DNA from: Evansella clarkii
Lineage (GTDB): Bacteria; Bacillota; Bacilli; Bacillales; Salisediminibacteriaceae
Direction of reading: 5' to 3'
Assembly (NCBI RefSeq): GCF_002019695.1
Contig: NZ_KV917376.1
Coordinates: 2,254,386-2,318,385, forward strand
Length of the DNA stretch: 64,000 nucleotides
Positions 1-64,000 of this stretch are shown in pieces. Made by a program: the position numbers and the translations under genes. The notes beneath the pieces are model-generated. The model was not told the origin of the DNA and ran no database searches. It worked only from the letters and a program-made list of their open reading frames with translations. Positions within the stretch are counted from its first letter, which is position 1. The number at the start of each line of letters is the position of its first letter.

Positions 1-1
1 G

Positions 2-199
2 GACGATAATAAGTACTTTACTGATTATACGGAGTGGCTTGAACGAGTTTTGACTAGCAGACAGGTAGGGACAGAGCTTATTATAGATAATTTTCAAAGA
101 TTAAAAGAAATCATACCCGGTAAGACAGACCCTGGTGAGGAACAGGCATTTTTACGTATGCTGGATGAAGCGATTGCCATACTCAAGTCTGGCCGGTAA
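2..199 (+). CDS. C-terminal end of an unidentified protein (truncated by window edge)
   Basis: An open frame enters from the left edge and stops with TAA at 197-199, giving the last 65 residues of a protein. The tail is helical and charged (it contains TEWLERVLTSRQVG and a final AIAILKSGR), with no motif I can assign. The stop is 19 bp before the start of the B12-binding gene on the same strand, so it is probably the upstream member of the same operon and may belong to the same signalling pathway. The family cannot be named from this fragment; the full gene is needed. Confidence 0.7.
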   Translation, partial: DDNKYFTDYTEWLERVLTSRQVGTELIIDNFQRLKEIIPGKTDPGEEQAFLRMLDEAIAILKSGR

Positions 200-218
200 A
201 GCCAAGGTGGGATAACAG

Positions 219-881
219 ATGATAATGGAACCGAAGCAGCTGGCTGGCCTTTTGCTTGAAGGGCGGGAGAACGAAGTAACAGAACAGTTTGTGAAAATTG
301 AAAATAAATATTCCCGGCTAAGTTTGTATGAAGATTTCATTACCCCTGCCATGTACTATATAGGTGAACTTTGGGAAGAAAACGAAATTACTGTAGCTGA
401 CGAGCACCTTGCTACAGCAGTATGCGATTACGCTCTTTCCAGGACGACGGATCACAGGCAGATGAATGAAGCAGAAACTGCTGTGAAAAAGAAGGCGATG
501 CTCTTTGGTGTAGAAGGGGAGCAGCACTATATAGGAATGAAAATGGCAGCAGCGCTTTTCAGAGATAAAGGGTGGAATGTAAGATACCACGGTCCAGACC
601 TTCCGCTGGAGCATGCACTGGCAGCAATAAAACAGTGGAAACCGGACGTCGTTTCTCTGTCTGCAGCTTTGTCGTACAGACTCCCCTCGGTGAAGGAATA
701 TATTTCAAAAATCACCAATGGCGAATATAAACCATTAATTCTTATTGGCGGGCGGATGGCAAAAATGTACGGACTTGCCCCATTTCAAAGTGATAATGTG
801 ATTATTATAAGGGATTTACACTCCCTTCAATACTGGCTGGATGACTGTAAGGGAGGCAGAAATAATGCAAACAGCTCTTAA
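219..881 (+). CDS. Stand-alone cobalamin (B12)-binding protein, CarH/LitR photoreceptor-like
   Basis: The protein has 220 residues. Residues ~5-80 resemble the four-helix B12-binding cap domain and contain W52-x9-E62-H63, the Wx9EH signature of adenosylcobalamin photoreceptors of the CarH/LitR type. Residues ~93-205 resemble the Rossmann-like B12-binding domain, with E101-x-H103-x-x-G, where H103 would be the lower cobalt ligand. CarH and LitR carry an N-terminal MerR DNA-binding domain; none is present here, so output must pass to a partner. The following PAS-STAS gene starts inside this gene (17-bp overlap), which suggests translational coupling and a shared pathway. The start is ATG at 219 behind AAGGTGGG; ATG at 225 is an alternative. 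B12 binding is well supported by the motifs; light sensing is inference. Confidence 0.82.
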   Translation: MIMEPKQLAGLLLEGRENEVTEQFVKIENKYSRLSLYEDFITPAMYYIGELWEENEITVADEHLATAVCDYALSRTTDHRQMNEAETAVKKKAMLFGVEGEQHYIGMKMAAALFRDKGWNVRYHGPDLPLEHALAAIKQWKPDVVSLSAALSYRLPSVKEYISKITNGEYKPLILIGGRMAKMYGLAPFQSDNVIIIRDLHSLQYWLDDCKGGRNNANSS

Positions 882-1620
882 TCATCTGCCGGTCTCTGCG
901 GTTGTAATAGACAGAAACTTTAAGATTCTTCATGCTACTTCAGAGGCGGCAGCACTGCTCGGTAAAGTGGATACCTTTCTTTCTGCCGTGGAGGAAGGAA
1001 GCCATGCTAAAGTAAAAAAATGGGTTAAACCTGAACAGGAAAAAATAACCCTGGAAGCAAACCTGGTTACAGAGCAAGGTGAAGTCATAGCTGCTGAACT
1101 TGCCGTCGGCTGGGGAAATGAACTTTACGGAGAGATAGTGATCTTTGAGAAGCAAAGCTCCATTAACGAAGTTACAGGGCAGCTGGCGAATCTGCGAGAG
1201 CGGCTCAGTGAAACTAATTTTGAACTTCTCAGTGAAAAAGAAAAACTGGAGGAAGCGCTGCAGGAGAATAACCGTCTGTCTGCTCCGTACATACAAATTA
1301 CGGATGATGTGGCTCTTATTCCTTTATATGGGGATCTAAACGAAAGCAAGATGAACGTTATACAAGCCAATGTACTGGCGTCTTCAAATGAACAAAGTTC
1401 AGAAACTTTGCTGTTTGACTTTACTGCAGTTGGCAGTATTGAAGCCTCTGGTGTGAAAATGCTGAAAAAAATGTTCGCCTCCCTTTGTTATATGGGAAAT
1501 GAGGTTCTTATAACCGGTGTAAAACCAGACCAGGCAAAAAGGCTGCATGAACTGGATATAAAATTACATATCGAATTTATTCATTCACTGAAATCAGCAG
1601 TAAGGAAGTTTTATGAATAA
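865..1620 (+). CDS. PAS-coiled coil-STAS signalling protein (RsbR-like architecture)
   Basis: The protein has 251 residues from ATG 865, chosen because GGGAGG lies 8 bp upstream; ATG 841 lacks a good RBS. Residues ~1-100 look like a small PAS-type sensor (AVVIDRNFKILHATSEAA). Residues ~105-145 form a Glu/Lys-rich coiled coil. Residues ~148-250 form a STAS domain, with the core strand and helix around LLFDFTAVGSIEASGVKML, where a Ser sits in the region phosphorylated in RsbS/RsbR/SpoIIAA proteins. The layout is that of stressosome RsbR paralogues: variable sensor, linker, STAS. It overlaps the B12-binding gene, so a B12-dependent signal is a likely input. No switch kinase or phosphatase gene lies in the visible sequence. 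A strong terminator follows directly. Confidence 0.8.
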   Translation: MQTALNHLPVSAVVIDRNFKILHATSEAAALLGKVDTFLSAVEEGSHAKVKKWVKPEQEKITLEANLVTEQGEVIAAELAVGWGNELYGEIVIFEKQSSINEVTGQLANLRERLSETNFELLSEKEKLEEALQENNRLSAPYIQITDDVALIPLYGDLNESKMNVIQANVLASSNEQSSETLLFDFTAVGSIEASGVKMLKKMFASLCYMGNEVLITGVKPDQAKRLHELDIKLHIEFIHSLKSAVRKFYE

Positions 1621-1622
1621 GT

Positions 1623-1657
1623 ACAAGGATGCATATCACTGCATCCTTGTTTTTTTT
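1623..1657 (+). terminator. Rho-independent terminator of the PAS-STAS gene, also unit 0 of the 52-bp repeat array
   Basis: An 11-bp perfect stem (ACAAGGATGCA with TGCATCCTTGT) has a 6-nt loop and is followed by eight T. Its TTGAG end and spacer fall exactly 52 bp before those of the first repeat unit. Confidence 0.88.
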
Positions 1658-1677
1658 GAGCGTGAGCAATCCTATAT

Positions 1678-2232
1678 CTCAAAGGACGCAAGAAGGCCTT
1701 GCATCCCTTGAGCAGGGGCAATCCTACAATTCAAGGGACGCAAGAAGGCCTTGCATCCCATGAGCAGGGGCGATCCTACAATTCAAGGGACGCAAGAAGG
1801 CCTTGCATCCCATGAGCAGGGGCGATCCTACAATTCAAGGGACGCAAGAAGGCCTTGCATCCCATGAGCAGGGGCGATCCTACAATTCAAGGGACGCAAG
1901 AAGGCCTTGCATCCCATGAGCAGGGGCGATCCTACAATTCAAGGGACGCAAGAAGGCCTTGCATCCCATGAGCAGGGGCGATCCTACAATTCAAGGGACG
2001 CAAGAGGTCCTTGCATCCCTTGAGTGTGAGTAATCCTACAATTCAAGGGACGCAAGAATGCCTTGCATCCCTTGAGCAGGGGCAATCCTACAATTCAATG
2101 GACGCAAGAATGCCTTGCATCCCATGAGCAGGGGCGATCCTACAACTCAAGGGACGCAAGAAGGCCTTGCATCCCTTGAGCAAGTGTAACCCTACAACTC
2201 AAGGGACGCAAGAAGTCTTGCACACTTTCAGC
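1678..2232. repeat. Array of eleven 52-bp palindromic repeats (array 1)
   Basis: Units begin at 1678, 1730, 1782, 1834, 1886, 1938, 1990, 2042, 2094, 2146 and 2198, exactly 52 bp apart. Each has a 35-nt dyad (arms like CTCAAGGGACGCAAG and CTTGCATCCCTTGAG around AAGGC) and a 17-nt spacer ending in CCTACAA. Units 3-6 are nearly identical; outer units diverge by point changes but keep length. The last unit is degenerate. The array fills the space between the convergent PAS-STAS (+) and deacetylase (-) genes, and no coding frame is credible in it. The same family occurs at 22.5 kb and 44.1 kb. Confidence 0.93.
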
Positions 2233-2280
2233 CGGAACTGCTACCACCTGAATAGCCAGCCGCTTCCATTTTTCCATTAA

Positions 2281-3207
2281 TTATTCTTCCAGCTCATAAT
2301 CATCAAGATGAACAAACTCAAATCCTCTTTCCTGCAGAAGGGGAACTGCCTCCATAACACCCTCGGCAGTACCGCTCCCAGGCTGATTCATATGAAGCAG
2401 CGCAATAGAGCCTGGCTCTGCAGTTAGCAGGGACTCTTTAACCTGGGAGCTTGTATATGTTGCTCCTGCATCTCCAAGAATATCGTAATTGACTGCTTCA
2501 AGACCAAGATCGTTAACTATCTGGACGGCTGCTTCATCATAATAAGCCGTACCGGAACGGAAAAAGGACGGCCAGATTCCTGTTAAAGAATAGATTAGTT
2601 CCTGATTTTCCATCACTTCATCAATCACTTCCTCTGCTCCCCCTGTGCCTTTAATTCCCCACGCCGTACCGCTGGAAACAGAGAGTGGGAGGTGTTCTGT
2701 CCCATGGTTTTCAATCGTGAAAAGATCGTCCTCGCTGAGTTCCAGGAAAACAGCTTCATTTTCAGAAATCCAGCGTGCGTTCACAAACAATACAGCAGGT
2801 ATTTCTTCTTCTCTCAGGAAATTTATAAGTTCTTCATCATAACCGCTTCCGTAAGGTCCGCCGCACGCATCCAGTGTCAGTGCGAGGACTTTTTCTTCTG
2901 TGTCCATCCTGTTCTTAACCCCTGTAACCTGTTCTCCCCACTGGGCCGGCTCAATTTCTGTCCCTGCCCATTTTTCTCTTACTTGCGCTGCATGTCCCGC
3001 CTCAATCGGATTGCTTTCCATAACAAGATAGGGAGCCGCAGGGAGGATTCTTGTATGGGAAACTCCTTTATGCTCCATAGCTGTAAGACTTTCTGTAGTT
3101 CCATCAGAAAGTGCGCTGTTTAATAACACCACGGCGGCTGCTCCGCAAAAAATTAGAAAACTTGCTGAAAAAATAAAAGTCTTATTTTTATTTGCTTTTT
3201 TCTTCAT
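2281..3207 (-). CDS. Membrane-anchored polysaccharide deacetylase (NodB/CE4 family)
   Basis: The protein has 308 residues. A short basic N-terminus and one hydrophobic segment (residues ~10-32, no lipobox) predict a signal anchor, so the enzyme acts outside the membrane. The NodB domain (residues ~105-300) shows motif 1 as TLDACGG, carrying the catalytic-base and metal Asp region, and motif 2 as HGTEH, carrying the metal His pair. Later motifs include the FFRSGTAYYDE region and LLHMNQP near the end. Family members remove N-acetyl or other acyl groups from peptidoglycan or related glycans. The substrate is not readable here. The gene stands alone, transcribed toward the 52-bp array and divergently from fdhD. 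Confidence 0.87.
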   Translation of the reverse strand: MKKKANKNKTFIFSASFLIFCGAAAVVLLNSALSDGTTESLTAMEHKGVSHTRILPAAPYLVMESNPIEAGHAAQVREKWAGTEIEPAQWGEQVTGVKNRMDTEEKVLALTLDACGGPYGSGYDEELINFLREEEIPAVLFVNARWISENEAVFLELSEDDLFTIENHGTEHLPLSVSSGTAWGIKGTGGAEEVIDEVMENQELIYSLTGIWPSFFRSGTAYYDEAAVQIVNDLGLEAVNYDILGDAGATYTSSQVKESLLTAEPGSIALLHMNQPGSGTAEGVMEAVPLLQERGFEFVHLDDYELEE

Positions 3208-3363
3208 CTGTTTGCTCCTTTATGTGCTTCAGTGATGAACGTCAGTTTTTAAATGAACATTCTGTGAATGTTTCTCGATAGTTGTTTATGTGCGATAAAT
3301 AATTTTTTATGTTATGCGACTTAGTGTTCGGTGTTAAAAACCTCCGCAAGCCTAGGTATATAA

Positions 3364-3477
3364 GGTATACGAAATTGAGCAGATGAACTTTTTTCTATCT
3401 GAGAGAGATATTAAAAGAAATTTAAAGATTTGCAGATGTGAAGAAGGTCACAGATATTTATTTTTGTCTCGTATACC
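3364..3477. repeat. Perfect 9-bp inverted repeat flanking the fdhD promoter region
   Basis: GGTATACGA at 3364-3372 and its exact reverse complement TCGTATACC at 3469-3477 lie 105 bp apart centre to centre, about ten helical turns. The right arm overlaps the likely fdhD -10 element. It may be a looped operator or a matched pair of promoter elements. Confidence 0.5.
3437..3477 (+). promoter_or_regulatory. Fnr-type box and putative -10 element of the fdhD/fdn island
   Basis: TGTGA (3437-3441), six bases, TCACA (3448-3452) is a perfect copy of the CRP/Fnr consensus used by Bacillus Fnr, an oxygen-responsive activator. A -10-like TATACC (3472-3477) lies downstream so that the box centre would sit about 40 bp before transcription start, the position for class II activation. 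This fits anaerobic induction of formate dehydrogenase. The rest of the 329-bp gap upstream of fdhD is AT-rich with no other gene. Confidence 0.72.
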
Positions 3478-3536
3478 ATTTAGATAGTTATTAATTTTAT
3501 TTTAACAGATTTAAATAAAAGAAAGGGGGAGGTTAT

Positions 3537-4286
3537 ATGAGGACATGCTGCCCTGAAGAATATCCGGTAACCCTTATCGTGGAAGGCAATGAGATTGGCA
3601 CGTACCAGTTAACAAAAGCTGACCTGGAAGACTGGGCATACGGACACTTGTTTACCGAAGGGATCATTAATAAAGCCGGGGAAGTGCAAGAATTAAAAAT
3701 AGCTGATAACAGAATATTTGTCTCATTAACAGATGATACATTACTCCGGAAAGTATTGAAGAAGAAAAAACATGTTACCGCCGGCTGCGGCAACGGAGTT
3801 ACTTTTTTTTCCATGACAGACGTGAAAAGATTTCCGAAAATCCATACGACCCAGGTTCTGCCTTTATCATATATGTTAAAAAAGCGGCATGAATTTGCGA
3901 AAGCTTCACCAATGTATAACGAATCAGGGGGGATGCATGGGGCATGTATTGTTCTCGAAAATGGGGAGATTTTCGTCAGAGAAGACATTGGTCGTCATAA
4001 TGCTGTTGATAAAATAATCGGCTATGCAATAAGGGAAGAGCTGGATGCCAGCAAGCTTATTTTGATTACAACAGGCCGTATCTCCTATGAAATGCTCTCT
4101 AAATCTGCAAGATTCGGCTTTGGCATTGTTGGAAGCAGAACAGCAGCAACAAAACAGGCAGTACAGCTTGCAAAATTCCTTGGAATCGAAGTTGTCGGAT
4201 ATATAAGAGGAAAGATGACGGTAGTATACACAAGTCATGGTAAGGTTTATAACGATTTGAAAACGGTTACCACTGCGGGATCGTAA
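3537..4286 (+). CDS. fdhD: FdhD, formate dehydrogenase accessory sulfurtransferase
   Basis: The protein has 249 residues. In E. coli FdhD passes sulfur from IscS to the molybdenum cofactor that is placed in formate dehydrogenase, which is essential for activity. Family blocks seen include the N-terminal DLEDWAYGHLFTEGII, the central GGMHGACIV, and the strongly conserved REDIGRHNAVDKIIG, followed by a TTGRISYEM block. The E. coli cysteine loop GCGVC reads GCGNG here, so only the first of the two cysteines (C85) is retained. The start is supported by AAAGGGGGAGG upstream. The gene heads the formate island and precedes fdnG by 109 bp. Confidence 0.95.
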   Translation: MRTCCPEEYPVTLIVEGNEIGTYQLTKADLEDWAYGHLFTEGIINKAGEVQELKIADNRIFVSLTDDTLLRKVLKKKKHVTAGCGNGVTFFSMTDVKRFPKIHTTQVLPLSYMLKKRHEFAKASPMYNESGGMHGACIVLENGEIFVREDIGRHNAVDKIIGYAIREELDASKLILITTGRISYEMLSKSARFGFGIVGSRTAATKQAVQLAKFLGIEVVGYIRGKMTVVYTSHGKVYNDLKTVTTAGS

Positions 4287-4306
4287 TTATCAACTTGGGA
4301 GTTTGA

Positions 4307-4353
4307 GGGTTAATCAGGGAAATAACCCGTTGAAGCTATGTTCATAAGGCTTC
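4307..4353 (+). other. Two small stem-loops between fdhD and fdnG
   Basis: GGGTTA/TAACCC (4307-4312 with 4323-4328) and GAAGC/GCTTC (4332-4336 with 4349-4353) lie in the 109-bp gap before fdnG. There is no T-run, so they are not a classical terminator. They may be a 5' leader structure or processing site. No known riboswitch is recognised. Confidence 0.4.
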
Positions 4354-4395
4354 GGTGGTTATTCATAAAGGAAAGTAAGATGAGGGGGAATAGCA

Positions 4396-7383
4396 ATGAT
4401 TGAAGTGACACGCAGACAGTTTCTGAAATTGTCAGGTGCAACAGCGGCTACTCTTGCGGTAATCGAACTTGGTTTCGATCCGAAGAAAGCTCAAGCAGCG
4501 TCAAAAGAACTAAAAATCGCAGAATCAAAAGTGACGCCGACGATATGTCCGTATTGTTCTGTTGGCTGCGGTATTCTGGTTCACGTTAAAAATGACGATG
4601 TGGTGTATACGGAAGGGGATCCGGATCACCCGATTAACAGAAGCACACTATGCAGTAAAGGAAACTCTGTCAGACAGCTTTTTACTTCAGACCGAAGAGT
4701 GAAAAAGCCTATGTACCGGGCACCAGGAAGCAACACCTGGGAAGAGAAGGACTGGGACTGGACGCTTGACAGAATTGCTGAAAAAATCAAGGAAACCCGT
4801 GATAAAACCTTTGTCACACACGATGACGGAATGCCTGTAAACCGTACAGAAGCCATTGCCAACCTGGGCGGTGCTGCGCTTGAGAATGAAGAATGCTACC
4901 TGATCGTAAAATTAATGCGCAGCCTGGGACTCACTAATATTGAGCACCAGGCGAGGATATGACACTCCTCTACGGTTGCCGGTCTGGCACCTACATTAGG
5001 TCGTGGCGCAATGACAAACCACTGGAACGATATTCAGTTCAGTGACTGTATGCTGGTTATCGGAGGAAACCCTGCCGAAAACCATCCGATCAGTATGAAA
5101 TATGTAACTAAAGCGAAAAAGAATGGCGGTAAACTGATTACAGTAGACCCTCGTTTTACGAGAACTGCTGCCGTTTCAGATATATACGCACCAATGCGTT
5201 CAGGTACAGATATCGCTTTTATCGGCGGATTGATTAACTACGTACTGGAAAATAAGCTGTACCATGACGAGTATGTCAGGAAATATACAAACGCTTCGTT
5301 TATTATCAGCGAAGACTATGATTTTGAAGACGGCATTTTCACAGGCTATGACGAAGACAGCCGAAGCTATGAAAAATCCACGTGGGTGTTCGAGAGGGAT
5401 GAGGAAGGAAACATCGTCAAAGACGAATCGCTGTCTCATCCAAGAACGGTTTACCAAATGATGAAAAAACATTTCAGCCGCTATGATGTTGAGACAGTCT
5501 GTTCAGTGACCGGAACACCGAAAGAAGATTACCTGAAGGTTGCAGAAACTTTTTGTGGCACGGGGGCAAAAGAAAAAACAGGTACGATTATGTATGCGAT
5601 GGGAACAACTCAGCACACAGTAGGTTCCCAGAACATCAGAGCTTACGGGATGCTCCAGCTTCTTCTTGGAAATGTGGGAAGAGCAGGCGGCGGTGTTAAC
5701 GCCTTACGTGGAGAATGTAATGTGCAGGGCTCAACAGACTTCGGTTTGCTCTTCCATCTGATGCCTGGATACATCGGGGCTCCTACACAGTCAGAAAGAC
5801 ATCAGTCTCTTGATGCGTATAATGAAAATGAAACTCCAGCAGCCGGATTCTGGTCAAATAAACCAAAGTTTCTGGCAAGCTATCTGAAAGCGCAATACGG
5901 CAAGAATGCAACAAAAGCAAACGACTTTGGATATGACTTTTTCCCGAAAGGCCGCAGAAACTATTCCCATATTTCCTTATTTGAATCTATGTACGACGGA
6001 GAGATTAAGGGAATGCTCATCTGGGGACAGAACCCGATGGTCGGCGGTGCTAACGTGAGAAAAGTGCGAGCAGCACTCCAGAAACTGGACTGGCTTGTAG
6101 CTATGGATCTCTGGGAAACAGAAACAGCTGCATTCTGGAAAGAGAAGGCTGGAAGCAACCCGGCAGAAGTGCAGACAGAAGTGTTTATGCTCCCTGCTGC
6201 TGGTCCTTTTGAAAAAGAAGGATCTGTGACTAACAGCGGGCGCTGGATGCAGTACCGCTGGAAGGCAATTGATCCGAAGAACGATTCCAGATCCGACTCA
6301 TGGTTTGCCCATAATCTTGCTATAAGACTTCAGAAGTTATATGCGAATGATAACAGCGAGATTGCTAAGCCATTTAAAGCAATGGACTGGAGTTTTGGAG
6401 ATTCAGATTACCCTGACATGGATTTAGTAAACCGGGAGATAAATGGCTATGATCTGAATACAGGAAGAACAGTAAATCATTTTGCAGACCTTAAAGATGA
6501 TGGCACAACATCTAGCGGAAACTGGATTTATGCAGGATTCTATCCTGACGCAGCACCAGGAGAAGAGAAAAACTATGCGAAACGAAGAGATGACAAAGAT
6601 ACAGGGATGGAAAACTATCTGAACTGGTCTTATGCATGGCCAGCTAACAGAAGAATCCTTTATAACCGCGCCTCTGCTGATCTGAATGGTAAGCCATGGA
6701 GCAGCGATAAAGAGGGAATCTGGTATGACAAAGCAGCAGAAACCTGGACAGGCTATGATGTTCCTGACTTCGGTGTCGCTACTTCACCATCTGATCCAGG
6801 GTGGGAGAACCCGTTCATTATGCTTCCTGACGGGAAAGGCGGACTATTTGCAGCAGGAATGGCGGAAGGGCCGTTTCCAGAGCATTATGAGCCATACGAA
6901 AGCCCGGTTCCAAATGCTTTCTCCAGTGTTCAGCTGAACCCGGCAGTTAAAATCTGGGGCGGGGATATGAACCAAAAGGGAGAAGCTGCTGACTTCCCGA
7001 TTGTTGCTACGACATACCGTTTGACAGAGCACTGGCAGTCCGGGTCAATGACGAGAAACCTGGAGTGGCCGTCTGAGATTATGCCTCATATGTTCGTGGA
7101 ACTGAGTGAAGAGCTTGCGAAAGAAAAAGGAATTAAAGAAAAAGATAAAGTTGTCATTTCTTCAGCACGAGGGGAAATTGAAGCGTTCGCGATGGTTACT
7201 AAGCGCTTTAAGCCTTACAGTGTTCGGGGCCAGAAGGTACATCATGTAGGTATGCCTTGGCATTATGGATATGAAGGAATTGCTACTGGTTCGATTGCAA
7301 ACTATTTAACACCGCATATAGGGGATGCAAATACGATGATCCCAGAATACAAAGCATTCCTTTGTGACGTAAGGAGGGCTTAA
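4396..7383 (+). CDS. fdnG: Formate dehydrogenase alpha subunit, selenocysteine- and Mo/W-bis-MGD-containing (FdnG type)
   Basis: This is a single 995-residue reading frame when the TGA at 4960-4962 is read as selenocysteine (Sec189). The context ...NIEHQARI-Sec-HSSTVAGLAPTLGR matches the active-site segment of E. coli FdnG (NQARV-Sec-HGPTVA). The frame is open with no other stop to 7383. A Tat signal is present at the start (TRRQFLK, then a hydrophobic stretch and AQAA), so the enzyme is exported folded. A [4Fe-4S] motif CPYCSVGC...C follows (residues ~52-90), then the molybdopterin oxidoreductase domain and the C-terminal dinucleotide-binding domain. The reaction is formate to CO2 with electrons passed to FdnH. 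The length is close to E. coli FdnG (1015). Gene finders that stop at TGA will split it into 4396-4962 and 5011-7383. Confidence 0.95.
4960..4991 (+). promoter_or_regulatory. UGA selenocysteine codon and bSECIS element of fdnG
   Basis: Eleven nucleotides after UGA (4960-4962) comes a hairpin: GGTTGCC (4974-4980), loop GGTCT (4981-4985), GGCACC (4986-4991). The bulged U in the 5' arm and the GGUCU loop match the SelB-binding apical hairpin of E. coli fdhF/fdnG, at the same distance from UGA. The host must therefore carry selA, selB, selC and selD elsewhere. Confidence 0.93.
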
Positions 7384-7385
7384 AG

Positions 7386-8225
7386 ATGGCCTATGCTAAA
7401 TTAGTAGACGTAACAATTTGTACTGGCTGCCGCGGCTGTATGGTGGCATGTAAAAACTGGAACGACCTCCCTGTAGATACGAGAGATTACCAAGGCAGCT
7501 ACCAGTCTCATGATAAACCTAATGGAAAAACATGGAACGTTCTGCAAATGAAAGAATACGAGAATCAAAGCGGTGGTTTTGAATGGCTTTTCCGCCACCA
7601 GGCTTGTATGCACTGTGAAGAGGCTGCATGTGTTAAGGTTTGTCCGGAAGTAGCTATCACTACTACAGACATGGGGAACGTAGTCATCGACCAGGAAAAA
7701 TGTGTCGGCTGTACGTATTGTGTGCAGAATTGCCCATTTGGAATTGTAGAACTCGCTGAGTATGTTAATGCTGATGGGGAGAAAGCAGAGCGGGCTCAGA
7801 AGTGTGATATGTGTAATGACAGAATCCATGAAGGCCTTGAGCCTGCCTGTGCTGTTACATGTCCTCTTGACGCAATCGTTTTCGGTACGAAAGAAGAAAT
7901 GCTTGAGCTTGCTAAAGAGCGTCTTGAAGAAGCAAAGCTCACTTACCCGGATGCCCAGATTTACGACCCGCCTGGTGTCGATGGAACAAACATGATCTAT
8001 TTACTGGCTCATCCGCCGGAAGTGTATGATCTTCCTCCGAACCCGAAAGTGCCGACATCTGCAGTAGTGTGGAAAGATTATGCACAGCCATTAGGAAAAG
8101 CACTTCTTGGTGTAACAACTATGGCAGTTTTCACAGGATTCATAACGAACAAGCTGTTCAATAAAGAAGGGCACGGCCATGATACTGAGGAAGGAGGAGA
8201 AATAAATGAAGAAACAAAACAGTAA
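7386..8225 (+). CDS. fdnH: Formate dehydrogenase iron-sulfur (beta) subunit
   Basis: The protein has 279 residues and is an electron-transfer subunit with four [4Fe-4S] ferredoxin motifs. These are CTGCRGCMVAC near the N-terminus, CMHCEEAACVKVC (residues ~76-88), CVGCTYCVQNCPFG (~106-120), and CDMCNDRIHEGLEPACAVTCP (~140-160). A C-terminal hydrophobic helix (residues ~236-256, GKALLGVTTMAVFTGF) would anchor it in the membrane next to the cytochrome, as in E. coli FdnH. It carries electrons from the exported alpha subunit to heme b. It starts 3 bp after the fdnG stop, with AGGAGG inside the end of fdnG, and overlaps fdnI by 20 bp. Confidence 0.94.
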   Translation: MAYAKLVDVTICTGCRGCMVACKNWNDLPVDTRDYQGSYQSHDKPNGKTWNVLQMKEYENQSGGFEWLFRHQACMHCEEAACVKVCPEVAITTTDMGNVVIDQEKCVGCTYCVQNCPFGIVELAEYVNADGEKAERAQKCDMCNDRIHEGLEPACAVTCPLDAIVFGTKEEMLELAKERLEEAKLTYPDAQIYDPPGVDGTNMIYLLAHPPEVYDLPPNPKVPTSAVVWKDYAQPLGKALLGVTTMAVFTGFITNKLFNKEGHGHDTEEGGEINEETKQ

Positions 8226-8904
8226 TGAAAGTACTGTGAAACGTTTTTCTAAAGCATTTATTATCTCCCACTGGGTAAACGCGTTTGCATTCTTTGCACT
8301 GTATATAACAGCTTTGCCTTTATACACAGACTTTTTTAACTGGCTTTACCCAGTATTCGGCGGTCCGGAAATGGCCAGGCTGCTTCACAGAATCTTTGCC
8401 GTCCTGTTTATTGTCCCATTATTCCTGCTGATAATTTTTGACTTCGCCGGGTTTAAAAACTGGGCAAAAAACATTTTAAAGTGGGAAAAGAAAGATTTTC
8501 AATTTTTGATGGCTTTTCCAAAGGAATTTTTCCTTGGAAAGTCGAAGGTACCAAAACAGGATTTTTTCAATGCGGGTGAAAAACTTAATTCCCTGCTTAC
8601 GATTATGTGTACGTTAATGCTGATTGGTTCCGGGTTTGTTATGTGGTTCCCGGGAGCATTCGCATCAGGTGTCGTACAATGGGCCTACCCGATCCACAAT
8701 ATCGGTTTCGGGCTTGCTTTAGCAGTAGTAGTCGGGCATATCTTCCTGAGTATAGGCCATCCAAATTCAAAGGCTTCTATGAGAGGGATGACAAAAGGTG
8801 ATGTTCCTATCAGCTATGCGAAAGAACATCACGGTGTCTGGTATGACGAAATGGTGAAAAAAGGCGAAATAAAAGAAGAGAAAGACAAGTCAAAAGGGGC
8901 ATAA
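8206..8904 (+). CDS. fdnI: Formate dehydrogenase cytochrome b (gamma) subunit
   Basis: The protein has 232 residues and belongs to the FdnI/cytochrome b556 membrane subunit family. About four transmembrane helices are visible. Histidines suited to heme b ligation occur in SHWVNAFAFF (helix 1), LLHRIFAV (helix 2) and VVGHIFLSIGH (helix 4). It accepts electrons from FdnH and reduces quinone, linking formate oxidation to the respiratory chain. The C-terminus is a charged cytoplasmic tail (EIKEEKDKSKGA). The start is ATG 8206 behind GAAGGAGGAG, inside the end of fdnH, indicating translational coupling. Confidence 0.92.
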   Translation: MKKQNSNESTVKRFSKAFIISHWVNAFAFFALYITALPLYTDFFNWLYPVFGGPEMARLLHRIFAVLFIVPLFLLIIFDFAGFKNWAKNILKWEKKDFQFLMAFPKEFFLGKSKVPKQDFFNAGEKLNSLLTIMCTLMLIGSGFVMWFPGAFASGVVQWAYPIHNIGFGLALAVVVGHIFLSIGHPNSKASMRGMTKGDVPISYAKEHHGVWYDEMVKKGEIKEEKDKSKGA

Positions 8905-8912
8905 TGCCCGGG

Positions 8913-9242
8913 TAGAAAGAAAAGCGGAAGCGCCTTGGTCACGAGCGACAAATGAGCCTGCGTTAGCTTCGAAGCGTAAATTTGGGCCGAGTAACCGCAG
9001 GCCCAAGCACTGCCTCATCCTCTGCGAGTTTAGCTCCGGAGTATATCCGTCGAGGCAACTCGCAGCGATTCAAGAGGCTATGCTCGTTGGACAGCTTACC
9101 CGAGGATGCATGACAGAAGCCGCTCTTTGGCTTCAAGTGCTCCTGCGATTACTCGTCGCAAGGCAGCATAGATGCCAATTCAGGTAGCAGCCTGCCTGAA
9201 GTGACCTCGAGCTCGTAGGCGGTGGAGCTAGACAGCTTTCGT
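8913..9242. repeat. Structured, GC-rich dispersed intergenic repeat element
   Basis: This ~330-bp block starts with AAGCGGAAGCGCC and ends with GGCGGTGGAGCTAGACA, ends I associate with an intergenic repeat common in Bacillaceae. It is richer in GC than its flanks and full of nested dyads, such as GCCTGCG/CGCAGGC, CTGCGAGTT/AACTCGCAG and TTCAGG/CCTGAA. No credible gene is seen. It separates fdnI from the fdhE group. Confidence 0.55.
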
Positions 9243-9276
9243 AGGAACTTTTATACTTCTTATTTTGTTAAAAGAG

Positions 9277-9310
9277 AAAAGGCTGTCCCGGCGTGGACAG
9301 CCTTTTCTTT
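9277..9310 (+). terminator. Rho-independent terminator upstream of fdhE
   Basis: AAAAGGCTGTCC / GGACAGCCTTTT is a 12-bp perfect stem with a 6-nt loop followed by CTTTC. It ends transcripts from fdnGHI. Its position inside the upstream extension of the fdhE frame shows that fdhE starts at 9357. Confidence 0.8.
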
Positions 9311-9356
9311 CGAAAGATTAATTAAACTATTAACTAAGGACAACGGGGTGTGCAGA

Positions 9357-10148
9357 ATGAATCCAAACGCAGTTTCCGAAGAATATCTCACATTACAGAA
9401 AAACATTATGGAAGCTCAGAAGCAAATAAAGAAAAAACTGGAGCAGGAGCTGGAATTCGCTATTGATAAAGAGGAGCTCGAAAAGAACATTCCGGTTGTT
9501 CCCCAGCTGAATTCCACTCCTGTACCAGTTAAATTGTACGAAGATGCAGTAAGAAAAATAACAGAAGTACTGAATGAAAGTAATGAGGAACTTTCCAATG
9601 ATAATAAAGTTTTAATTGAATCGCTGACACTGGCAGACCTGGATGAATGGATCAACGGGGCAATTAAATTTGACACGGAATATTTTTATAAGTATTCAAA
9701 AGATAAAGAGGTTTCTGAATGGCTGCCCCACTTTATTGCGGAGCAGGCTTTAAGACCGTTTATGCAAGTGATCGCTGATGCATGTGCCCCGTTTATTGAT
9801 GAAATGGAAGTAATGGGCTCGTGCCCTTGCTGTGGTGAGCCATCAAGGATAGGCAAGCTTAAAAAAGACGGCCAGAAAATCCTCCACTGTCCACGCTGTG
9901 AATCAGAATGGAAACAGAAACGCCTCCAATGTGTCCATTGCGGCAATGACAAACATGAAAATCTCTTTTACATTAATGTGGAAGAGGAAGAAAATACTTC
10001 GATTGAAGTATGCAAGTCATGCAGGAATTACCTTAAACTCGTAAAGATAGACAGGCAGTCTCGCGGTAAACAGGCGGCACTTCTTGATCTGGAAACGATC
10101 CATCTTGATTTTATCGCGCAGGACGAAGGTTATGGCGAGGAGCATTAA
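9357..10148 (+). CDS. fdhE: FdhE-type formate dehydrogenase accessory protein
   Basis: The protein has 263 residues. Four CxxC zinc/iron-binding pairs in the C-terminal half (CPCCGE, HCPRCE, QCVHCGN, VCKSCRN) have the rubredoxin-like arrangement of FdhE. FdhE proteins bind Tat-exported formate dehydrogenases during maturation and are needed for active enzyme. The N-terminal half is helical and acidic. The frame is open from 9222, but a terminator lies at 9277-9310 and GGGGTG sits 6 bp before ATG 9357, so the shorter start is chosen. The stop overlaps the start of mobA by one base. Confidence 0.9.
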   Translation: MNPNAVSEEYLTLQKNIMEAQKQIKKKLEQELEFAIDKEELEKNIPVVPQLNSTPVPVKLYEDAVRKITEVLNESNEELSNDNKVLIESLTLADLDEWINGAIKFDTEYFYKYSKDKEVSEWLPHFIAEQALRPFMQVIADACAPFIDEMEVMGSCPCCGEPSRIGKLKKDGQKILHCPRCESEWKQKRLQCVHCGNDKHENLFYINVEEEENTSIEVCKSCRNYLKLVKIDRQSRGKQAALLDLETIHLDFIAQDEGYGEEH

Positions 10149-10774
10149 TGATGGAAGCGACAGGTGCAGGAACTGATATCAATGGAATTATTCTCGCAGG
10201 CGGAAAATCAAGGCGCATGGGGAAAAATAAAGCTTTCCTTGAAATCAATGGACGTAAAAATATAGAGCGGCTTACTGAAAAAATGTCGGAGATCACCAGT
10301 GAAGTTATTATTGTGACTAACGCCCCAGAGTTGTACCAGTATTTGAATACCACACTTACGGAGGATGCAGTAAAAGGAAAGGGTCCTCTTGCAGGCATAC
10401 AGGCAGGAATAACCGCCTCCTCTGCAGAATGGAATATAGTAGCAGCATGTGATCTTCCTTTTTTTAATGAAAAAGCTGCCAGGTACCTGGCAGAGCTTAC
10501 AAAAAACCAAAAAGCAGACGCTGTTGTCCCGCTCATCGACGGGAGGCAGCATCCTTTGTTTGCGGCTTACAGAGCATCGGTCCTTCCAGTGGTGGAAGAA
10601 TGTCTTTCCCAGGACAGGCTGAGAATAAAAGATGCCCTTGAACAGCTTTTTGTCTGTGAAGTCACAGAACAGGAATTTTACGAAGCCGGGTTCAGCAAAG
10701 AGGAAATCGCTGATGCTTTCTTTAATATGAACCGGCCTGAAGATTATAAATTTGCTGCTGACAAATCTAATTAA
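10148..10774 (+). CDS. mobA: MobA, molybdenum cofactor guanylyltransferase
   Basis: The protein has 208 residues. It links GMP from GTP to molybdopterin, giving the MGD form used by formate dehydrogenases. The nucleotidyltransferase signature LAGGKSRRMGKNKAFL is at residues ~16-31, followed by the KGPLAGIQAGI block and the metal-binding CDLPFF. It overlaps fdhE by one base (TAATG), so the two are translationally coupled. ATG 10151 is an alternative start. Its place in the island fits the need for bis-MGD in FdnG. Confidence 0.94.
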   Translation: MMEATGAGTDINGIILAGGKSRRMGKNKAFLEINGRKNIERLTEKMSEITSEVIIVTNAPELYQYLNTTLTEDAVKGKGPLAGIQAGITASSAEWNIVAACDLPFFNEKAARYLAELTKNQKADAVVPLIDGRQHPLFAAYRASVLPVVEECLSQDRLRIKDALEQLFVCEVTEQEFYEAGFSKEEIADAFFNMNRPEDYKFAADKSN

Positions 10775-10794
10775 CTTTCATTCAGGAGGCAGTT

Positions 10795-12030
10795 ATGAAA
10801 TTTTTCCGTGTTCAGTCTGTAGAAAATGTCATTCAAATAATGAAGGATCAAATAAAACCTGTTTCCGAGTCGGAAAAAATCCCTCTGGAAGAAGGGGCCG
10901 GACGTGTTTTGGCCGAAGCTGTTGCAGCAGAAGAGAACGTCCCTGGTTTTTCCCGTTCAGTAGTTGACGGCTACGCAGTAAAGGCCAGTGACACATTCGG
11001 GGCCAACGAGACACTTCCTGCTTTTCTCAACGTAACTGGAGAGGTCCTTATGGGGGAAACGAGTGAAAAAGCTGTCTCCACAGGTGAAGCCATTTATGTG
11101 CCGACAGGAGGAATGCTACCTCCAGGCGCAGATGCAGTGGTTATGATTGAAGATTGTGAAGCGATGGAAGATGTTTTGAACGTATACAGATCTGTTTCAA
11201 AAAATGAAAATATTATCCTTGAAGGGGAAGATGTGAGAACCGGCGAAGAGCTGCTTCCGGCCGGAAAATCACTTCGTCCTCAGGAGCTTGGAGCATTAGC
11301 TTCTCTCGGGATTGCGGAAGTAAACGTAAAAAAACGGCTGAAAATAGGCTATCTTTCCTCAGGAGATGAAATCGTTCCATTTAATACGAGAGAAATTAAC
11401 GGAGCACAAATTCGTGATGTAAATGGAGTTACCATTCCTGCGCTTACGAAGCAATGGGGATATGAAACTGTTACAAGCACTATCGCGAAAGATGAGTACG
11501 ATGATTTTTACAGTAAGGCGAAAGAGCTGTTTGACAGCTGCGATGCTGTCGTAATTTCCGGTGGCAGTTCTGTTGGAGAAAGGGATTATACGACAGAAGT
11601 AATCAAGAACCTGGGTGACGGGGAGCCTGGCATCCTTGTGCATGGAATTTCGGTGAAGCCTGGTAAACCAACAATTTTTTCCGTATCTTCAGGAAAGCCT
11701 GTACTCGGGCTGCCAGGTCATCCTGCTTCCGCCATGGTTATCTACCAGTTGTTCGGCAGGCGAATGCTTTCCTGCCTTCAGGGGGAGAGTGAGGTTTCGG
11801 AGCTGGCTGTAAAGGCGAAAGTAAGCCAGAATATTCACTCCGGTCCAGGAAGAACAGACTTTCTAAGAGTAAGACTGGAAAAAGAGGGCGATGGCTGGAC
11901 GGCAGTACCTGTCCTGGGGAAATCGGGGTTAATTAAGACACTTGTGGAAAGTGACGGCCTGCTGGAAGTTCCGGAAAAGAAGGAAGGGCTTCTTAAAGGA
12001 GAAACTGCAATGGTGCATTTGTTTTACTAG
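10795..12030 (+). CDS. moeA: MoeA, molybdopterin molybdenumtransferase
   Basis: The protein has 411 residues, the normal MoeA length. It inserts molybdate into adenylated molybdopterin. Blocks seen include SRSVVDGYAVKA (residues ~55-66), VPTGGMLPPGADAVVMIED (~102-120), the central SGGSSVGERDYT, and VKPGKPTIF plus LPGHPASAMV. The N-terminal, linker and C-terminal domains are all present. AGGAGG precedes the start. A second, longer MoeA follows 15 bp downstream, so the operon carries two paralogues. Confidence 0.95.
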   Translation: MKFFRVQSVENVIQIMKDQIKPVSESEKIPLEEGAGRVLAEAVAAEENVPGFSRSVVDGYAVKASDTFGANETLPAFLNVTGEVLMGETSEKAVSTGEAIYVPTGGMLPPGADAVVMIEDCEAMEDVLNVYRSVSKNENIILEGEDVRTGEELLPAGKSLRPQELGALASLGIAEVNVKKRLKIGYLSSGDEIVPFNTREINGAQIRDVNGVTIPALTKQWGYETVTSTIAKDEYDDFYSKAKELFDSCDAVVISGGSSVGERDYTTEVIKNLGDGEPGILVHGISVKPGKPTIFSVSSGKPVLGLPGHPASAMVIYQLFGRRMLSCLQGESEVSELAVKAKVSQNIHSGPGRTDFLRVRLEKEGDGWTAVPVLGKSGLIKTLVESDGLLEVPEKKEGLLKGETAMVHLFY

Positions 12031-12045
12031 AGGAGGCAGCAAACT

Positions 12046-13956
12046 ATGAGCTATAAGAGAACTATATATCTGGAAGATAAACCGCGCATGCAGGCACTGG
12101 AAGAATGTCTTGCACAATTTTCTTCTGAAAGGGCTGTTGAAAAAATATCTGTTCCCGATGCAGCAGGCAGGGTTACGTCAGAGCCAGTCTATGCTGGCAG
12201 ATCCATGCCCCATTACCATGCTTCGGCGATGGATGGCATAGCGGTCAGGGCAGCTGACACTTCTGAAGCACATGAACACCGGCCTGTATATCTGGAAGAA
12301 GGAACTGATTTCGAATATGTGGATACTGGCAATCTTATTCCTCCGGGCTACGACGCCGTTATTATGATAGAAGACATAAATGAAGCCGGAGACGGTATAG
12401 TGGAGATCATTGCTCCTGCAACACCATGGCAGCGAATCCGCCCGATAGGCGAGGATATTACTTACGGGGAGATGCTTCTGCCACAGGGGCATGTCATCCG
12501 CCCAGTTGATGCTGGAGCGCTTCTGGCCGCTGGTATCACAGAGGTGGAAGTAGTCAAGAAGCCACTTGTGCATATCATTCCTTCCGGTAATGAAATAGTA
12601 CAGGCATCTGAGCCGCTGAAAGCAGGAAAGCTGATTGAATTCAACGGGACAATTTTTGCAGGTCTTGTTGCTGAATGGGGCGGCGAAGGTAAAATTATGC
12701 CGATCGCTCCTGATAAGCCTGAAGCTATCAGAGAGTCTCTATTACGGAGTGCCGATGAAGCAGATATCGTAGTTATCAATGCAGGATCTTCTGCAGGTTC
12801 AAAGGATTTTACAGCCAAGGTCATCGCTGAAATCGGCGAAGTTTTTACTCACGGGATTGCAACAAGGCCTGGAAAGCCTGTTGTTATTGGGAAGATAAAC
12901 GGAACAATCGTGGTTGGAGTGCCAGGCTATCCTGTATCCGCTTTTCTCGTGATGGACTGGTTTGTAAAGCCGCTGGTTTCCTCCTATTTAGGAGCTCCTG
13001 TTCCGGAACGTTCCGAGCTCAAGGTAACAGCAGGTCGGAGGATCGTTTCGAATATGGGTTCTGAGGACTTTATCCGGGTGAATATCGGCTATGTAAACGG
13101 GAAGCATGTCGCCATTCCCCTGACAAGATCCGCGAGTGTCACCATGTCGCTTGTGAAAGCGGACGGGCTTGTGGTGATTCCTCCAGGCCATCTGGGAGTT
13201 GAGCAGGGGGAAGAAGTGACCGCACAGCTCTTCCGTGATCCCCGGGAGCTTGAAGAAGCTGTTCTGTTCTCCGGAAGCCATGACTTATGTATTGATATAT
13301 TATCATCTCTTATGAAAGAAAGCTCATCTCTCAGCCAGGTAACAGCGAGCCACACTGGCAGCATGGCCGGGCTCATGTCAATCAAAAGGGATGAAGCTCA
13401 TATTGCAGGAATCCATCTCCTCGACCCTGATACAGGGGTGTATAACATTTCTTACGTTGAAAGGTTCCTGAAGGGGAAAGAGGTTGTTCTGCTGCCGTTT
13501 CTGAAAAGGCAGCAAGGCTGGATAGTGCCTAAAGGTAATCCGCTGAACATCAACAAGGTTTCCGACCTTGCAGGCAGTGACGCTGTTTTCGTGAATCGCC
13601 AGAGAGGCGCTGGCACGAGAGTTCTGTTTGATCATCTCATCAAAAAAGCTGAGATAGATACTGCTGGCATCCAGGGCTATGAAAGGGAAATGTTCACCCA
13701 TCTCGCCGTAGCCGCCGAAGTAAATATGGAACAGCGAAATGTGGGAATGGGGATCTATTCAGCTGCGAAAGCTTTTGACCTGGATTTCGTACCTGTCGCA
13801 GAAGAGTCATATGATCTTGTTATGACCAGAGAATTTTTTGAGAGTGCAAAAGGCAGAAAGATTCGCGAAATTCTTCAAAGTGAACAGTTCAGAATGCAGG
13901 TGGAAGGTCTCGGCGGCTACCGTGTGACAGCTGAACAGGAGCCAGTGTTTTTATAG
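12046..13956 (+). CDS. MoeA fused to a periplasmic-binding-protein-like domain
   Basis: The protein has 636 residues. Residues ~1-405 are a full MoeA-like unit, with YHASAMDGIAVRA, NLIPPGYDAVIMIED, NAGSSAGSKDFT, TRPGKPVVIG and VPGYPVSAF. Residues ~410-620 form a PBP-like ligand-binding domain related to the binding part of LysR/ModA-like proteins (LFSGSHDLCIDILSSLM, GMGIYSAAKAFDL). Such fusions are known in bacteria and archaea; the domain may sense or deliver molybdate or tungstate. GSAGS here replaces the GGSSVG loop of the preceding moeA, and the two may differ in metal or cofactor handling. AGGAGG precedes ATG 12046. It is the last gene of the fdhE-mobA-moeA run. Confidence 0.92.
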   Translation: MSYKRTIYLEDKPRMQALEECLAQFSSERAVEKISVPDAAGRVTSEPVYAGRSMPHYHASAMDGIAVRAADTSEAHEHRPVYLEEGTDFEYVDTGNLIPPGYDAVIMIEDINEAGDGIVEIIAPATPWQRIRPIGEDITYGEMLLPQGHVIRPVDAGALLAAGITEVEVVKKPLVHIIPSGNEIVQASEPLKAGKLIEFNGTIFAGLVAEWGGEGKIMPIAPDKPEAIRESLLRSADEADIVVINAGSSAGSKDFTAKVIAEIGEVFTHGIATRPGKPVVIGKINGTIVVGVPGYPVSAFLVMDWFVKPLVSSYLGAPVPERSELKVTAGRRIVSNMGSEDFIRVNIGYVNGKHVAIPLTRSASVTMSLVKADGLVVIPPGHLGVEQGEEVTAQLFRDPRELEEAVLFSGSHDLCIDILSSLMKESSSLSQVTASHTGSMAGLMSIKRDEAHIAGIHLLDPDTGVYNISYVERFLKGKEVVLLPFLKRQQGWIVPKGNPLNINKVSDLAGSDAVFVNRQRGAGTRVLFDHLIKKAEIDTAGIQGYEREMFTHLAVAAEVNMEQRNVGMGIYSAAKAFDLDFVPVAEESYDLVMTREFFESAKGRKIREILQSEQFRMQVEGLGGYRVTAEQEPVFL

Positions 13957-14080
13957 ATGTTATGCTTATGTGAACGACTGCTGAGGGCAGAGAGCAGTCA
14001 TAGAATGAGAATTTTATCTAAACAGCATTATGAAAATAAAATGAACGTTTTGTTAAATGCAGCATGCAGGCAGAGAATAA

Positions 14081-14089
14081 TGCTATAAT
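14081..14089 (+). promoter_or_regulatory. Extended -10 promoter of tatA
   Basis: TGCTATAAT gives a perfect TATAAT (14084-14089) with an upstream TGn. No good -35 is seen at 17 bp, as is common for extended -10 promoters. It indicates that tatA can be transcribed separately from the moeA genes. Confidence 0.55.
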
Positions 14090-14133
14090 ACTCCATAGAA
14101 CAGAAGAAAATAACTTAATCAGGAGTGGTTAAT

Positions 14134-14343
14134 ATGTTATCAAACATCGGAGTTCCCGGTTTAATTTTAATATTAGTTATTGCTTTAGTAATTTTCGGAC
14201 CTAAAAAACTGCCGGAAATCGGCCGCGCAGTTGGACAGACTTTAAAAGAGTTTAAAAAGTCAACGAAGGAACTTACTTCAGAGGTAACGGAGCCAATTAA
14301 CGAAATTAAGCAAGAGGCAAAAAAGGTGACAGAGGATAAATAA
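14134..14343 (+). CDS. tatA: TatA/E-type twin-arginine translocase subunit
   Basis: The protein has 69 residues. One N-terminal transmembrane helix ([17 protein letters not shown]) is followed by the [21 protein letters not shown] hinge and amphipathic helix typical of TatA, then a short charged tail. TatA multimers form the pore through which folded Tat substrates cross the membrane. ATG 14134 is chosen, with AGGAG 8 bp upstream; the frame is open from GTG 14125. It sits directly after the formate dehydrogenase genes, whose alpha subunit has a TRRQFLK Tat signal, so it probably serves that export. No tatC lies in the window. Confidence 0.93.
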
Positions 14344-14353
14344 TATATTTCTG

Positions 14354-14388
14354 AAAACCTCAGGCGAATAAAAAGTCTGAGGTTTTTT
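14354..14388 (+). terminator. Terminator of tatA
   Basis: AAAACCTCAG / CTGAGGTTTT stem with a T-run; closes the formate island. Confidence 0.88.
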
Positions 14389-14569
14389 GTGTTCTGAGGG
14401 GGAGGGGGCGAACCCGGGGGAATAACTAATGCCAGGGGCAGGAAATAGGGATGAAAGTGTATAATTTATTCCATAATAAAAACAGAGCAGGTTTAATGGC
14501 GGGCAGGTTACAACTTATAATGTATATTCATCTAATAGCACAGATATTACAAATTATTTTGGTAAGGGC

Positions 14570-14849
14570 TTGCTGGACAAATATCAGTTGAGAGAAGAGA
14601 ATGTGTCCAGCAAGCGATGTTTACTGGACAAATCCGTGTGAATAGCCGAAGATTTGTCCAGCATAATACCCATAATTAATGATTTATACCATTTTATAGA
14701 ATTTTACTGGACAAATATCAGTTGAGAGAAGAGTATTTGCCCAGCAAGCGATGTTTACTGGACAAATCAGGCTGAGTAAAGAGAAATTTGTCCAGCAAAA
14801 ATGATTTGCTAGACAAATCCGTATGAATAGCCGAAGATTTGTCCAGCAA
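14570..14849. repeat. Five TGGACAAAT hairpin units, mostly at 51-bp spacing
   Basis: Inverted arms CTGGACAAAT...ATTTGTCCAG start at 14573, 14624, 14707, 14758 and 14809; spacings are 51, 83, 51 and 51 bp. Two loop types occur: units 1 and 3 share ATATCAGTTGAGAGAAGAG, and units 2 and 5 share a CCGTRTGAATAGCCGAAG core. Unit 4 differs. No gene is credible in the 711-bp gap between tatA and ytkD. Confidence 0.88.
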
Positions 14850-15054
14850 CTAAGGAACCTGGCCAGAGTCTCCCGGAAAAATGACTGACGTTCAGCTGTT
14901 CCGATTGAATCCTAAAAAATTCCAGAACTGTTTCATATTAATACTTGCGGGGTATTAAAGTACGGAGGTTTTCTCCAGGAAGAAACCAGCATATTGTAAG
15001 GCGTCCAGTTAGACATGGAAACAGTGGTTATATAGAATAAAAAGGGATTAATAA

Positions 15055-15558
15055 ATGGAGGTGGTCATCATTCAGGAACATAGCTTTAAAGACTTCTACA
15101 ACAATACAGTTATTTACTCAATAAATGGCCACCCTTTTTCTGATTCTCCTAAACATGTCTGGGTTGTAAGCCAGTACAGGGGCAGCTGGCTCCTTACTAT
15201 TCACCCTTCGAGAGGGCTGGAATTTCCTGGAGGTAAAGTTGAGGAAGGGGAAACTCCGGAGGAAGCAGCTGTGAGGGAGGTCTTTGAAGAGACTGGTGGA
15301 AAGGTGAGCAGCCTGGATTATATAGGGCAATATAAAGTTTCTGGTAAATCTGAAACGGTTATCAAAAATGTGTATTACGCTGAGGTTGATGAATTGGTCA
15401 GCAAGAACAATTACTTCGAAACGAAAGGGCCGAAACTGCTGAAAAGTTTTCCCGATAATATTCGGACGAATCACAAATACAGTTTTATTATGAAAGATGA
15501 TGTGCTCCCCATTACACTTAAAGAAGTAAAGCAGCGAGGCCTTCGAGTGCCAGAATAA
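15055..15558 (+). CDS. ytkD: YtkD/MutTA-type NUDIX nucleoside triphosphatase
   Basis: The protein has 167 residues. A complete NUDIX box (GGKVEEGETPEEAAVREVFEETGG, shown here only by its ends: G-x5-E at GKVEEGE and REVFEETGG) lies at residues ~61-83. The flanks HPFSDSPKHVWVV and YIGQYKVSGK match B. subtilis YtkD, which hydrolyses oxidised dGTP and other nucleoside triphosphates and helps prevent mutation. The start at ATG 15055 follows AAAAGGGA at good spacing. In B. subtilis the same gene neighbours ytlABCD, pckA and metK, as it does here. Confidence 0.92.
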   Translation: MEVVIIQEHSFKDFYNNTVIYSINGHPFSDSPKHVWVVSQYRGSWLLTIHPSRGLEFPGGKVEEGETPEEAAVREVFEETGGKVSSLDYIGQYKVSGKSETVIKNVYYAEVDELVSKNNYFETKGPKLLKSFPDNIRTNHKYSFIMKDDVLPITLKEVKQRGLRVPE

Positions 15559-15560
15559 AA

Positions 15561-15608
15561 GCCAGTGTAAACTGATCTTTTCCTCATCGGTTTACACTGG
15601 CTTTTTTA
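15561..15608. terminator. Terminator between ytkD and the ABC transporter genes
   Basis: GCCAGTGTAAAC / GTTTACACTGGC is a 12-bp perfect stem followed by TTTTTT; it serves ytkD. Confidence 0.88.
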
Positions 15609-15647
15609 TATGAACAAAGCCTTCAGTAGCCTTGTTATTTTTTCAGC

Positions 15648-16454
15648 TTAACTTTGATGTCTGGTGACGAGCCTTTTTTCCAGCAATTCAACGAGCTGGT
15701 ACATACACGTTGCAAGGACAGCGATTATAAGCAGCGACAGCATTACCATCGTAAAGTTGAAAACCTGGAAGCCGTAAATAATCATATATCCCAGTCCTTG
15801 TTTAGAGACAAGGTATTCCCCTACGATGACTCCGACCCATGACAGCCCTACATTGACCTTCAAGGTGGATATGATCGTTGGATAGGAGGCAGGAAATATG
15901 ACGGAAAAGAACGCTTGTTTTTTTCCCGCTCCGAAAGACCTTATGACCTTTACGTAGTTATCATCCACATTCCTGAAGGCATTGTAGACGACAATCGTTG
16001 TGATAATGACGGAAATCAAGGCTCCCATGGCGATAATTGATGCGAAACCAGGCCCGAGCCCCACGATAAGAATCGGCCCTAAAGCAACTTTCGGCATGGA
16101 ATTTAATATGACAAGATATGGGTCAAGTACCCGGGATAAAAATGGCGACCACCAGAGAATCGCTGCAAGAAGGGTGCCGAGAAGGGTTCCAAGGAGAAAC
16201 CCGAGTATTGTCTCAAATAATGTCACAGATGTATGGGTGAGCAGACTGCCATCCTGAATCCGGATTAAAAACATATTCCATACCCTTGATGGGGAACTGA
16301 ATAATAACGGATCTACCCAGTGCCTGGAAGCTGCAATTTCCCACAGTGCGAAGAAAGAAACCAGGATTCCTGCCTGGACGAGGCGGATGAGCCGTTTTTC
16401 CCTCGTTAATTTATTCTTATATTCCTTATGGAGCTGTTCATATTTGCTGTTCAA
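15648..16454 (-). CDS. ytlD: ABC transporter permease (SsuC/TauC-like, YtlD)
   Basis: The protein has 268 residues with about six transmembrane helices. The EAA-loop region for contact with the ATPase is visible around the [26 protein letters not shown] segment (quoted ends only: FRNVDD and FFSVIFP). It belongs to the BPD permease family that serves aliphatic sulfonate, taurine or pyrimidine-precursor importers. The frame is open to 16544, deep inside the ATPase gene. The TTG at 16454 has AAGGAG 10 bp upstream and gives a 17-bp overlap with ytlC, so it is preferred. Last gene of the ytlA-ytlC-ytlD operon. Confidence 0.85.
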
Positions 16455-17211
16455 GGGATTCCAGCTCCTTCCATACATCCTGGAACCATCCATTGAACGC
16501 TGGATGGTTCCTTGCCTGAAATGGCAGCTCGTTTCTGAGCTCATCGGGTATATTGAAAATCCGTATGACCTGGGCGGGCCTGTGGCTCAGCAGGATGATC
16601 CGGTCGCTCATCGCAATCGCTTCGCCTATATCATGGGTGACGAGAATAGCAGTTTTCCTGTGTTGTTTTATCGTGGAAAAAACAAGGTCTTCCAGTTTTA
16701 ATTTAGTCTGGTAATCCAATGCTGAAAATGGTTCATCCAAAAGAAGGAGTTTCGGGTCGGAGGTGAGCATCCGTACGAGGGCAGCCCTCTGGCGCATACC
16801 GCCGGAAAGCTCATTCGGATAATGGTTTGCTCTGTCTCCCAACCCTAATTCATTTAATAAATACAGGGAATGCTTTCTTGTCTCTTCTGTCAGTTTCCCC
16901 ATTGTCTTTAATCCAAGGGTTATATTCTGTTCAATCGTCAGCCAGGGAAATAAATAATCCTGCTGCAGCATATAGCCAGTCTCTGGTGTAGGCTTTTTTA
17001 TCTCTTTTCCATCGAGTTTAATAGTACCGCTTGTTGGATGAATCAACCCGGATATAAGGGAAAGAAGAGTGGATTTACCGCATCCGCTTGGTCCTATAAC
17101 AGAAACGAATTCACCTTTATCTATAGCACAGCTGATATTTTTTATGGCTGTTGTCATGGAATCTCTCGAGAAAAATAATTTTTCTACTTTCTCAAGCTCC
17201 AAAAGAGCCAT
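16438..17211 (-). CDS. ytlC: ABC transporter ATP-binding protein (SsuB/TauB-like, YtlC)
   Basis: The protein has 257 residues. It has Walker [10 protein letters not shown] (residues ~40-48), Q-loop [10 protein letters not shown], signature [10 protein letters not shown], Walker [13 protein letters not shown] and switch His VTHD. It powers import through the YtlD permease. It lies between the binding protein and the permease on the same strand, with overlap into the permease gene. The C-terminal extension after the switch is short, so no extra regulatory domain is present. Confidence 0.93.
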
Positions 17212-17234
17212 TTATACCGCCTCCTGTTCCGGAG

Positions 17235-18233
17235 TTACTCATTCATTATTTTTTCTGCAATCTCCGTGTTTACGAGATCTTCATAGTTCACTTCCATCGG
17301 CAGTTCACCTGCTTCCTGCATAATGTCCTGCAGATGATACCATGCCTCTTCCTGCAAAACAGGGGATTCCGCATAAGAACCCTGGTCTCTGTAGCGGACA
17401 ACTACTTGTTCAATTACATCAAGGGGTGTATCATCAAAAAATTCTTCAATAGCTTCTGCAACCACATCTGCCGGCTGCTCCTGCACCCATTTCTGGGCTT
17501 TATTGATTGCCCGGGTGAACCGTTCGACCGTATCTTCGTTTTTATTTAAAAAGCTTTCCTTTGTCATGTATACAGTATATGGGACATTCCTTGATTGTGT
17601 TCCAAACGAGTCGATAATATAGCCAATGCCCTCCTGTTCAAAAACAGTCGCCTGTGGCTCAAATAATTGTACGTAATCGCCTGTGCCGGAGGCGAATGCA
17701 GAAGCAATATTACCAAAATCAATGTTCTGTATCAGCTCCAGATCAGCCTGAGGATTGATCCCGTTCTGCTTCAGCACGTATTCGCCGACCATCTGTGGCA
17801 TACCGCCTTTACGCTGTCCGAGGAAGGTGCTTCCTTTCAGATCGTCCCACTGGAAGTCGTCCGCCGGTTCTCTGGATACGAGAAATGTGCCATCAGTCTG
17901 AGTAAGCTGCGCGAAATTTATCGCAGGATCTGAGGCTTCCTGGGCATATACATAGATGGAAGTTTCCGCGCCAACAAGGGCGATGTCAGCACCGCCAGAA
18001 AGAAGGGTAGTCATAGTTGTATCTCCGCCCCAGGTAGTTGTGAGTTCTACATCAAGACCTTCATCTTCAAAAAATCCCTGGGTGATTGCTGCGTATTGAG
18101 GTGCATAAAAAATAGACCTTGTTACTTCAGCGAGCCTTACCTCCGTAGTCTCATCATTGGACCCGCAACCAGCTGTGAAGGCTGCTATTGCCAGGATTAT
18201 TAAAAATAAACAGCAATATTTTAATGATTTCAT
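17235..18233 (-). CDS. ytlA: ABC transporter substrate-binding lipoprotein (SsuA/THI5-like, YtlA)
   Basis: The protein has 332 residues from ATG 18233, which has GGAGGG 8 bp upstream; the longer frame to 18308 lacks an RBS. The signal peptide ends in the lipobox FTAGC, so the mature protein is lipid-anchored on the outer face of the membrane. The body resembles the NMT1/THI5/SsuA group (EVTRSIFYAPQYAAITQGFF near the N-terminus). Ligands for this group include sulfonates, taurine and thiamine pyrimidine precursors; the ligand is not readable here. First gene of the importer operon. Confidence 0.88.
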   Translation of the reverse strand: MKSLKYCCLFLIILAIAAFTAGCGSNDETTEVRLAEVTRSIFYAPQYAAITQGFFEDEGLDVELTTTWGGDTTMTTLLSGGADIALVGAETSIYVYAQEASDPAINFAQLTQTDGTFLVSREPADDFQWDDLKGSTFLGQRKGGMPQMVGEYVLKQNGINPQADLELIQNIDFGNIASAFASGTGDYVQLFEPQATVFEQEGIGYIIDSFGTQSRNVPYTVYMTKESFLNKNEDTVERFTRAINKAQKWVQEQPADVVAEAIEEFFDDTPLDVIEQVVVRYRDQGSYAESPVLQEEAWYHLQDIMQEAGELPMEVNYEDLVNTEIAEKIMNE

Positions 18234-18341
18234 TTTTTTCCCTCCTGAAAAAATTAGGTATCCGCTTATGGAATAAAATATGTAGTTGCAGAAAAAAAGG
18301 TGATTCATTAAAAGAGGGAAGCGGAGAATCTGTTTTCTGCA

Positions 18342-18380
18342 GAAAAAAAAGAGCCGGTGACCTCTGTGGTCTCCGGCTCC
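18342..18380 (-). terminator. Terminator of pckA
   Basis: On the minus strand, GAGCCGGAGACC / GGTCACCGGCTC is followed by eight T. Confidence 0.88.
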
Positions 18381-18389
18381 TGAAAACTG

Positions 18390-19973
18390 TTAAACTGTTG
18401 GTCCTGCTGCGTATATTTCTTCAGGAATATCCTCGAATTTTTTGAAGTTCTCTTTAAATTTCAGAGCAAGTTCTCTTGCTTTTTTATCGTAGGCTTCCTT
18501 ATCTGTCCATGTTTCTCTTGGCTGTAGTACTTCATCAGGAACACCAGGGCAGTGCATCGGTATATGAACTCCGAAAAATGGATCAATAGTAGTTTCCGTC
18601 GAAGCGAGTTCTCCTTCTAACGCTGCCTGTACCATAGCTCTTGTGTAAGCCAGGTTCATTCTTTTTCCTTCGCCGTATGGTCCCCCTGACCAGCCGGTAT
18701 TTACGAGGAATACGTTTACATCATGTTCCGCAATTTTGTCTCCGAGCATTTTAGCATAGCGGTTTGCAGGAAGAGGAAGGAATGGTTCCCCGAAGCATGT
18801 TGAGAATGTAGCTTCCGGTTTCGTGACGCCCCGTTCTGTGCCTGCCAGTTTACTAGTATAGCCTGAAATAAAATGATACATAGCCTGTTCCTTTGTCAGT
18901 TTACTGATCGGCGGTAATACGCCAAACGCATCAGCAGTCAGGAAAATAATGGTGTTTGGATGACCGGCGATACTCGGAACCATGCTGTTGGGAATGTAAT
19001 CAATCGGATAAGCAGCTCTTGTGTTTTCTGTATAAAGATTACTGTCATAATCCGGAATTCTCGTTTCTTCATCAACGACTACGTTTTCCAGAACGGAACC
19101 ATATCTGATCGCGTTAAAAATCTGAGGTTCCTTTTCTTCAGAAAGATTAATAGTTTTCGCATAGCAGCCACCTTCAATGTTAAATACACCATTGAGGGAC
19201 CATCCATGCTCGTCATCTCCTATGAGTGAGCGCTGAGGATCGGCGGAGAGTGTTGTTTTTCCTGTTCCTGAAAGACCGAAGAAGAGTGCCGTATCTCCTT
19301 CTCTGCCAACATTAGCAGAACAGTGCATAGGAAGTACTTCTCTTTCCGGAAGAAGGTAGTTCATAATGGAGAAGATAGATTTTTTCATTTCTCCAGCGTA
19401 TTCTGTTCCTCCAATGAGGATTGTCTTTTTCTCAAAAGATACGATAATGAACGCTTCCGAATTAGTGCCATCAATTGCCGGGTCCGCTTTAAATCCTGGA
19501 GCTGACACAATAGTGAATTCAGGTGTGAAATCTTTCAGTTCATTTTCCGTTGGACGAATGAAGAGCTGCTGGACAAACAAATTATGCCACGCTAATTCGT
19601 TGATTGTGCGGATTGGCAGCTGAGTGCTTTTATCCGCCCCTGCAAAACCGTGCCTCACAAAAATTTCGTCTCTCTCGCTCAGGTAATTCAGCACTTTCAC
19701 ATAAAGGCGTTCGAATATTTCCGGAGAGACAGGTTTATTGACAGCACCCCAGGCTATTTTATCTTTTACGGAACGTTCTTCTACAATAAATTTATCCTTA
19801 GGAGACCGCCCTGTATAGCTGCCGGTAGTGGCTCTGAACGCCCCGGTGGAAGTGAGTATTCCTTCCCCGCGTTCAAGCCCTTTTTCAATGAGGCGGGCTG
19901 CAGACAGATCCTTGTTAACGTTTGCATTATCCAATGTTCTTTCAAGTTCTGTTTCAAAATGAATAATACTCAT
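18390..19973 (-). CDS. pckA: Phosphoenolpyruvate carboxykinase (ATP)
   Basis: The protein has 527 residues, the same size as B. subtilis PckA. It converts oxaloacetate and ATP to phosphoenolpyruvate and CO2, the entry step of gluconeogenesis. It shows the P-loop [14 protein letters not shown] (residues ~240-253), the upstream [11 protein letters not shown], and [15 protein letters not shown] near residue 440. ATG 19973 is chosen over the longer frame because GAAAGGAAG lies just upstream. It is transcribed toward the importer operon and divergently from metK. CcpN-like boxes lie upstream, suggesting glycolytic repression. Confidence 0.96.
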
Positions 19974-20040
19974 AATTATCTTCCTTTCGGTTAAGAGGTT
20001 TCTTCTATATAAGTCGTGCAATTCATTGTAATCTGCTAAT

Positions 20041-20095
20041 TAGTATAACACATATATTTAAATAATTTATACTAATTTATGAATTTTGTGCAATG
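20041..20095 (-). promoter_or_regulatory. pckA promoter region with a CcpN-like operator
   Basis: On the minus strand, a -35 TTGCAC (20084-20089 region) and -10 TATAAA are separated by 16 bp. Downstream, TGTGTTATACT (plus 20041-20051) fits the TRTGHYATAYW consensus I recall for CcpN, the gluconeogenic repressor of pckA and gapB in B. subtilis. The operator just downstream of the -10 would block transcription. Confidence 0.5.
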
Positions 20096-20259
20096 ATTTT
20101 TTAGGAAGTTTTGTTGAAAAAAAATCTATGTATTTTATAAGTGGGTTATCTGTATTAAAACAGCCGGAATATCAAGGGGGATTTCTAAATTAAGCTCTTT
20201 CAAAAAAAGTGTTGTTTTTACCTGTGTCCCTTGTTAAACGTATTGACGAGCTTTCTATT

Positions 20260-20270
20260 AGTATAACATT
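20260..20270 (-). promoter_or_regulatory. Second CcpN-like box upstream of pckA
   Basis: Minus-strand AATGTTATACT matches 10 of 11 positions of the same consensus, and shares ATTAGTATAACA with the first box 219 bp away. The surrounding 20100-20650 stretch holds no gene that I can support. Confidence 0.35.
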
Positions 20271-20655
20271 GTTTTTTCCTCAGGTCCTGTGTGACTGCTG
20301 ATTTTCAGATGGCCTTTCAATAACAGGGCGTTGATCTGTCTTTCTGAATGTAGTTTCATGGCAATAAGTCGAGGGAAGAGGAATATACAGGTTATTGCTG
20401 CAGCGTGTGGACAGCGGGTTCCGGATGGTTCCGCGTATCCGGCTGGAGGTGCATCCTTAACCCATGATTGGCTAATCAATGTAAAAGCATGTTCAGGAAA
20501 TTACTAAATACTTAGCTGGGCATTCATAATTATTCTGTAAGGTGAAAAGACTACCTGTATAAAAACTCCTGACAAAGCATCTTCGGGGAATGAGGAAAGG
20601 TTTTACACAAAGACTAACATTTCCTTCATCTACATAGGGAAAAATGTCTTATATG

Positions 20656-20684
20656 TTGACAGAGGGTATTAAATCAGTTATCCT
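20656..20684 (+). promoter_or_regulatory. Promoter of the S-box/metK transcript
   Basis: TTGACA (20656-20661), 17 bp, TATCCT (20679-20684): a good SigA-type promoter about 10 bp before the expected start of the riboswitch RNA. Confidence 0.75.
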
Positions 20685-20699
20685 TTTTCCGAACGGATA

Positions 20700-20873
20700 C
20701 TCTTATCCCGAGATGGCGGAGGGACAGGCCCGAAGAAGCCCGGCAACCATCACCACCCTTAGACAATGGTGAACGGTGCTAACCTGCAAGGTACATCTGT
20801 GTATATACCTTGGCTGATAAGAGGCAAAAGGCTAGTGAGCAACCTTTTCCTCCAATGGAAAAGGGTTTTTTTA
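20700..20873 (+). promoter_or_regulatory. SAM-I (S-box) riboswitch with terminator, controlling metK
   Basis: The aptamer runs from CTCTTATC (20700) to the P1 partner GATAAGAG (20816-20823). The core shows the S-box pattern GAGGGACAGGCCCGAAGAAGCCCGGCAACC split over 20717-20747 (only parts quoted: GGCCCGAAGAAGCCCGGCAA). The terminator AACCTTTTCC / GGAAAAGGGTT plus T7 is at 20840-20873. High SAM closes P1 and permits the terminator, shutting off SAM synthetase. Confidence 0.97.
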
Positions 20874-21100
20874 TTGGTTAATATCCTGGAAAACATGCAG
20901 ATCATCCGGCTGGCGGAGTTTCATTCTGTTTTTAGCAAACCGGCAGGAAGCAGCATCCGCCTTGAAACGCTTTGTTTATATAACAAAGTTAATTATAGTG
21001 TTGCAGCTTATATGATCAGTCACATACAGCTCGGAGAACGAGTACCGTTGAATTATTGCACCTAACCTAATTACTGCAAAATCTTAAGGAGGTACGTACT

Positions 21101-22309
21101 GTGGCAAAAAAACGACGTTTATTTACATCTGAATCAGTAACGGAGGGGCATCCTGATAAAATCTGTGACCAGATTTCCGATGCTATTTTAGATGAAATTA
21201 TGAAAAATGACCCAAACGCCCGCGTAGCGTGTGAAACCTCGGTAACAACCGGATTAGTACTGGTAGCCGGAGAAATCAGCACTACAACTTACGTGGACAT
21301 TCCAAAAATTGTCCGTGAAACGATAAAAGGAATTGGTTATACAAGGGCTAAATACGGGTTTGACTACGAAACTTGTGCAGTTTTGACTTCTATTGATGAA
21401 CAGTCTCCGGACATTGCCCAGGGTGTGGACCAGGCACTTGAAGCCCGTGAAGGACAAATGACAGATGAAGAAATTGAAGCAATCGGAGCTGGTGACCAGG
21501 GGCTGATGTTCGGATATGCTGATAACCAGACACCTGAACTTATGCCACTGCCAATTTCACTGGCACACCGTCTATCCCGCCGTCTTAGTGAAGTGAGAAA
21601 AAGCGGAGTAGTGGACTACCTGCGCCCGGATGGAAAAACACAGGTAACTGTAGAATACGACGAAAATGACAATCCAGTGAGAATCGACACGATTGTTATT
21701 TCTACACAGCATCACGCTGAAGCTACTTTGGAAGAAATTAAGGCGGCATTAAAAGAGCATGTAATCAAGCCGGTCGTCCCTGAAGAACTCATTGATGAAG
21801 AAACAAAATACTTCATTAACCCTACAGGCCGATTTGTTATCGGTGGCCCGCAGGGAGATGCGGGACTTACCGGACGTAAGATTATTGTTGATACTTACGG
21901 CGGATACGCACGCCACGGTGGAGGTGCTTTCTCAGGGAAGGACGCTACAAAGGTAGACAGATCCGCAGCATACGCAGCCCGTTATGTTGCGAAAAATATC
22001 GTGGCTTCCGGACTGGCTGACCGCTGTGAAGTGCAGCTTGCATATGCAATTGGTGTTGCCCAGCCAGTATCAATCTCTGTTGATACATTTGGTACAGGCA
22101 AAGTTTCTGAAGAGGTGCTTGTAGATGTTGTTCGTAACAACTTTGACCTGAGACCTGCAGGAATCATTAAAATGCTTGACCTGCGCAGACCAATTTACAA
22201 GCAGACAGCTGCATACGGGCACTTTGGCCGTACAGATGTTGAACTGCCATGGGAGCGTACAGACAAAGCAGAAATTATGAAAGAAGAAGCTGAAAGAATT
22301 TCTGAATAA
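21101..22309 (+). CDS. metK: S-adenosylmethionine synthetase
   Basis: The protein has 402 residues. It makes SAM from methionine and ATP. Family motifs include [15 protein letters not shown] (residues ~13-27), [12 protein letters not shown] (~119-130) and the P-loop-like GGGAFSGKD. The start is GTG 21101, with AAGGAGGT upstream. An S-box riboswitch 230 bp upstream gives feedback control by the product. The 227 bp between the riboswitch terminator and the start hold no other gene. A strong terminator follows. Confidence 0.97.
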
Positions 22310-22324
22310 TAATGAAGTGAATCG

Positions 22325-22370
22325 AAAATCCCTGAAGGCACTGAATTGTGCCTTCAGGGATTTTTTTGTT
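22325..22370 (+). terminator. Terminator of metK
   Basis: AAAATCCCTGAAGGCAC / GTGCCTTCAGGGATTTT stem with a long T-run. Confidence 0.92.
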
Positions 22371-22502
22371 TTGTGAGGGGAGTGTGGGGGAAGGTAGTAT
22401 GGCTTATAGTCCTTGTGGGCGCGTTAAGGGTTGAGGTTGTGAAATGATGTGAAAGTGGCGTTCTTTTGGCATATAAAACTTATAATGATAGGATCTTACC
22501 GG

Positions 22503-23386
22503 CTCAAGGAATGCAAGAGGTTCTTACATTCCTTGAGGGAGAGAGTTTTAACGGCTCAAGTAGTGCAAGAAGTTCTTGCATCCCATGAGAGGGAGGATTG
22601 GGTGGGTTCAAGTAGTGAAAGAGGTTCGTGCATCCCATGAGAGGGAGGATTGGGTGGGTTCAAGTAGTGAAAGAGGTTCTTGCATCCCATGAGAGGGAGG
22701 ATTGGGTGGATTCAAGTAGTGCAAGGAGGTCTTGCATCCCTTGAAAGAGAGGAAAAGGTGAACTCAAGTAGTGAAAGAGCGTCTTGCATCCCTTGAAAGA
22801 GAGGAAAAGGTGAACTCAAGTGTTGTAAGAGCGTCTTGCGTCCCTTGAAAGACAGGAAATGATGCACTCAAGTGTTGCAAGAGCGTCTTGCCTCCCTTGA
22901 AAGAGAGGAAAGGGTGAACTCAAGTAGTGCAAGAGCGTCTTGCATCCCTTGAAAGAGAGGAAAGGGTGCACTCAAGTGTTGCAAGAGCGTCTTGCATCCC
23001 TTGAAAGAGAGGAAAGGGTGCACTCAAGTGGTGCAAGAACGTCTTGCATCCCTTGAAAGAGAGGAAAGGGTGCACTCAAGTGTTGCAAGAACGTCTTGCA
23101 TCCCGTGAGAGAGGACATTGCCTCGACTCAAGTACTGCAAGAAGGTCTTGCACCCCATGAGAGAAAGAATTGTAACTACTCAAGTACTGCAAGAGGTGGA
23201 TTCATGCATTGAGGAGGAAGATCGCTCCGTCTGAATTCCAGAAAGAGCCCGATTCATCCCTTGAGCGAGACAATCACCCTGTCTGAATTCCAGAAAGAGC
23301 CCGATTCATCCCTTGAGCAAGACGACCACCCCGTTTGGATTCCAGAAAGAACCCAATTCCCCCCTGAGCAACACCATCGCTCCTCC
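22503..23386. repeat. Array of seventeen 52-bp palindromic repeats (array 2)
   Basis: Units start every 52 bp from 22503 to 23335 without a single register slip. The typical unit is CTCAAGTAGTGCAAG, AGCGT, CTTGCATCCCTTGA plus a purine-rich spacer GAGAGGAAAGGGTG. Sub-blocks differ: units 3-5 end in CATGAGAGGGAGGATTGGGTGG, units 6-12 in TTGAAAGAGAGGAAAGG, and units 15-17 use a diverged core (GAATTCCAGAAAGAGCCCG) but keep CATCCCTTGAG and the length. The array lies between convergent metK (+) and ytoA (-). The short open frame at 22449-22640 is repeat-derived. Confidence 0.93.
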
Positions 23387-23452
23387 GAAATAAGGAAAGG
23401 GGGTCAATCGCTAGCTACATGACCCCTCGCCCAGCCTCATATACACCACTAA

Positions 23453-23986
23453 CTATCTTTTTTTACCAATACCTTTCTCTTTCAAGTCTTTATAATACTG
23501 GCCTTTTTCGATATATTCTCTGCGAATCCGGTCCATATCCATCAAATCTTCATCATTTATTTCACGAATGACCTTAGCCGGGCGGCCGAACGCCATAGTT
23601 CTTGGGGGAATTACTTTCCCAGGAGGCACCAGGCTTCCTGCGCCGATAAATGCTCCTTCACCAATCTCGGCTTTATCTAAAATGACAGATCCCATCCCAA
23701 TCAGCGCATGCTTCCTGATAACACAACTGTGCAAGGTGCACTGGTGTCCTACAGTTACCCCATCCTCGATTACAAGGGGATTATTTGGGCTTTGATGAAG
23801 CATACTGTTATCCTGAATATTAACTCGTTTGCCAATAAAAGTCGGAGCAACATCCCCGCGGATCACTGTGTTAAACCAAATACCTGATTTTTCACCGATC
23901 GTTACATCCCCGATTACTACAGCACCTTCAGCGAGATAAGCTGTTTCATCAATTTCAGGCCATTTATCTTTATATGGGTAAATCAT
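23453..23986 (-). CDS. ytoA: Gamma-carbonic anhydrase-like hexapeptide-repeat protein (YtoA)
   Basis: The protein has 177 residues. Repeated hexapeptide turns (GAVVIGDVTIGEKSGIWF, then VTVGHQ, ALIGMGSVI, IGEGAFIGAGS) predict a left-handed beta-helix. Conserved histidines (MLHQS, VGHQCTLHSC) match the zinc/metal-binding positions of gamma-class carbonic anhydrase relatives, including the E. coli YrdA group. The C-terminus is a helical tail. The true activity of YtoA-type proteins is unsettled. It sits in the Bacillus-conserved ytoA-ytpA neighbourhood, transcribed toward array 2. Confidence 0.9.
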   Translation of the reverse strand: MIYPYKDKWPEIDETAYLAEGAVVIGDVTIGEKSGIWFNTVIRGDVAPTFIGKRVNIQDNSMLHQSPNNPLVIEDGVTVGHQCTLHSCVIRKHALIGMGSVILDKAEIGEGAFIGAGSLVPPGKVIPPRTMAFGRPAKVIREINDEDLMDMDRIRREYIEKGQYYKDLKEKGIGKKR

Positions 23987-24121
23987 CGAATCGCCTCCTT
24001 CTTCCTTCTTCTTCTGATAAGTTTATCAAATTTTCAGTTATGAGAAAAACCAGGAAGCCTGCCGCTTGACGCAGCTCACTTAAGCGCGGATGATATAGAG
24101 TATAAATCAGGAGGGATTTCG

Positions 24122-24910
24122 ATGTGGAAATATGAAGCTATAGAAGCAAAAGCTGTCTTTGTTATTGTACACGGAGCCGGAGAGTATCATGTTCGTTACA
24201 ACTGGGTAGTGGAACAGCTGACAAACCTCCGTTATCACGTAATCCTGGGAGACCTTCCGGGGCAGGGGACCACCAAAGGTCCTTCCGGTCATATAAATTC
24301 GTTTAATGATTATATAGATAACGTTACAAAATGGCTCAGAGAAGCTAAACAATACGGGTTGCCGGTAATATTGCTTGCTCACAGTATGGGCGGACTCATT
24401 TCCATTCATACGTTAATGAAATTGCATGAAAAAGACCTGCCTGATGCAGTGATCTTATCTTCTCCATGCTTAGGGCTTGTAAATGATCCGCCAGTGTCCA
24501 AAAAACTAATGGCATCCATTTTAAATGTAGCGGCACCACGCTTCCGTTTTCCGTCCGGGCTGGCTCCAGGTTCAGGAACAAGAAGTGAAGAAATGAGGCA
24601 GAGAGATGCGGCAGACCCGCTGCTCGTGAAAAAAGTCAGTGCAAGATGGTACACAGAATTAGTCAAAGCGATGAAACAGGCACACGAGAGAACAGATGCC
24701 TTCCCTGATATACCTGTCCTTGTCTCTCAGGGAGGCACTGATCTTATTGTCAATAAGGAACGGGGACGAAGCTGGTTTGACAAGCTCCCTGTATCTAATA
24801 AATATTATAAGGAATGGGAAGGTCTGTACCATGAAGTACTTAATGAACCGGAACAAGACAGAGTTTTCGCTCATATGCTTGGGTTTGTTACTCTCAATAT
24901 CTCATGTTAA
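24122..24910 (+). CDS. ytpA: YtpA-like alpha/beta hydrolase (lysophospholipase)
   Basis: The protein has 262 residues. It has the nucleophile elbow LLAHSMGGL (residues ~86-94), an early FVIVHGAGEYHVRY oxyanion segment, a catalytic Asp candidate in GGTDLIV and a His in LYHEVLNEP. In B. subtilis YtpA is a phospholipase/lysophospholipase required for the phospholipid antibiotic bacilysocin, and it forms an operon with ytpB. The same arrangement is seen here, with ytpB starting about 50 bp later. AGGAGGG precedes ATG 24122. Confidence 0.92.
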   Translation: MWKYEAIEAKAVFVIVHGAGEYHVRYNWVVEQLTNLRYHVILGDLPGQGTTKGPSGHINSFNDYIDNVTKWLREAKQYGLPVILLAHSMGGLISIHTLMKLHEKDLPDAVILSSPCLGLVNDPPVSKKLMASILNVAAPRFRFPSGLAPGSGTRSEEMRQRDAADPLLVKKVSARWYTELVKAMKQAHERTDAFPDIPVLVSQGGTDLIVNKERGRSWFDKLPVSNKYYKEWEGLYHEVLNEPEQDRVFAHMLGFVTLNISC

Positions 24911-24962
24911 TCTATAAGCTATGACCTTTTGAATTCAGACAGATGTGAGGAGGAAGCAGATT

Positions 24963-26027
24963 GTGAGAATACCCACGACCTCGTGGACATTGATGTATCA
25001 AATATATAAGAAGGTTCTTCCTTCTGTGCACAAATATTTAGCTGGCTGGAAAAATAAAGCGGCTAATATCCCTGACCAGGAACTGCGCTCTCAGGCGCTT
25101 GCTAGTATAGAGACAAAAACTTTCCACTGTGAAGGAGGCGCCATATACGGACTTCTCGGCGGAAAAAAAAGAGAGGAAGTTATCGAGTTTATTGTAGCTT
25201 ACCAGACAATCAGCGACTATCTTGATAATCTTTGTGACCGCAGTACCTCGCTTGATCCTGAGGACTTCCGTGCACTGCATGAAAGCATGCAGGATGCGCT
25301 GACACCAGGTGCAGAACTTAAGGATTATTACCGTTACAGGGATGAAAATGAGGATGGGGGCTACCTGGCCGATTTAGTAAGCACATGCCAGAAGTGTGTG
25401 GCCGCTTTTCCATCTTATCAGTGTGTAGAAAAGCAAAATCAGGAACTCTCTCTCCTGTACAGTGATCTGCAAGTACATAAGCATGTGACAAAAGAGGAGC
25501 GGGTTCCCCGGCTGGAGAAATGGTTTGCCGCCTATGCAGAGGACCTTCCTCCGATGAGCTGGTATGAGTTTTCTGCCAGCACAGGCTCTACGCTTGGTAT
25601 TTTCTGCCTTACAGCCTACTCAGCCGCATCAGAGACTTTATCACCTGAAGAAGCGGAAAAAATAAAATCAGGCTATTTCCCATGGGTTCAGGGGCTCCAT
25701 ATTTTAATGGACTATTTTATCGACCAGGAAGAGGACAGGCAGGGTGGAGATTTAAACTTCTGTTTTTATTATAAAAATGAAGAAGAAATGCTCACAAGAA
25801 TGGAGTATTTTTACATAATGGCGGAACAGAGTATTAAAGAACTGCCTGACTGGAAGTTTCACCGGCTTATCAATAACGGGCTCCTTGCAATCTATCTGGC
25901 AGATGACAAAGTTAAAAAGGATCCTGAATTGCGGAAAAAAGGAAATCGTTTTATAAAAAGCGGTGGAGCACCAACGCTGTTTTTCTATATGAATGGGTGG
26001 ATATACAGAAGGAAAAGCAGAACGTAA
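24963..26027 (+). CDS. ytpB: YtpB, tetraprenyl-beta-curcumene synthase family
   Basis: The protein has about 354 residues. It is a large (DUF2600) terpene synthase; the B. subtilis enzyme cyclises long-chain (C35) prenyl diphosphate to tetraprenyl-beta-curcumene, the precursor of sesquarterpenes. The DYLDNLCDR segment (near residue 85) supplies the Asp-rich motif, and the FCFYYKNEEEMLTRMEYF block lies near the C-terminus. GTG 24963 is preferred because GAGGAGG lies 9 bp upstream; the frame is open from GTG 24945, which would sit on the RBS. It is in an operon with ytpA. Confidence 0.92.
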   Translation: MRIPTTSWTLMYQIYKKVLPSVHKYLAGWKNKAANIPDQELRSQALASIETKTFHCEGGAIYGLLGGKKREEVIEFIVAYQTISDYLDNLCDRSTSLDPEDFRALHESMQDALTPGAELKDYYRYRDENEDGGYLADLVSTCQKCVAAFPSYQCVEKQNQELSLLYSDLQVHKHVTKEERVPRLEKWFAAYAEDLPPMSWYEFSASTGSTLGIFCLTAYSAASETLSPEEAEKIKSGYFPWVQGLHILMDYFIDQEEDRQGGDLNFCFYYKNEEEMLTRMEYFYIMAEQSIKELPDWKFHRLINNGLLAIYLADDKVKKDPELRKKGNRFIKSGGAPTLFFYMNGWIYRRKSRT

Positions 26028-26042
26028 CGGAATGAAAAAGTG

Positions 26043-26088
26043 AAAAGAGCCAGGAGACTGTGTTAAGCTCCCTGGCTCTTTTTCTTTC
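26043..26088. terminator. Terminator between ytpB and mnmM (convergent)
   Basis: AAAAGAGCCAGG / CCTGGCTCTTTTTC stem; the A-run upstream makes it usable from both sides. Confidence 0.8.
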
Positions 26089-26656
26089 GTTTTTCCACTG
26101 CAATGATAAATGGGGGATTATTCTTCTGATTAGTAAACCTGTATTCAAGTACATGGAACTCTTCCTGCGGCAGACTGCGTACAAAAGGAAGGAGGGTGTC
26201 TCTTTCTACTTGTCCTTCAGGATGGCCATGGTACACAACAAGTAAGAGTATCCCTTCCGGCTTCAAATGCTCCGTAACTTGTTCCACAGCGGAAATCGTA
26301 GTTTCCGGTGTTGTTACTACTGTCTTGTCACTGCCAGGCAGATAGCCAAGGTTAAAAACCGAACCTGCGACTTTACCATAATGTTCAGACGAGAGGTGCT
26401 GGCTTATTTTTTCATGGCCGTCATGAATCAGGCGGACCTGATGTTCTGCTTCCTTTTCTGACAGACGCCTCCCCGTACTCTCGATGGCCTGCTGCTGAAT
26501 GTCAAAGCTGTACACGGTGCCATGCTCCCCGACAAGCTGTGCCAGAAACAGTGTGTCATGGCCGTTTCCGGCAGTTCCGTCGATCACAACGTCTCCTGCT
26601 GAGACTGCTTTTTGCAGTAACTCCCTGGCAAATGGAAGGACTCCGGAAAGTTTCAT
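26063..26656 (-). CDS. mnmM: MnmM (YtqB), tRNA wobble-uridine methyltransferase
   Basis: The protein has 197 residues. It is a small class I SAM-dependent methyltransferase, with motif I DGTAGNGHDTLFLA (residues ~26-39), the acidic ribose-binding YSFDIQQ, and an FNLGYLPGSDK catalytic region. B. subtilis YtqB was identified as MnmM, which adds the methyl group of mnm5s2U at the tRNA wobble position in Gram-positive bacteria. It starts with a 4-bp ATGA overlap with ytqA upstream, so the two are translationally coupled. Confidence 0.9.
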   Translation of the reverse strand: MKLSGVLPFARELLQKAVSAGDVVIDGTAGNGHDTLFLAQLVGEHGTVYSFDIQQQAIESTGRRLSEKEAEHQVRLIHDGHEKISQHLSSEHYGKVAGSVFNLGYLPGSDKTVVTTPETTISAVEQVTEHLKPEGILLLVVYHGHPEGQVERDTLLPFVRSLPQEEFHVLEYRFTNQKNNPPFIIAVEKRKKKSQGA

Positions 26657-27621
26657 ACGCGAGTCACCTCACCTGTGCCAGTATAGTATTTTCCCTGCCA
26701 GCTGTCCCTCTGCTTTAATTCATTGTCAATACCATTTAAAACATCCCACTTATTCATACTCCACATCGGTCCGACGAGCAGGTCGGCAGGTCCGTCTCCG
26801 GTGAGGCGGTGGACAATCATTTCCGGCGGAATTACTTCCAGCTGGTCACAGACAAGGCTGATATACTCATCCCGATCCATGAGCTCCACTAAACCTTTTT
26901 CGTATTGCTTTATCATCGGTGTTTTCCTGAGCAGATGGAGCAGATGGATTTTTATCCCCTGAACGTCCAGTTTTGCCACTTCTTTAGCGGTTTCAAGCAT
27001 CATTTCAGGTGTTTCCAGCGGCAGTCCGTTGATAATATGGGAGCAGACATTAATATTATGTTTTCGCAGCTTAGCTACTCCATCAACGTAACACTGGTAG
27101 TCGTGCGCCCGGTTTATCAGATTAGCAGTACGTTCATGCACTGTCTGCAGGCCCAGCTCCACCCACAAATAAGTCCGCTCATTCAGCTCTGCCAGATATT
27201 CAACTACATCATCCGGCAGGCAATCAGGCCTGGTTGCGATAGAAAGCCCGATAACACCTTCCTGTTCCAGGATCACTTCATACATCTCCCGAAGCTGTTC
27301 AACTGGTGCATATGTGTTTGTATATGCCTGGAAGTAGCCCATATATTTTCCTGTTTTCCACTTTCGGTGCATTTTGTCTTTTATTGTGTTGAACTGAGTT
27401 ACAAGATCATCTTTCCGGTCACCCGCAAAGTCTCCGGAACCCCGTTCACTGCAAAAGGTGCAGCCGCCATGTGCGACAGATCCGTCCCGGTTCGGGCAGT
27501 CAAATCCTGCATCCAGGGGAACCTTCATTATTTTTTCGCCAAATTGCTGTTTCAAATGCGCATTCCATGTAAAGTACCTTTTGTCGCCAAAATAAGCAGG
27601 TATCTGTTCCATCATAATCAC
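26653..27621 (-). CDS. ytqA: YtqA-family radical SAM protein
   Basis: The protein has about 322 residues. The N-terminal cluster motif reads FDCPNRDGSVAHGGCTFCSE, holding the three cysteines for the [4Fe-4S]/SAM site, and the TIM-barrel region follows with IATRPDCLPDDVVEYL and ELGLQTVHE. This matches the TIGR01212 (YtqA/YhcC) family, whose substrate is not established; its coupling with mnmM hints at RNA modification. GTG 27621 has AAAGGAG 6 bp upstream; the frame is open to 27672 without an RBS there. Confidence 0.88.
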   Translation of the reverse strand: MIMMEQIPAYFGDKRYFTWNAHLKQQFGEKIMKVPLDAGFDCPNRDGSVAHGGCTFCSERGSGDFAGDRKDDLVTQFNTIKDKMHRKWKTGKYMGYFQAYTNTYAPVEQLREMYEVILEQEGVIGLSIATRPDCLPDDVVEYLAELNERTYLWVELGLQTVHERTANLINRAHDYQCYVDGVAKLRKHNINVCSHIINGLPLETPEMMLETAKEVAKLDVQGIKIHLLHLLRKTPMIKQYEKGLVELMDRDEYISLVCDQLEVIPPEMIVHRLTGDGPADLLVGPMWSMNKWDVLNGIDNELKQRDSWQGKYYTGTGEVTRV

Positions 27622-27726
27622 ATATTTCTCCTTTATTGTCCTACCTTTTAATTGAGTCGATTTCATATTCAAGTATTTATCTTTAATACGAATATGATCT
27701 TAAAATTGTTACTTTGTTGTTCGATT

Positions 27727-27932
27727 TACGCTTCAGGCGGACGCGTTCTGCGGGCACGGCTTCAACTAACTTTTGCCGGCTAAACGCCGTCAAAAATGGA
27801 TTTTCAGCTTCCCATGCTGTTCCCGTCGGAACGAGCATCTTCTTTACCGCAAATGCATCGAGTTGTCTCGACGGATATTCTGCAGAGCTGAGCTGGCAGA
27901 GGAAGAGGCAGTCGCCGTTTTACGCTGCAATC
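27727..27932. repeat. Degenerate dispersed Bacillaceae repeat in the ytqA-ltaA gap
   Basis: ACGCTTCAGGCGGACGCG...GCGGGCACGGCTTCAACT resembles an intergenic repeat family I know from Bacillus genomes (TTTCCGCGGGCACGGCTTCAGCC type). This copy is broken up by AT-rich changes. The ~500-bp gap between ytqA (its start) and ltaA (its end) shows no other feature. Confidence 0.45.
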
Positions 27933-28090
27933 GAAAAGTAATTTTCGTCTTTTTATACAAGGTTAATATATGAAATGCATTCAATTACCTAAAAATACAA
28001 TAAATCTTTAGGGAAAGCAATGGGATTTGCCAGTACGAAGTAAAGAGGGGGACCACTGCATCAAAAACAAAGTTCCCCTATATTTAACCA

Positions 28091-28118
28091 AAAAGAAAGG
28101 GCCAGTGTCGGCCCTTTA
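28091..28118 (-). terminator. Terminator of the threonine aldolase gene
   Basis: AAAGGGCC / GGCCCTTT with loop AGTGTC; on the minus strand it is followed by TTCTTTTTGG. Confidence 0.78.
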
Positions 28119-28119
28119 A

Positions 28120-29136
28120 TTAAATAGCTTTAAGAATGTCGACGGTGTTCTGAATGTCCTCTTTCGATAAATCGAGATGTGTAGTGAAGCGGATGATCGT
28201 TGGGGACATCGCTCCAGCCTGAATGCCGTTATTTTTGAATACGGAAAGCCATTCTCCGGAATCTTTTCCAGTGCGGGACGTATCAGCCATAATTATATTC
28301 GTTTCCACTGTGTTAACTACAGACAGAGGGGTATGTTTCTCAATTGCCTTTGCAAGCAGTTGGGCATTTTCATGGTCTTCCTTCAGGCGGTCAATATTTG
28401 TTTGCAGGGCATGAAGGCCAGGTGCTGCAAGGACACCAGCCTGTCGAAGACCGCCTCCGAGCATTTTACGTTTCTTTCTGGCAGAGTCAATAAACTGCTG
28501 AGTTCCCACGAGGATGGAACCGACTGGAGCACCAAGTCCTTTTGACAGACAAAACTGCACAGAATCAGCATAGGAAGCAAATTCTTCTACTGAGCTGCCG
28601 CTTGCTGCAGCCGCATTAAAAATTCTGGCTCCATCTATATGAACAGGGATATTATTTTTTTGGGCAAGGGCATAAACATCTTTCATATATGAAAGTGGAA
28701 GAACGTTACCCCCGCTGCGGTTGTGTGTATTCTCCAGCCAGATTAACCCAGTTTCAGGAAAATGAATATCTTCCGCTCTTATGGAAGCTTCTATTTCCTC
28801 GATTTTCATTTGCCCGCGCTCGTGGTCCAGTATCCGAAGCTGAGCACCAGCAAGAGCTGAAGCACCTCCACCTTCATAAAGAAACAAGTGGGATTCTTTA
28901 TCCAGAATAATTTCCTGGCCAGGATGTATATGTGCGAGAACAGCAGCAAGGTTCCCCTGGGTGCCGCTCGTTACGAACAATGCAGCTTCTTTTCCGAATA
29001 AGTTTGCAGCAAATTCTTCCAGTTCGTTTATAGAAGGATCCTCTCCGTATACATCGTCACCAACAAGAGCCTCAGACATAATTTTCCGCATTTCTTCCGA
29101 TGGCTGTGTAATCGTATCACTTCTTAAATCTATCAT
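28120..29136 (-). CDS. ltaA: Low-specificity L-threonine aldolase
   Basis: The protein has 338 residues and is a PLP enzyme splitting L-threonine or L-allo-threonine to glycine and acetaldehyde. Family marks are MIDLRSDTITQPSEEM at the start, GDDVYGEDPS (residues ~33-42), the HIDGARIFNAA block, and the PLP lysine in CLSKGLGAPVGS (near residue 197). ATG 29136 is chosen because the MIDLRSDT start is universal in the family and GGGG lies just upstream; the frame to 29220 is an extension. Stands alone between a repeat-rich gap and an MFS gene. Confidence 0.93.
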   Translation of the reverse strand: MIDLRSDTITQPSEEMRKIMSEALVGDDVYGEDPSINELEEFAANLFGKEAALFVTSGTQGNLAAVLAHIHPGQEIILDKESHLFLYEGGGASALAGAQLRILDHERGQMKIEEIEASIRAEDIHFPETGLIWLENTHNRSGGNVLPLSYMKDVYALAQKNNIPVHIDGARIFNAAAASGSSVEEFASYADSVQFCLSKGLGAPVGSILVGTQQFIDSARKKRKMLGGGLRQAGVLAAPGLHALQTNIDRLKEDHENAQLLAKAIEKHTPLSVVNTVETNIIMADTSRTGKDSGEWLSVFKNNGIQAGAMSPTIIRFTTHLDLSKEDIQNTVDILKAI

Positions 29137-29429
29137 TTTATCCCCACGCTTTCCGAAATATCTTTTCCCAATCCTACCATATTCCAGGCGTGCTGCACAG
29201 GCATTCAGGCAATTTAACAAACACTTACATAAGCTTGGGAACAGGAAGAAAGATCCTCAGTAACCTGCTTTTCAGGCAGTAGTTATCAGATATTTGAATG
29301 GGTGGAATGTCCGTCAGATTTAATAAAAGAGAGCGGAAAAGTCGGGATTTTAGGCTGGAATTATTTTATTGATAAAAAGAGGTTTATAGAATAAGATTTA
29401 CTTAGAAAATCGAAATAAGGAGGTTCAAA

Positions 29430-30635
29430 ATGCCCAGAGCAATTTGGATACTAGTAATTGGCATGGCCATTAATGTCACAGGGGCCTCTTTTTTATGGCC
29501 ATTAAATACAATATATATTAATCAGGAACTTGGCATGTCCCTTACAGTGGCGGGAATAGTCCTGATGTTTAACGGAGCTGCGGGCATTATCGGAAACCTG
29601 ATCGGCGGGAAGCTGTTTGACCGGATAGGCGGCTATAAAACAATAATCGCCGGATTGGTTATCACTACGAGCAGCGCATTTACTCTGGCAATGCTCCATG
29701 AATCGTTTACAGCTTATGTTGCTCTTCTTGTCGGGCTTGGTTTTGGTGCTGGAATGATGGTGCCCTGCATGTATGCAATGGCAGGTTCTGTGTGGCCGGA
29801 GGGCGGAAGAAAGCCTTTTAACGCAATGTATGTAGCCCAGAATGTTGGTGTAGCAGCGGGTGCGGCAATCGGAGGCCTGCTCGCAAGCTACAGATTTGAC
29901 TTTGTATTTATCGGCAATGGCATCATGTATTTATTTGTTTTCTTTCTGGCGTTCTTTTTCTTCAGAAATCTTCAGGGAGAAAGGGGAGCGGGAGCTGCAA
30001 CCAATGTTTTCGAACAAGGCCAGCTTATTGAAAACAAGAAACGGTTTAACGCACTCCTCATTTTGTGTGCAGGGTTTCTCGTCTGCTGGATCGCTTATTC
30101 ACAATGGCCGTCTACTATATCGGTACATACCCAGAATCTTGGTATACCGTTAAGCCAGTATAGTCTGCTCTGGACTATTAATGGAGCAATGATTGTTTTT
30201 TGCCAGCCTGTAATTAAATTTTTCATCAATCGCTGGGTTCATTCCCTGAAAAGCCAGATTTACGTTGGAGTGACTATCTTTATGGGGGCGTATCTCGTGC
30301 TTGCCCAGGCAGAAGTGTTCACTGCATTTGTGGCAGCTATGATTATTCTTACAATTGGGGAAATGTTCGTCTGGCCGGCAGTTCCTACAATTGCCCACAA
30401 GCTGGCTCCTGAAGGAAAAGCAGGCTTTTACCAGGGTATCGTAAACAGTATTGGGACTGGCGGCAGGCTTATCGGCCCGTTTTTCGGAGGGCTGCTGGCT
30501 GATTTATACGGCATGGGCACAGTTTTTTACGTGCTTACAGCAATGTTTATTATCGCCTATGTTACAACCGCTTTATTTGACCGGAAAATTACAGACCAGT
30601 CCTTTTCAAGAAAAGAAGAGTCTACAGTCTCCTGA
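29430..30635 (+). CDS. MFS transporter
   Basis: The protein has 401 residues and twelve predicted membrane helices. The MFS loop 2-3 motif is seen as GGKLFDRIGGYKT (near residue 60), and its partial repeat in the second half as GGLLADLYGMG. The closest general type is drug or metabolite efflux (MdtG/YttB-like); the substrate cannot be read. AAGGAGG precedes ATG 29430. No terminator is clear before the leuS T-box promoter. The 293-bp gap upstream holds nothing I can name. Confidence 0.86.
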   Translation: MPRAIWILVIGMAINVTGASFLWPLNTIYINQELGMSLTVAGIVLMFNGAAGIIGNLIGGKLFDRIGGYKTIIAGLVITTSSAFTLAMLHESFTAYVALLVGLGFGAGMMVPCMYAMAGSVWPEGGRKPFNAMYVAQNVGVAAGAAIGGLLASYRFDFVFIGNGIMYLFVFFLAFFFFRNLQGERGAGAATNVFEQGQLIENKKRFNALLILCAGFLVCWIAYSQWPSTISVHTQNLGIPLSQYSLLWTINGAMIVFCQPVIKFFINRWVHSLKSQIYVGVTIFMGAYLVLAQAEVFTAFVAAMIILTIGEMFVWPAVPTIAHKLAPEGKAGFYQGIVNSIGTGGRLIGPFFGGLLADLYGMGTVFYVLTAMFIIAYVTTALFDRKITDQSFSRKEESTVS

Positions 30636-30683
30636 TATATGTTTAAAAATAATGAAATTGGGTAAAATGATGGATATTCTTGC

Positions 30684-30712
30684 TTGACAGTTATTCATTG
30701 AATGCATAAAAT
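30684..30712 (+). promoter_or_regulatory. Promoter of the leuS T-box transcript
   Basis: TTGACA (30684-30689), 17 bp, TAAAAT (30707-30712). Confidence 0.75.
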
Positions 30713-30743
30713 AGCAAGTAATTAATAAATTTTATCTATATAG

Positions 30744-31000
30744 TAAAGATGTAGATAAGGAATAGTAGTAAATTATTATGCCTCAGAGAGTTAACGGCTG
30801 GTGCAAGTTAACCATAGTAATTTATGAACTCACCTTTGAATCGCAGAAGGGAAAGGGCTTATGCCTGACTACTTTTTGACGTCACCCCACGTTACGGGAT
30901 TTGAGCGAGCATACGATCCTGTATGCTAACGTGGGTGGTACCGCGGGAAGGATATAACCTCTCGTCCCTGAATGTTATTCAGTGGCGGGAGGTTTTTTAT
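30744..31000 (+). promoter_or_regulatory. T-box leader of leuS (leucine-tRNA responsive)
   Basis: Stem I contains a specifier CTC (Leu) at 30829-30831 in GAACTCACC. The invariant T-box GGTGGTACCGCG is at 30934-30945. The terminator hairpin AACCTC...GGGAGGTT with T-run is at 30957-30999. Uncharged tRNA-Leu pairs with the specifier and T-box and prevents termination, turning on leuS when leucine is short. Confidence 0.96.
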
Positions 31001-31002
31001 AT

Positions 31003-31290
31003 TTTTTCAGGGGGCACCGCTGCAACATAGCACCAGGGTTCCTGGAACCAAAGTGCCAGGATGAACGAGAGAGCATGCGTGAGGATAAGCGAGAATAAGC
31101 GAGTAGCGCAACGTGGCACCCGTGAACCCGGTACAAGTGAACCCGGTCCGCCGGTGCCAGGTTAAGAGAAAGAGTATAGTGGAGCAAACGTGAGAAAACA
31201 GAAGCTGCTCAACGTGCCACTCCGGAACCAGCTACAACGAACGGTCCGCCGATACATCGGGACGCATACCGAAAACATCACCTTATTTTT
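31003..31290. repeat. GC-richer insert between the T-box and leuS
   Basis: About 290 bp separate the T-box terminator from the leuS RBS, longer than usual. It contains repeated GGCACC/GTGCCAGG and GGAACC/CCGGTACAAGTGAACCCGG words arranged as inverted and direct repeats. No gene is credible. It is probably a dispersed repeat inserted in the leader. Confidence 0.5.
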
Positions 31291-31308
31291 AAAAAGGAGG
31301 CAGTATAT

Positions 31309-33726
31309 ATGAGTTTTGACCACAAATCAGTTGAACAGAAATGGCAGAAACACTGGGAAGAAAATAAAACATTTAAAATGGAGGAGGATCCTTCGAAGGA
31401 AAAGTTCTACGCGCTTGATATGTTTCCATATCCTTCAGGTTCCGGACTGCACGTAGGGCATCCGGAGGGGTACACTGCGACTGATATTCTTTCCCGAATG
31501 AAGAGGATGCAGGGCTATAATGTATTGCATCCAATGGGGTGGGACGCGTTCGGGCTACCTGCAGAACAGTTCGCGCTGGATACAGGGAAACATCCGAGAG
31601 ACTTTACGCTGAAAAATATTAATACTTTCCGCCGTCAGATTAAAGCCCTTGGTTTTTCCTATGACTGGGATCGTGAAATCAATACGACAGATGAAAACTA
31701 TTATAAGTGGACACAATGGATTTTCATCCAGCTATACAAGAAAGGTCTTGCGTATATTGATGAAGTTGCCGTTAACTGGTGCCCGGCTTTAGGTACTGTG
31801 CTTGCCAACGAAGAAGTTATCGATGGAAAAAGTGAGCGGGGAGGACATCCGGTAGAACGCCGTCCGATGAAGCAGTGGATGCTTAGAATTACTGCTTATG
31901 CCGACCGTCTTTTGGAAGATCTTGAGGAGCTTGACTGGCCTGAGAGCATTAAAGATATGCAGCGAAACTGGATCGGCCGTTCGGAAGGCGCGGACGTGAT
32001 ATTCCAGCTTGAAGACTCTGAAGAAACGATTACAGTTTTTACCACACGCCCTGACACATTGTACGGAGCAACATACCTGGTTCTCGCTCCGGAACATAAG
32101 CTGGTAGATGAAATTACGACGATAGAACAGCATGAGGCTGTGAAAGAGTACCAGAAAAAGGTTGCTACAAAGAGTGACCTGGAGCGTACGGAGCTTTCTA
32201 AGGAAAAGACCGGAGTTTTCACTGGAGCGTATGCGAAACATCCGGTAACAAGGGAAATGGTTCCAGTATGGATCGCTGACTATGTTCTTGCAACATACGG
32301 AACTGGCGCGATCATGGCAGTGCCTGGCCATGATGAAAGAGACTATGAGTTTGCAACTGCTTTCGATCTGCCAATAAGAGAAGTGGTTTCTGGAGGAGAT
32401 ATTGCGAAAGAAGCATATACAGGCGATGGCCCGCACGTTAATTCTGATTTCCTTGATGGGCTTAATAATGACGAAGCAATCAGCAAGATGATCGACTGGC
32501 TGGAAGAAAACGGCCGGGGTGAAAAGAAAGTAACTTACCGTCTTCGTGACTGGCTGTTCAGCCGCCAGAGATACTGGGGCGAGCCAATCCCAATGATTCA
32601 TTTTGAGGATGGAACAATGAAGCCGGTCCCTGAAGAGGAACTGCCGCTTACACTTCCTGAACTTGAGGAGTTTAAGCCATCCGGAACCGGAGAGTCCCCG
32701 CTGGCAAACGCAGAAGACTGGCTTTATGTAACCGATCCGGAGACTGGTAAAAAAGGCCGCCGGGAAACAAATACCATGCCTCAATGGGCTGGAAGCTGCT
32801 GGTATTACCTGAGGTATATTGATCCGCATAACGACAAAGCCCTTGCGGACGAAGAACTGCTGAAAAAATGGCTTCCGGTGGATATTTATATTGGAGGAGC
32901 GGAGCATGCCGTGCTTCACCTGCTTTACGCTCGTTTCTGGCATAAGTTCCTTTACGATATTGGCGTTGTTCCTACAAATGAGCCGTTCCAGAAGCTGTAT
33001 AACCAGGGAATGATCCTCGGGGAAAATAATGAAAAGATGAGTAAATCAAAAGGAAATGTTGTAAATCCTGATGATATTATCGAAAGCCATGGTGCGGATA
33101 CACTCCGGCTGTATGAAATGTTTATGGGTCCCCTTGATGCTGCTATCGCATGGAGTACAACAGGCCTTGATGGAGCCCGCCGTTTCCTCGATCGTATCTG
33201 GCGTCTGATTATCACAGACGATAACAAGTTGAACCCGGCAATCGTAGATGCGGAAGGCACAGAAGAGATGACGCGAACTTATCATCAGACAGTAAAAAAA
33301 GTGACAGAGGACTTTGAAGGCCTCAGATTTAATACTGGTATTTCCCAGCTGATGGTATTTATTAATGAAGCATATAAGCAGGATAAACTGTCAAAAACCC
33401 AGCTTGAAGGTTTCGTTAAGCTTCTTTCCCCGGTTGCACCGCATCTAAGTGAAGAGATCTGGGGACGTCTTGGCCATGAAGAATCGATCGCGTATCAGAC
33501 CTGGCCTGTATACGAAGAAGAGTGGCTTGTGGAAAATGAAGTGGAAATTGTCGTGCAGATAAACGGTAAAGTACGTGAAAAGCTGACGATTGCTAAAGAT
33601 GCTTCGAAAGATGAAATGGAAGAAACAGCAGTGAATAATGAAAAAATTAAAGAAGAGCTTGAAGGGAAAACAGTCAGGAAAGTCATTGCAGTTCCTGGAA
33701 AGCTCGTCAATATTGTGGCGAACTAG
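31309..33726 (+). CDS. leuS: Leucyl-tRNA synthetase
   Basis: The protein has 805 residues, full length for a bacterial class I LeuRS. It charges tRNA-Leu with leucine. The HIGH-type motif is HVGH (residue ~49, in [14 protein letters not shown]). The CP1 editing domain carries [13 protein letters not shown], and the KMSKS motif is intact in [13 protein letters not shown] (~576). The C-terminal tRNA-binding part ends in [25 protein letters not shown] precedes ATG 31309. Expression is controlled by the upstream leucine T-box. Confidence 0.98.
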
Positions 33727-33750
33727 CAGTCAGTTAAAAAAATAATTCAG

Positions 33751-33788
33751 AAGGAGCTGTTACCGAAAAAGGTAACAGCTCCTTTTTA
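33751..33788. terminator. Bidirectional terminator between leuS and yheC/D
   Basis: AAGGAGCTGTTACC / GGTAACAGCTCCTT, with T5 on the plus side and a T-run on the minus side; it overlaps the stop of the convergent gene. Confidence 0.88.
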
Positions 33789-34883
33789 TTGATCTATTTG
33801 TTCGATTAAATAAGCTCCATATTCAATTGGTGTCTTATAGATTTTTTCCCATCTTTTAGAGATTAGCTTGTCGTTACGAAAACAGAGCGTATCATAATCA
33901 GACATATAATTGACTTCTATAAAAAAAGGAAAGCCTTCCGAGGTAATGCCAATATCCATTCCGAGGTCACCTAAATCCGGATATTTTTTGCTCAGATATC
34001 CCGCAGTTTTAACAGCGAATGCAGAAATGTTTTCAGCAGCTTTTTCATAAGTAAGGGATGGATGACTACTCAGGATTTCTTCCAGGGGGAATGAGGTCCC
34101 GCCGCGGGTAAGGTTAGTAATCAGCCTTCCTTTGCCCGCAACCTTGGCAATATATCCTGTTGTTTCCCAAATCCCCAGTTTGTTTTTTTGAACTACCGTT
34201 CTAATATCAAAAGGCTCCTCTTTGTAGGTTGCAAGAGGGATTCTTTCCTGGATGATATACGCGTAATCAGTAATCCGCTGCTCCAGAATTTCCGGCAGTT
34301 TTCCTTTAAAGTGTATGTCCTCCCACCCGCGCTTGTCATTAGTTAAGGAGAGGCACCAGGATTCTCCGCCATTAACGAGGGACATTACTCCAAAACCTGT
34401 TGCTCCTGTGTCAGGCTTAACGATTAATGAATCGTATGTGTTCATCATTTTTAACAAGTTCTCCACAGTTGCTTTTTTTGTGTCAGGCAAATGGGGCCGG
34501 ATTTCTGGATTTTCATTTAACAGCTTCCATATAACATATTTTCCACGAGTAAAATCCGCATTTATCATATTAAAAATAATTTTCCCAGCATCGGTTAATC
34601 GCTTGATTTTGGGCCTTTTTGACGGACTGTCTAGAACGCGGTTATAAAAAACATCAGGACATGGGATTTTTTGTAACTCATACCCATCCTTTCCCTTGAT
34701 ATACGCCTGGATTTTTTCTTTTCCAGAGCTTATATGCGAAAGTCGGACAAAGCATGGAATAACTCCATTTTCTTTACCTGCTGCTTCAATGTACTTCAAC
34801 TGTCTCTTAAGTTTACCTTTGGGTGAGCTGAGAGATTTCCAACGTTTTTTATAGCAGATGATTCCAAGATAAGGCTTAGTCAA
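33786..34883 (-). CDS. YheC/YheD-family spore coat-associated ATP-grasp protein (copy 1)
   Basis: The protein has 365 residues and resembles B. subtilis YheC and YheD, forespore-expressed, coat-associated proteins with an ATP-grasp fold. Seen are LIVKPDTGATGFGVMSL (ATP-grasp lysine and Gly loop), ITNLTRGGTSFPLEE, LGDLGMDIGITSEG and the closing FIEVNYMSD metal-binding Glu/Asn. No substrate is established. The start is TTG 34883 with AAAGGAGGG upstream. A second homologue lies 204 bp upstream on the same strand, with the same block order. Confidence 0.87.
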   Translation of the reverse strand: MTKPYLGIICYKKRWKSLSSPKGKLKRQLKYIEAAGKENGVIPCFVRLSHISSGKEKIQAYIKGKDGYELQKIPCPDVFYNRVLDSPSKRPKIKRLTDAGKIIFNMINADFTRGKYVIWKLLNENPEIRPHLPDTKKATVENLLKMMNTYDSLIVKPDTGATGFGVMSLVNGGESWCLSLTNDKRGWEDIHFKGKLPEILEQRITDYAYIIQERIPLATYKEEPFDIRTVVQKNKLGIWETTGYIAKVAGKGRLITNLTRGGTSFPLEEILSSHPSLTYEKAAENISAFAVKTAGYLSKKYPDLGDLGMDIGITSEGFPFFIEVNYMSDYDTLCFRNDKLISKRWEKIYKTPIEYGAYLIEQIDQ

Positions 34884-35031
34884 AGAGAACCCTCCTTTAA
34901 TAACGCTCTTATATATATATTTAAAAAGCTTAGGAAGGAATGGTCATTTGAACTAGTTTTCTTACAAGTATGCAGAAATCTCCAGGATAAATATTTGAGA
35001 AGGTGTTCTCCATGAGATTTTTTAATTACAG

Positions 35032-35061
35032 AAAGGAACGTGAAACACTCACGTTCCTTTC
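35032..35061 (-). terminator. Probable terminator of yheC/D copy 2
   Basis: AAAGGAACGTGA / TCACGTTCCTTT perfect 12-bp stem with 5-nt loop; the minus-strand T-run is weak. Confidence 0.6.
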
Positions 35062-35087
35062 ATAATCATTGAAGAAGAAGGAGAAGC

Positions 35088-36197
35088 TTAGCTGCAATGC
35101 TTTTCATTTAACAGATAGGCTGAAAAATCAATTGGCGTTGTGAAGACCTTCTCCCATTCCTGATCACCCAGCTCGTTATTTTGCATAGTTAGGGTTGGAT
35201 AATCGGATACGGTATTCAGCTCTATAATATAAGGGAAGCCCTCAGGAGTAATTCCAATATCAAATCCTAGGTCAGCCAGAAATGGATAACTTTTTTCAAG
35301 GTAATCCGCAGCTAATAAAACAAATGGAACAAGGTTATGGAGTACTTTTCCGGGAGACAGGCTGGGGTGCCCCTCCAGAAGTCTGGAGAGCGGATATGAG
35401 GTCCCGCCTTGTGTGAGGTTCGTTATAAAATGGCCTCTTTCAGCTAGTTTTGCAATAATACCTGAGATTTGCCATGTACCGAAACAATTTTTCTGAACGG
35501 AAACCCTCATATCAAATGGGCAGCCACTAACAGTTGCAAGGTTAATTCTCTCTTGTACAAGGAATGAACCTTTATTCATTTTTTTGATTAACCTGGAAGG
35601 GAGGTCATTTTTAAACTCAATCGTTTCCCATCTGATTTCTTTCTCCTGCTTTTTTTTATAGAGTAACTTCCAGTGTCCTTCTGATTTTTCCAGTTTCATA
35701 ATTCCTTTGCCAACACGGCCTGAATTTGGTTTTATAATTAACTGATTATATTTTTCCATCATTTCCCTAATCGATTCCGGTGTGGCTTTCATTGTTTCCG
35801 GCAAGTGCTTTCTCAACGTTTCATTTTTATGGAAGAAGAGGTAATCATCATATTTTTTATGTTTAAACCGCCGGAGATTAAATAAATACAGATCCCCTTT
35901 ATTGCATAATGGACTAAATAAGCGGTCATATTTTTTCCCATAAGATGTCCGTCTGAAAATTACTGCAGGCAAATGTATTTTGATCAATTTATATCCATGG
36001 GAAGATTTAACCCACCCTTTTACTTCTCTATTATTGAAATCAATATCGCTTGGGCGGAAATAACAAATTTTAATGTTGTTTTTTCTGGCGGCATTTTCAT
36101 AAAAAGAAAGAGTTTTACCCAGGCGTCCTTCTGTTTCAGGAAATTTTTTATGAATCCTCCCTGAAATAAGGATACCTGTATAGTTAGTCGTCCCCAT
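35088..36197 (-). CDS. YheC/YheD-family spore coat-associated ATP-grasp protein (copy 2)
   Basis: The protein has 369 residues and is a paralogue of the preceding gene product. It shares LIIKPNSGRVGKGIMKL, FITNLTQGGTSYPLSRLL, LADLGFDIGITPEG and YIIELNTVSDYPTL. The N-terminal half is more divergent and more basic. It has its own AAGGAG RBS before ATG 36197 and a hairpin after its stop, so it may be transcribed separately from copy 1. Expression in the forespore would be expected by family, but no SigG/SigF promoter was securely identified. Confidence 0.87.
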   Translation of the reverse strand: MGTTNYTGILISGRIHKKFPETEGRLGKTLSFYENAARKNNIKICYFRPSDIDFNNREVKGWVKSSHGYKLIKIHLPAVIFRRTSYGKKYDRLFSPLCNKGDLYLFNLRRFKHKKYDDYLFFHKNETLRKHLPETMKATPESIREMMEKYNQLIIKPNSGRVGKGIMKLEKSEGHWKLLYKKKQEKEIRWETIEFKNDLPSRLIKKMNKGSFLVQERINLATVSGCPFDMRVSVQKNCFGTWQISGIIAKLAERGHFITNLTQGGTSYPLSRLLEGHPSLSPGKVLHNLVPFVLLAADYLEKSYPFLADLGFDIGITPEGFPYIIELNTVSDYPTLTMQNNELGDQEWEKVFTTPIDFSAYLLNEKHCS

Positions 36198-36342
36198 TTT
36201 ATCAGCTCCTTAATATTGTATATTAAGGAGCGCTGAGATAGGAAAGGGCATTTCAACCATTTTCTTTAGGGAGCTGCAATCAGGGAGGATGTTATAACAA
36301 CCTTTAGCAAGGGGAAATACGAAGGCTGCTGTGGAATAGGGA

Positions 36343-36380
36343 TAAAAAAGATGTGAAGAGTTTTTGCGTCTTCACATCTT
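36343..36380 (-). terminator. Terminator of the flavoprotein gene
   Basis: GATGTGAAGA / TCTTCACATC stem; the minus strand continues with TTTTTTATCC. Confidence 0.8.
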
Positions 36381-36392
36381 TCAATGAGTGTA

Positions 36393-37664
36393 TTAGCTTT
36401 CTTCCCACAGGTTCATCGCTGCCGCCTGTCCTGCAGTATAGCCGGTTGAAAATGCTACAGTGATATTATAACCGCCTGTATATCCATGGAGATCCAGTAC
36501 TTCGCCGCAGAAAAACAGGCCTTTTTTGAATTTTGACTCCATTTTCTTTGGCTTTATTTCTTTCACTGATACTCCTCCGCCGGTTACAAATGCTTTTTCG
36601 ATAGATAATGTGCCGGTTGCAGAGATGGAAAAATCTTTAATTGACCTTAAAAGTGAGCGTTTCTTTTCATTGGAAAGCTCCGCTCTCACAATGAAAGGTT
36701 CAACACCTGCTTTATCAAGAATTACCGGGATTATTCGTTCTGGAAGCCATCCGTTTAAAGCATTTTTAATTGCTTTTTTTGGCTGGGAATGGAGCAGGTT
36801 ATCCAATTCTTCCTGAACGTCTTCATAGCTCTTATGAGGAAAAAGATCCAGTGATAAGGCTACTTCTTTCACATTATGCTCCTTCTTGGCCTTTATAACA
36901 AACTGGCTGCATCTTAAAGCAATTGGGCCGGAGACACCAAAATGGGTAAAAACCATGTCTCCCTCATGCGTCTTAATAGCCTTTTTTGAAGATGGATCCA
37001 GGACAGTAAGCTTCACTTCACGCAGGGATAGGCCCTGCAGCAGTTTCTCTTTAATAAATTTGTCCTTAGCTGTAATTGGAACTTCAGTTGGGTAAAGCTC
37101 GGTAATTGTATGCCCGGCCTTCTTAGCCCATGGATATCCGTCGCCGGTGCTTCCGGTATAAGGTACAGATTTGCCTCCTACGGCAACGATTATATTTTTT
37201 GTTTTAATTTTTTCCCCATTAGCCAGAACAACCGCATCTACCCTGTCTTCCGTATACTTTAGATCTTTGACGCCTGTGTTTGTTCTTATTTCCACTCCGA
37301 GCTCGTTTACTTTGTTCAGGAGGGTATTCACCACTGTTTTCGCTTTATCGCTGACAGGAAACATCCGTCCCCTGTCTTCTTCTTTCAGTTTTATTCCAAG
37401 TTCCTCAAAAAAACTGATGATATCCTGATTATTGAACACGGAAAAGGGGCTGTGCATAAACTGGCCGTTCCCGGGAATGTTTTCAATGAGCTGGTCGATT
37501 GGGCTCACGTTTGTCACGTTACATCTGCCCCCTCCGGAAATGGCAAGTTTCCTGCCAAGTTTATCCCCTTTATCGATAAGCAGTACTTTAGCGCCGTACT
37601 GGGCTGCAGCTATCGAAGCCATCAGCCCTGAGGGACCGCCTCCGATTACAATCACGTCTTTCAT
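36393..37664 (-). CDS. ytfP: NAD(P)/FAD-dependent oxidoreductase (YtfP/HI0933/BaiN family)
   Basis: The protein has 423 residues. The N-terminal FAD-binding Rossmann motif is DVIVIGGGPSGLMASIAAA, followed by GRKLAISGGGRCNVTN, typical of the HI0933/BaiN family. The C-terminus closes the FAD site with LFFCGEVLDLHGYTGGYNITVAFSTG (quoted ends: LFFCGEVLD and GYNITVAFSTG). Substrate and in vivo role are uncertain. ATG 37664 follows GAGAGG at about 12 bp; the frame extends to a TTG at 37676 that abuts the RBS. In B. subtilis the homologue is also near ytgP. Confidence 0.9.
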   Translation of the reverse strand: MKDVIVIGGGPSGLMASIAAAQYGAKVLLIDKGDKLGRKLAISGGGRCNVTNVSPIDQLIENIPGNGQFMHSPFSVFNNQDIISFFEELGIKLKEEDRGRMFPVSDKAKTVVNTLLNKVNELGVEIRTNTGVKDLKYTEDRVDAVVLANGEKIKTKNIIVAVGGKSVPYTGSTGDGYPWAKKAGHTITELYPTEVPITAKDKFIKEKLLQGLSLREVKLTVLDPSSKKAIKTHEGDMVFTHFGVSGPIALRCSQFVIKAKKEHNVKEVALSLDLFPHKSYEDVQEELDNLLHSQPKKAIKNALNGWLPERIIPVILDKAGVEPFIVRAELSNEKKRSLLRSIKDFSISATGTLSIEKAFVTGGGVSVKEIKPKKMESKFKKGLFFCGEVLDLHGYTGGYNITVAFSTGYTAGQAAAMNLWEES

Positions 37665-37951
37665 TTTCAGATACAACCTCTCTTTTGCTATGTAAGCGTC
37701 AATTTTATCGGTAAAAATTAGCCGGATATGCCTTCAAATTCTTCTTTACTATAACAAAGTTTTCCTCAGATATATATGTTACAAACACTAAAATTAAGTT
37801 ATCTGAAAATTGTTTTAATTCCGAAATAATAAAGAAAAAAACGGCAAATATCAGAATATATCTTTAAATATTAAGCTCAGAAGTGATTATCGCCTGAGAA
37901 CTTATAAATATTTCACATTTTAAACAAAAACTCTATTTTATTTCTGTTTTT

Positions 37952-37964
37952 AGTGTGGTACACT
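37952..37964. promoter_or_regulatory. Small dyad AGTGTGGTACACT before an unknown gene
   Basis: AGTGT-N3-ACACT lies ~45 bp before the start at 38010. The 345-bp AT-rich gap around it has no other feature I can name. Confidence 0.3.
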
Positions 37965-38009
37965 TCTTAGTGTAACTGATATAGAAAACATTGGAAGGAG
38001 GAGAAGCAC

Positions 38010-38699
38010 ATGTTTCAAACAATAAAAAATAGGTTTGAAGCTAAACGGGCTGTGTGGTCAGAACAGACACAACAGCGAATTGCAGAGTATGCTAAACAGG
38101 AACAATCAGCATCACTTAGAAAAATGGATATGGAAGAAAAGCAGCAGCGTCTTTTGAATGAAGAGGTTGATAAGTACCTGAAAACAGTTCATCCGGCGTT
38201 TTTGTTAAAGCCTGAAGTTAACAAGGCGTTATTGAACATGTTGCACGCTCGCTCCGAAGGCACAGTAAGCATCAATTTAAATATGACTAAAGAAATGCGT
38301 AAAGCATATTCTTTTTACCATAATGATCTGAAAATATTTTTACAGCTTCTTGAAAGAAAAGGTTTTAAAGTATCGGGAAATGAAGAACTGTTCTTAAACA
38401 CATTCCTTACAAAGCTTCGTGAGAAAAATTTCCGGGTAAACTTTGATCAGTATGGAGACTTTCTCCCTGAATCTGTCACTCTGGCAGATGCTCTGGAGCT
38501 GTATTTTGATACTGTAGAGGCGGAAAATAAATATGACAGCGGCAAGATTGACTTCTTCGCGGTTTATTTAAACCAGAAAGGAATTACTGACATTCCTTTA
38601 ACTAAGAGCCGTCTGAAAAGAAAGCTAAAGCAGTTTGAAAGAGCCAATAAAGATGAATTTAAAATGAAGCAGCTTGAAAGACGCCTGAATGGCATTTAA
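38010..38699 (+). CDS. Uncharacterised cytoplasmic protein, 229 aa
   Basis: I do not recognise this protein. It has no signal peptide or membrane segment. Residues ~1-55 are a charged Gln/Glu/Lys-rich helix (TQQRIAEYAKQEQSASLRKM). The middle has TVHPAFLLKPEVNKALL and a FLQLLERKGFKV helix. The C-terminus is strongly basic (KSRLKRKLKQFERANKDEFKMKQLERR). Pairs of basic helices could bind nucleic acid or act as an adaptor, but that is only inference. GGAAGGAGGAG before ATG and normal codon use indicate a real gene. It is flanked by terminators, so it is a single-gene transcript. Confidence 0.75.
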   Translation: MFQTIKNRFEAKRAVWSEQTQQRIAEYAKQEQSASLRKMDMEEKQQRLLNEEVDKYLKTVHPAFLLKPEVNKALLNMLHARSEGTVSINLNMTKEMRKAYSFYHNDLKIFLQLLERKGFKVSGNEELFLNTFLTKLREKNFRVNFDQYGDFLPESVTLADALELYFDTVEAENKYDSGKIDFFAVYLNQKGITDIPLTKSRLKRKLKQFERANKDEFKMKQLERRLNGI

Positions 38700-38736
38700 G
38701 AAGCTGTTAAGAAATATATGAAGCAGTATACTAAAA

Positions 38737-38770
38737 ACAGGCCAAATCCCAGGATTTGGCCTGTTTTCTT
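38737..38770 (+). terminator. Terminator of the 229-aa gene
   Basis: AACAGGCCAAATCC / GGATTTGGCCTGTT with following TTTCTT. Confidence 0.85.
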
Positions 38771-38875
38771 CCTTATACATAAACGATTACTGGACAGGAA
38801 TTTAACGAATTAACGGAATGAGGGTCCGACCTGCCAATAAAGCTCAGTACAAATGGTCCCTCATATAGCTAACAG

Positions 38876-38910
38876 AACGCCTTGGGTATTAATATCCAGG
38901 CGTTTTTTTC
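38876..38910 (+). terminator. Second hairpin with T-run upstream of the DUF202 gene
   Basis: ACGCCTTGG / CCAGGCGTT (one bulge) followed by T7. It follows an imperfect long-range dyad GAGGGTCC (38819) / GGTCCCTC (38855). Together this may be an attenuated leader or small RNA in the 314-bp gap; no known riboswitch is recognised. Confidence 0.6.
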
Positions 38911-39013
38911 AGTTTCTGAGCAGTCTGGTTTTTAGAATATTGCACCGGGTAAGAAGTAAAAAGAGGTGGAAACTAACTGAAGAAAAAAATGATGTTAAGA
39001 CAGGTGAACTTGG

Positions 39014-39400
39014 ATGACTGAAGATAATAAAACTAACGGAGATAAGCATTCGGTAAAGCTCGCCCAGCAGCATCTTGCCAATGAGAGGACGTATCTCGCA
39101 TGGATACGGACAGCTATTGCAATAATGGGTATCGGTTTTTTAGTCACAAATCTTCATTTCACTTTCGATGTGGAAGGAATACAGCAGGTTGATTATGTCA
39201 TTAACTTTGTGGGCATCGCCTCAATAATTACCGGGATCATTATTTTAATTTTCAGCACGAAGGATTATTTTAATAAAATGACACAGATAGAACAGGGAAT
39301 CTTTATTCCTTCCAAGGTAAGTATTTATATACTGACCGCTTTTATTTTTGTCATTTTATTTGTATTTTCTTTCTACTTTATTTTCGTAATGGTTCTGTAA
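39014..39400 (+). CDS. YidH/DUF202 membrane protein
   Basis: The protein has 128 residues with three membrane helices (residues ~32-52, ~62-80, ~103-125). The N-terminal cytoplasmic LANERTYLAWIRTAIAIMGIG is the DUF202 hallmark. The function of the family is not established. It has its own weak RBS (AGGTGAACTTGG) and precedes proC by about 80 bp on the same strand. Confidence 0.87.
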   Translation: MTEDNKTNGDKHSVKLAQQHLANERTYLAWIRTAIAIMGIGFLVTNLHFTFDVEGIQQVDYVINFVGIASIITGIIILIFSTKDYFNKMTQIEQGIFIPSKVSIYILTAFIFVILFVFSFYFIFVMVL

Positions 39401-39482
39401 TGAAAGATTTGACAGACAAAATCTTATGAAAGTGCCTGCATGTATAATAAACTATTGAAAGGAACAGAAAGGGGAGGTTCAT

Positions 39483-40292
39483 TTGGAAAAGACAAATATA
39501 CTGATGATCGGTGCTGGCCGAATGGCTGAAGCTGTTATATCCGGATTAATTGCTAAAGAAACTTCGGAAATAGGAAAGATCACAGTCGCAAATCGTTCAG
39601 ATACGGGAAAGCTTACTGAGCTGGAGAAAAAGTATGGAGTAAATACATCATCTGATTGGGAAGGTGATATGGCAGGACATAATGTTATAGTCCTCGCATC
39701 ACCACCTGGCACCCAGGATGAGCAGCTCAGGAAAATAGGCGAACGGTTGTCGGGCCAGCTGATCATCACTGTTGCTGCAGGTATTGACACGGATTATATG
39801 GAAAGTCGCTTGCCGGACGGAGCTGCTGTTTGCTGGATTATGCCTAATACTGCCGCTCAAATAGGTAAGTCTATGTCCATTTATTCAACAGGGCAGTTTG
39901 TCACAGAAGACCAGAAAAAGACGATTTCCCTTATTTTATCTGCTATTGGGTATGGGGAGGAACTCTCTAATGAACAAGTACATAATTTAACAGCTGTAAC
40001 CGGCAGTGCACCTGCCTTCCTTTATTCCTTTGCAGAAGGCCTGGAAAAAGCGGCAGCTGAAAACGGCGTAACAAAAGAACAGGCACGGGAGCTGGTAATT
40101 AAGATGCTCAGCGGTTCAGCAGCGATGCTCGAAGCAGGCTTTGACCCGGGAGATTTACAGAGGCAGGTAGCATCCCCCGGAGGATCGACTGCTGAAGGCT
40201 TAAAGGTCCTGGAGGAAGCGAAATTCCAAGAGCTGATTGGAGAAGCTGTGGAGGCTGTTAACAGGCATGCGCGAAGCCAGGGTGAAAATTAA
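39483..40292 (+). CDS. proC: Pyrroline-5-carboxylate reductase
   Basis: The protein has 269 residues. It catalyses the last step of proline synthesis, reducing P5C with NAD(P)H. Rossmann motif ILMIGAGRMAEAVISGL lies at the N-terminus, MPNTAAQIGKSM near residue 120, and the C-terminal family signature around QVASPGGSTAEGLKVLEE. TTG 39483 follows GGGGAGG at good distance. Bacillus genomes carry several P5C reductases (ProG, ProH, ProI, ComER); which paralogue this is cannot be decided from sequence alone. Confidence 0.93.
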   Translation: MEKTNILMIGAGRMAEAVISGLIAKETSEIGKITVANRSDTGKLTELEKKYGVNTSSDWEGDMAGHNVIVLASPPGTQDEQLRKIGERLSGQLIITVAAGIDTDYMESRLPDGAAVCWIMPNTAAQIGKSMSIYSTGQFVTEDQKKTISLILSAIGYGEELSNEQVHNLTAVTGSAPAFLYSFAEGLEKAAAENGVTKEQARELVIKMLSGSAAMLEAGFDPGDLQRQVASPGGSTAEGLKVLEEAKFQELIGEAVEAVNRHARSQGEN

Positions 40293-40301
40293 ACTGCATG
40301 C

Positions 40302-40336
40302 ATAAGGGCATGTGGAAAAGACCACGTGCCCTTAGC
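40302..40336. terminator. Hairpin between convergent proC and DUF4349 genes
   Basis: AAGGGCATGTGG / CCACGTGCCCTT stem, without a T-run on either side; terminator role uncertain. Confidence 0.4.
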
Positions 40337-40379
40337 CTTAATAGAGGGTTTAAGGTCCCCTCTGGATCCTGTCTGCTCT

Positions 40380-41321
40380 TTACTCTGAGGGATTCTCCGG
40401 CTTTTTTTCCTTCCTGCGATTCTTGCGTTTGTACAGGAAAAAGATCAAAACTGCAGCTATTATTAACGGCAGCAACACTGGTGACAGTCCGATGATCAGC
40501 ACTGCAGCCCCTGAAAAGAAGGTAATGATAAAATTTAAAGTGTCTGTAAAGAGGCTTTGAGCCCGCTCCCAAGTATTCAGGTCATCTGTATTTTGCAGAG
40601 TGGAGGCCGATCCGTACCTTTCTCTTATATGAATAGACACAGTAGAATAGGCAACATGGTTTTCCAGATAATTCATACGCCCGGTAATTGTTTCAATTTC
40701 CTCTTGCACATCCGCAAGATCCTGTGAGATATTCAGGAGATCTTCTGTATTTTCCGCCTGTTCCATAAAAGACAGAAGCCGTTCTTCTACTGCTTCCTGG
40801 GATCGGAGGCGTGATTCGAGATCAACATATTCTTCAGTTACATCGTTTCCATGTACATATTTTTCCAGGACTGTGGAGCTTCCTGATTCCAGGTCATTAA
40901 TAAAGGAGTGGAAATGTTCCTGCGGCAGCCGTACAGTAATGTAACCTGAAAGGGCTCCCCCGTCGTTTTGGTGCTGGGAAGACTCTACGATAAACCCTCC
41001 GGCTGATACCGTTTTATTCTGAATATCGTTATAGGCTGAGTTATAATCATTTACTTCAATGGAAAGGTCAGCATTATAGATGACCATTCTGTGCTGGGTT
41101 TCCACGCCTGCTGATTCTCTTAGCTCAGGTTCCTCATAATTATCTACGTCTTCGCTTGTCTCATAAGCTTCCTCTTCCATCTCTGTATAGCCGGAATTGT
41201 CGGCATCATTATATACTGCTGTATTTTCCTGTGCAGAGTCATTATTAGAACAGCCGGTAAATAGGATGAAAAATATTAAGGCAAGAATAATTCTTATAAA
41301 GAAGCGTGGTTTTATTTCCAT
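40380..41321 (-). CDS. DUF4349 lipoprotein with C-terminal membrane anchor
   Basis: The protein has 313 residues. The signal peptide ends in a lipobox (FTGC). An acidic linker follows, then the DUF4349 domain (VIYNADLSIEVND, GGFIVESSQ, GYITVRLPQEHF, VTEEYVDLESRL) and a coiled coil (residues ~180-215). A C-terminal hydrophobic segment (~255-290) is followed by a very basic tail. This is the normal family layout. The function of the family is unknown; it would face outward, tethered at both ends. A monocistronic gene. Confidence 0.88.
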   Translation of the reverse strand: MEIKPRFFIRIILALIFFILFTGCSNNDSAQENTAVYNDADNSGYTEMEEEAYETSEDVDNYEEPELRESAGVETQHRMVIYNADLSIEVNDYNSAYNDIQNKTVSAGGFIVESSQHQNDGGALSGYITVRLPQEHFHSFINDLESGSSTVLEKYVHGNDVTEEYVDLESRLRSQEAVEERLLSFMEQAENTEDLLNISQDLADVQEEIETITGRMNYLENHVAYSTVSIHIRERYGSASTLQNTDDLNTWERAQSLFTDTLNFIITFFSGAAVLIIGLSPVLLPLIIAAVLIFFLYKRKNRRKEKKPENPSE

Positions 41322-41551
41322 ATTTTCACTCCCAGTCTGCTTTAAAATATTAGACGCACCGTTTTCAGGTAAGTTACAATTCTTTTGAAGACAAACAGAA
41401 ATATAATTATTTTCAGGTTATTAATAAACCGCAGTGGGAAAAAGCATTGGAGAGTTTTAGGAGTTTAAATTTCATGCGTGGCAAAGAGAACAATTAGATC
41501 TAAACCGAAGTAAAGAGATGCTGACTATATTTTTGAATGGAGGTAATAACA

Positions 41552-41959
41552 ATGGCAATGATTAAGAAAATTTCTCTAAGTACTCAGTCACGTGATCAGA
41601 TGCTGGAAGTAACTGAGGAAGTTAACCGTTTCGTAAAGGAAACAGGTGTATCAGAAGGTGTAGTTTATATTTACTCTCCTCATACGACAGCTGGTATTAC
41701 GATAAACGAAAACGCTGATCCTGATGTTAAACATGACATGCTTATGCGCTGGGATGAGGTCTACCCGTGGGAACATAATAAGTACAGGCATGGAGAGGGC
41801 AACTCGGCTTCCCATCTGAAAGCGAGCACCGCCGGAGCTTCCCAGGTTGTCATCATTCATAAAGGGGAGCTTGTGTTAGGGACATGGCAGGGTATATACT
41901 TCTGTGAATTTGACGGGCCGAGAACGAGAAATATGTACCTTAAAGTAATCGAAGGGTAG
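41552..41959 (+). CDS. YjbQ/UPF0047 family protein (secondary thiamine-phosphate synthase type)
   Basis: The protein has 135 residues. Family blocks seen are [20 protein letters not shown], the [13 protein letters not shown] block, and the closing [18 protein letters not shown]. Some members show weak thiamine-phosphate synthase activity, but the physiological role is not settled. ATG 41552 follows GGAGG at 9 bp; the frame is open from ATG 41537, which contains the RBS. Short, single-domain and full-length. Confidence 0.93.
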
Positions 41960-42003
41960 GAGTTCATCTGACTGGGCAGGACATTGGAAAAATACAGTAT
42001 TAA

Positions 42004-42033
42004 AGAGCCTGTTCAAATTGGACAGGTTCTCTG
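42004..42033 (+). terminator. Terminator of the yjbQ-like gene
   Basis: AGAGCCTGTTC / GGACAGGTTCTCT, followed by a loose T-rich stretch. Confidence 0.55.
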
Positions 42034-42209
42034 CTGTTTATTTAATCTTTTCTGTGCACTTTAAACGACATTCCTGTGATGGAAATCAAATACAATGCTG
42101 AATAAAGTCAACTTATTAAACGCATGCCTGAAAAATATGATAAAATGCAAGCTAGCGAAAAATAGTTTAATCCCGATGCAGCCTTTCGAAAAACTCCCTC
42201 CTCAAAACA

Positions 42210-42330
42210 TGAGTCGAAACACAGATGTTGTGGCGGGAGTTAACGGATGCTAACATCCCGATTGGTTCAGCTAATAATCAGTGGGGGATGAATTACCCAC
42301 CTCACTGATTGAAGTGTCACTTTATGAAGA
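42210..42330. repeat. Dispersed repeat, copy 1 (ATAAAGTGA-ACTTCAATCAGTG family)
   Basis: Read on the minus strand this gives ATAAAGTGACACTTCAATCAGTG, CCCCCACTGATT, TAGCTGAACCAATCGGGATG. It overlaps the upstream extension of the ytgP frame. Copies 2 and 3 lie at 56.1 and 58.1 kb. Confidence 0.7.
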
Positions 42331-42344
42331 AAGCAGGAGAATTC

Positions 42345-43988
42345 ATGTCAGATAAACAATTAATTCGGGGAACTGCCATTTTATCAGCAAGTATATTTAT
42401 TTCGAAAATACTCGGGCTTATATACATATTTCCTTTTACCGCTATAGTTGGGCAGGGTGGACTTGCGCTGTACTCATACGGTTATATACCGTACACGATA
42501 CTGCTCAGTCTCTCAACTATTGGTATTCCCCTGGCCGTATCGAAATTTGTTGCAAAGTATAACGCTCTTGGGGATTATAAAACAGGACAGCGGCTGTTCC
42601 GCTCAGGTTTGGTAGTCATGTCCATTATGGGCTTTATAACTTTTATAATTTTATTCCTTCTTGCACAACCGATTGCAGGGCTTGTAGTAGATCCTGAGAA
42701 TCTGCAGGGAAACAGCATGGATGATGTTGTATTTACTATCCGCATGGTCAGTGTGGCCCTCTTAATAGTGCCGATAATGTCACTTATCCGTGGTTATTTC
42801 CAGGGCTTTCAGTCTATGGGGCCAACTGCTGTTTCCCAGGTGATTGAGCAAATTATCAGGATCGCATTCATACTTGTGCTGACGTATCTTATTATTGAGG
42901 TATGGAACGGAGAGCTTGGTACAGCCGTAGGTTTTGCCACATTCGGAGCGTTCGTGGGAGCTGTCGGCGGTCTTGCTGTCCTTCTTGTCTACTGGGCAAA
43001 AAGAAGGCAGTCCATCCAGCAGCAAGTAGACGAAAGCACAGCAGTGAGCGACAAGCCTTTAAAGGAGCTTTATAAGGAGCTGCTTTCCTACTCCGTCCCG
43101 ATAGCTATAGTCGGTCTTGCAATACCTTTATACCAGCTTGTCGACATGCTTACCTTTAATCAGGCAATGTTTAGTAATGGCTACGATCAGCAGACTGCGG
43201 AAATGTATTTCGGCGCATTTACCCAGGCAGCCCACAAGCTTATTATGATCCCGGTAGCTATTGCGACTGCGATGTCACTGACTATCCTGCCTACCGTAAC
43301 GAACGCATATACGAATAAAGACGACGAAAGGGTACAACGGTATATTACCCAGACGTATCAAATAATTCTTTTCCTGAGCATTCCGGCAGCTTTAGGCCTT
43401 ATGCTCCTTTCAGATTCTGTATACGGGGCTTTATTTGGAGTCGGCCATACTGAGCTAGTTATTGGTTCAGAAATGATCAGAAACTACGCTCCTGTAGCTG
43501 TACTGTTCTGTATTTTTGCTGTAACTTCTTCCTTGCTGCAGGGAATCAACCGGCAGAAATACGCAGTTATTGCTTTGTTTTCAGGTTTGTTGTTTAAAGC
43601 AGTATTTAATTATTTCTTCGTCCTCTGGTTTGGTGCTGCAGGTGCTCCATACGCAACTGGTACAGGATATGCTGTAGCAGTTGGGGTTAACATCTGGGCG
43701 ATAGGAAAGTTTGCACCTTATAAATATAATTTCCTGGTCAAGAGGCTGCTTCTCATTGGAATGTTTGCTGCTTTTATGGGAGCGGTTGTTTATGGAGTCA
43801 GAACCGGAGCCGAACAATTCCTGACATTGGATTCTAGGCTGAATGCTGGAGTGATATTGGGAGCATCAGTCCTTGCCGGAGCAGCTGTATACCTGTTTCT
43901 TGGGCTGCGCTCAGGGCTAGCCGGGCAGATTCTCGGACACAGGTTCAGATTTTTAGAAAAAAAGAAGCGGGCTAGAGAAGAAGGATAA
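42345..43988 (+). CDS. ytgP: MurJ-type lipid II flippase (YtgP)
   Basis: The protein has 547 residues with about fourteen membrane helices. It belongs to the MOP superfamily polysaccharide-exporter branch. In B. subtilis YtgP is a MurJ-type flippase that moves lipid II across the membrane for wall synthesis, and is redundant with Amj. N-terminal LIRGTAILSASIFISKILGLIY is family-typical. ATG 42345 follows AGGAG; the open frame to 42309 falls in a dispersed repeat and is excluded. Single gene with its own terminator. Confidence 0.92.
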   Translation: MSDKQLIRGTAILSASIFISKILGLIYIFPFTAIVGQGGLALYSYGYIPYTILLSLSTIGIPLAVSKFVAKYNALGDYKTGQRLFRSGLVVMSIMGFITFIILFLLAQPIAGLVVDPENLQGNSMDDVVFTIRMVSVALLIVPIMSLIRGYFQGFQSMGPTAVSQVIEQIIRIAFILVLTYLIIEVWNGELGTAVGFATFGAFVGAVGGLAVLLVYWAKRRQSIQQQVDESTAVSDKPLKELYKELLSYSVPIAIVGLAIPLYQLVDMLTFNQAMFSNGYDQQTAEMYFGAFTQAAHKLIMIPVAIATAMSLTILPTVTNAYTNKDDERVQRYITQTYQIILFLSIPAALGLMLLSDSVYGALFGVGHTELVIGSEMIRNYAPVAVLFCIFAVTSSLLQGINRQKYAVIALFSGLLFKAVFNYFFVLWFGAAGAPYATGTGYAVAVGVNIWAIGKFAPYKYNFLVKRLLLIGMFAAFMGAVVYGVRTGAEQFLTLDSRLNAGVILGASVLAGAAVYLFLGLRSGLAGQILGHRFRFLEKKKRAREEG

Positions 43989-44003
43989 ATCCAGTTATGG
44001 GGG

Positions 44004-44032
44004 GAAACCGGACGTTGTGTCCGGTTTTTTTT
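44004..44032 (+). terminator. Terminator of ytgP
   Basis: AAACCGGAC / GTCCGGTTT followed by a T-run. Confidence 0.9.
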
Positions 44033-44073
44033 TATGTGTGAAGGCGGTTCAGCCTGAAAGTTGGATGCCTGGC

Positions 44074-44160
44074 TTTAGTTCCAGAAAAATAATCTTGCGT
44101 GCCCTGAATGAGGGGAAGAGATGAACTCAAGTAGTGCAAGAGCATCTTGCGAGCGGGCAT
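44074..44160. repeat. Two degenerate 52-bp palindromic units (array 3)
   Basis: Units at 44074 and 44126 carry CTTGC at the same internal offset (20), and the second has CTCAAGTAGTGCAAGAGCAT identical to array 2 units. The 52-bp register is kept. The pair lies between convergent ytgP (+) and the HxlR-type regulator (-). Confidence 0.75.
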
Positions 44161-44313
44161 GCACGATAAGTTACTCAGTCATAATTGGATGTGAAAAGTG
44201 TATTTTGTAGAATAACTGTCCCCCTCATGGGCGAAACATAAGGCGCATATTTGCTCCATAAAAAAAGATAACCAGGCTATTTTCTTGGTTATCTCCCCTA
44301 TATTTTTTAAAAA

Positions 44314-44625
44314 TCAGTCCATCCAACGCTCGGCCCATTTCTGAACTTCATCCATTGCCGGCTTAAGTTCCCGGCCCATCTCTGTTACTGTATATTCAAT
44401 TCTGACAGGTGTTTCAGGATAAACGGTTCTTGTAACGAGACCCGCTTCCTCTAACTCCTTCAGACGGTCGACAAGCATTTTATCACTCATGTTCGGAATA
44501 ACTGCCGATATATCTTTAAAACGCTGAGGACCTTGCAGTAATACATTTAAAATCAATCCGTTCCAACGTTTTCCTAACAGCTGAAAGGCTGATTCAAATT
44601 TAGGGCACATGTTAATTTGAACCAT
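44314..44625 (-). CDS. YodB-like HxlR-family transcriptional regulator (thiol/quinone sensor type)
   Basis: The protein has 103 residues and is a winged-helix HxlR protein. The start NMCPKFESAFQLLGKRWNGL matches B. subtilis YodB, whose N-terminal Cys senses diamide and quinones and relieves repression. The single conserved cysteine is Cys6 counted from ATG 44625. Helix-turn-helix RFKDISAVIPNMSDKMLVDRLK follows. ATG 44625 has AAGGAG 9 bp upstream; ATG 44634 overlaps it. It is divergent from a WrbA-type quinone reductase, the kind of target YodB controls. Confidence 0.9.
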   Translation of the reverse strand: MVQINMCPKFESAFQLLGKRWNGLILNVLLQGPQRFKDISAVIPNMSDKMLVDRLKELEEAGLVTRTVYPETPVRIEYTVTEMGRELKPAMDEVQKWAERWMD

Positions 44626-44651
44626 ATTCATCATCTCCTTAGAAACATTAT

Positions 44652-44661
44652 AACATATGTT
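44652..44661. promoter_or_regulatory. Palindrome AACATATGTT in the regulator-wrbA divergent region
   Basis: A perfect 10-bp palindrome lies 18 bp upstream of the regulator gene, a possible operator for autoregulation. The 282-bp divergent region otherwise shows no named site. Confidence 0.35.
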
Positions 44662-44907
44662 GCCAGAATCCGTTTTAATTCTACTGCAAAAACATAAACA
44701 GCTGTGGAGGATATCAAACTGTAGAAGGGCATTAATGTGTTTTTATCTAAGATCCAGATTATTCAAATTCTGCCCAGTGAGATTTCAAGTTTAAAACACA
44801 ACTATACAGGAAAACGTACCTATAGCGAAAATCAGGGGACAATCCTGGTTTTCATTAAGAATAAACGGGAGAATTACAGAATGCTCAAATAAAGGAGAGG
44901 ATTATTC

Positions 44908-45528
44908 ATGGCAAATATTTTAATCCCTTATTACAGTTCGTATGGCCACATTCTGGATATGGTAAAAGCAGCTGCAGAGGGCGCGAAAGAAGTTGACGGT
45001 GCGGAAGTGAGAATCGTGCGGATTGAAGAGTTTGATGTGGTGAAAGATGCCATGTCCTCACAGGAGGCTTACGCAGATGCACAAAATAGGCAGGAAGATA
45101 TTCCTGTTGCTACACATGACGACCTAAAGTGGGCTGACGGGATTATTTGGGGCATACCTACCCGTTACGGCAGTATGCCAGCCCAGATGAAGCAGTATCT
45201 TGATTCAGCAGGAAGTCTTTGGGCAAATGGAGACCTTGAAGGGAAAGTAACTGGTGTGATTACGAGTACCGGATCCATTCACGGTGGACAGGAGACGACA
45301 CCGATCACCGCGCTTATAAACTTCCTTCATTTCGGAATGATTTATGTTGGTCTTCCTTACGGGGAAAACCCGGAGCAGCTGACAACAGACGGTATTGGAG
45401 GCTCGCCTTATTCCGCCGCTACGGTTGCGGGGCCGGACGGCAGCAATCAGCCGGATGAAAGAGAATTCACAATGGCAAAGAGATTAGCTCAGCGTGTCAC
45501 AAAAACTGCAAAGGCTCTGCATGGTTAA
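44908..45528 (+). CDS. wrbA: WrbA-type NAD(P)H:quinone oxidoreductase (type IV)
   Basis: The protein has 206 residues. The flavodoxin-like FMN fold shows IPYYSSYGHI (phosphate loop), PTRYGSMPAQMKQYLDSAGSLW and STGSIHGGQETT, all WrbA marks. The enzyme reduces quinones by two electrons with NAD(P)H, avoiding semiquinone. AAAGGAGAGG precedes ATG. The divergent YodB-like regulator with a sensor cysteine suggests induction by quinones or other electrophiles; this link is inferred from family knowledge and position. Confidence 0.95.
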   Translation: MANILIPYYSSYGHILDMVKAAAEGAKEVDGAEVRIVRIEEFDVVKDAMSSQEAYADAQNRQEDIPVATHDDLKWADGIIWGIPTRYGSMPAQMKQYLDSAGSLWANGDLEGKVTGVITSTGSIHGGQETTPITALINFLHFGMIYVGLPYGENPEQLTTDGIGGSPYSAATVAGPDGSNQPDEREFTMAKRLAQRVTKTAKALHG

Positions 45529-45534
45529 TTTTAT

Positions 45535-45583
45535 GAAGGCTGGCTTTTATGCCTCTACTGGAGGCATCAGCCAGTCTTTTTTT
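45535..45583 (+). terminator. Terminator of wrbA
   Basis: GGCTGGCTTTTATGCCTC / GGAGGCATCAGCCAGTC long stem with T7. The ~330-bp gap that follows has no gene; it ends in a TATAAT at 45869 before the SEDS genes. Confidence 0.88.
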
Positions 45584-45912
45584 GCCGTGGTGAGCGGCTA
45601 CTGGCTGTTTCCGTTGGGAAAGAGGTGCCAAAAGGGCCCATCATGCCCGAATTTCGAGAAATACATAAAGAAAGGTAAGGCAGGATCCCCCCCGTATGCC
45701 CGAACCTCAAAAAACCAGAGAATATAGGGAACACAAGGCCCTTCACCCATTCCCGACTACCCGAAAAAAGTGGCTCGCTGCCTTTTTGTCATCATTCTGT
45801 AAAAAAATAAATAATATATTAATCTCGTGCATCCCTTTAGTCTCTTTTAGACTACTTGAGGTTCTGATATAATAAAAGAATTAAAACTGGGATTGAATGG
45901 CAGGTGAATCCG

Positions 45913-47133
45913 ATGGATGAAGAATCTAAACGGAAATTATATATAGACTGGACTCTTGTTATAACAGTTTCAGTAATGGCTGTTTTCGGCCTTGTTATGA
46001 TATACAGCGCAAGTTTTGTACAGGGGTACGAAACATTTGGAAACATAGCACATTTTTTTGACAGGCAGCTGCAATTTCTAATAATCTCAGCTGTTTTATT
46101 TACTGCCTTTATGTTTTTCCCATACCGGCATTTCCGGAAGCTTTCACCGTTTATCGTTGGGGGATCTGTCCTTCTGCTTGTACTCGTTCTTATCCCCGGC
46201 GTGGGGCATGAAGTGAACGGGGCCACTAGGTGGATTAATGTTGGCGGCTTCAGATTGCAGCCTTCTGAGTTTGTAAAAATCGGGTCGATTATTTATCTGG
46301 CCTATGTTTACTCCCGTAAACAAGCCTATATAAATAAATTCTTTAAAGGGGTTATGCCGCCCCTCGTAGTAGTTATTGTTTTTTTCGGATTAATAATGAT
46401 GCAGCCTGACCTTGGGACAGCAACTTCCATCGTCCTCGTTGCCGGTTTAATAGCTTTCTGCTCCGGAGCAAAGCTGATACATTTAATATCTCTCGGAAGC
46501 ATTGCAGCCTGGGGCCTCTGGCATTACGCTAATTCTGAAACATACCGGTTAAACCGTCTGATTGGGCACAGGAATCCGTTTGAACTGGAAGCTACAGAAG
46601 GTTATCAGCTCGTCCAGTCATACATAGCAATTGCCCATGGAGGACTATCCGGTGCCGGTTTCGGCCAGAGTGTCCAGAAACTGTTCTATCTGCCGGAGGC
46701 ACATACAGACTTTATTCTGGCTATTGTAAGTGAAGAATTAGGCTTACTGGGAATATTATTTGTATTTACATGTATGCTGATTATAATAATTCGTGGTATT
46801 ATTATTGGAGCCCGTTCGCGGGATGCTTTTGGAAGTTTATTAGCCTTCGGGATCGTTTTCCAGCTGGCTATACAAATGGCCTTTAATGCTGGTGCGGTCA
46901 GCGGGCTCCTTCCGATTACAGGGATTCCATTTCCGTTCCTCAGTTATGGGGGCTCTTCATTAATGGTGACCTGTGTGTCTATGGGGATTCTTGCCAATAT
47001 ATCCAGGAGAGCTGAAAAAGAATACAACGAACGCCACAAGGAAGACGTGGAAGCGGAAAGTGAAGTAGCTGCCACCAAGCTCAGTAAAAGAGAGCATCTT
47101 CGTCCGGTGAGATCAATAGGAAATAATAGATAG
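45913..47133 (+). CDS. SEDS-family peptidoglycan glycosyltransferase (FtsW/RodA/SpoVE), copy 1
   Basis: The protein has 406 residues and about ten membrane helices. SEDS proteins polymerise lipid II with a partner class B PBP. The catalytic and signature segments RLQPSEFVKIGSIIYLA, GYQLVQSYIAIAHGG, EAHTDFILAIVSEELG and ITGIPFPFLSYGGSSLM are intact. ATG 45913 follows AGGTG; the frame is open from GTG 45904. A basic C-terminal tail of ~50 residues is FtsW/SpoVE-like. The next gene is a second SEDS protein 9 bp downstream; no PBP lies nearby. Confidence 0.92.
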   Translation: MDEESKRKLYIDWTLVITVSVMAVFGLVMIYSASFVQGYETFGNIAHFFDRQLQFLIISAVLFTAFMFFPYRHFRKLSPFIVGGSVLLLVLVLIPGVGHEVNGATRWINVGGFRLQPSEFVKIGSIIYLAYVYSRKQAYINKFFKGVMPPLVVVIVFFGLIMMQPDLGTATSIVLVAGLIAFCSGAKLIHLISLGSIAAWGLWHYANSETYRLNRLIGHRNPFELEATEGYQLVQSYIAIAHGGLSGAGFGQSVQKLFYLPEAHTDFILAIVSEELGLLGILFVFTCMLIIIIRGIIIGARSRDAFGSLLAFGIVFQLAIQMAFNAGAVSGLLPITGIPFPFLSYGGSSLMVTCVSMGILANISRRAEKEYNERHKEDVEAESEVAATKLSKREHLRPVRSIGNNR

Positions 47134-47142
47134 GTGGTATAG

Positions 47143-48315
47143 ATGCAAGAAAGAAAAACCACGTTACAGCAGCTTGATTATACATTGCTATTTCTTCTTT
47201 TTGTTCTGATGTGTATCAGTCTGCTTGCTATATACAGCGGGACGACCGAACAATACACAGCAGACCGAATGTTTTATGTGAAAAGACAGATCGTCTGGTT
47301 TGGCATAGGTACTATCCTGATGCTGGCAGCGATGAGTATAGATTATGAGTTTTTTAAAAACTTCTCCATTCCATTATACGCTTTAGGAATGGTGCTGCTC
47401 CTTCTCGTTCACTTCTTTGGAATTGAGCATAACGGCGCGCAAAGATGGATTGGGATTGAAGATGGTTTCCGGTTCCAGCCCTCGGAGTTTGTAAAAATCT
47501 TCGTTATTATTACTCTGGCTCATTTGCTTTACCAAATAACGAAAACCCCAAGAGAGAAGTCTTTTAAATCAGATGCAATTGTGATAGGAAAAATTCTGGC
47601 GGTGGGTCTTCCGCCATTTGCATTAATTCTTGTACAGCCTGACCTGGGAACTGCACTTGTTATTGGTGCAATCATATTCAGTATGATTCTGATGTCAGGT
47701 GTGACATACAGGATGATCGGCCTTTTATCTTCCCTTGTGATCCTTGCTATCACTTTTCTGGTCTGGCTGCATAATAATTACTTCAGCTTATTTACAAAGA
47801 TTATTAAGGACCACCAGCTGAGCAGAATCTATGCCTGGCTTGATCCTTCTGCTAATATTGGCGGGGAAGGCTACCAGCTATATCACGCGATACAGGGTAT
47901 AGGGGCAGGTAAATTATACGGGAGCGGCTTAGCTCAAGGGGCAAAATCTCAGAGCGGGATCATCCCTGAGCTTCACACGGACTTTATTTTTACAGTTATT
48001 GGCGAAGAGTTTGGGTTTGTGGGCGCAACCGTGCTGATTGTCGTTTATTTCCTCCTCCTCTATCGTCTTGTCATTATTGCCTTCAGCTGTAATAATACCT
48101 TTGGCACTTATTTGGTGGCAGGAACAATTGGTCTGATTTTGTTCCAGGTATTCCAGAATATCGCTATGACAATAGGTTTAATGCCAATTACTGGTCTTGC
48201 TCTGCCGTTTATTAGTTACGGGGGGAGCGCGCTTCTTACCAATATGATAGCAATAGGGATTGTTCTTAATGTAAATATAAGGACAAAACATTATATGTTT
48301 GGGGAAGAAGATTAA
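47143..48315 (+). CDS. SEDS-family peptidoglycan glycosyltransferase (RodA-like), copy 2
   Basis: The protein has 390 residues and ten membrane helices. Signature segments are FRFQPSEFVKIFVIITLA, GEGYQLYHAIQGIGAG, PELHTDFIFTVIGEEFG and ITGLALPFISYGGSALL. The long loop between helices and short C-terminus are RodA-like, in contrast to copy 1. It begins 9 bp after copy 1, with AGGTGG in the gap, so the two are one operon. In B. subtilis the SEDS genes (rodA, ftsW, spoVE) are at separate loci, so this tandem pair is extra or rearranged. Confidence 0.92.
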   Translation: MQERKTTLQQLDYTLLFLLFVLMCISLLAIYSGTTEQYTADRMFYVKRQIVWFGIGTILMLAAMSIDYEFFKNFSIPLYALGMVLLLLVHFFGIEHNGAQRWIGIEDGFRFQPSEFVKIFVIITLAHLLYQITKTPREKSFKSDAIVIGKILAVGLPPFALILVQPDLGTALVIGAIIFSMILMSGVTYRMIGLLSSLVILAITFLVWLHNNYFSLFTKIIKDHQLSRIYAWLDPSANIGGEGYQLYHAIQGIGAGKLYGSGLAQGAKSQSGIIPELHTDFIFTVIGEEFGFVGATVLIVVYFLLLYRLVIIAFSCNNTFGTYLVAGTIGLILFQVFQNIAMTIGLMPITGLALPFISYGGSALLTNMIAIGIVLNVNIRTKHYMFGEED

Positions 48316-48425
48316 GTGTACACAGAGACATGCCGGAAATGGCGTGCTGGCATTTTACATGGAGAGTTGTTCCGGCAGCTCTCTTTTTTGTACAATAAAA
48401 GAGATGACTGGTAGGTGAAAAAAGT

Positions 48426-49103
48426 ATGTATGCAGGATTTGGAAGACTGGCAAGTGCTTTAGTGGAAATCAACAGATCTAATGTGCCGGTGAGGGTTTAT
48501 TCAAGGACAAAGGAAAAAGTTGTGGAAGCATCTGAAGCTGACAGGAGAATTACCTGGATTGACCCGCAGGATTTTTCGGCGGAAAAAGAAGTCTGGCTGT
48601 TTCTTCCTGCAGATGCTGTGCCGGAGTTTCTGAAGGAAAACCAGCCTTATTTTCACCCGGAGACGGTGTTTTTTTACTGCGCAACAAAAGGTATTTCCGC
48701 AGACATTGCCCCTCTTCTTCAAGATAAGCAGCAGGTGGTACCAGTAAAATTTATCACCGAAGCTGGACAGCTGAAAAAGGATGGAAAAGGAATGGCAGCT
48801 CTGCCTCAGGAATACAGCAGCTGGAAGGGAAGATTGGCAGAGACGTTTGGCGAAACTATGGAAATAGTCATCGCCGAAGAGAAAGAGGTTCTTGCTCTTA
48901 ATAAAGCGGCAACAGAAAAAGCGGTGATTGCTGCAGAGGAGCTGCGCAACGAAATGAAAGAACGGGGTCTTCCGGAAAAATTAATTAATCATGCAAGCAG
49001 GCAGCTTATCCCCGGAGTTATTAACAGTTATGTGGAAGGAAGACTTGGAGGTTTCGGCCAGCAGGTGATAAAAGAGAGAAGGGGGAACAAATATGAGAAT
49101 TGA
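48426..49103 (+). CDS. Rossmann-fold NAD(P)-binding protein (P5C reductase/F420 oxidoreductase-like)
   Basis: The protein has 225 residues. It begins directly in the dinucleotide fold, YAGFGRLASALVEIN with GFGRLA in place of GxGxxG, followed by VRVYSRTKEKV at the second strand and LFLPADAV, the usual pattern of ProC-related reductases. The C-terminal helical domain is short. Substrate is unknown. RBS is modest (GTAGGTG). It overlaps the pseudouridine synthase gene by 11 bp, so they are coupled. Full length for a small member. Confidence 0.75.
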   Translation: MYAGFGRLASALVEINRSNVPVRVYSRTKEKVVEASEADRRITWIDPQDFSAEKEVWLFLPADAVPEFLKENQPYFHPETVFFYCATKGISADIAPLLQDKQQVVPVKFITEAGQLKKDGKGMAALPQEYSSWKGRLAETFGETMEIVIAEEKEVLALNKAATEKAVIAAEELRNEMKERGLPEKLINHASRQLIPGVINSYVEGRLGGFGQQVIKERRGNKYEN

Positions 49104-49809
49104 CAAGCTTCTCGCAAATATGGGTTTTGGTTCAAGAAAAGAAGTGAAACAGCTTCTGAAAAAGGGAGGTGTCACTCTTAGCGGGGCTCCAATTAAGGAC
49201 GCCAAGACGCAGATAGATCCGGAAAAGGACGATATTGAAATTTTTGGCGAGAAGGTGGAGTATAAACCGAACATCTATTTAATGATGAATAAGCCAAAAG
49301 GTGTAATTTCAGCAACCGAGGATGTTGCTGAGAGTACAGTCCTTGATTTGCTCGAAACAGAGGACTTGATCTATGATCCGTTCCCTGTGGGACGCCTTGA
49401 CAAAGACACCACGGGCTTCATGCTCCTGACTAACGACGGAAAACTTGCCCACCAGCTAACTTCCCCGAAGAAGAAAGTGGATAAAACATACCGGGTCCAT
49501 ATTGACGACGTGCTGACAATAGATCAGGAGGAAGTGCTTAAATCTGGAGTGGTGCTGGATGATGGGTATAAAACAAAGCCAGCTCAGCTGGCTTATTATG
49601 AAGGCGAACCTGAAACAACAGTACGGCTCACCATAACAGAAGGAAAGTTTCATCAGGTGAAACGAATGTTTCAGGCTGTAGGCAGAAAAGTGGTCGCATT
49701 GAAACGTGAATCCATTGGCCCTCTGACACTGGACCCTGACCTGAAACCTGGCACATACCGAGAATTAAATGACGACGAAGTGGAGTTATTGCGTAAAGGG
49801 AATTTATGA
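49093..49809 (+). CDS. ytzG: RsuA-type pseudouridine synthase (YtzG)
   Basis: The protein has 238 residues. The N-terminal S4 domain (MRIDKLLANMGFGSRKEVKQ) is followed by the catalytic domain, with the nucleophile Asp in GRLDKDTTGFMLLTNDG and the KTYRVHI and FHQVKRMFQAVG blocks. RsuA in E. coli makes pseudouridine at position 516 of 16S rRNA; the same site is likely but inferred. The start overlaps the preceding Rossmann gene. In B. subtilis the homologue is close to ytgP, as here. Confidence 0.93.
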   Translation: MRIDKLLANMGFGSRKEVKQLLKKGGVTLSGAPIKDAKTQIDPEKDDIEIFGEKVEYKPNIYLMMNKPKGVISATEDVAESTVLDLLETEDLIYDPFPVGRLDKDTTGFMLLTNDGKLAHQLTSPKKKVDKTYRVHIDDVLTIDQEEVLKSGVVLDDGYKTKPAQLAYYEGEPETTVRLTITEGKFHQVKRMFQAVGRKVVALKRESIGPLTLDPDLKPGTYRELNDDEVELLRKGNL

Positions 49810-49909
49810 TTATTGAGGCGAGAGGGACGGACAGTGTTCGTTCCTTTTTGTTGTCTGGTACCTGCGGTGGGGCGTGTTTCTGGGTGGCATTTGTGTGTTT
49901 ATTGGCGAG

Positions 49910-50000
49910 TCGCCGATAAATTGAGAATTTCGCCGATAAAAGCTGCAGCTTCGCCGATAAAAATCAGATTTCGCCGATAAAATTAATTTTTCGCCGATAT
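49910..50000. repeat. Five TCGCCGATA motifs at 20-21-bp spacing
   Basis: TCGCCGATA starts at 49910, 49930, 49951, 49971 and 49991, with variable ~11-bp AT-rich spacers (one is AGCTGCAGCT). Spacing is two helical turns. It lies between convergent ytzG and the DeoR-type gene. A related set is at 61629-61720. Confidence 0.88.
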
Positions 50001-50144
50001 ACACATATAAGAACAAATATTAATAGGGTACATACGCTTTTCATCTCATCTGAATAGGGATTTATCCTCCTGAAGTAAATAAATGAGTGCTTTCATTCTC
50101 TATCCATAGCTAACCCTCTGCAAAAACATTATTTAACGGACTGA

Positions 50145-50190
50145 GAGCCGGTTTCGTATCCGTGAGGTAGCGAAGTCCAGGCTTTTTTTA
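50145..50190 (+). terminator. Imperfect terminator downstream of ytzG
   Basis: AGCCGGTTTCG pairs imperfectly with CGAAGTCCAGGCT and is followed by T7. Confidence 0.55.
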
Positions 50191-50199
50191 CGCTTCAAA

Positions 50200-50236
50200 A
50201 CAAAAAACAGCCCTTCACATGTTTGTGAAGGGCTGC
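50200..50236 (-). terminator. Terminator of the DeoR-type regulator gene
   Basis: CAGCCCTTCACA / TGTGAAGGGCTG 12-bp perfect stem with minus-strand T6. Confidence 0.88.
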
Positions 50237-50267
50237 CTGAAATTAAGCAATAATAGTAATTATATTA

Positions 50268-50495
50268 TCATATCAATTTTGACAGAATTGTCTTACGGCT
50301 GGTAGTTGTCCACTTTCCCCGCTCCGGACTGCTCACGAGATTATGCTGTTCAAGAGCACTTAAATCCCGCTGAATCGTCCTTTGAGTTGTCCCGAATTCT
50401 TCAACCAATTCCTTTGTCGTGACATTTTCTCTCCCTTTAATATAAAAGTAGATGGATTTTATCCTGGTCAGCATCCGGTCAGTTGAAGGTTTCAA
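50268..50495 (-). CDS. ytzE: Small DeoR-type helix-turn-helix protein (YtzE-like)
   Basis: The protein has 75 residues: only the DNA-binding domain, with the DeoR helix-turn-helix NVTTKELVEEFGTTQRTIQRDL and no effector domain. TTG 50495 follows AAGGAGTGG at good spacing. It resembles B. subtilis YtzE by size and neighbourhood (next to ytzG). Without an effector domain it may act with a partner or as a constitutive repressor; the target is unknown. The 306-bp region to pepV holds only its promoter. Confidence 0.82.
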   Translation of the reverse strand: MKPSTDRMLTRIKSIYFYIKGRENVTTKELVEEFGTTQRTIQRDLSALEQHNLVSSPERGKWTTTSRKTILSKLI

Positions 50496-50801
50496 AAAAC
50501 CACTCCTTACCTATTTTCTCTTTTCGCTGTAAAAAGAGTTGTAGAATAAGCTGATTAGTTTTTTCAGCTGCGGTACAAAATTTTCAACCATCCCCCCTTT
50601 CTTTAATTTTACTGTAATAAGGCAGTAAGGTAAAGGATAATTGGTTTACTAGTCGGAAAACTCAGTGTATATTTTCGAGCGAAAGCCTTTCCTCCAAACT
50701 CGTGTTATTATATATTTAATTCGGATTCCTAAAAGACTATGCAGCATTTTGGATGTTCAGCGTAATTTTTCAAATAAATACATATTAATGGAGGTGCCGT
50801 A

Positions 50802-52199
50802 ATGGCTGACTGGCAGGCAGAAGTAGAAAAAAGAGAGACTGAATTTATTTCGGATACCCAGGATTTCCTGAAAATTAAAAGTGTACTGGATGAATCCACC
50901 GCACAGGCTGGATCTCCTTTTGGCAGGGGCATACGGGAGTGCTATGACTGGCTGCTGAATAAGGCGGATAAAGAAGGTTTCACTGTCAAAGATCTCGAGG
51001 GGTATGCAGGCCATATTGAATTTGGGGATGGAGAGGAGATTGTCGGAGTTCTATGCCATATTGATGTAGTACCGGAGGGAGAGGGATGGACCTCACCGCC
51101 CTTCGCAGCGGAAATCCGGGATGGCCGAATTTATGCCAGAGGTGCAATCGACGATAAAGGCCCTACGATGGCCGCCTATTACGCCCTGAAAATAGTGAAA
51201 GAAATGAATCTGCCTCTGAAAAAAAGAGTCCGCATAATTATAGGTACTGATGAGGAAAGCCAGTGGCGCTGTGTTTCTCATTATTTTAAGCTTGAAAGAA
51301 TGCCTGAAACAGGTTTTGCGCCGGATGCTGTCTTCCCAATTATTTATGCAGAAAAAGGAATATGCGACCTCTCCTATACAAAAGACTTAACAAACGGGGA
51401 GAAGGGTGCTGTTTTGGAGTTTCGTGCCGGGGAACGATTCAACATGGTTCCTGAGCAGGCGTTTGCAGTTTTACAGGGAGTCATTCAGGAGGAAGTGGAG
51501 AAATCGTTTAATTTTTATCTGGAGAAAAATCATCTTCAAGGTTCAGTAAGCGGAAATGGCAGCGAAATAAGATTAAACCTTACCGGAAAATCAGCCCATG
51601 GTCTTGAACCAGAGAAGGGGCTGAACAGCGGGCTTTTACTTGCCGCCTATATAACTGACCATATTAAGCTGAATGCTGAAGAGGAAACGTATTTCTCTAT
51701 GCTCAAAAATTTTTTTCTTGAGGACAGCAGGGGGGAGAAACTGGGGATTGCTCATACTGACGAGGAAAAGGGACATGTAACACAGAACCTTGGGATATTA
51801 CGATACAAAGCGGAAGGGAAAGCTGAAATTGGTATTAATCTCAGGTATCCTGAAGGCGCTGACTTTTCGGCTCTTCAACATAAGCTGAATGACTTTTTTA
51901 CAGAAAGCAGTTATCAGGCAGTAATTAAAGCACATGAGAAGCCCCATGCCGTAGAGAAGAGCCATCCTCTTATTAAGACGCTGGCAAAAGTGTATGAAGA
52001 GCAAACCGGAGATGAGGCTGAATGTATAGCCATCGGCGGAGGAACTTATGCGAGGTCCCTTAAAGCCGGTGCCGCCTTTGGGCCTTTGTTTCCCGGAGAA
52101 GAAGATGCAGCTCACCAGGCAGATGAGTATATATCCGTTGCCAGCCTGAAAAAAGCAGCTGCACTTTATGCTCAGGCGATTTACGAACTAGCAAGATAA
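50802..52199 (+). CDS. pepV: PepV-type dipeptidase (M20 family)
   Basis: The protein has 465 residues and is a zinc dipeptidase of broad specificity. Metal ligands appear in LCHIDVVPEG (residues ~83-92, His-x-Asp), ARGAIDDKGP (bridging Asp), GTDEESQWRC (Glu pair, general base) and the C-terminal GGGTYARSL. The central lid domain carries GKSAHGLEPEKG. AAATGGAGGTGCCGTA precedes ATG. The gene is intact and probably monocistronic; a T-less dyad at 52231-52260 follows. Confidence 0.94.
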   Translation: MADWQAEVEKRETEFISDTQDFLKIKSVLDESTAQAGSPFGRGIRECYDWLLNKADKEGFTVKDLEGYAGHIEFGDGEEIVGVLCHIDVVPEGEGWTSPPFAAEIRDGRIYARGAIDDKGPTMAAYYALKIVKEMNLPLKKRVRIIIGTDEESQWRCVSHYFKLERMPETGFAPDAVFPIIYAEKGICDLSYTKDLTNGEKGAVLEFRAGERFNMVPEQAFAVLQGVIQEEVEKSFNFYLEKNHLQGSVSGNGSEIRLNLTGKSAHGLEPEKGLNSGLLLAAYITDHIKLNAEEETYFSMLKNFFLEDSRGEKLGIAHTDEEKGHVTQNLGILRYKAEGKAEIGINLRYPEGADFSALQHKLNDFFTESSYQAVIKAHEKPHAVEKSHPLIKTLAKVYEEQTGDEAECIAIGGGTYARSLKAGAAFGPLFPGEEDAAHQADEYISVASLKKAAALYAQAIYELAR

Positions 52200-52302
52200 A
52201 GGCAGGAATCCAGCTTCTGAAGTTTATGAACAGTGAGCATGAGTCTCCTTATGCTCACTGAAAATAAAAAACAACCTGCATAAACAGCAAGGATGATGGT
52301 AA

Positions 52303-53463
52303 ATGAATCAGCACAAAAAGACGATGTTAAATATGAAAAGCTTTTATTTTTTCTCCTTTTTTGCACTGGGGGGACTGTTTCCCTTATTAAGTGTTTACCT
52401 GCAGAATGAAGCAGGCCTTTCAGGGGCGCAAATTGGCACAATCATGTCTGTGGGTCCCATAGTTATGCTTCTTTCCCAGCCAGTATGGGGTATGCTCAGT
52501 GATTATACCGGCAAGCCAAGAGTGCTTTTAACGGTGGCAGTTGTGATTACCGCCAGCACTGGCCTGTTGTATTTATTTACATATGAATATATCTGGCTGC
52601 TTCTTATCGCTGCCTTACTTGCGTTATTTCAAAGCCCCCTTGTCCCTTTATCAGACAGTATGGCGATGAATTATGTATATAAGCATAAGGAACACTATGG
52701 AAATGTCCGGCTTTGGGGGGCGGCCGGATTTGCTGTGGCCGTCTGGGTTGCTGGAAACCTCTCTGATTTAGCCGGTCTCCAGATTATCTTTTATATTTTT
52801 GCGGCCACCATGCTTTTGAGCGCTGTTTTTTCCATGGGTATGCCAAGAGAGTCGGCTGAAGTAAGTCCTGGGATAAAAAATGGACTTGGGACCTTAATTA
52901 AGATGCCGCGATTTATGATTTTTCTTTTAGTAACATTTCTCGTTTTCGGACCGATCATGGCCAATAACTTTTACTTCGGGCTGTTTATTCAGTTTGCAGG
53001 CGGATCTTTAGCCGGGGTAGGCTTTGCTTTCCTGCTGGCAGCTGGAAGCGAGGTTCCTTTTATGCGCTGGGCAGGAAACTGGATTGAAAGGGCTGGAATA
53101 CTGAAAATCCTTTTTATTGCTTCACTTATTTCCGGTTTAAGATGGCTTTTTTACGTTGCTGGTCCAAGTCCGGTTTTTATTTATGTTACAACTATAATTC
53201 AGGGCTTTTCCATTGGATTGTTTATACCTGCGGCGCTCCAGTATGTAATAAAGATTGCGCCTGGTGAAATCAAAGCAACTGCTGTTTCATTATACTCGGC
53301 AGCAGGAAACGGTCTGGGAGCATGGTTTTTTACTTTTTCGGCAGGGCTGTTAATTGACTGGTTTGGAATATTGTCCGTCTATCTTTTCTACGGGGTGCTG
53401 ACCCTGGCCGGAGCAGTACTGATGCTGGTCATCATACGGCAGGAAAAACAAGTTTCTTTGTAG
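52303..53463 (+). CDS. MFS transporter (MFS_1-like/nucleoside-symporter type)
   Basis: The protein has 386 residues and twelve predicted helices. The loop 2-3 region reads WGMLSDYTGKPRVL, and LWGAAGFAVAVWVAG in helix 4 is typical of the LacY-like MFS_1 group. The second half ends in SLYSAAGNGLGAWFFTFSAG (helix 10-11). Its substrate cannot be inferred. RBS is modest (GGATGATGG). It is convergent with cysK. Confidence 0.85.
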   Translation: MNQHKKTMLNMKSFYFFSFFALGGLFPLLSVYLQNEAGLSGAQIGTIMSVGPIVMLLSQPVWGMLSDYTGKPRVLLTVAVVITASTGLLYLFTYEYIWLLLIAALLALFQSPLVPLSDSMAMNYVYKHKEHYGNVRLWGAAGFAVAVWVAGNLSDLAGLQIIFYIFAATMLLSAVFSMGMPRESAEVSPGIKNGLGTLIKMPRFMIFLLVTFLVFGPIMANNFYFGLFIQFAGGSLAGVGFAFLLAAGSEVPFMRWAGNWIERAGILKILFIASLISGLRWLFYVAGPSPVFIYVTTIIQGFSIGLFIPAALQYVIKIAPGEIKATAVSLYSAAGNGLGAWFFTFSAGLLIDWFGILSVYLFYGVLTLAGAVLMLVIIRQEKQVSL

Positions 53464-53493
53464 ACGGAACGAGGAAAAGCTAATCTACACAGG

Positions 53494-53527
53494 AAAATCC
53501 CTCATTGCCGTAATGAGGGATTTAAAG
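53494..53527. terminator. Terminator between the MFS gene and cysK
   Basis: AAATCCCTCATT / AATGAGGGATTT perfect 12-bp stem, short T-runs on both sides. Confidence 0.6.
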
Positions 53528-53532
53528 TCTGA

Positions 53533-54471
53533 TTATTCTTTTTCAAAATCAAAAAGGTCTGTAGAAAGATAACGTTCTCCTGTGTCACAGGCAATGGCAA
53601 CCACAACATCTTCAGGAGTTAACCGTTTAGCTACCTGAAGAGCTGCATAGCATGCTGCTCCGGAGGACGGGCCGACCAGGATTCCTTCTTTTCTGGCTAG
53701 CTGGCGTGAAATATCGTAGGCATTCTCGTCAGAAATACAAAAGATTTCACCATACACGTCTTCATTTAATATTGGTGGAATAAAGCCAGGGCTTGTACCC
53801 ACCAGCTTATGAGGCCCAGGTTTCCCGCCGGAAAGCACTGGAGAACCTTTAGGCTCGACTACATGCACAGTCAGATCAGGATAAGTTTTTTTTAGCTCTT
53901 CTGCTGTGCCAGTAATGGTCCCGCCTGTTCCTGAAGCCGCTACAAAAGCAGATAATGGCTTCCCTATATCTTTCATGCACTCTTCAATCTCTTTCGCGGT
54001 TGTGGATCGGTGGGCGTCAGGGTTTGCACTGTTTTCGAACTGCATCGGCATAAAGCTGTTCGGAATTTCTTTTACGAGCTCATGCGCTTTTTCAATTGCC
54101 CCTGGCATTTTTTTATCTCCTGGAGTAAGCACCACTTCAGCTCCATATGCTTTAAGGAGGTTAATGCGCTCCTGTGACATTGTGTCAGGCATAGTAAGGA
54201 TTGTCCGGTAGCCTCTGGCCGCTGTGTTCATAGCCAGGCCAATACCGGTGTTCCCGGATGTTGGTTCAATAATTACAGAGTCACTGTTAAGCAATCCTTC
54301 CTTTTCTGCCTGGAGGATCATGTTGAAAGCAGCCCTGTCTTTTACGCTTCCGCTCGGGTTCATAAATTCCAGTTTAAGATAAACAGAGGCGCCGCCCTCA
54401 TCAGGTACACGGTTCAGCTTAACGAGGGGTGTATCGCCGATCAGCTCGGCCATATTATTTGCGACACGCAT
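53533..54471 (-). CDS. cysK: Cysteine synthase A (O-acetylserine sulfhydrylase)
   Basis: The protein has 312 residues. It makes cysteine from O-acetylserine and sulfide with PLP. The PLP lysine is K44 in NPSGSVKDRAA; the phosphate-binding loop is SGTGGTITGTAEEL (near residue 175), and EPTSGNTGIGLAM binds substrate. GAAAGGAAG lies before ATG 54471. Full length and intact. The divergent gene is thpR. Regulation by CymR would be usual in Bacillus, but no site was confirmed. Confidence 0.95.
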   Translation of the reverse strand: MRVANNMAELIGDTPLVKLNRVPDEGGASVYLKLEFMNPSGSVKDRAAFNMILQAEKEGLLNSDSVIIEPTSGNTGIGLAMNTAARGYRTILTMPDTMSQERINLLKAYGAEVVLTPGDKKMPGAIEKAHELVKEIPNSFMPMQFENSANPDAHRSTTAKEIEECMKDIGKPLSAFVAASGTGGTITGTAEELKKTYPDLTVHVVEPKGSPVLSGGKPGPHKLVGTSPGFIPPILNEDVYGEIFCISDENAYDISRQLARKEGILVGPSSGAACYAALQVAKRLTPEDVVVAIACDTGERYLSTDLFDFEKE

Positions 54472-54590
54472 CTGATCACTTCCTTTCTATAGCATCTTTC
54501 ATTTTTGTGAAATCTGATTAAATCAATCGGGTTTATTAAGCTTTATCATTGTACCACAGTTTTATTATTTGAAAAAAGAAGGTGATTACA

Positions 54591-55145
54591 TTGGCCAGTT
54601 CACACTTTTTTATTGGAATTTCAGTACCTGAAAATGTCAACAGTTATTTAGTAGAGCTGCAGGAGCAACTTAGCTTAGAGAATTATTATAAAAAAATTAC
54701 TTTTGCAGAAGATTTTCATATCACTCTCTTATTTTTGGGGGATTGGGGTAAAGAAGGTGACAGGGAGTCATTATGGTCGGCCCTGGCTGACAGGCTAGCT
54801 GAAGAGAAACCATTCAAATTAGCTCTTGACCGTACAGGTATTTTTGGCAGCAAAAACAAACCTAGAGTTTTCTGGGCAGGGATTAGCGGGGAACAGGCTT
54901 TATCACAAATACAGGAATTAACGTCCAGTAAAGCAGAAGAGTATAGTTTTCATAGGGAGAAACGGCCTTACCGGCCACATATTACACTTGCGAAATCTTA
55001 TAACACAGACGAGGATTTCTCAGAAGGCACGGGAACAACACTGAATAATATGGAGTGGCTCGTGGAGGAAGTAATTCTCTATGAAGTGCGGCCAGGAAAA
55101 AAACCTATGTATAAACCCGTTTCAAAAATTCAATTTTCAGGATAA
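54591..55145 (+). CDS. thpR: RNA 2',3'-cyclic phosphodiesterase (ThpR/LigT, YtlP)
   Basis: The protein has 184 residues. It has the two HxT motifs of the 2H phosphoesterase family: HITLLFLG (residue ~45) and RPHITLAK (~128). The family hydrolyses 2',3'-cyclic phosphates on RNA ends. TTG 54591 follows AGAAGGTG by 6 bp; the frame is open from GTG 54582, which is part of the RBS. It is the first gene of the Bacillus-conserved ytlP-ytlQ-ytmP group. Confidence 0.9.
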   Translation: MASSHFFIGISVPENVNSYLVELQEQLSLENYYKKITFAEDFHITLLFLGDWGKEGDRESLWSALADRLAEEKPFKLALDRTGIFGSKNKPRVFWAGISGEQALSQIQELTSSKAEEYSFHREKRPYRPHITLAKSYNTDEDFSEGTGTTLNNMEWLVEEVILYEVRPGKKPMYKPVSKIQFSG

Positions 55146-55187
55146 AATAGTAAATATATAGCGAATGGTGGAGATGGAGGTAGAAAT

Positions 55188-56111
55188 TTGGCTCAGCTAG
55201 TAAAGTTATCAGATTATATCTCTCGGTATGAGACAGATATATACCGTTACCCAAGCCGCTTTGTCCGGCTGAAAAAGGAACGGTGGAAAAGATTTTCAAG
55301 CGAATGGGGAAATTCAGAAGTTTACCTGCCTGAAATGGATATTTCTTTTGAACAGGAAACAGAAGAGAGAAAAACGTTTGGCCAGAGACTGAAGCATCTT
55401 TTTCTTAGTAAAGATGATGCAGACGAAGTGGAGCCTGCGCCCCCACCTGGCATTAAATATAAAGATAAACAGGAATTAAGGGCAGCTTTTATGGAGGATG
55501 TATTTCATTTTCAGCTAAGCTGGGCCAGTTCCACCATTTCGGAAAAGTCAGAGATCAACAGAAAATATTATTATGACCATCTCCTCTCATTTTTTGTGAA
55601 GGAGCTTCCTGACTCATATTTTATTTTCTATGAGCCTGTTCTTTTTCTGGAAAAAGCACCTGTGGATTTTGATATACTTATATTAACACCTGCGGAGATG
55701 TGGCTGATTACTGCGCTGCCAGGGACAGATAAAACGGTTTACAAAAGCTTTTCCAACCGGTTCTGGGAAAAAAAACAGGGAGACCGGACGGAAAAGCTTC
55801 TTAATCCGGGGGTTGCTTTAAAGCGAATGAAAACTGTAACAGAGGAGATTCTTGCTGATAATGGACTGGAGATTCCTGTCAGGACCGCTGTGATAGCTAA
55901 AAACAGCTTCATTGATCTTCCTCAGCTTCCTGGCAAGCGTACTAAAGTGATTGATAAAAGAAATTTGGCAAGCTGGAAAAAAGAATTTACCGCTGCAACA
56001 GTTCCGGTAAAACACCACCAGTTGAAAATTGCCGAAACGCTCCTCGGACAATGCCTTACAAACTCTGAACTTCGCATCGATGAGGCACAGGGGAGGATTG
56101 ACGATATTTAA
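55188..56111 (+). CDS. ytlQ: YtlQ-like NERD-related protein
   Basis: The protein has 307 residues and is not annotated to function. The middle has FILFYEPVLFLEKAPVDFDILILTPAEMWLI (parts quoted: EPVLFL and VDFDILIL), the pattern of a NERD/restriction-like nuclease core with a hydrophobic strand around Asp. The N-terminal 90 residues are charged. TTG 55188 follows GGAGGTAGAAAT. It matches the YtlQ position next to thpR. If it is a nuclease, the substrate is unknown. Confidence 0.78.
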   Translation: MAQLVKLSDYISRYETDIYRYPSRFVRLKKERWKRFSSEWGNSEVYLPEMDISFEQETEERKTFGQRLKHLFLSKDDADEVEPAPPPGIKYKDKQELRAAFMEDVFHFQLSWASSTISEKSEINRKYYYDHLLSFFVKELPDSYFIFYEPVLFLEKAPVDFDILILTPAEMWLITALPGTDKTVYKSFSNRFWEKKQGDRTEKLLNPGVALKRMKTVTEEILADNGLEIPVRTAVIAKNSFIDLPQLPGKRTKVIDKRNLASWKKEFTAATVPVKHHQLKIAETLLGQCLTNSELRIDEAQGRIDDI

Positions 56112-56124
56112 AAAGAGCATTAAG

Positions 56125-56200
56125 ATAAAGTGAAACTTCAATCAGTGGGGGAGTCATCCCCCACTGATTGTCAGCTGAACGAATCAGTATGTCAGCGCAT
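56125..56200. repeat. Dispersed repeat, copy 2 (ATAAAGTGA-ACTTCAATCAGTG family)
   Basis: ATAAAGTGAAACTTCAATCAGTGGGGG and CCCCCACTGATTGTCAGCTGAAC form a stem near 56138-56169. It is in the ytlQ-ytmP gap, in opposite orientation to copy 1. Confidence 0.7.
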
Positions 56201-56358
56201 ATTTAATGATCAAAAGTATGAGTAAAAAGAATACTCATAAAATATATTAAGTTGAAGAAAGTGTAATTATTTTTTACAATAGTTAAAGACTTTTCGGTAT
56301 CTGAGAAATTGTCATAAACACTGCTGGAATCATACACAGAAAATTGAGGGTGAAATTA

Positions 56359-57156
56359 TTGGAACACTTATTGGGCGAAGAGTGGAATATATGTCCTGCC
56401 GGAGGTGCGACGGGCGAAGCCTATATCGCAGAGAAGGGGGACCAGAAAATCTTCATAAAGAGAAATTCCTCTCCTTTTCTTGCTGTTCTGTCCGCTGAAG
56501 GAATTGTCCCTAAGCTCTTATGGACAAAGCGTCTTGAAAATGGAGATGTTCTCACTGCCCAGAGGTGGGTCAAAGGCCGTGAGTTAAAATCGCCGGAGCT
56601 GCGCCAGAAGCGTGTGGCAAGGCTGCTGGCCAAAATCCACCGGTCAAGAGAGCTCCTCTATATGTTTACGAGGATGGGAAATCATCCCCTGACTCCTCAT
56701 GCTCTTTTTAAAGCAACTAAATCGCGGGCAGTCCGCTTACAAATAAAAGATCCGTATATTACGGAAGCGCTGAAATGGCTTGAGACAAATCTCCCTGAAA
56801 GCAGGATAGAAGAACATGTTGTCTGCCATGCGGATGTAAACCATAATAACTGGATAATAAGCAGCGACGACAGTTTATATCTGATCGACTGGGACGGAGC
56901 AACAGTTGCTGACCCTGCTCTTGATCTGGCTCCCATGCTGTATTTATATGTACCGAAGAACGAATGGGAAAGCTGGCTCGAAGAATATGGAGTGACATAT
57001 ACAGAGGAGCTTAAATACCGTCTTGACTGGTATATGGCAGCCCATTGTGTGGAAAGCATGCTCTGGCACTGGCAGAGACAGGAGTTTCATGATATTACGA
57101 AGTGGTCGGATATCCTTACAGAAATTCTTCGCCAGTCACGATTTCGTTCTTCCTGA
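56359..57156 (+). CDS. ytmP: YtmP-like phosphotransferase (APH/choline-kinase fold)
   Basis: The protein has 265 residues. The kinase fold has a catalytic-loop HADVNHNNW (near residue 160), with the Asp base, and LIDWDGATVADPALDL with the metal-binding Asp. An N-terminal Lys in KIFIKRN fits the ATP site. Substrate unknown. TTG 56359 follows GAGGGTG; the frame is open from 56344. In B. subtilis the order is ytlQ, ytlR, ytmP, ytzH; no ytlR is found here. Confidence 0.87.
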   Translation: MEHLLGEEWNICPAGGATGEAYIAEKGDQKIFIKRNSSPFLAVLSAEGIVPKLLWTKRLENGDVLTAQRWVKGRELKSPELRQKRVARLLAKIHRSRELLYMFTRMGNHPLTPHALFKATKSRAVRLQIKDPYITEALKWLETNLPESRIEEHVVCHADVNHNNWIISSDDSLYLIDWDGATVADPALDLAPMLYLYVPKNEWESWLEEYGVTYTEELKYRLDWYMAAHCVESMLWHWQRQEFHDITKWSDILTEILRQSRFRSS

Positions 57157-57198
57157 AAATTACAGGCTATTATCAGCTGATTCAGCTGGAAATTAAAG

Positions 57199-57226
57199 AA
57201 AAGACCGGGCCGTTCCCGGTCTTTTC
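57199..57226. terminator. Bidirectional terminator between ytmP and ytzH
   Basis: AAAAGACCGGG / CCCGGTCTTTT; usable from both sides. Confidence 0.8.
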
Positions 57227-57229
57227 ATG

Positions 57230-57541
57230 TTACATATTCAGATTCCCCGCATTTCCCATGCCAGGGCCGCTCTGGTTTGAGTTTTGAATTTGCTGAACCC
57301 AGTTGCTTAGATCTGATGGTATGAAATTTCCCTGTTGCCCGTCTATATCGTGTTCTGTGGCAAAGTTCCGGATATTGTTAAGAATTTCACGGAGTTCCCC
57401 ATTTACAGATGGATTTTGCAGTAAAGCGTTAGCTAGTCTTTCAACCTGGCGATATTCATCGTGTGTGCCGTAATGTTCGTCGTGCTGGTTCATCAGAATA
57501 TCGGACAGCAGCTGAAGCTGATGGTGGTAATTCATGGTCAT
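57230..57541 (-). CDS. ytzH: YtzH-like small protein
   Basis: The protein has 103 residues. Start HHQLQLLSDILMNQHDEHYGT and the middle ERLANALLQNPSV are helical; the C-terminus is Gly/Asn-rich (NQSGPGMGNAGNLNM), lacking any recognised domain. It resembles B. subtilis YtzH in size and place (after ytmP). ATG 57541 follows AAGGATGTGG. Function unknown. Confidence 0.8.
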   Translation of the reverse strand: MTMNYHHQLQLLSDILMNQHDEHYGTHDEYRQVERLANALLQNPSVNGELREILNNIRNFATEHDIDGQQGNFIPSDLSNWVQQIQNSNQSGPGMGNAGNLNM

Positions 57542-57628
57542 TTTAAAAGCCACATCCTTAACAGCGTTTTGACTTTTGTTATCATAATTAAAGGATGTGA
57601 TTTTAAGGTGAAATTATGCGGGAAATGT

Positions 57629-57961
57629 TTAAATTTCTCTGCCTTTCCTTTGTTCATAGTCAATAGTTACTGCCCCTCCGCCGGCTTTCAGTAAATCCAG
57701 CTCTTCAAGCCAGCGTGCCAGATTAAGATGGTGGTGTTCCACATGTGTCCGGAGCTTGTCCTTGCTGCTGGTTTCAAGTGCGGTTTTTGTGTAAGCGTGA
57801 ATTTCTTCCACAGTCCCACTGAAATTAGCATTAAAATGCTTTTCTTTGAGAGAACTTAACAGAGCATCCAATTCACTCAGCTGGCCATTTTCCGCGTCCT
57901 TTGTTCTTAACTGCTCCTTAAGTATTTCCCTCACCTGCTGGATCATCTCATCTTTTTCCAT
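57629..57961 (-). CDS. Uncharacterised small helical protein, 110 aa
   Basis: I do not recognise it. It is mostly helical (MIQQVREILKEQLRTKDAENG, then VEEIHAYTKTALETSS, ending in HHHLNLARWLEELDLLKAGGG). The start ATG 57961 has AAGGAGG 6 bp upstream; the frame is open to 58024. It is soluble. It lies between ytzH and trmB, divergent from trmB. Coding quality is good. Confidence 0.75.
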   Translation of the reverse strand: MEKDEMIQQVREILKEQLRTKDAENGQLSELDALLSSLKEKHFNANFSGTVEEIHAYTKTALETSSKDKLRTHVEHHHLNLARWLEELDLLKAGGGAVTIDYEQRKGREI

Positions 57962-58107
57962 ATGCAGCCTCCTTATTATTTTTCGTAAATTGCTGGACCT
58001 TTTTGCCCGTTGAATAAGCGGCATTAAATTGTCCTTTGTTTTGTTTCTTTAAGTTCTGATTTAAAATTGGCTTTTTAACTCTTTTCCCCCGGTCTGTCTG
58101 TTTTACA

Positions 58108-58162
58108 CATAAAGTAAACTTCAATCAGTGAGAGATTTACGACGGTTGCATCGGGATGAAAA
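58108..58162. repeat. Dispersed repeat, copy 3 (partial)
   Basis: CATAAAGTAAACTTCAATCAGTGAGAG matches the left half of copies 1 and 2, followed by GGTTGCATCGGGATG, which resembles GGCTGCATCGGG near copy 1 (42175-42186, minus). It is in the divergent gap before trmB. Confidence 0.6.
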
Positions 58163-58237
58163 ATGATTTTGAAACAACTGACAGAACGGGTAAGATAAGA
58201 TATAGTAATGACGATGATGTCAGAAGGAGTGTTAATT

Positions 58238-58885
58238 ATGCGTTTAAGAAATAAACCTTGGGCTTCGGAAGTAATCGAAAACCATCCGGAAATTGTGACC
58301 CCTGAACCGGAAAATTTGAAAGGGAAATGGAACGAACATTTTGGGAATGAAAACCCTGTATACATTGAAGTGGGAACTGGCAAAGGCAGATTTGTCACGA
58401 GGATGGGAGAAGCCTATCCTGACAGGAATATTATTGGAATGGAAAAATACGATAGTGTTATTCTCTCGGCAGTTGAACGCCTCATTGAGACGCCTCAAAA
58501 AAACGTCAAACTAATAAAGGACGATGTGGAGAAACTGACGGATATTTTTGCTGAAGGGGAGATTTCCCGTGTTTATATTAACTTTACTGATCCATGGCCG
58601 AAAAACCGCCATGAGAAGCGGCGCCTGACTCATAAAGGATTTTTGGAGAAATATGCCGAAGTATTAGGTAAATCGGGAGAAATACATATGAAAACAGATA
58701 ATCAGGCGCTTTTTGAATATTCCCTTGAAAGCCTGAGCCAGTTTGGATTCAGGCTTAAAAACATCAGCCTTGATCTCCACAACAGTGGTATGGAAGACAA
58801 TATTATGACAGAGTATGAAGAACGTTATGTTGATAAGGGTATGAGAATTTATCGCCTGGAAGCCGAAAAAAATCCTGATTTGTAA
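58238..58885 (+). CDS. trmB: tRNA (guanine-N7-)-methyltransferase
   Basis: The protein has 215 residues. It makes m7G46 in tRNA with SAM. SAM-binding [13 protein letters not shown] is near residue 45; the hallmark [15 protein letters not shown] is near 120. ATG 58238 follows AAGGAGTG at 6 bp; the frame is open from 58208. It is 27 bp from ytnP on the same strand, as in B. subtilis. Confidence 0.95.
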
Positions 58886-58911
58886 ATACAAATGACGAAG
58901 GGATGATAAAA

Positions 58912-59775
58912 ATGGCATTAGAACAGTTCGAAGCGGGTGGCGTAACGTATACGTGGCTTAACGGAGGTGTCACCCATATGGACGGAGGGGCAATGTTTGG
59001 AGTGGTTCCAAAGCCATTATGGGAGAGAAAATATCCGGTTAACGAAAAGAACCAGGTTGAACTGCGGACTGACCCTGTTTTAATTCAGGCAGATGGGAAA
59101 AATATGCTTATGGAAACAGGACTGGGCAACGGCAAATTTTCCGAAAAAGCTTTAAGAAACTATGGGATTACTCAGGAATCTTCCGTGGTGGAAAACCTTA
59201 AAAGCCTCGGTTTGAAACCGGAAGATATTGATTATGTTCTTATGACACATATGCATTTCGATCATGCCAGCGGTACTTCGGGAAAAACAGATTCTGGTGA
59301 ATTCGAGAGTGTATTTAAGAATGCGGAATACTGGGTGCAGGAGACAGAATGGGAAGAGTTGAAAAACCCTAACATCCGTTCCAAAAATACGTATTTTAAA
59401 GAAAACTGGCAGCCTATCGAGCATCAGGTGAAAACGTATAAGGAGTCATGTGAGCCAGTGGAGGGCATCCGGCTTATACATACTGGAGGGCATAGCGCGG
59501 GGCACAGTATTCTTGTAGTGGAACGAGGCGGAGAGAAAGTGGTACACCTGGCCGATCTAATGCCTACCCATGCTCATCAGAATGTTTTGTGGGTTCTGGC
59601 GTATGATGATTACCCAATGGACTCCATTGATGCGAAGCAGAAATACTTATTGCCTGCAATTCAGGAACGGGCTTGGTTTATTTTTTACCATGATTATAAA
59701 TACAGGGCGCTGCAATGGGATGAGGATGGAAAAACGATTGAAGAGGCAGTTCTCAGAAATCAGGAAAATGAATAA
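58912..59775 (+). CDS. ytnP: YtnP-like metallo-beta-lactamase-fold lactonase
   Basis: The protein has 287 residues. Zinc motif [11 protein letters not shown] (HxHxDH at residues ~110-120), further His in [10 protein letters not shown] and the DLMPTHAH ligands are intact. B. subtilis YtnP is a lactonase that breaks acyl-homoserine-lactone-type signals (quorum quenching) and inhibits streptomycin-producer signalling. The activity here is inferred by family. ATG 58912 follows GAAGGG; ATG 58903 overlaps the RBS. Operon with trmB. Confidence 0.9.
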
Positions 59776-59792
59776 CAGTGAAAACACAAAAG

Positions 59793-59824
59793 AACAGACC
59801 CGGGCTTTTTCCGGGTCTGTTTCA
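59793..59824 (+). terminator. Terminator of trmB-ytnP
   Basis: AACAGACCCGG / CCGGGTCTGTT with loop GCTTTTT, followed by TTC. Confidence 0.75.
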
Positions 59825-59881
59825 GTATTGCATAGTATATAATGCTGGTGCTGCGGCTTCCTGAAGGTAAGCAGTCAGCGA

Positions 59882-60205
59882 TTAATCATCCTGTTTAACC
59901 AGTTTAAGAATTGCTCCTGTAGAGCTGTCTGCATAGAATTCATAAGCGTTCATTTTACCCTGTTCATCGGTACAGGTAATTCCGCCCCTGTAAACATTAT
60001 AGGAAAGTTCATCAGTTTCATACTTTTCAGGGATCATATGCACCCAGGATCCTTCAATCGAACCAAGATGCTTTGCTTTTTCCTTCACTTGTTTTAACGC
60101 TTTTTCCGGAGAGAGCTGGCTCTGATTTTTTTCCATCTGGTTTTTTGCAATCAGCGTTACGGCCACACCAGCCCCTACTCCCGCTGCGAAACGTTTCCAT
60201 CCCAT
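59882..60205 (-). CDS. ytzB: YtzB-like PepSY-domain protein
   Basis: The protein has 107 residues. A short hydrophobic N-terminal segment (residues ~5-21) may anchor it. The PepSY domain (from LSPEKALKQVKEKA to STGAILKLV) ends in the usual FYADSSTGAIL. PepSY domains often act as protease inhibitors or regulators. ATG 60205 has AGAGGTG upstream; the frame to 60232 is an extension. Convergent with ytnP and divergent from ytoP. Confidence 0.85.
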   Translation of the reverse strand: MGWKRFAAGVGAGVAVTLIAKNQMEKNQSQLSPEKALKQVKEKAKHLGSIEGSWVHMIPEKYETDELSYNVYRGGITCTDEQGKMNAYEFYADSSTGAILKLVKQDD

Positions 60206-60448
60206 TGTAAAACACCTCTTTCCAGTTAGCACTATAAGATAGCTTTTTCAGTGAAAACAATCCAATTCTGCTTTCAGTATAACCAACATAAACAAAAATG
60301 CCAAATTTATCAATGTTAAATTTTGAAAAAAAGGTTAATTCTAATGTAAGAAGTTTTTATTTCGACAGCCGAATAACTGGAAACAAGTCTGATAATTTTG
60401 GTAAAATGTAAAAAGATACATAAGCATAGATTCTGAAAGGAGCACATA

Positions 60449-61522
60449 ATGAAACAGGAGACACTTGATTTATTCAAAACGTTAACACAGATTCCCGGTG
60501 CACCAGGCTTTGAGCATGAAGTAAGAAGTTTTGTGCGTGATGAGCTGAGAAAATACAGTGACGAAGTTATACAGGATCGCCTCGGCGGGATCTTCGGTGT
60601 CAAAAAAGGTGAAGAAGCCGGCCCGAAAGTGATGGTTGCGGGACATATGGACGAAGTAGGTTTCATGGTCACCTCGATTACTGACAAAGGTTTAATTCGT
60701 TTTCAGCCGCTTGGAGGCTGGTGGAGCCAGGTCCTTCTTGCTCAGCGTTTTCAGGTAATTACAGAGAAAGGTCCTGTTACGGGAGTAGTTGGTTCAATTC
60801 CGCCCCATCTTCTTGATGAAGCAAAACGGAAAAAGCCGATGGAAATAAAGAATATGCATTTAGATATAGGTGCGGATAATAAAGAAGATGCCGAGAGGAT
60901 CGGTATTAAACCAGGTCAGCAAATCGTGCCTGTCTGCCCGTTTGAAAAAATGGCGAATGAGAAGAAAGTGATCTCTAAGGCGTGGGATAACCGCTATGGT
61001 GTAGGGCTTTCCATCGAATTATTAAAAGAACTTCAGGGAGAAACACTGCCGAATACTTTATATTCCGGAGCGACTGTCCAGGAGGAAGTAGGCCTTCGAG
61101 GTGCACAGGTGGCCGCAAATATGATCCAGCCTGACATTTTTTATGCACTCGACGCCAGCCCGGCCAATGATACTTCTGACGAAAAAGATACGTTTGGGCA
61201 TCTTGGAAAAGGAGCACTGCTGAGGATTCTGGATCGTACAATGGTAACTCACCGTGGAATGAGGGATTTTATCCTTGATACCGCTGAGTCCGGAAACATT
61301 CCTTACCAGTACTTTATTTCCCAGGGCGGAACAGATGCCGGCCGTGTTCATATGTCAGGAAATGGCGTTCCTTCCGCAGTTATTGGGATATGTTCCCGAT
61401 ACATCCATACATCCGCTTCCATCATCCACGTAGATGATTATGCAGCTGCTAAGGAGCTTATCACCACTCTTGTCAGGAAAACAGATAAAACAACCCTTGA
61501 AACGATCAGAAGTAATGTTTAA
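60449..61522 (+). CDS. ytoP: M42-family glutamyl/aminopeptidase (YtoP)
   Basis: The protein has 357 residues. It is a co-catalytic metal aminopeptidase with [11 protein letters not shown] (His and Asp ligands, residue ~65), SKAWDNRYG (bridging Asp), [10 protein letters not shown] (Glu base) and [14 protein letters not shown] (C-terminal His). It forms large TET-like tetrahedra in this family. AAAGGAG precedes ATG 60449. Intact. Confidence 0.93.
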
Positions 61523-61533
61523 TTAGATAATGG

Positions 61534-61565
61534 AAATCCCTTTCCGCTAAGGAAAGGGGTTTTCT
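61534..61565 (+). terminator. Terminator of ytoP
   Basis: AAATCCCTTTCC / GGAAAGGGGTTTTC stem with T-rich end. Confidence 0.75.
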
Positions 61566-61628
61566 GTGTGAGAGGTTGTTTTTAGGCGGTGGCGGGGCAA
61601 TGAAGGTTTTGTATATAGAAGGGTAAAT

Positions 61629-61720
61629 TTCGCTGATAGCCTGTATGGTTTCGCAGATAGAGGGTGAGATTTCGCAATAGCCCACTCAAATTCGCTGATA
61701 GAAAATAAATTGGACGCTGA
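61629..61720. repeat. Second set of TTCGCYGATA motifs at 20-21-bp spacing
   Basis: TTCGC(T)GATAG-like motifs start at 61629, 61650, 61671 and 61691, with a weaker GACGCTGAGA at 61712; spacing is 21, 21, 20 and 21. It is a degraded relative of the set at 49910. Confidence 0.72.
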
Positions 61721-61778
61721 GAATCAAAAATAATAATTTGATGAAGTGATTTAAAATTACTATGGAGGGCAAGTTATC

Positions 61779-62300
61779 GTGGATGAAATATATATCGGTT
61801 CAAAAAATCCTGCGAAAATAACCGCAGTTCAGAGTGTATTTACAAGAGCGAAAGTCATTTCTGAGGAAGTTCCTACTTCGGTATCCCCTCAGCCGTTATC
61901 GGATGAGGAGACGAAACAAGGAGCTGTGAACAGAGCAGTATATTTAATTACCAACAATAAAAATATTTCATTGGGAATCGGCCTTGAAGGAGGCGTCATT
62001 GATAGTGAAGAAGGGATGTTCCTTTGCAACTGGGGAGCATTGGCAGTTAAAGGCGGAGGAGTATACACTGCCGGTGGTGCAAGAATTCCGCTTCCTGAAG
62101 ATATTGCCGCAAAAATCCGGGCAGGGAATGAGCTTGGAGATGTTATTGATCAATGGGCGGAGAAGACAGACGTGAGGAAAAAAGAAGGAACGATAGGTAT
62201 TTTAACTGCAGGCGAAATTACCCGTGAACTCATGTTTGAGCATATTGTAAGGCTCCTTTATGGACAATGGAAATTTTCCCGGTTAAGGTCGGAGAAATAA
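61779..62300 (+). CDS. yjjX: Inosine/xanthosine triphosphatase (YjjX/DUF84)
   Basis: The protein has 173 residues. YjjX-type Maf/HAM1-like enzymes remove ITP and XTP from the nucleotide pool. Signature IGSKNPAKITAVQSVF at the N-terminus, SLGIGLEGGV near residue 66, and NWGALAV follow. GTG 61779 follows GGAGGG. The 591-bp AT-rich gap after it holds only a minus-strand terminator at its right end. Confidence 0.92.
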   Translation: MDEIYIGSKNPAKITAVQSVFTRAKVISEEVPTSVSPQPLSDEETKQGAVNRAVYLITNNKNISLGIGLEGGVIDSEEGMFLCNWGALAVKGGGVYTAGGARIPLPEDIAAKIRAGNELGDVIDQWAEKTDVRKKEGTIGILTAGEITRELMFEHIVRLLYGQWKFSRLRSEK

Positions 62301-62767
62301 ATTTATCTCTCACTCATAGCTATTAATAACCGTTCAGGAAAAAACGCCATGTGTCAGTTTCTAAAGTGATCGTTTTTGAGAGGTGCTTCTCTAAAATAGT
62401 GGAAAGGAAAAGCGTATTTTATTTATATAATTAATAATATATAAAAGTAAAATAAACGGATATTTTTCGTTTATTTGGAGATTGAAGCTTATTTTAGTTG
62501 ATATAAGGGGAAGTTTTCCGGTTATGCAAGATAAAATCACCCAATTTAGAACTTTTCGAGTTAATAGGCGCAATCTCTCCGTCTATTTTAGAGTTTTTTT
62601 ATAATAATCACGAATGAAGCGCCCTTATTCAGAAGATCACATCGGTTTCTTAACCTGAGCTCCAACCGATAAGTTTAATTCCTCTTGATAGTGGATGCAG
62701 GAATCAGCAGCTTTTCATCGACCACCAGTTTATAAATGTTGGGAATTTCGTAGAAATCTTGATTAAT

Positions 62768-62798
62768 AAAGAAAAAGACGTATGCCAATTCATACGTC
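62768..62798 (-). terminator. Terminator of ytoQ
   Basis: GACGTATG / CATACGTC with minus-strand TTTTTCTTT. Confidence 0.75.
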
Positions 62799-62891
62799 AA
62801 TTCTTGTTTGTTTGTTTAATAAGATAGCTCCCAATAATGGAGACTCAGGTGGTCTTTATCCACAGACGTTAATTTTTAAAGTGACTGTTAT

Positions 62892-63335
62892 TTAATCCTC
62901 AAAAATATAAGAGACAGCTTTCAGAGCCTGCTCCGGAGTTTCCACAGTCACTTGTGCTTTTTCTGAGAGCTCTTTTAGAGGATGGTGCAGACTTTCCGGG
63001 CGGATGAGTATAAGCGGCTTATTCAGGGCGATAGCGGCAGCAGCATCCATTGCACTGTTCCATTGCTTGTATTTTTCGCCAAACAAGGCAATAACGATGT
63101 CTGATTTATTCAGAAGAACCTGAGTCCGGAGGTTATTTATCTTTGAAGCAGCTTCGTCCTTAAGCACAGCGTTCGGCTGTTCTCCCAGAATTTCTTCTCC
63201 TATATTGTCAGACCTGTCATGGTTTTCCATTGGTCCGGTGAACTGAAGAGGCAGATTCATTTGTGCTGCTTTATCCTTAATTTCTTTTCGCCAGTCGTCA
63301 TGTATCTGGCCTGCCAGATATACTGTAAATTCCAT
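62892..63335 (-). CDS. ytoQ: YtoQ-family protein
   Basis: The protein has 147 residues and a nucleoside 2-deoxyribosyltransferase-like fold (YLAGQIHDDWRKEI at the start, LNKSDIVIALFGEKYKQWN in the middle). The function is not established. GAAGGAGTG precedes ATG. Conserved in Bacillaceae at this location. Confidence 0.9.
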   Translation of the reverse strand: MEFTVYLAGQIHDDWRKEIKDKAAQMNLPLQFTGPMENHDRSDNIGEEILGEQPNAVLKDEAASKINNLRTQVLLNKSDIVIALFGEKYKQWNSAMDAAAAIALNKPLILIRPESLHHPLKELSEKAQVTVETPEQALKAVSYIFED

Positions 63336-63633
63336 TATTGCTTCACTCCTTCTTCTATTTGTGATTCCATTTTAAACATAAACAGAAATGTCAGTAAAGA
63401 AATCGGTTTCAATCATCAGCTTGGCAATCTATTGTTAACCGTGTAATATTAACATTGGCAGTATAAGAAGAAAGTTTTGGAAAAAATGTATGTGCAAATA
63501 AAAGAGAGGTAATCTATTTGTAGCTGTACTTTGCTGTATAGATTAACTTTATCAGCCACTAATAAAACACGGGGAAACTGATATTTATCATTGTGAACGA
63601 TTTTTTTACAACCATAGCAGCGGAGGAATAACG

Positions 63634-64000
63634 ATGAAGGAATTTTTACATAGAAAAGGTGTCAGGCCTTCCCTCCAGACATATTTAATTGACGCTTTAA
63701 GCTATATGGCTTTAGGTCTGTTTTCATCCTTAATCATCGGGCTTATCATGCAGACTGCGGGGCGTTTACTTAGTGATTTAAACGTCCTCACTGGAGCAGC
63801 AGGTTTTCTGGAAACGATGGGCGGGACGGCGATGTCCCTGATGGGGCCGGCTATAGGTGTAGCAGTTGCCTATGGCTTGAAAGCACCTCGTCTTGTAATT
63901 TTCGCTGCAGTCGTAAGCGGCGCAGCGGGGGCTGAACTTGCCGGTCCGGCAGGGAGTTTCATAGCTGCATTATTGTCAACTGAAATTGGAAAGCTTGTCT
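63634..64000 (+). CDS. PTS EIIC-like membrane protein (truncated by window edge)
   Basis: The first 122 residues of a membrane protein run off the right edge without a stop. The start (MKEFLHRKGVRPSLQTYLIDAL) and the glycine-rich helices (GGTAMSLMGPAIGVAVAYGL, then GAAGAELAGPAGSF) match the PTS_EIIC_2 family, members of which resemble sugar-transport EIIC domains but lack EIIA/B. GGAGG precedes ATG 63634. Sugar specificity unknown. The 298-bp gap upstream shows only promoter-like AT-rich DNA. Confidence 0.82.
   Translation, partial: MKEFLHRKGVRPSLQTYLIDALSYMALGLFSSLIIGLIMQTAGRLLSDLNVLTGAAGFLETMGGTAMSLMGPAIGVAVAYGLKAPRLVIFAAVVSGAAGAELAGPAGSFIAALLSTEIGKLV

What the first reader, a model, noticed from the sequence alone, without database searches (positions are those of the whole stretch)
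22503..23386. Seventeen-unit 52-bp array that keeps perfect register while its sequence drifts
Every unit start from 22503 to 23335 is 52 bp from the last, although three sub-blocks have different spacers and units 15-17 have a mostly replaced core. Length is conserved better than sequence. 52 bp is close to five turns of B-DNA, so the same face of the helix is presented each time. That suggests selection on spacing, as for a bound protein, rather than on an encoded product.
Basis: partly seen in the sequence, partly recalled or inferred. Interest (0 to 1): 0.74.

Follow-up and report, generated by a model that had tools for sequence, protein, structure and literature searches.

The report
Fork-oriented 52-bp tandem repeat arrays
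The array is one of many 52-base-pair tandem repeats that this bacterium and its near relatives carry between genes; the constant length with changing sequence was already published, but within each repeat family most of these arrays also point the same way relative to DNA replication, which gives the puzzle a handle that can be tested.

Summary
In detail: 17 unit starts, all 16 steps exactly 52 bp. The array lies between convergent metK and a hexapeptide-repeat gene. It belongs to a published, unexplained class: Bacillus tandem repeats of constant 52-nt (or 20-21-nt) length and variable sequence (PMC8161180). Added here: (1) 40 arrays of two sister genomes show 18 non-modal steps against 709 distinct substitutions, versus 189 indels per 1488 substitutions in nearby noncoding DNA: about five-fold fewer. 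(2) In four genomes of the genus, arrays follow the replication fork once sorted into families: 89 of 96 loci, 74 of 80 strong ones. One global orientation gave only 29 of 42, and Heyndrickxia coagulans 17 of 26, so the rule is not universal. (3) In the genus 3 of 94 arrays lie in divergent gaps; H. coagulans (3 of 20) shows no such avoidance. (4) At five orthologous sites the two species hold different families, still of 51-52 bp. I read this as phase-constrained satellites, copied between loci and oriented by replication. A bound protein is untested. New member of a known kind.

The parts
22503..23386 (+). Main array, 17 units of 52 bp (family A; units 15-17 a diverged variant). The + orientation follows the fork: G000 dnaA lies at C1:1137665-1138996 on the minus strand, and this locus is on the arm replicated in increasing coordinates
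22920..22952 (.). Dyad of unit 9, the typical unit layout: outer arms TCAAG/CTTGA, inner arms TGCAAGA/TCTTGCA, followed by a purine-rich spacer
23179..23386 (+). Units 14-17: hybrid unit 14, then the variant (GAATTCCAG...GATTCATCCCTTGAG), in register with the rest
1656..2235 (+). Second array, family C, period 52, about 10.5 copies (TRF 1679-2222), between a STAS-domain gene and a convergent polysaccharide deacetylase gene
44093..44151 (+). Relic of about one family-A unit in a gap called convergent
21101..22309 (+). metK, S-adenosylmethionine synthetase, upstream neighbour
23453..23986 (-). Hexapeptide-repeat protein (gamma-carbonic-anhydrase-like by my reading), convergent neighbour

Best explanation
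The array is a 52-nt satellite of the Bacillus class described by Subirana and Messeguer. Shown as sequence patterns: constant period despite drift, depletion of length changes, rarity in divergent gaps in this genus, fork-following orientation in this genus, turnover of units, and different families in the two species at some sites. Inferred: successive units are held five helical turns apart because a host factor engages them on one face of duplex DNA, reading shape or the inverted repeat rather than one fixed sequence (a nucleoid-organising or fork-associated role). New copies are made by replication-coupled copying between loci, which fixes their orientation. The factor and the copying step are both inferred.
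For: Indel depletion: 18/709 against 189/1488, Fisher p about 1e-14. Arrays of period 51-52 with other sequences in G000, G002 and G007 (model R1 has no match in G002 or G007) and at orthologous sites of G000 and G003; for 4 of 4 site pairs tested the consensi do not align beyond shuffles at 0.05 (15, 4, 9 and 45 of 60 shuffles reach the score, the second being borderline). The second published size class, 20-21 nt, is also a whole number of helical turns, and 20-21-bp arrays occur in these samples. Orientation follows the fork: family A 24/25, B 12/13, C 10/11, D 2/2, G002 family 17/21, G007 family 24/24 loci; with bits of at least 80 and a clear strand, 74 of 80. Family D hits listed all fit (10 loci in G000, 6 in G003, counted by me; 3 of these 16 are also counted under B). 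In 35 of 38 convergent gaps, where transcription gives no preferred side, the fork rule holds. Fold z-scores are below -1.4 in 12 of 14 consensus units.
Against: No binding data. One genome holds several families, so a single sequence-reading protein is unlikely. Two of 14 consensus units, including that of family A, show no clear fold beyond shuffles (z -0.8 and +0.4), and the arms of A1 show no covariation. Homogenisation by unequal exchange could itself purge odd-length units; and the two ratios compare variants within arrays with differences between species. The fork rule is not significant in H. coagulans (17 of 26, p 0.17) and has 7 exceptions in the genus. One global orientation gave 29 of 42; the high figures need the family split, with the sign of each family set by its majority. 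Many G007 loci are only one or two units long. Copying between loci is only suggested: 5 of 6 orthologous pairs are no closer than the best G003 paralogue (one a tie), but all 6 are at least slightly closer than the mean of the G003 paralogues. H. coagulans arrays do not avoid divergent gaps (3 of 20). 36 steps of 51 bp are tolerated.
Confidence: 0.42

Rival explanations
1. Self-propagating satellites with no host function: units spread and expand as hairpin-bearing single strands at the replication fork, a process with a built-in length of about 52 nt; orientation and constant length are by-products.
For: Fork polarity is what single-strand, lagging-strand elements show (IS200/IS605, passages). 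Inverted repeats in most consensus units. Gain and loss of whole units: about 10 units in G000 against about one in G003 at L011/L214, and about 7 against 2 at L024/L216. Rarity in divergent gaps fits tolerated insertions. Weak polarity in H. coagulans suggests that polarity is not needed for a function.
Against: No known enzyme with such a ruler (recalled). Y1 transposase genes occur in all four genomes searched, but the 12 loci fetched (of 16 matches, about 1.5 kb on each side) hold no 52-bp array. A single-strand ruler does not explain why both published size classes are whole numbers of helical turns.
Confidence: 0.32
2. Transcribed arrays act as RNA: small RNAs, or hairpin tracts at gene 3' ends that affect stability or termination.
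For: 52-nt satellites are seen in B. coagulans RNA-seq (PMC8625621). 80 of 94 arrays lie downstream of a leading-strand gene (38 convergent, 42 tandem). Most consensus units fold.
Against: Orientation follows the fork even where both neighbours run against it: 10 of 11 by the simple gene caller. Of the 5 of these with Pfam-supported genes on both sides, 4 (at 3 sites) follow the fork; the fifth, L024, does not as assigned, but its family is uncertain. No covariation in the arms of A1. A fixed 52-nt period is not needed for RNA hairpins.
Confidence: 0.12
3. Plain replication slippage and unequal recombination: length is kept because duplications copy whole units, with no selection.
For: Middle units are closer to the array consensus than the end units (identity 0.955 against 0.900 and 0.887, 32 arrays).
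Against: It does not give the same 51-52 bp in families that do not align, nor fork orientation.
Confidence: 0.08
4. Polar landmarks for a DNA translocase, like SpoIIIE recognition sequences.
For: GAGAAGGG occurs 36 times fork-ward and 0 times in reverse in the G000/G003 arrays; the motif is confirmed in PMC5869595 (passages).
Against: Families D, E2, E7 and H. coagulans have none, and family A only 3 in about 14 kb. The motif is fork-skewed outside arrays too: 31 against 5 in the four samples. It was looked for after seeing it.
Confidence: 0.05

Closest known systems
52-nt tandem repeats of Bacillus (Subirana & Messeguer 2021, PMC8161180; and their J Bacteriol 2020 paper, not held)
   Same: Period 51-53, noncoding, several families per genome, species-specific sequence, short motifs with their reverse in the same repeat, a 20-21-nt class alongside
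   Different: Fork orientation, rarity in divergent gaps, indel depletion and different families at the same site are not described in the text read; 'orientation', 'intergenic' and 'palindrom' have 0 hits
IS200/IS605 and REP/RAYT elements
   Same: Hairpins; orientation tied to replication for IS200/IS605 (passages)
   Different: Tandem arrays of fixed period, none beside a Y1 transposase in the 12 loci examined
Eukaryotic satellites
   Same: Fast sequence turnover, exchange between arrays, constant unit length (recalled)
   Different: Short arrays in gaps between genes of a bacterium
SpoIIIE recognition sequence
   Same: Exact GAGAAGGG, fork-ward, mostly in B- and C-assigned arrays
   Different: Absent from other families

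Membership tests
52-nt tandem repeats of Bacillus | At least 4 repeats of 51-53 nt, regular length | tested here: met
52-nt tandem repeats of Bacillus | Noncoding; length not a multiple of three | tested here: met
   Between called genes, only short ORFs inside
52-nt tandem repeats of Bacillus | Several families of equal length and different sequence in one genome | tested here: met
52-nt tandem repeats of Bacillus | Sequence specific to one species or a few close ones | tested here: met
   Model R1 matches 3 of 40 genomes, one of them a single weak hit
52-nt tandem repeats of Bacillus | Transcribed (shown for B. coagulans only) | not testable with these tools
   No RNA data for this strain
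REP/RAYT | Cognate Y1 transposase beside repeats | tested here: not met
   No 52-bp array in the 12 of 16 Y1 loci fetched
CRISPR array | Constant repeats with unique spacers | tested here: not met
   Spacers repeat along with the unit
CRISPR array | cas genes nearby | not tested
   -
SpoIIIE recognition sequences | GAGAAGGG in fork orientation | tested here: inconclusive
   Only some families carry it, and the motif is skewed outside arrays too

The most novel reading that the evidence does not exclude
Array sites are long-lived slots: a 52-bp array is kept at a given gene junction, pointing with the replication fork, while the repeat sequence filling it is swapped for another of the same length. 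Something in the cell therefore reads five-turn phase and replication direction, not sequence.
Probability: 0.25. Interest if true: 0.88.

Novelty: new member of a known kind. Interest (0 to 1): 0.6.

Why it matters
The 52-nt satellites have been an open puzzle since they were described: constant size, no conserved sequence, no known function. Orientation by replication, depletion of length changes and different families at the same site turn this into concrete experiments (array inversion, half-turn length changes, pull-downs with unlike families) and narrow the candidates to something that acts on duplex phase or at the fork.

Tried and rejected
RNA-family explanation of the array: the three Rfam hits at gathering score in the window are a T-box, a SAM riboswitch and a SECIS, none in the array. 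Arm covariation as RNA evidence: none in A1. RAYT as mobiliser: no arrays in the 12 fetched Y1 loci. Polarity from base composition alone: the fork-ward strand is purine-rich in A, B, C, D and E7 (0.56-0.63) but not in E2 (0.44), so composition does not explain it fully. End-specific growth: of 32 arrays, 14 have the one end more degenerate and 14 the other. SpoIIIE motif as the general function: most families lack it. One orientation for all 42 arrays gave 29 following the fork; the palindromic core makes families A and B look opposite, so I split families and report both results. The family-A pattern found nothing in genome contigs, where the window's own or very near genomes may be left out.

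Limits. Origins are placed by dnaA and termini by the midpoint; the H. coagulans origin by GC skew of 28 loci. Local GC skew agrees with the assumed fork direction at 39 of 42 arrays; it does not at L018, at L044 (0.082, so L044 may be a further exception) and, by a hair, at the main array (-0.007). Family assignment of L024, L026, L027 and L046 is uncertain (close scores); L026 would be an exception under family A. Two arrays split by an IS (L042, L043) count twice each, and the relic at 44093 counts once. The sign of family D (2 of 2) carries no weight by itself. Gene contexts come from a simple ORF caller; Pfam or inspection revised some: L181 is convergent, L044 is not divergent, L018/L037 are uncertain on one side. 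The census is not exhaustive: part of the first-look candidates were scored and long lists were cut. One search has 24 loci of the G007 family; the listing shows 25, the extra one (2801306) having given no hit. The contiguous samples were placed by me: the mid-arm sample of G000 to include known arrays, those of G002 and G007 around the orthologue of the gene at 23453.

Full report
The array. Units start at 22503 + 52n, n = 0 to 16. In all 16 steps the best shift is zero. Tandem Repeats Finder calls it 22555-23164 and 23227-23371, period 52. A typical unit is a 33-nt dyad (TCAAG nnn TGCAAGA nnn TCTTGCA nnn CTTGA) and a spacer. Unit 14 joins a left arm of the main type to a right arm of the 15-17 type without losing register (inspection). 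The array sits between metK (+) and a hexapeptide-repeat gene (-) that converge on it. A second array (1679-2222 by TRF) also lies between converging genes, and a relic of about one unit lies at 44093-44151.

Genome-wide. A 208-bp query matches 88 places and a covariance model 165. The sister G003 gives 166. In some searches only 150 first-look candidates were scored. In a panel of 40 genomes the model matches G000, G003 and, with one weak hit, G005. TRF on loci and on contiguous 200-400-kb samples shows other sequence families with period 51-52 in G000 (for instance at 1021058, 1833108, 1902127), G002 (3445667 with about 31 copies, 3508093) and G007 (3586736, 3639805), together with a 20-21/41/82-bp class.

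Known class. This matches 'Tandem Repeats in Bacillus' (PMC8161180; I read all five parts): 1886 of 4029 tandem repeats of 176 genomes have 51-53-nt repeats, without sequence conservation, and 781 have 20-21. A companion paper (PMC8625621; parts 1-2 of 3 read) reports transcription in B. coagulans. The J Bacteriol 2020 paper is not held. In PMC8161180 'orientation' and 'intergenic' have no hits. Searches for 52-nt repeats with replication and orientation terms, for replichore and leading strand (no paper) and for papers holding the identifiers of the two works listed nothing on the orientation of such repeats; I saw listings only. The claim 'not in print' reaches no further than these searches.

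Length. For 40 arrays with at least 5 units there are 393 steps: 353 of 52, 36 of 51, and 4 of 50, 53 or 54. Eighteen are not the mode of their array, against 709 distinct substitutions. In aligned noncoding DNA of the two species there are 189 indels and 1488 substitutions. The ratio differs five-fold (Fisher p about 1e-14). The two counts are of different kinds (variants within arrays, differences between species), and unequal exchange may contribute by removing odd units.

Orientation. dnaA gives the origins. Counted per family, with the sign of each family set by its majority: A 24/25, B 12/13, C 10/11, D 2/2, G002 family 17/21, G007 family 24/24; in all 89 of 96. With at least 80 bits and a clear strand it is 74 of 80, 13 of 13 in G007. 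Many G007 loci are single units or pairs. Two-sided sign tests reach 0.05 for A in both genomes, B in G003, the G002 family and the G007 family (p 1.2e-7), not for B, C and D in G000 or C in G003. One orientation fitted to 42 arrays at once gave 29, because the arms of A and B are mirrored. Local GC skew agrees with the assumed fork at 39 of 42 arrays. In H. coagulans 36D1, queried with a published consensus, 17 of 26 agree (p 0.17). So the rule holds in this genus and is not shown elsewhere.

Context. Of 94 arrays of the genus with both neighbours called, 38 lie in convergent gaps, 53 in tandem gaps, 3 in divergent gaps; the sampled gaps of at least 40 bp are 118, 448 and 120. In H. coagulans it is 9, 8 and 3 of 20, so no avoidance of divergent gaps is seen there. 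Eleven arrays lie between genes called as running both against the fork; 10 of them follow the fork. Pfam supports both neighbours for L010, its orthologue L041, L202 and the middle array of L203, which follow it, and for L024, which does not as assigned but has an uncertain family. L181 turns out convergent and L018/L037 stay uncertain on one side.

Evolution. Seventeen of the 23 G003 array loci align with a fetched G000 locus that also holds an array, with flanks 86-94% identical. At five sites the two species hold different families: L013/L225, L014/L213, L020/L215, L043/L219-L220 and L042/L009 (A and B). For the first four pairs the consensi do not align beyond shuffles at 0.05, L014/L213 being borderline (4 of 60). 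At L011/L214 ten units face about one; at L024/L216 about seven face two; at L027/L217 the array is absent in G003. L222, the G000 region orthologous to L029, shows no array in TRF. In 5 of 6 orthologous family-A pairs the G003 array is no closer to its orthologue than to its best G003 paralogue (one tie), but in all 6 the orthologue is at least slightly closer than the mean paralogue, so copying between loci is suggested and not proven.

Structure. Twelve of 14 consensus units fold more stably than shuffles at z below -1.4; family A (z -0.8) and the family at 1902127 (z +0.4) do not.

Mechanism. I favour duplex phasing for the length and replication-coupled copying for orientation and spread, at modest confidence. 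Both are inferred.

Noticed in passing
L042:5420-6798, L043:5570-6953, L225:2608-3987 (G003): Three near-identical copies of an IS (Mutator-family transposase, tested in the L042 copy), each inside a 51/52-bp array; these are the only copies in the fetched loci, which are enriched for arrays.
   Followed up: partly
G000 samples, e.g. C1:1783027, 1939929, 1994946, 2062431: Arrays of 20-21/41/82 bp built on TCGCAAC/TTGCGAA-like motifs, probably the published 20-21-nt class.
   Followed up: no
mostly B- and C-assigned arrays in G000 and G003: Exact SpoIIIE recognition octamer GAGAAGGG, 36 fork-ward and 0 reverse across the arrays of the two genomes; outside arrays 31 against 5 in the samples.
   Followed up: partly
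G000 C1:1000660, 1121139; G003 L212:15361; G000 L221, L224: A separate multi-locus repeat of about 101 bp with GGTGCCAGG/CCTGGCACC-like motifs.
   Followed up: no
window 4396-5015: Rfam SECIS_3 at 4957-5015 overlaps the end of an ORF at 4396-4962: a likely selenocysteine formate dehydrogenase (this reading is recalled).
   Followed up: no
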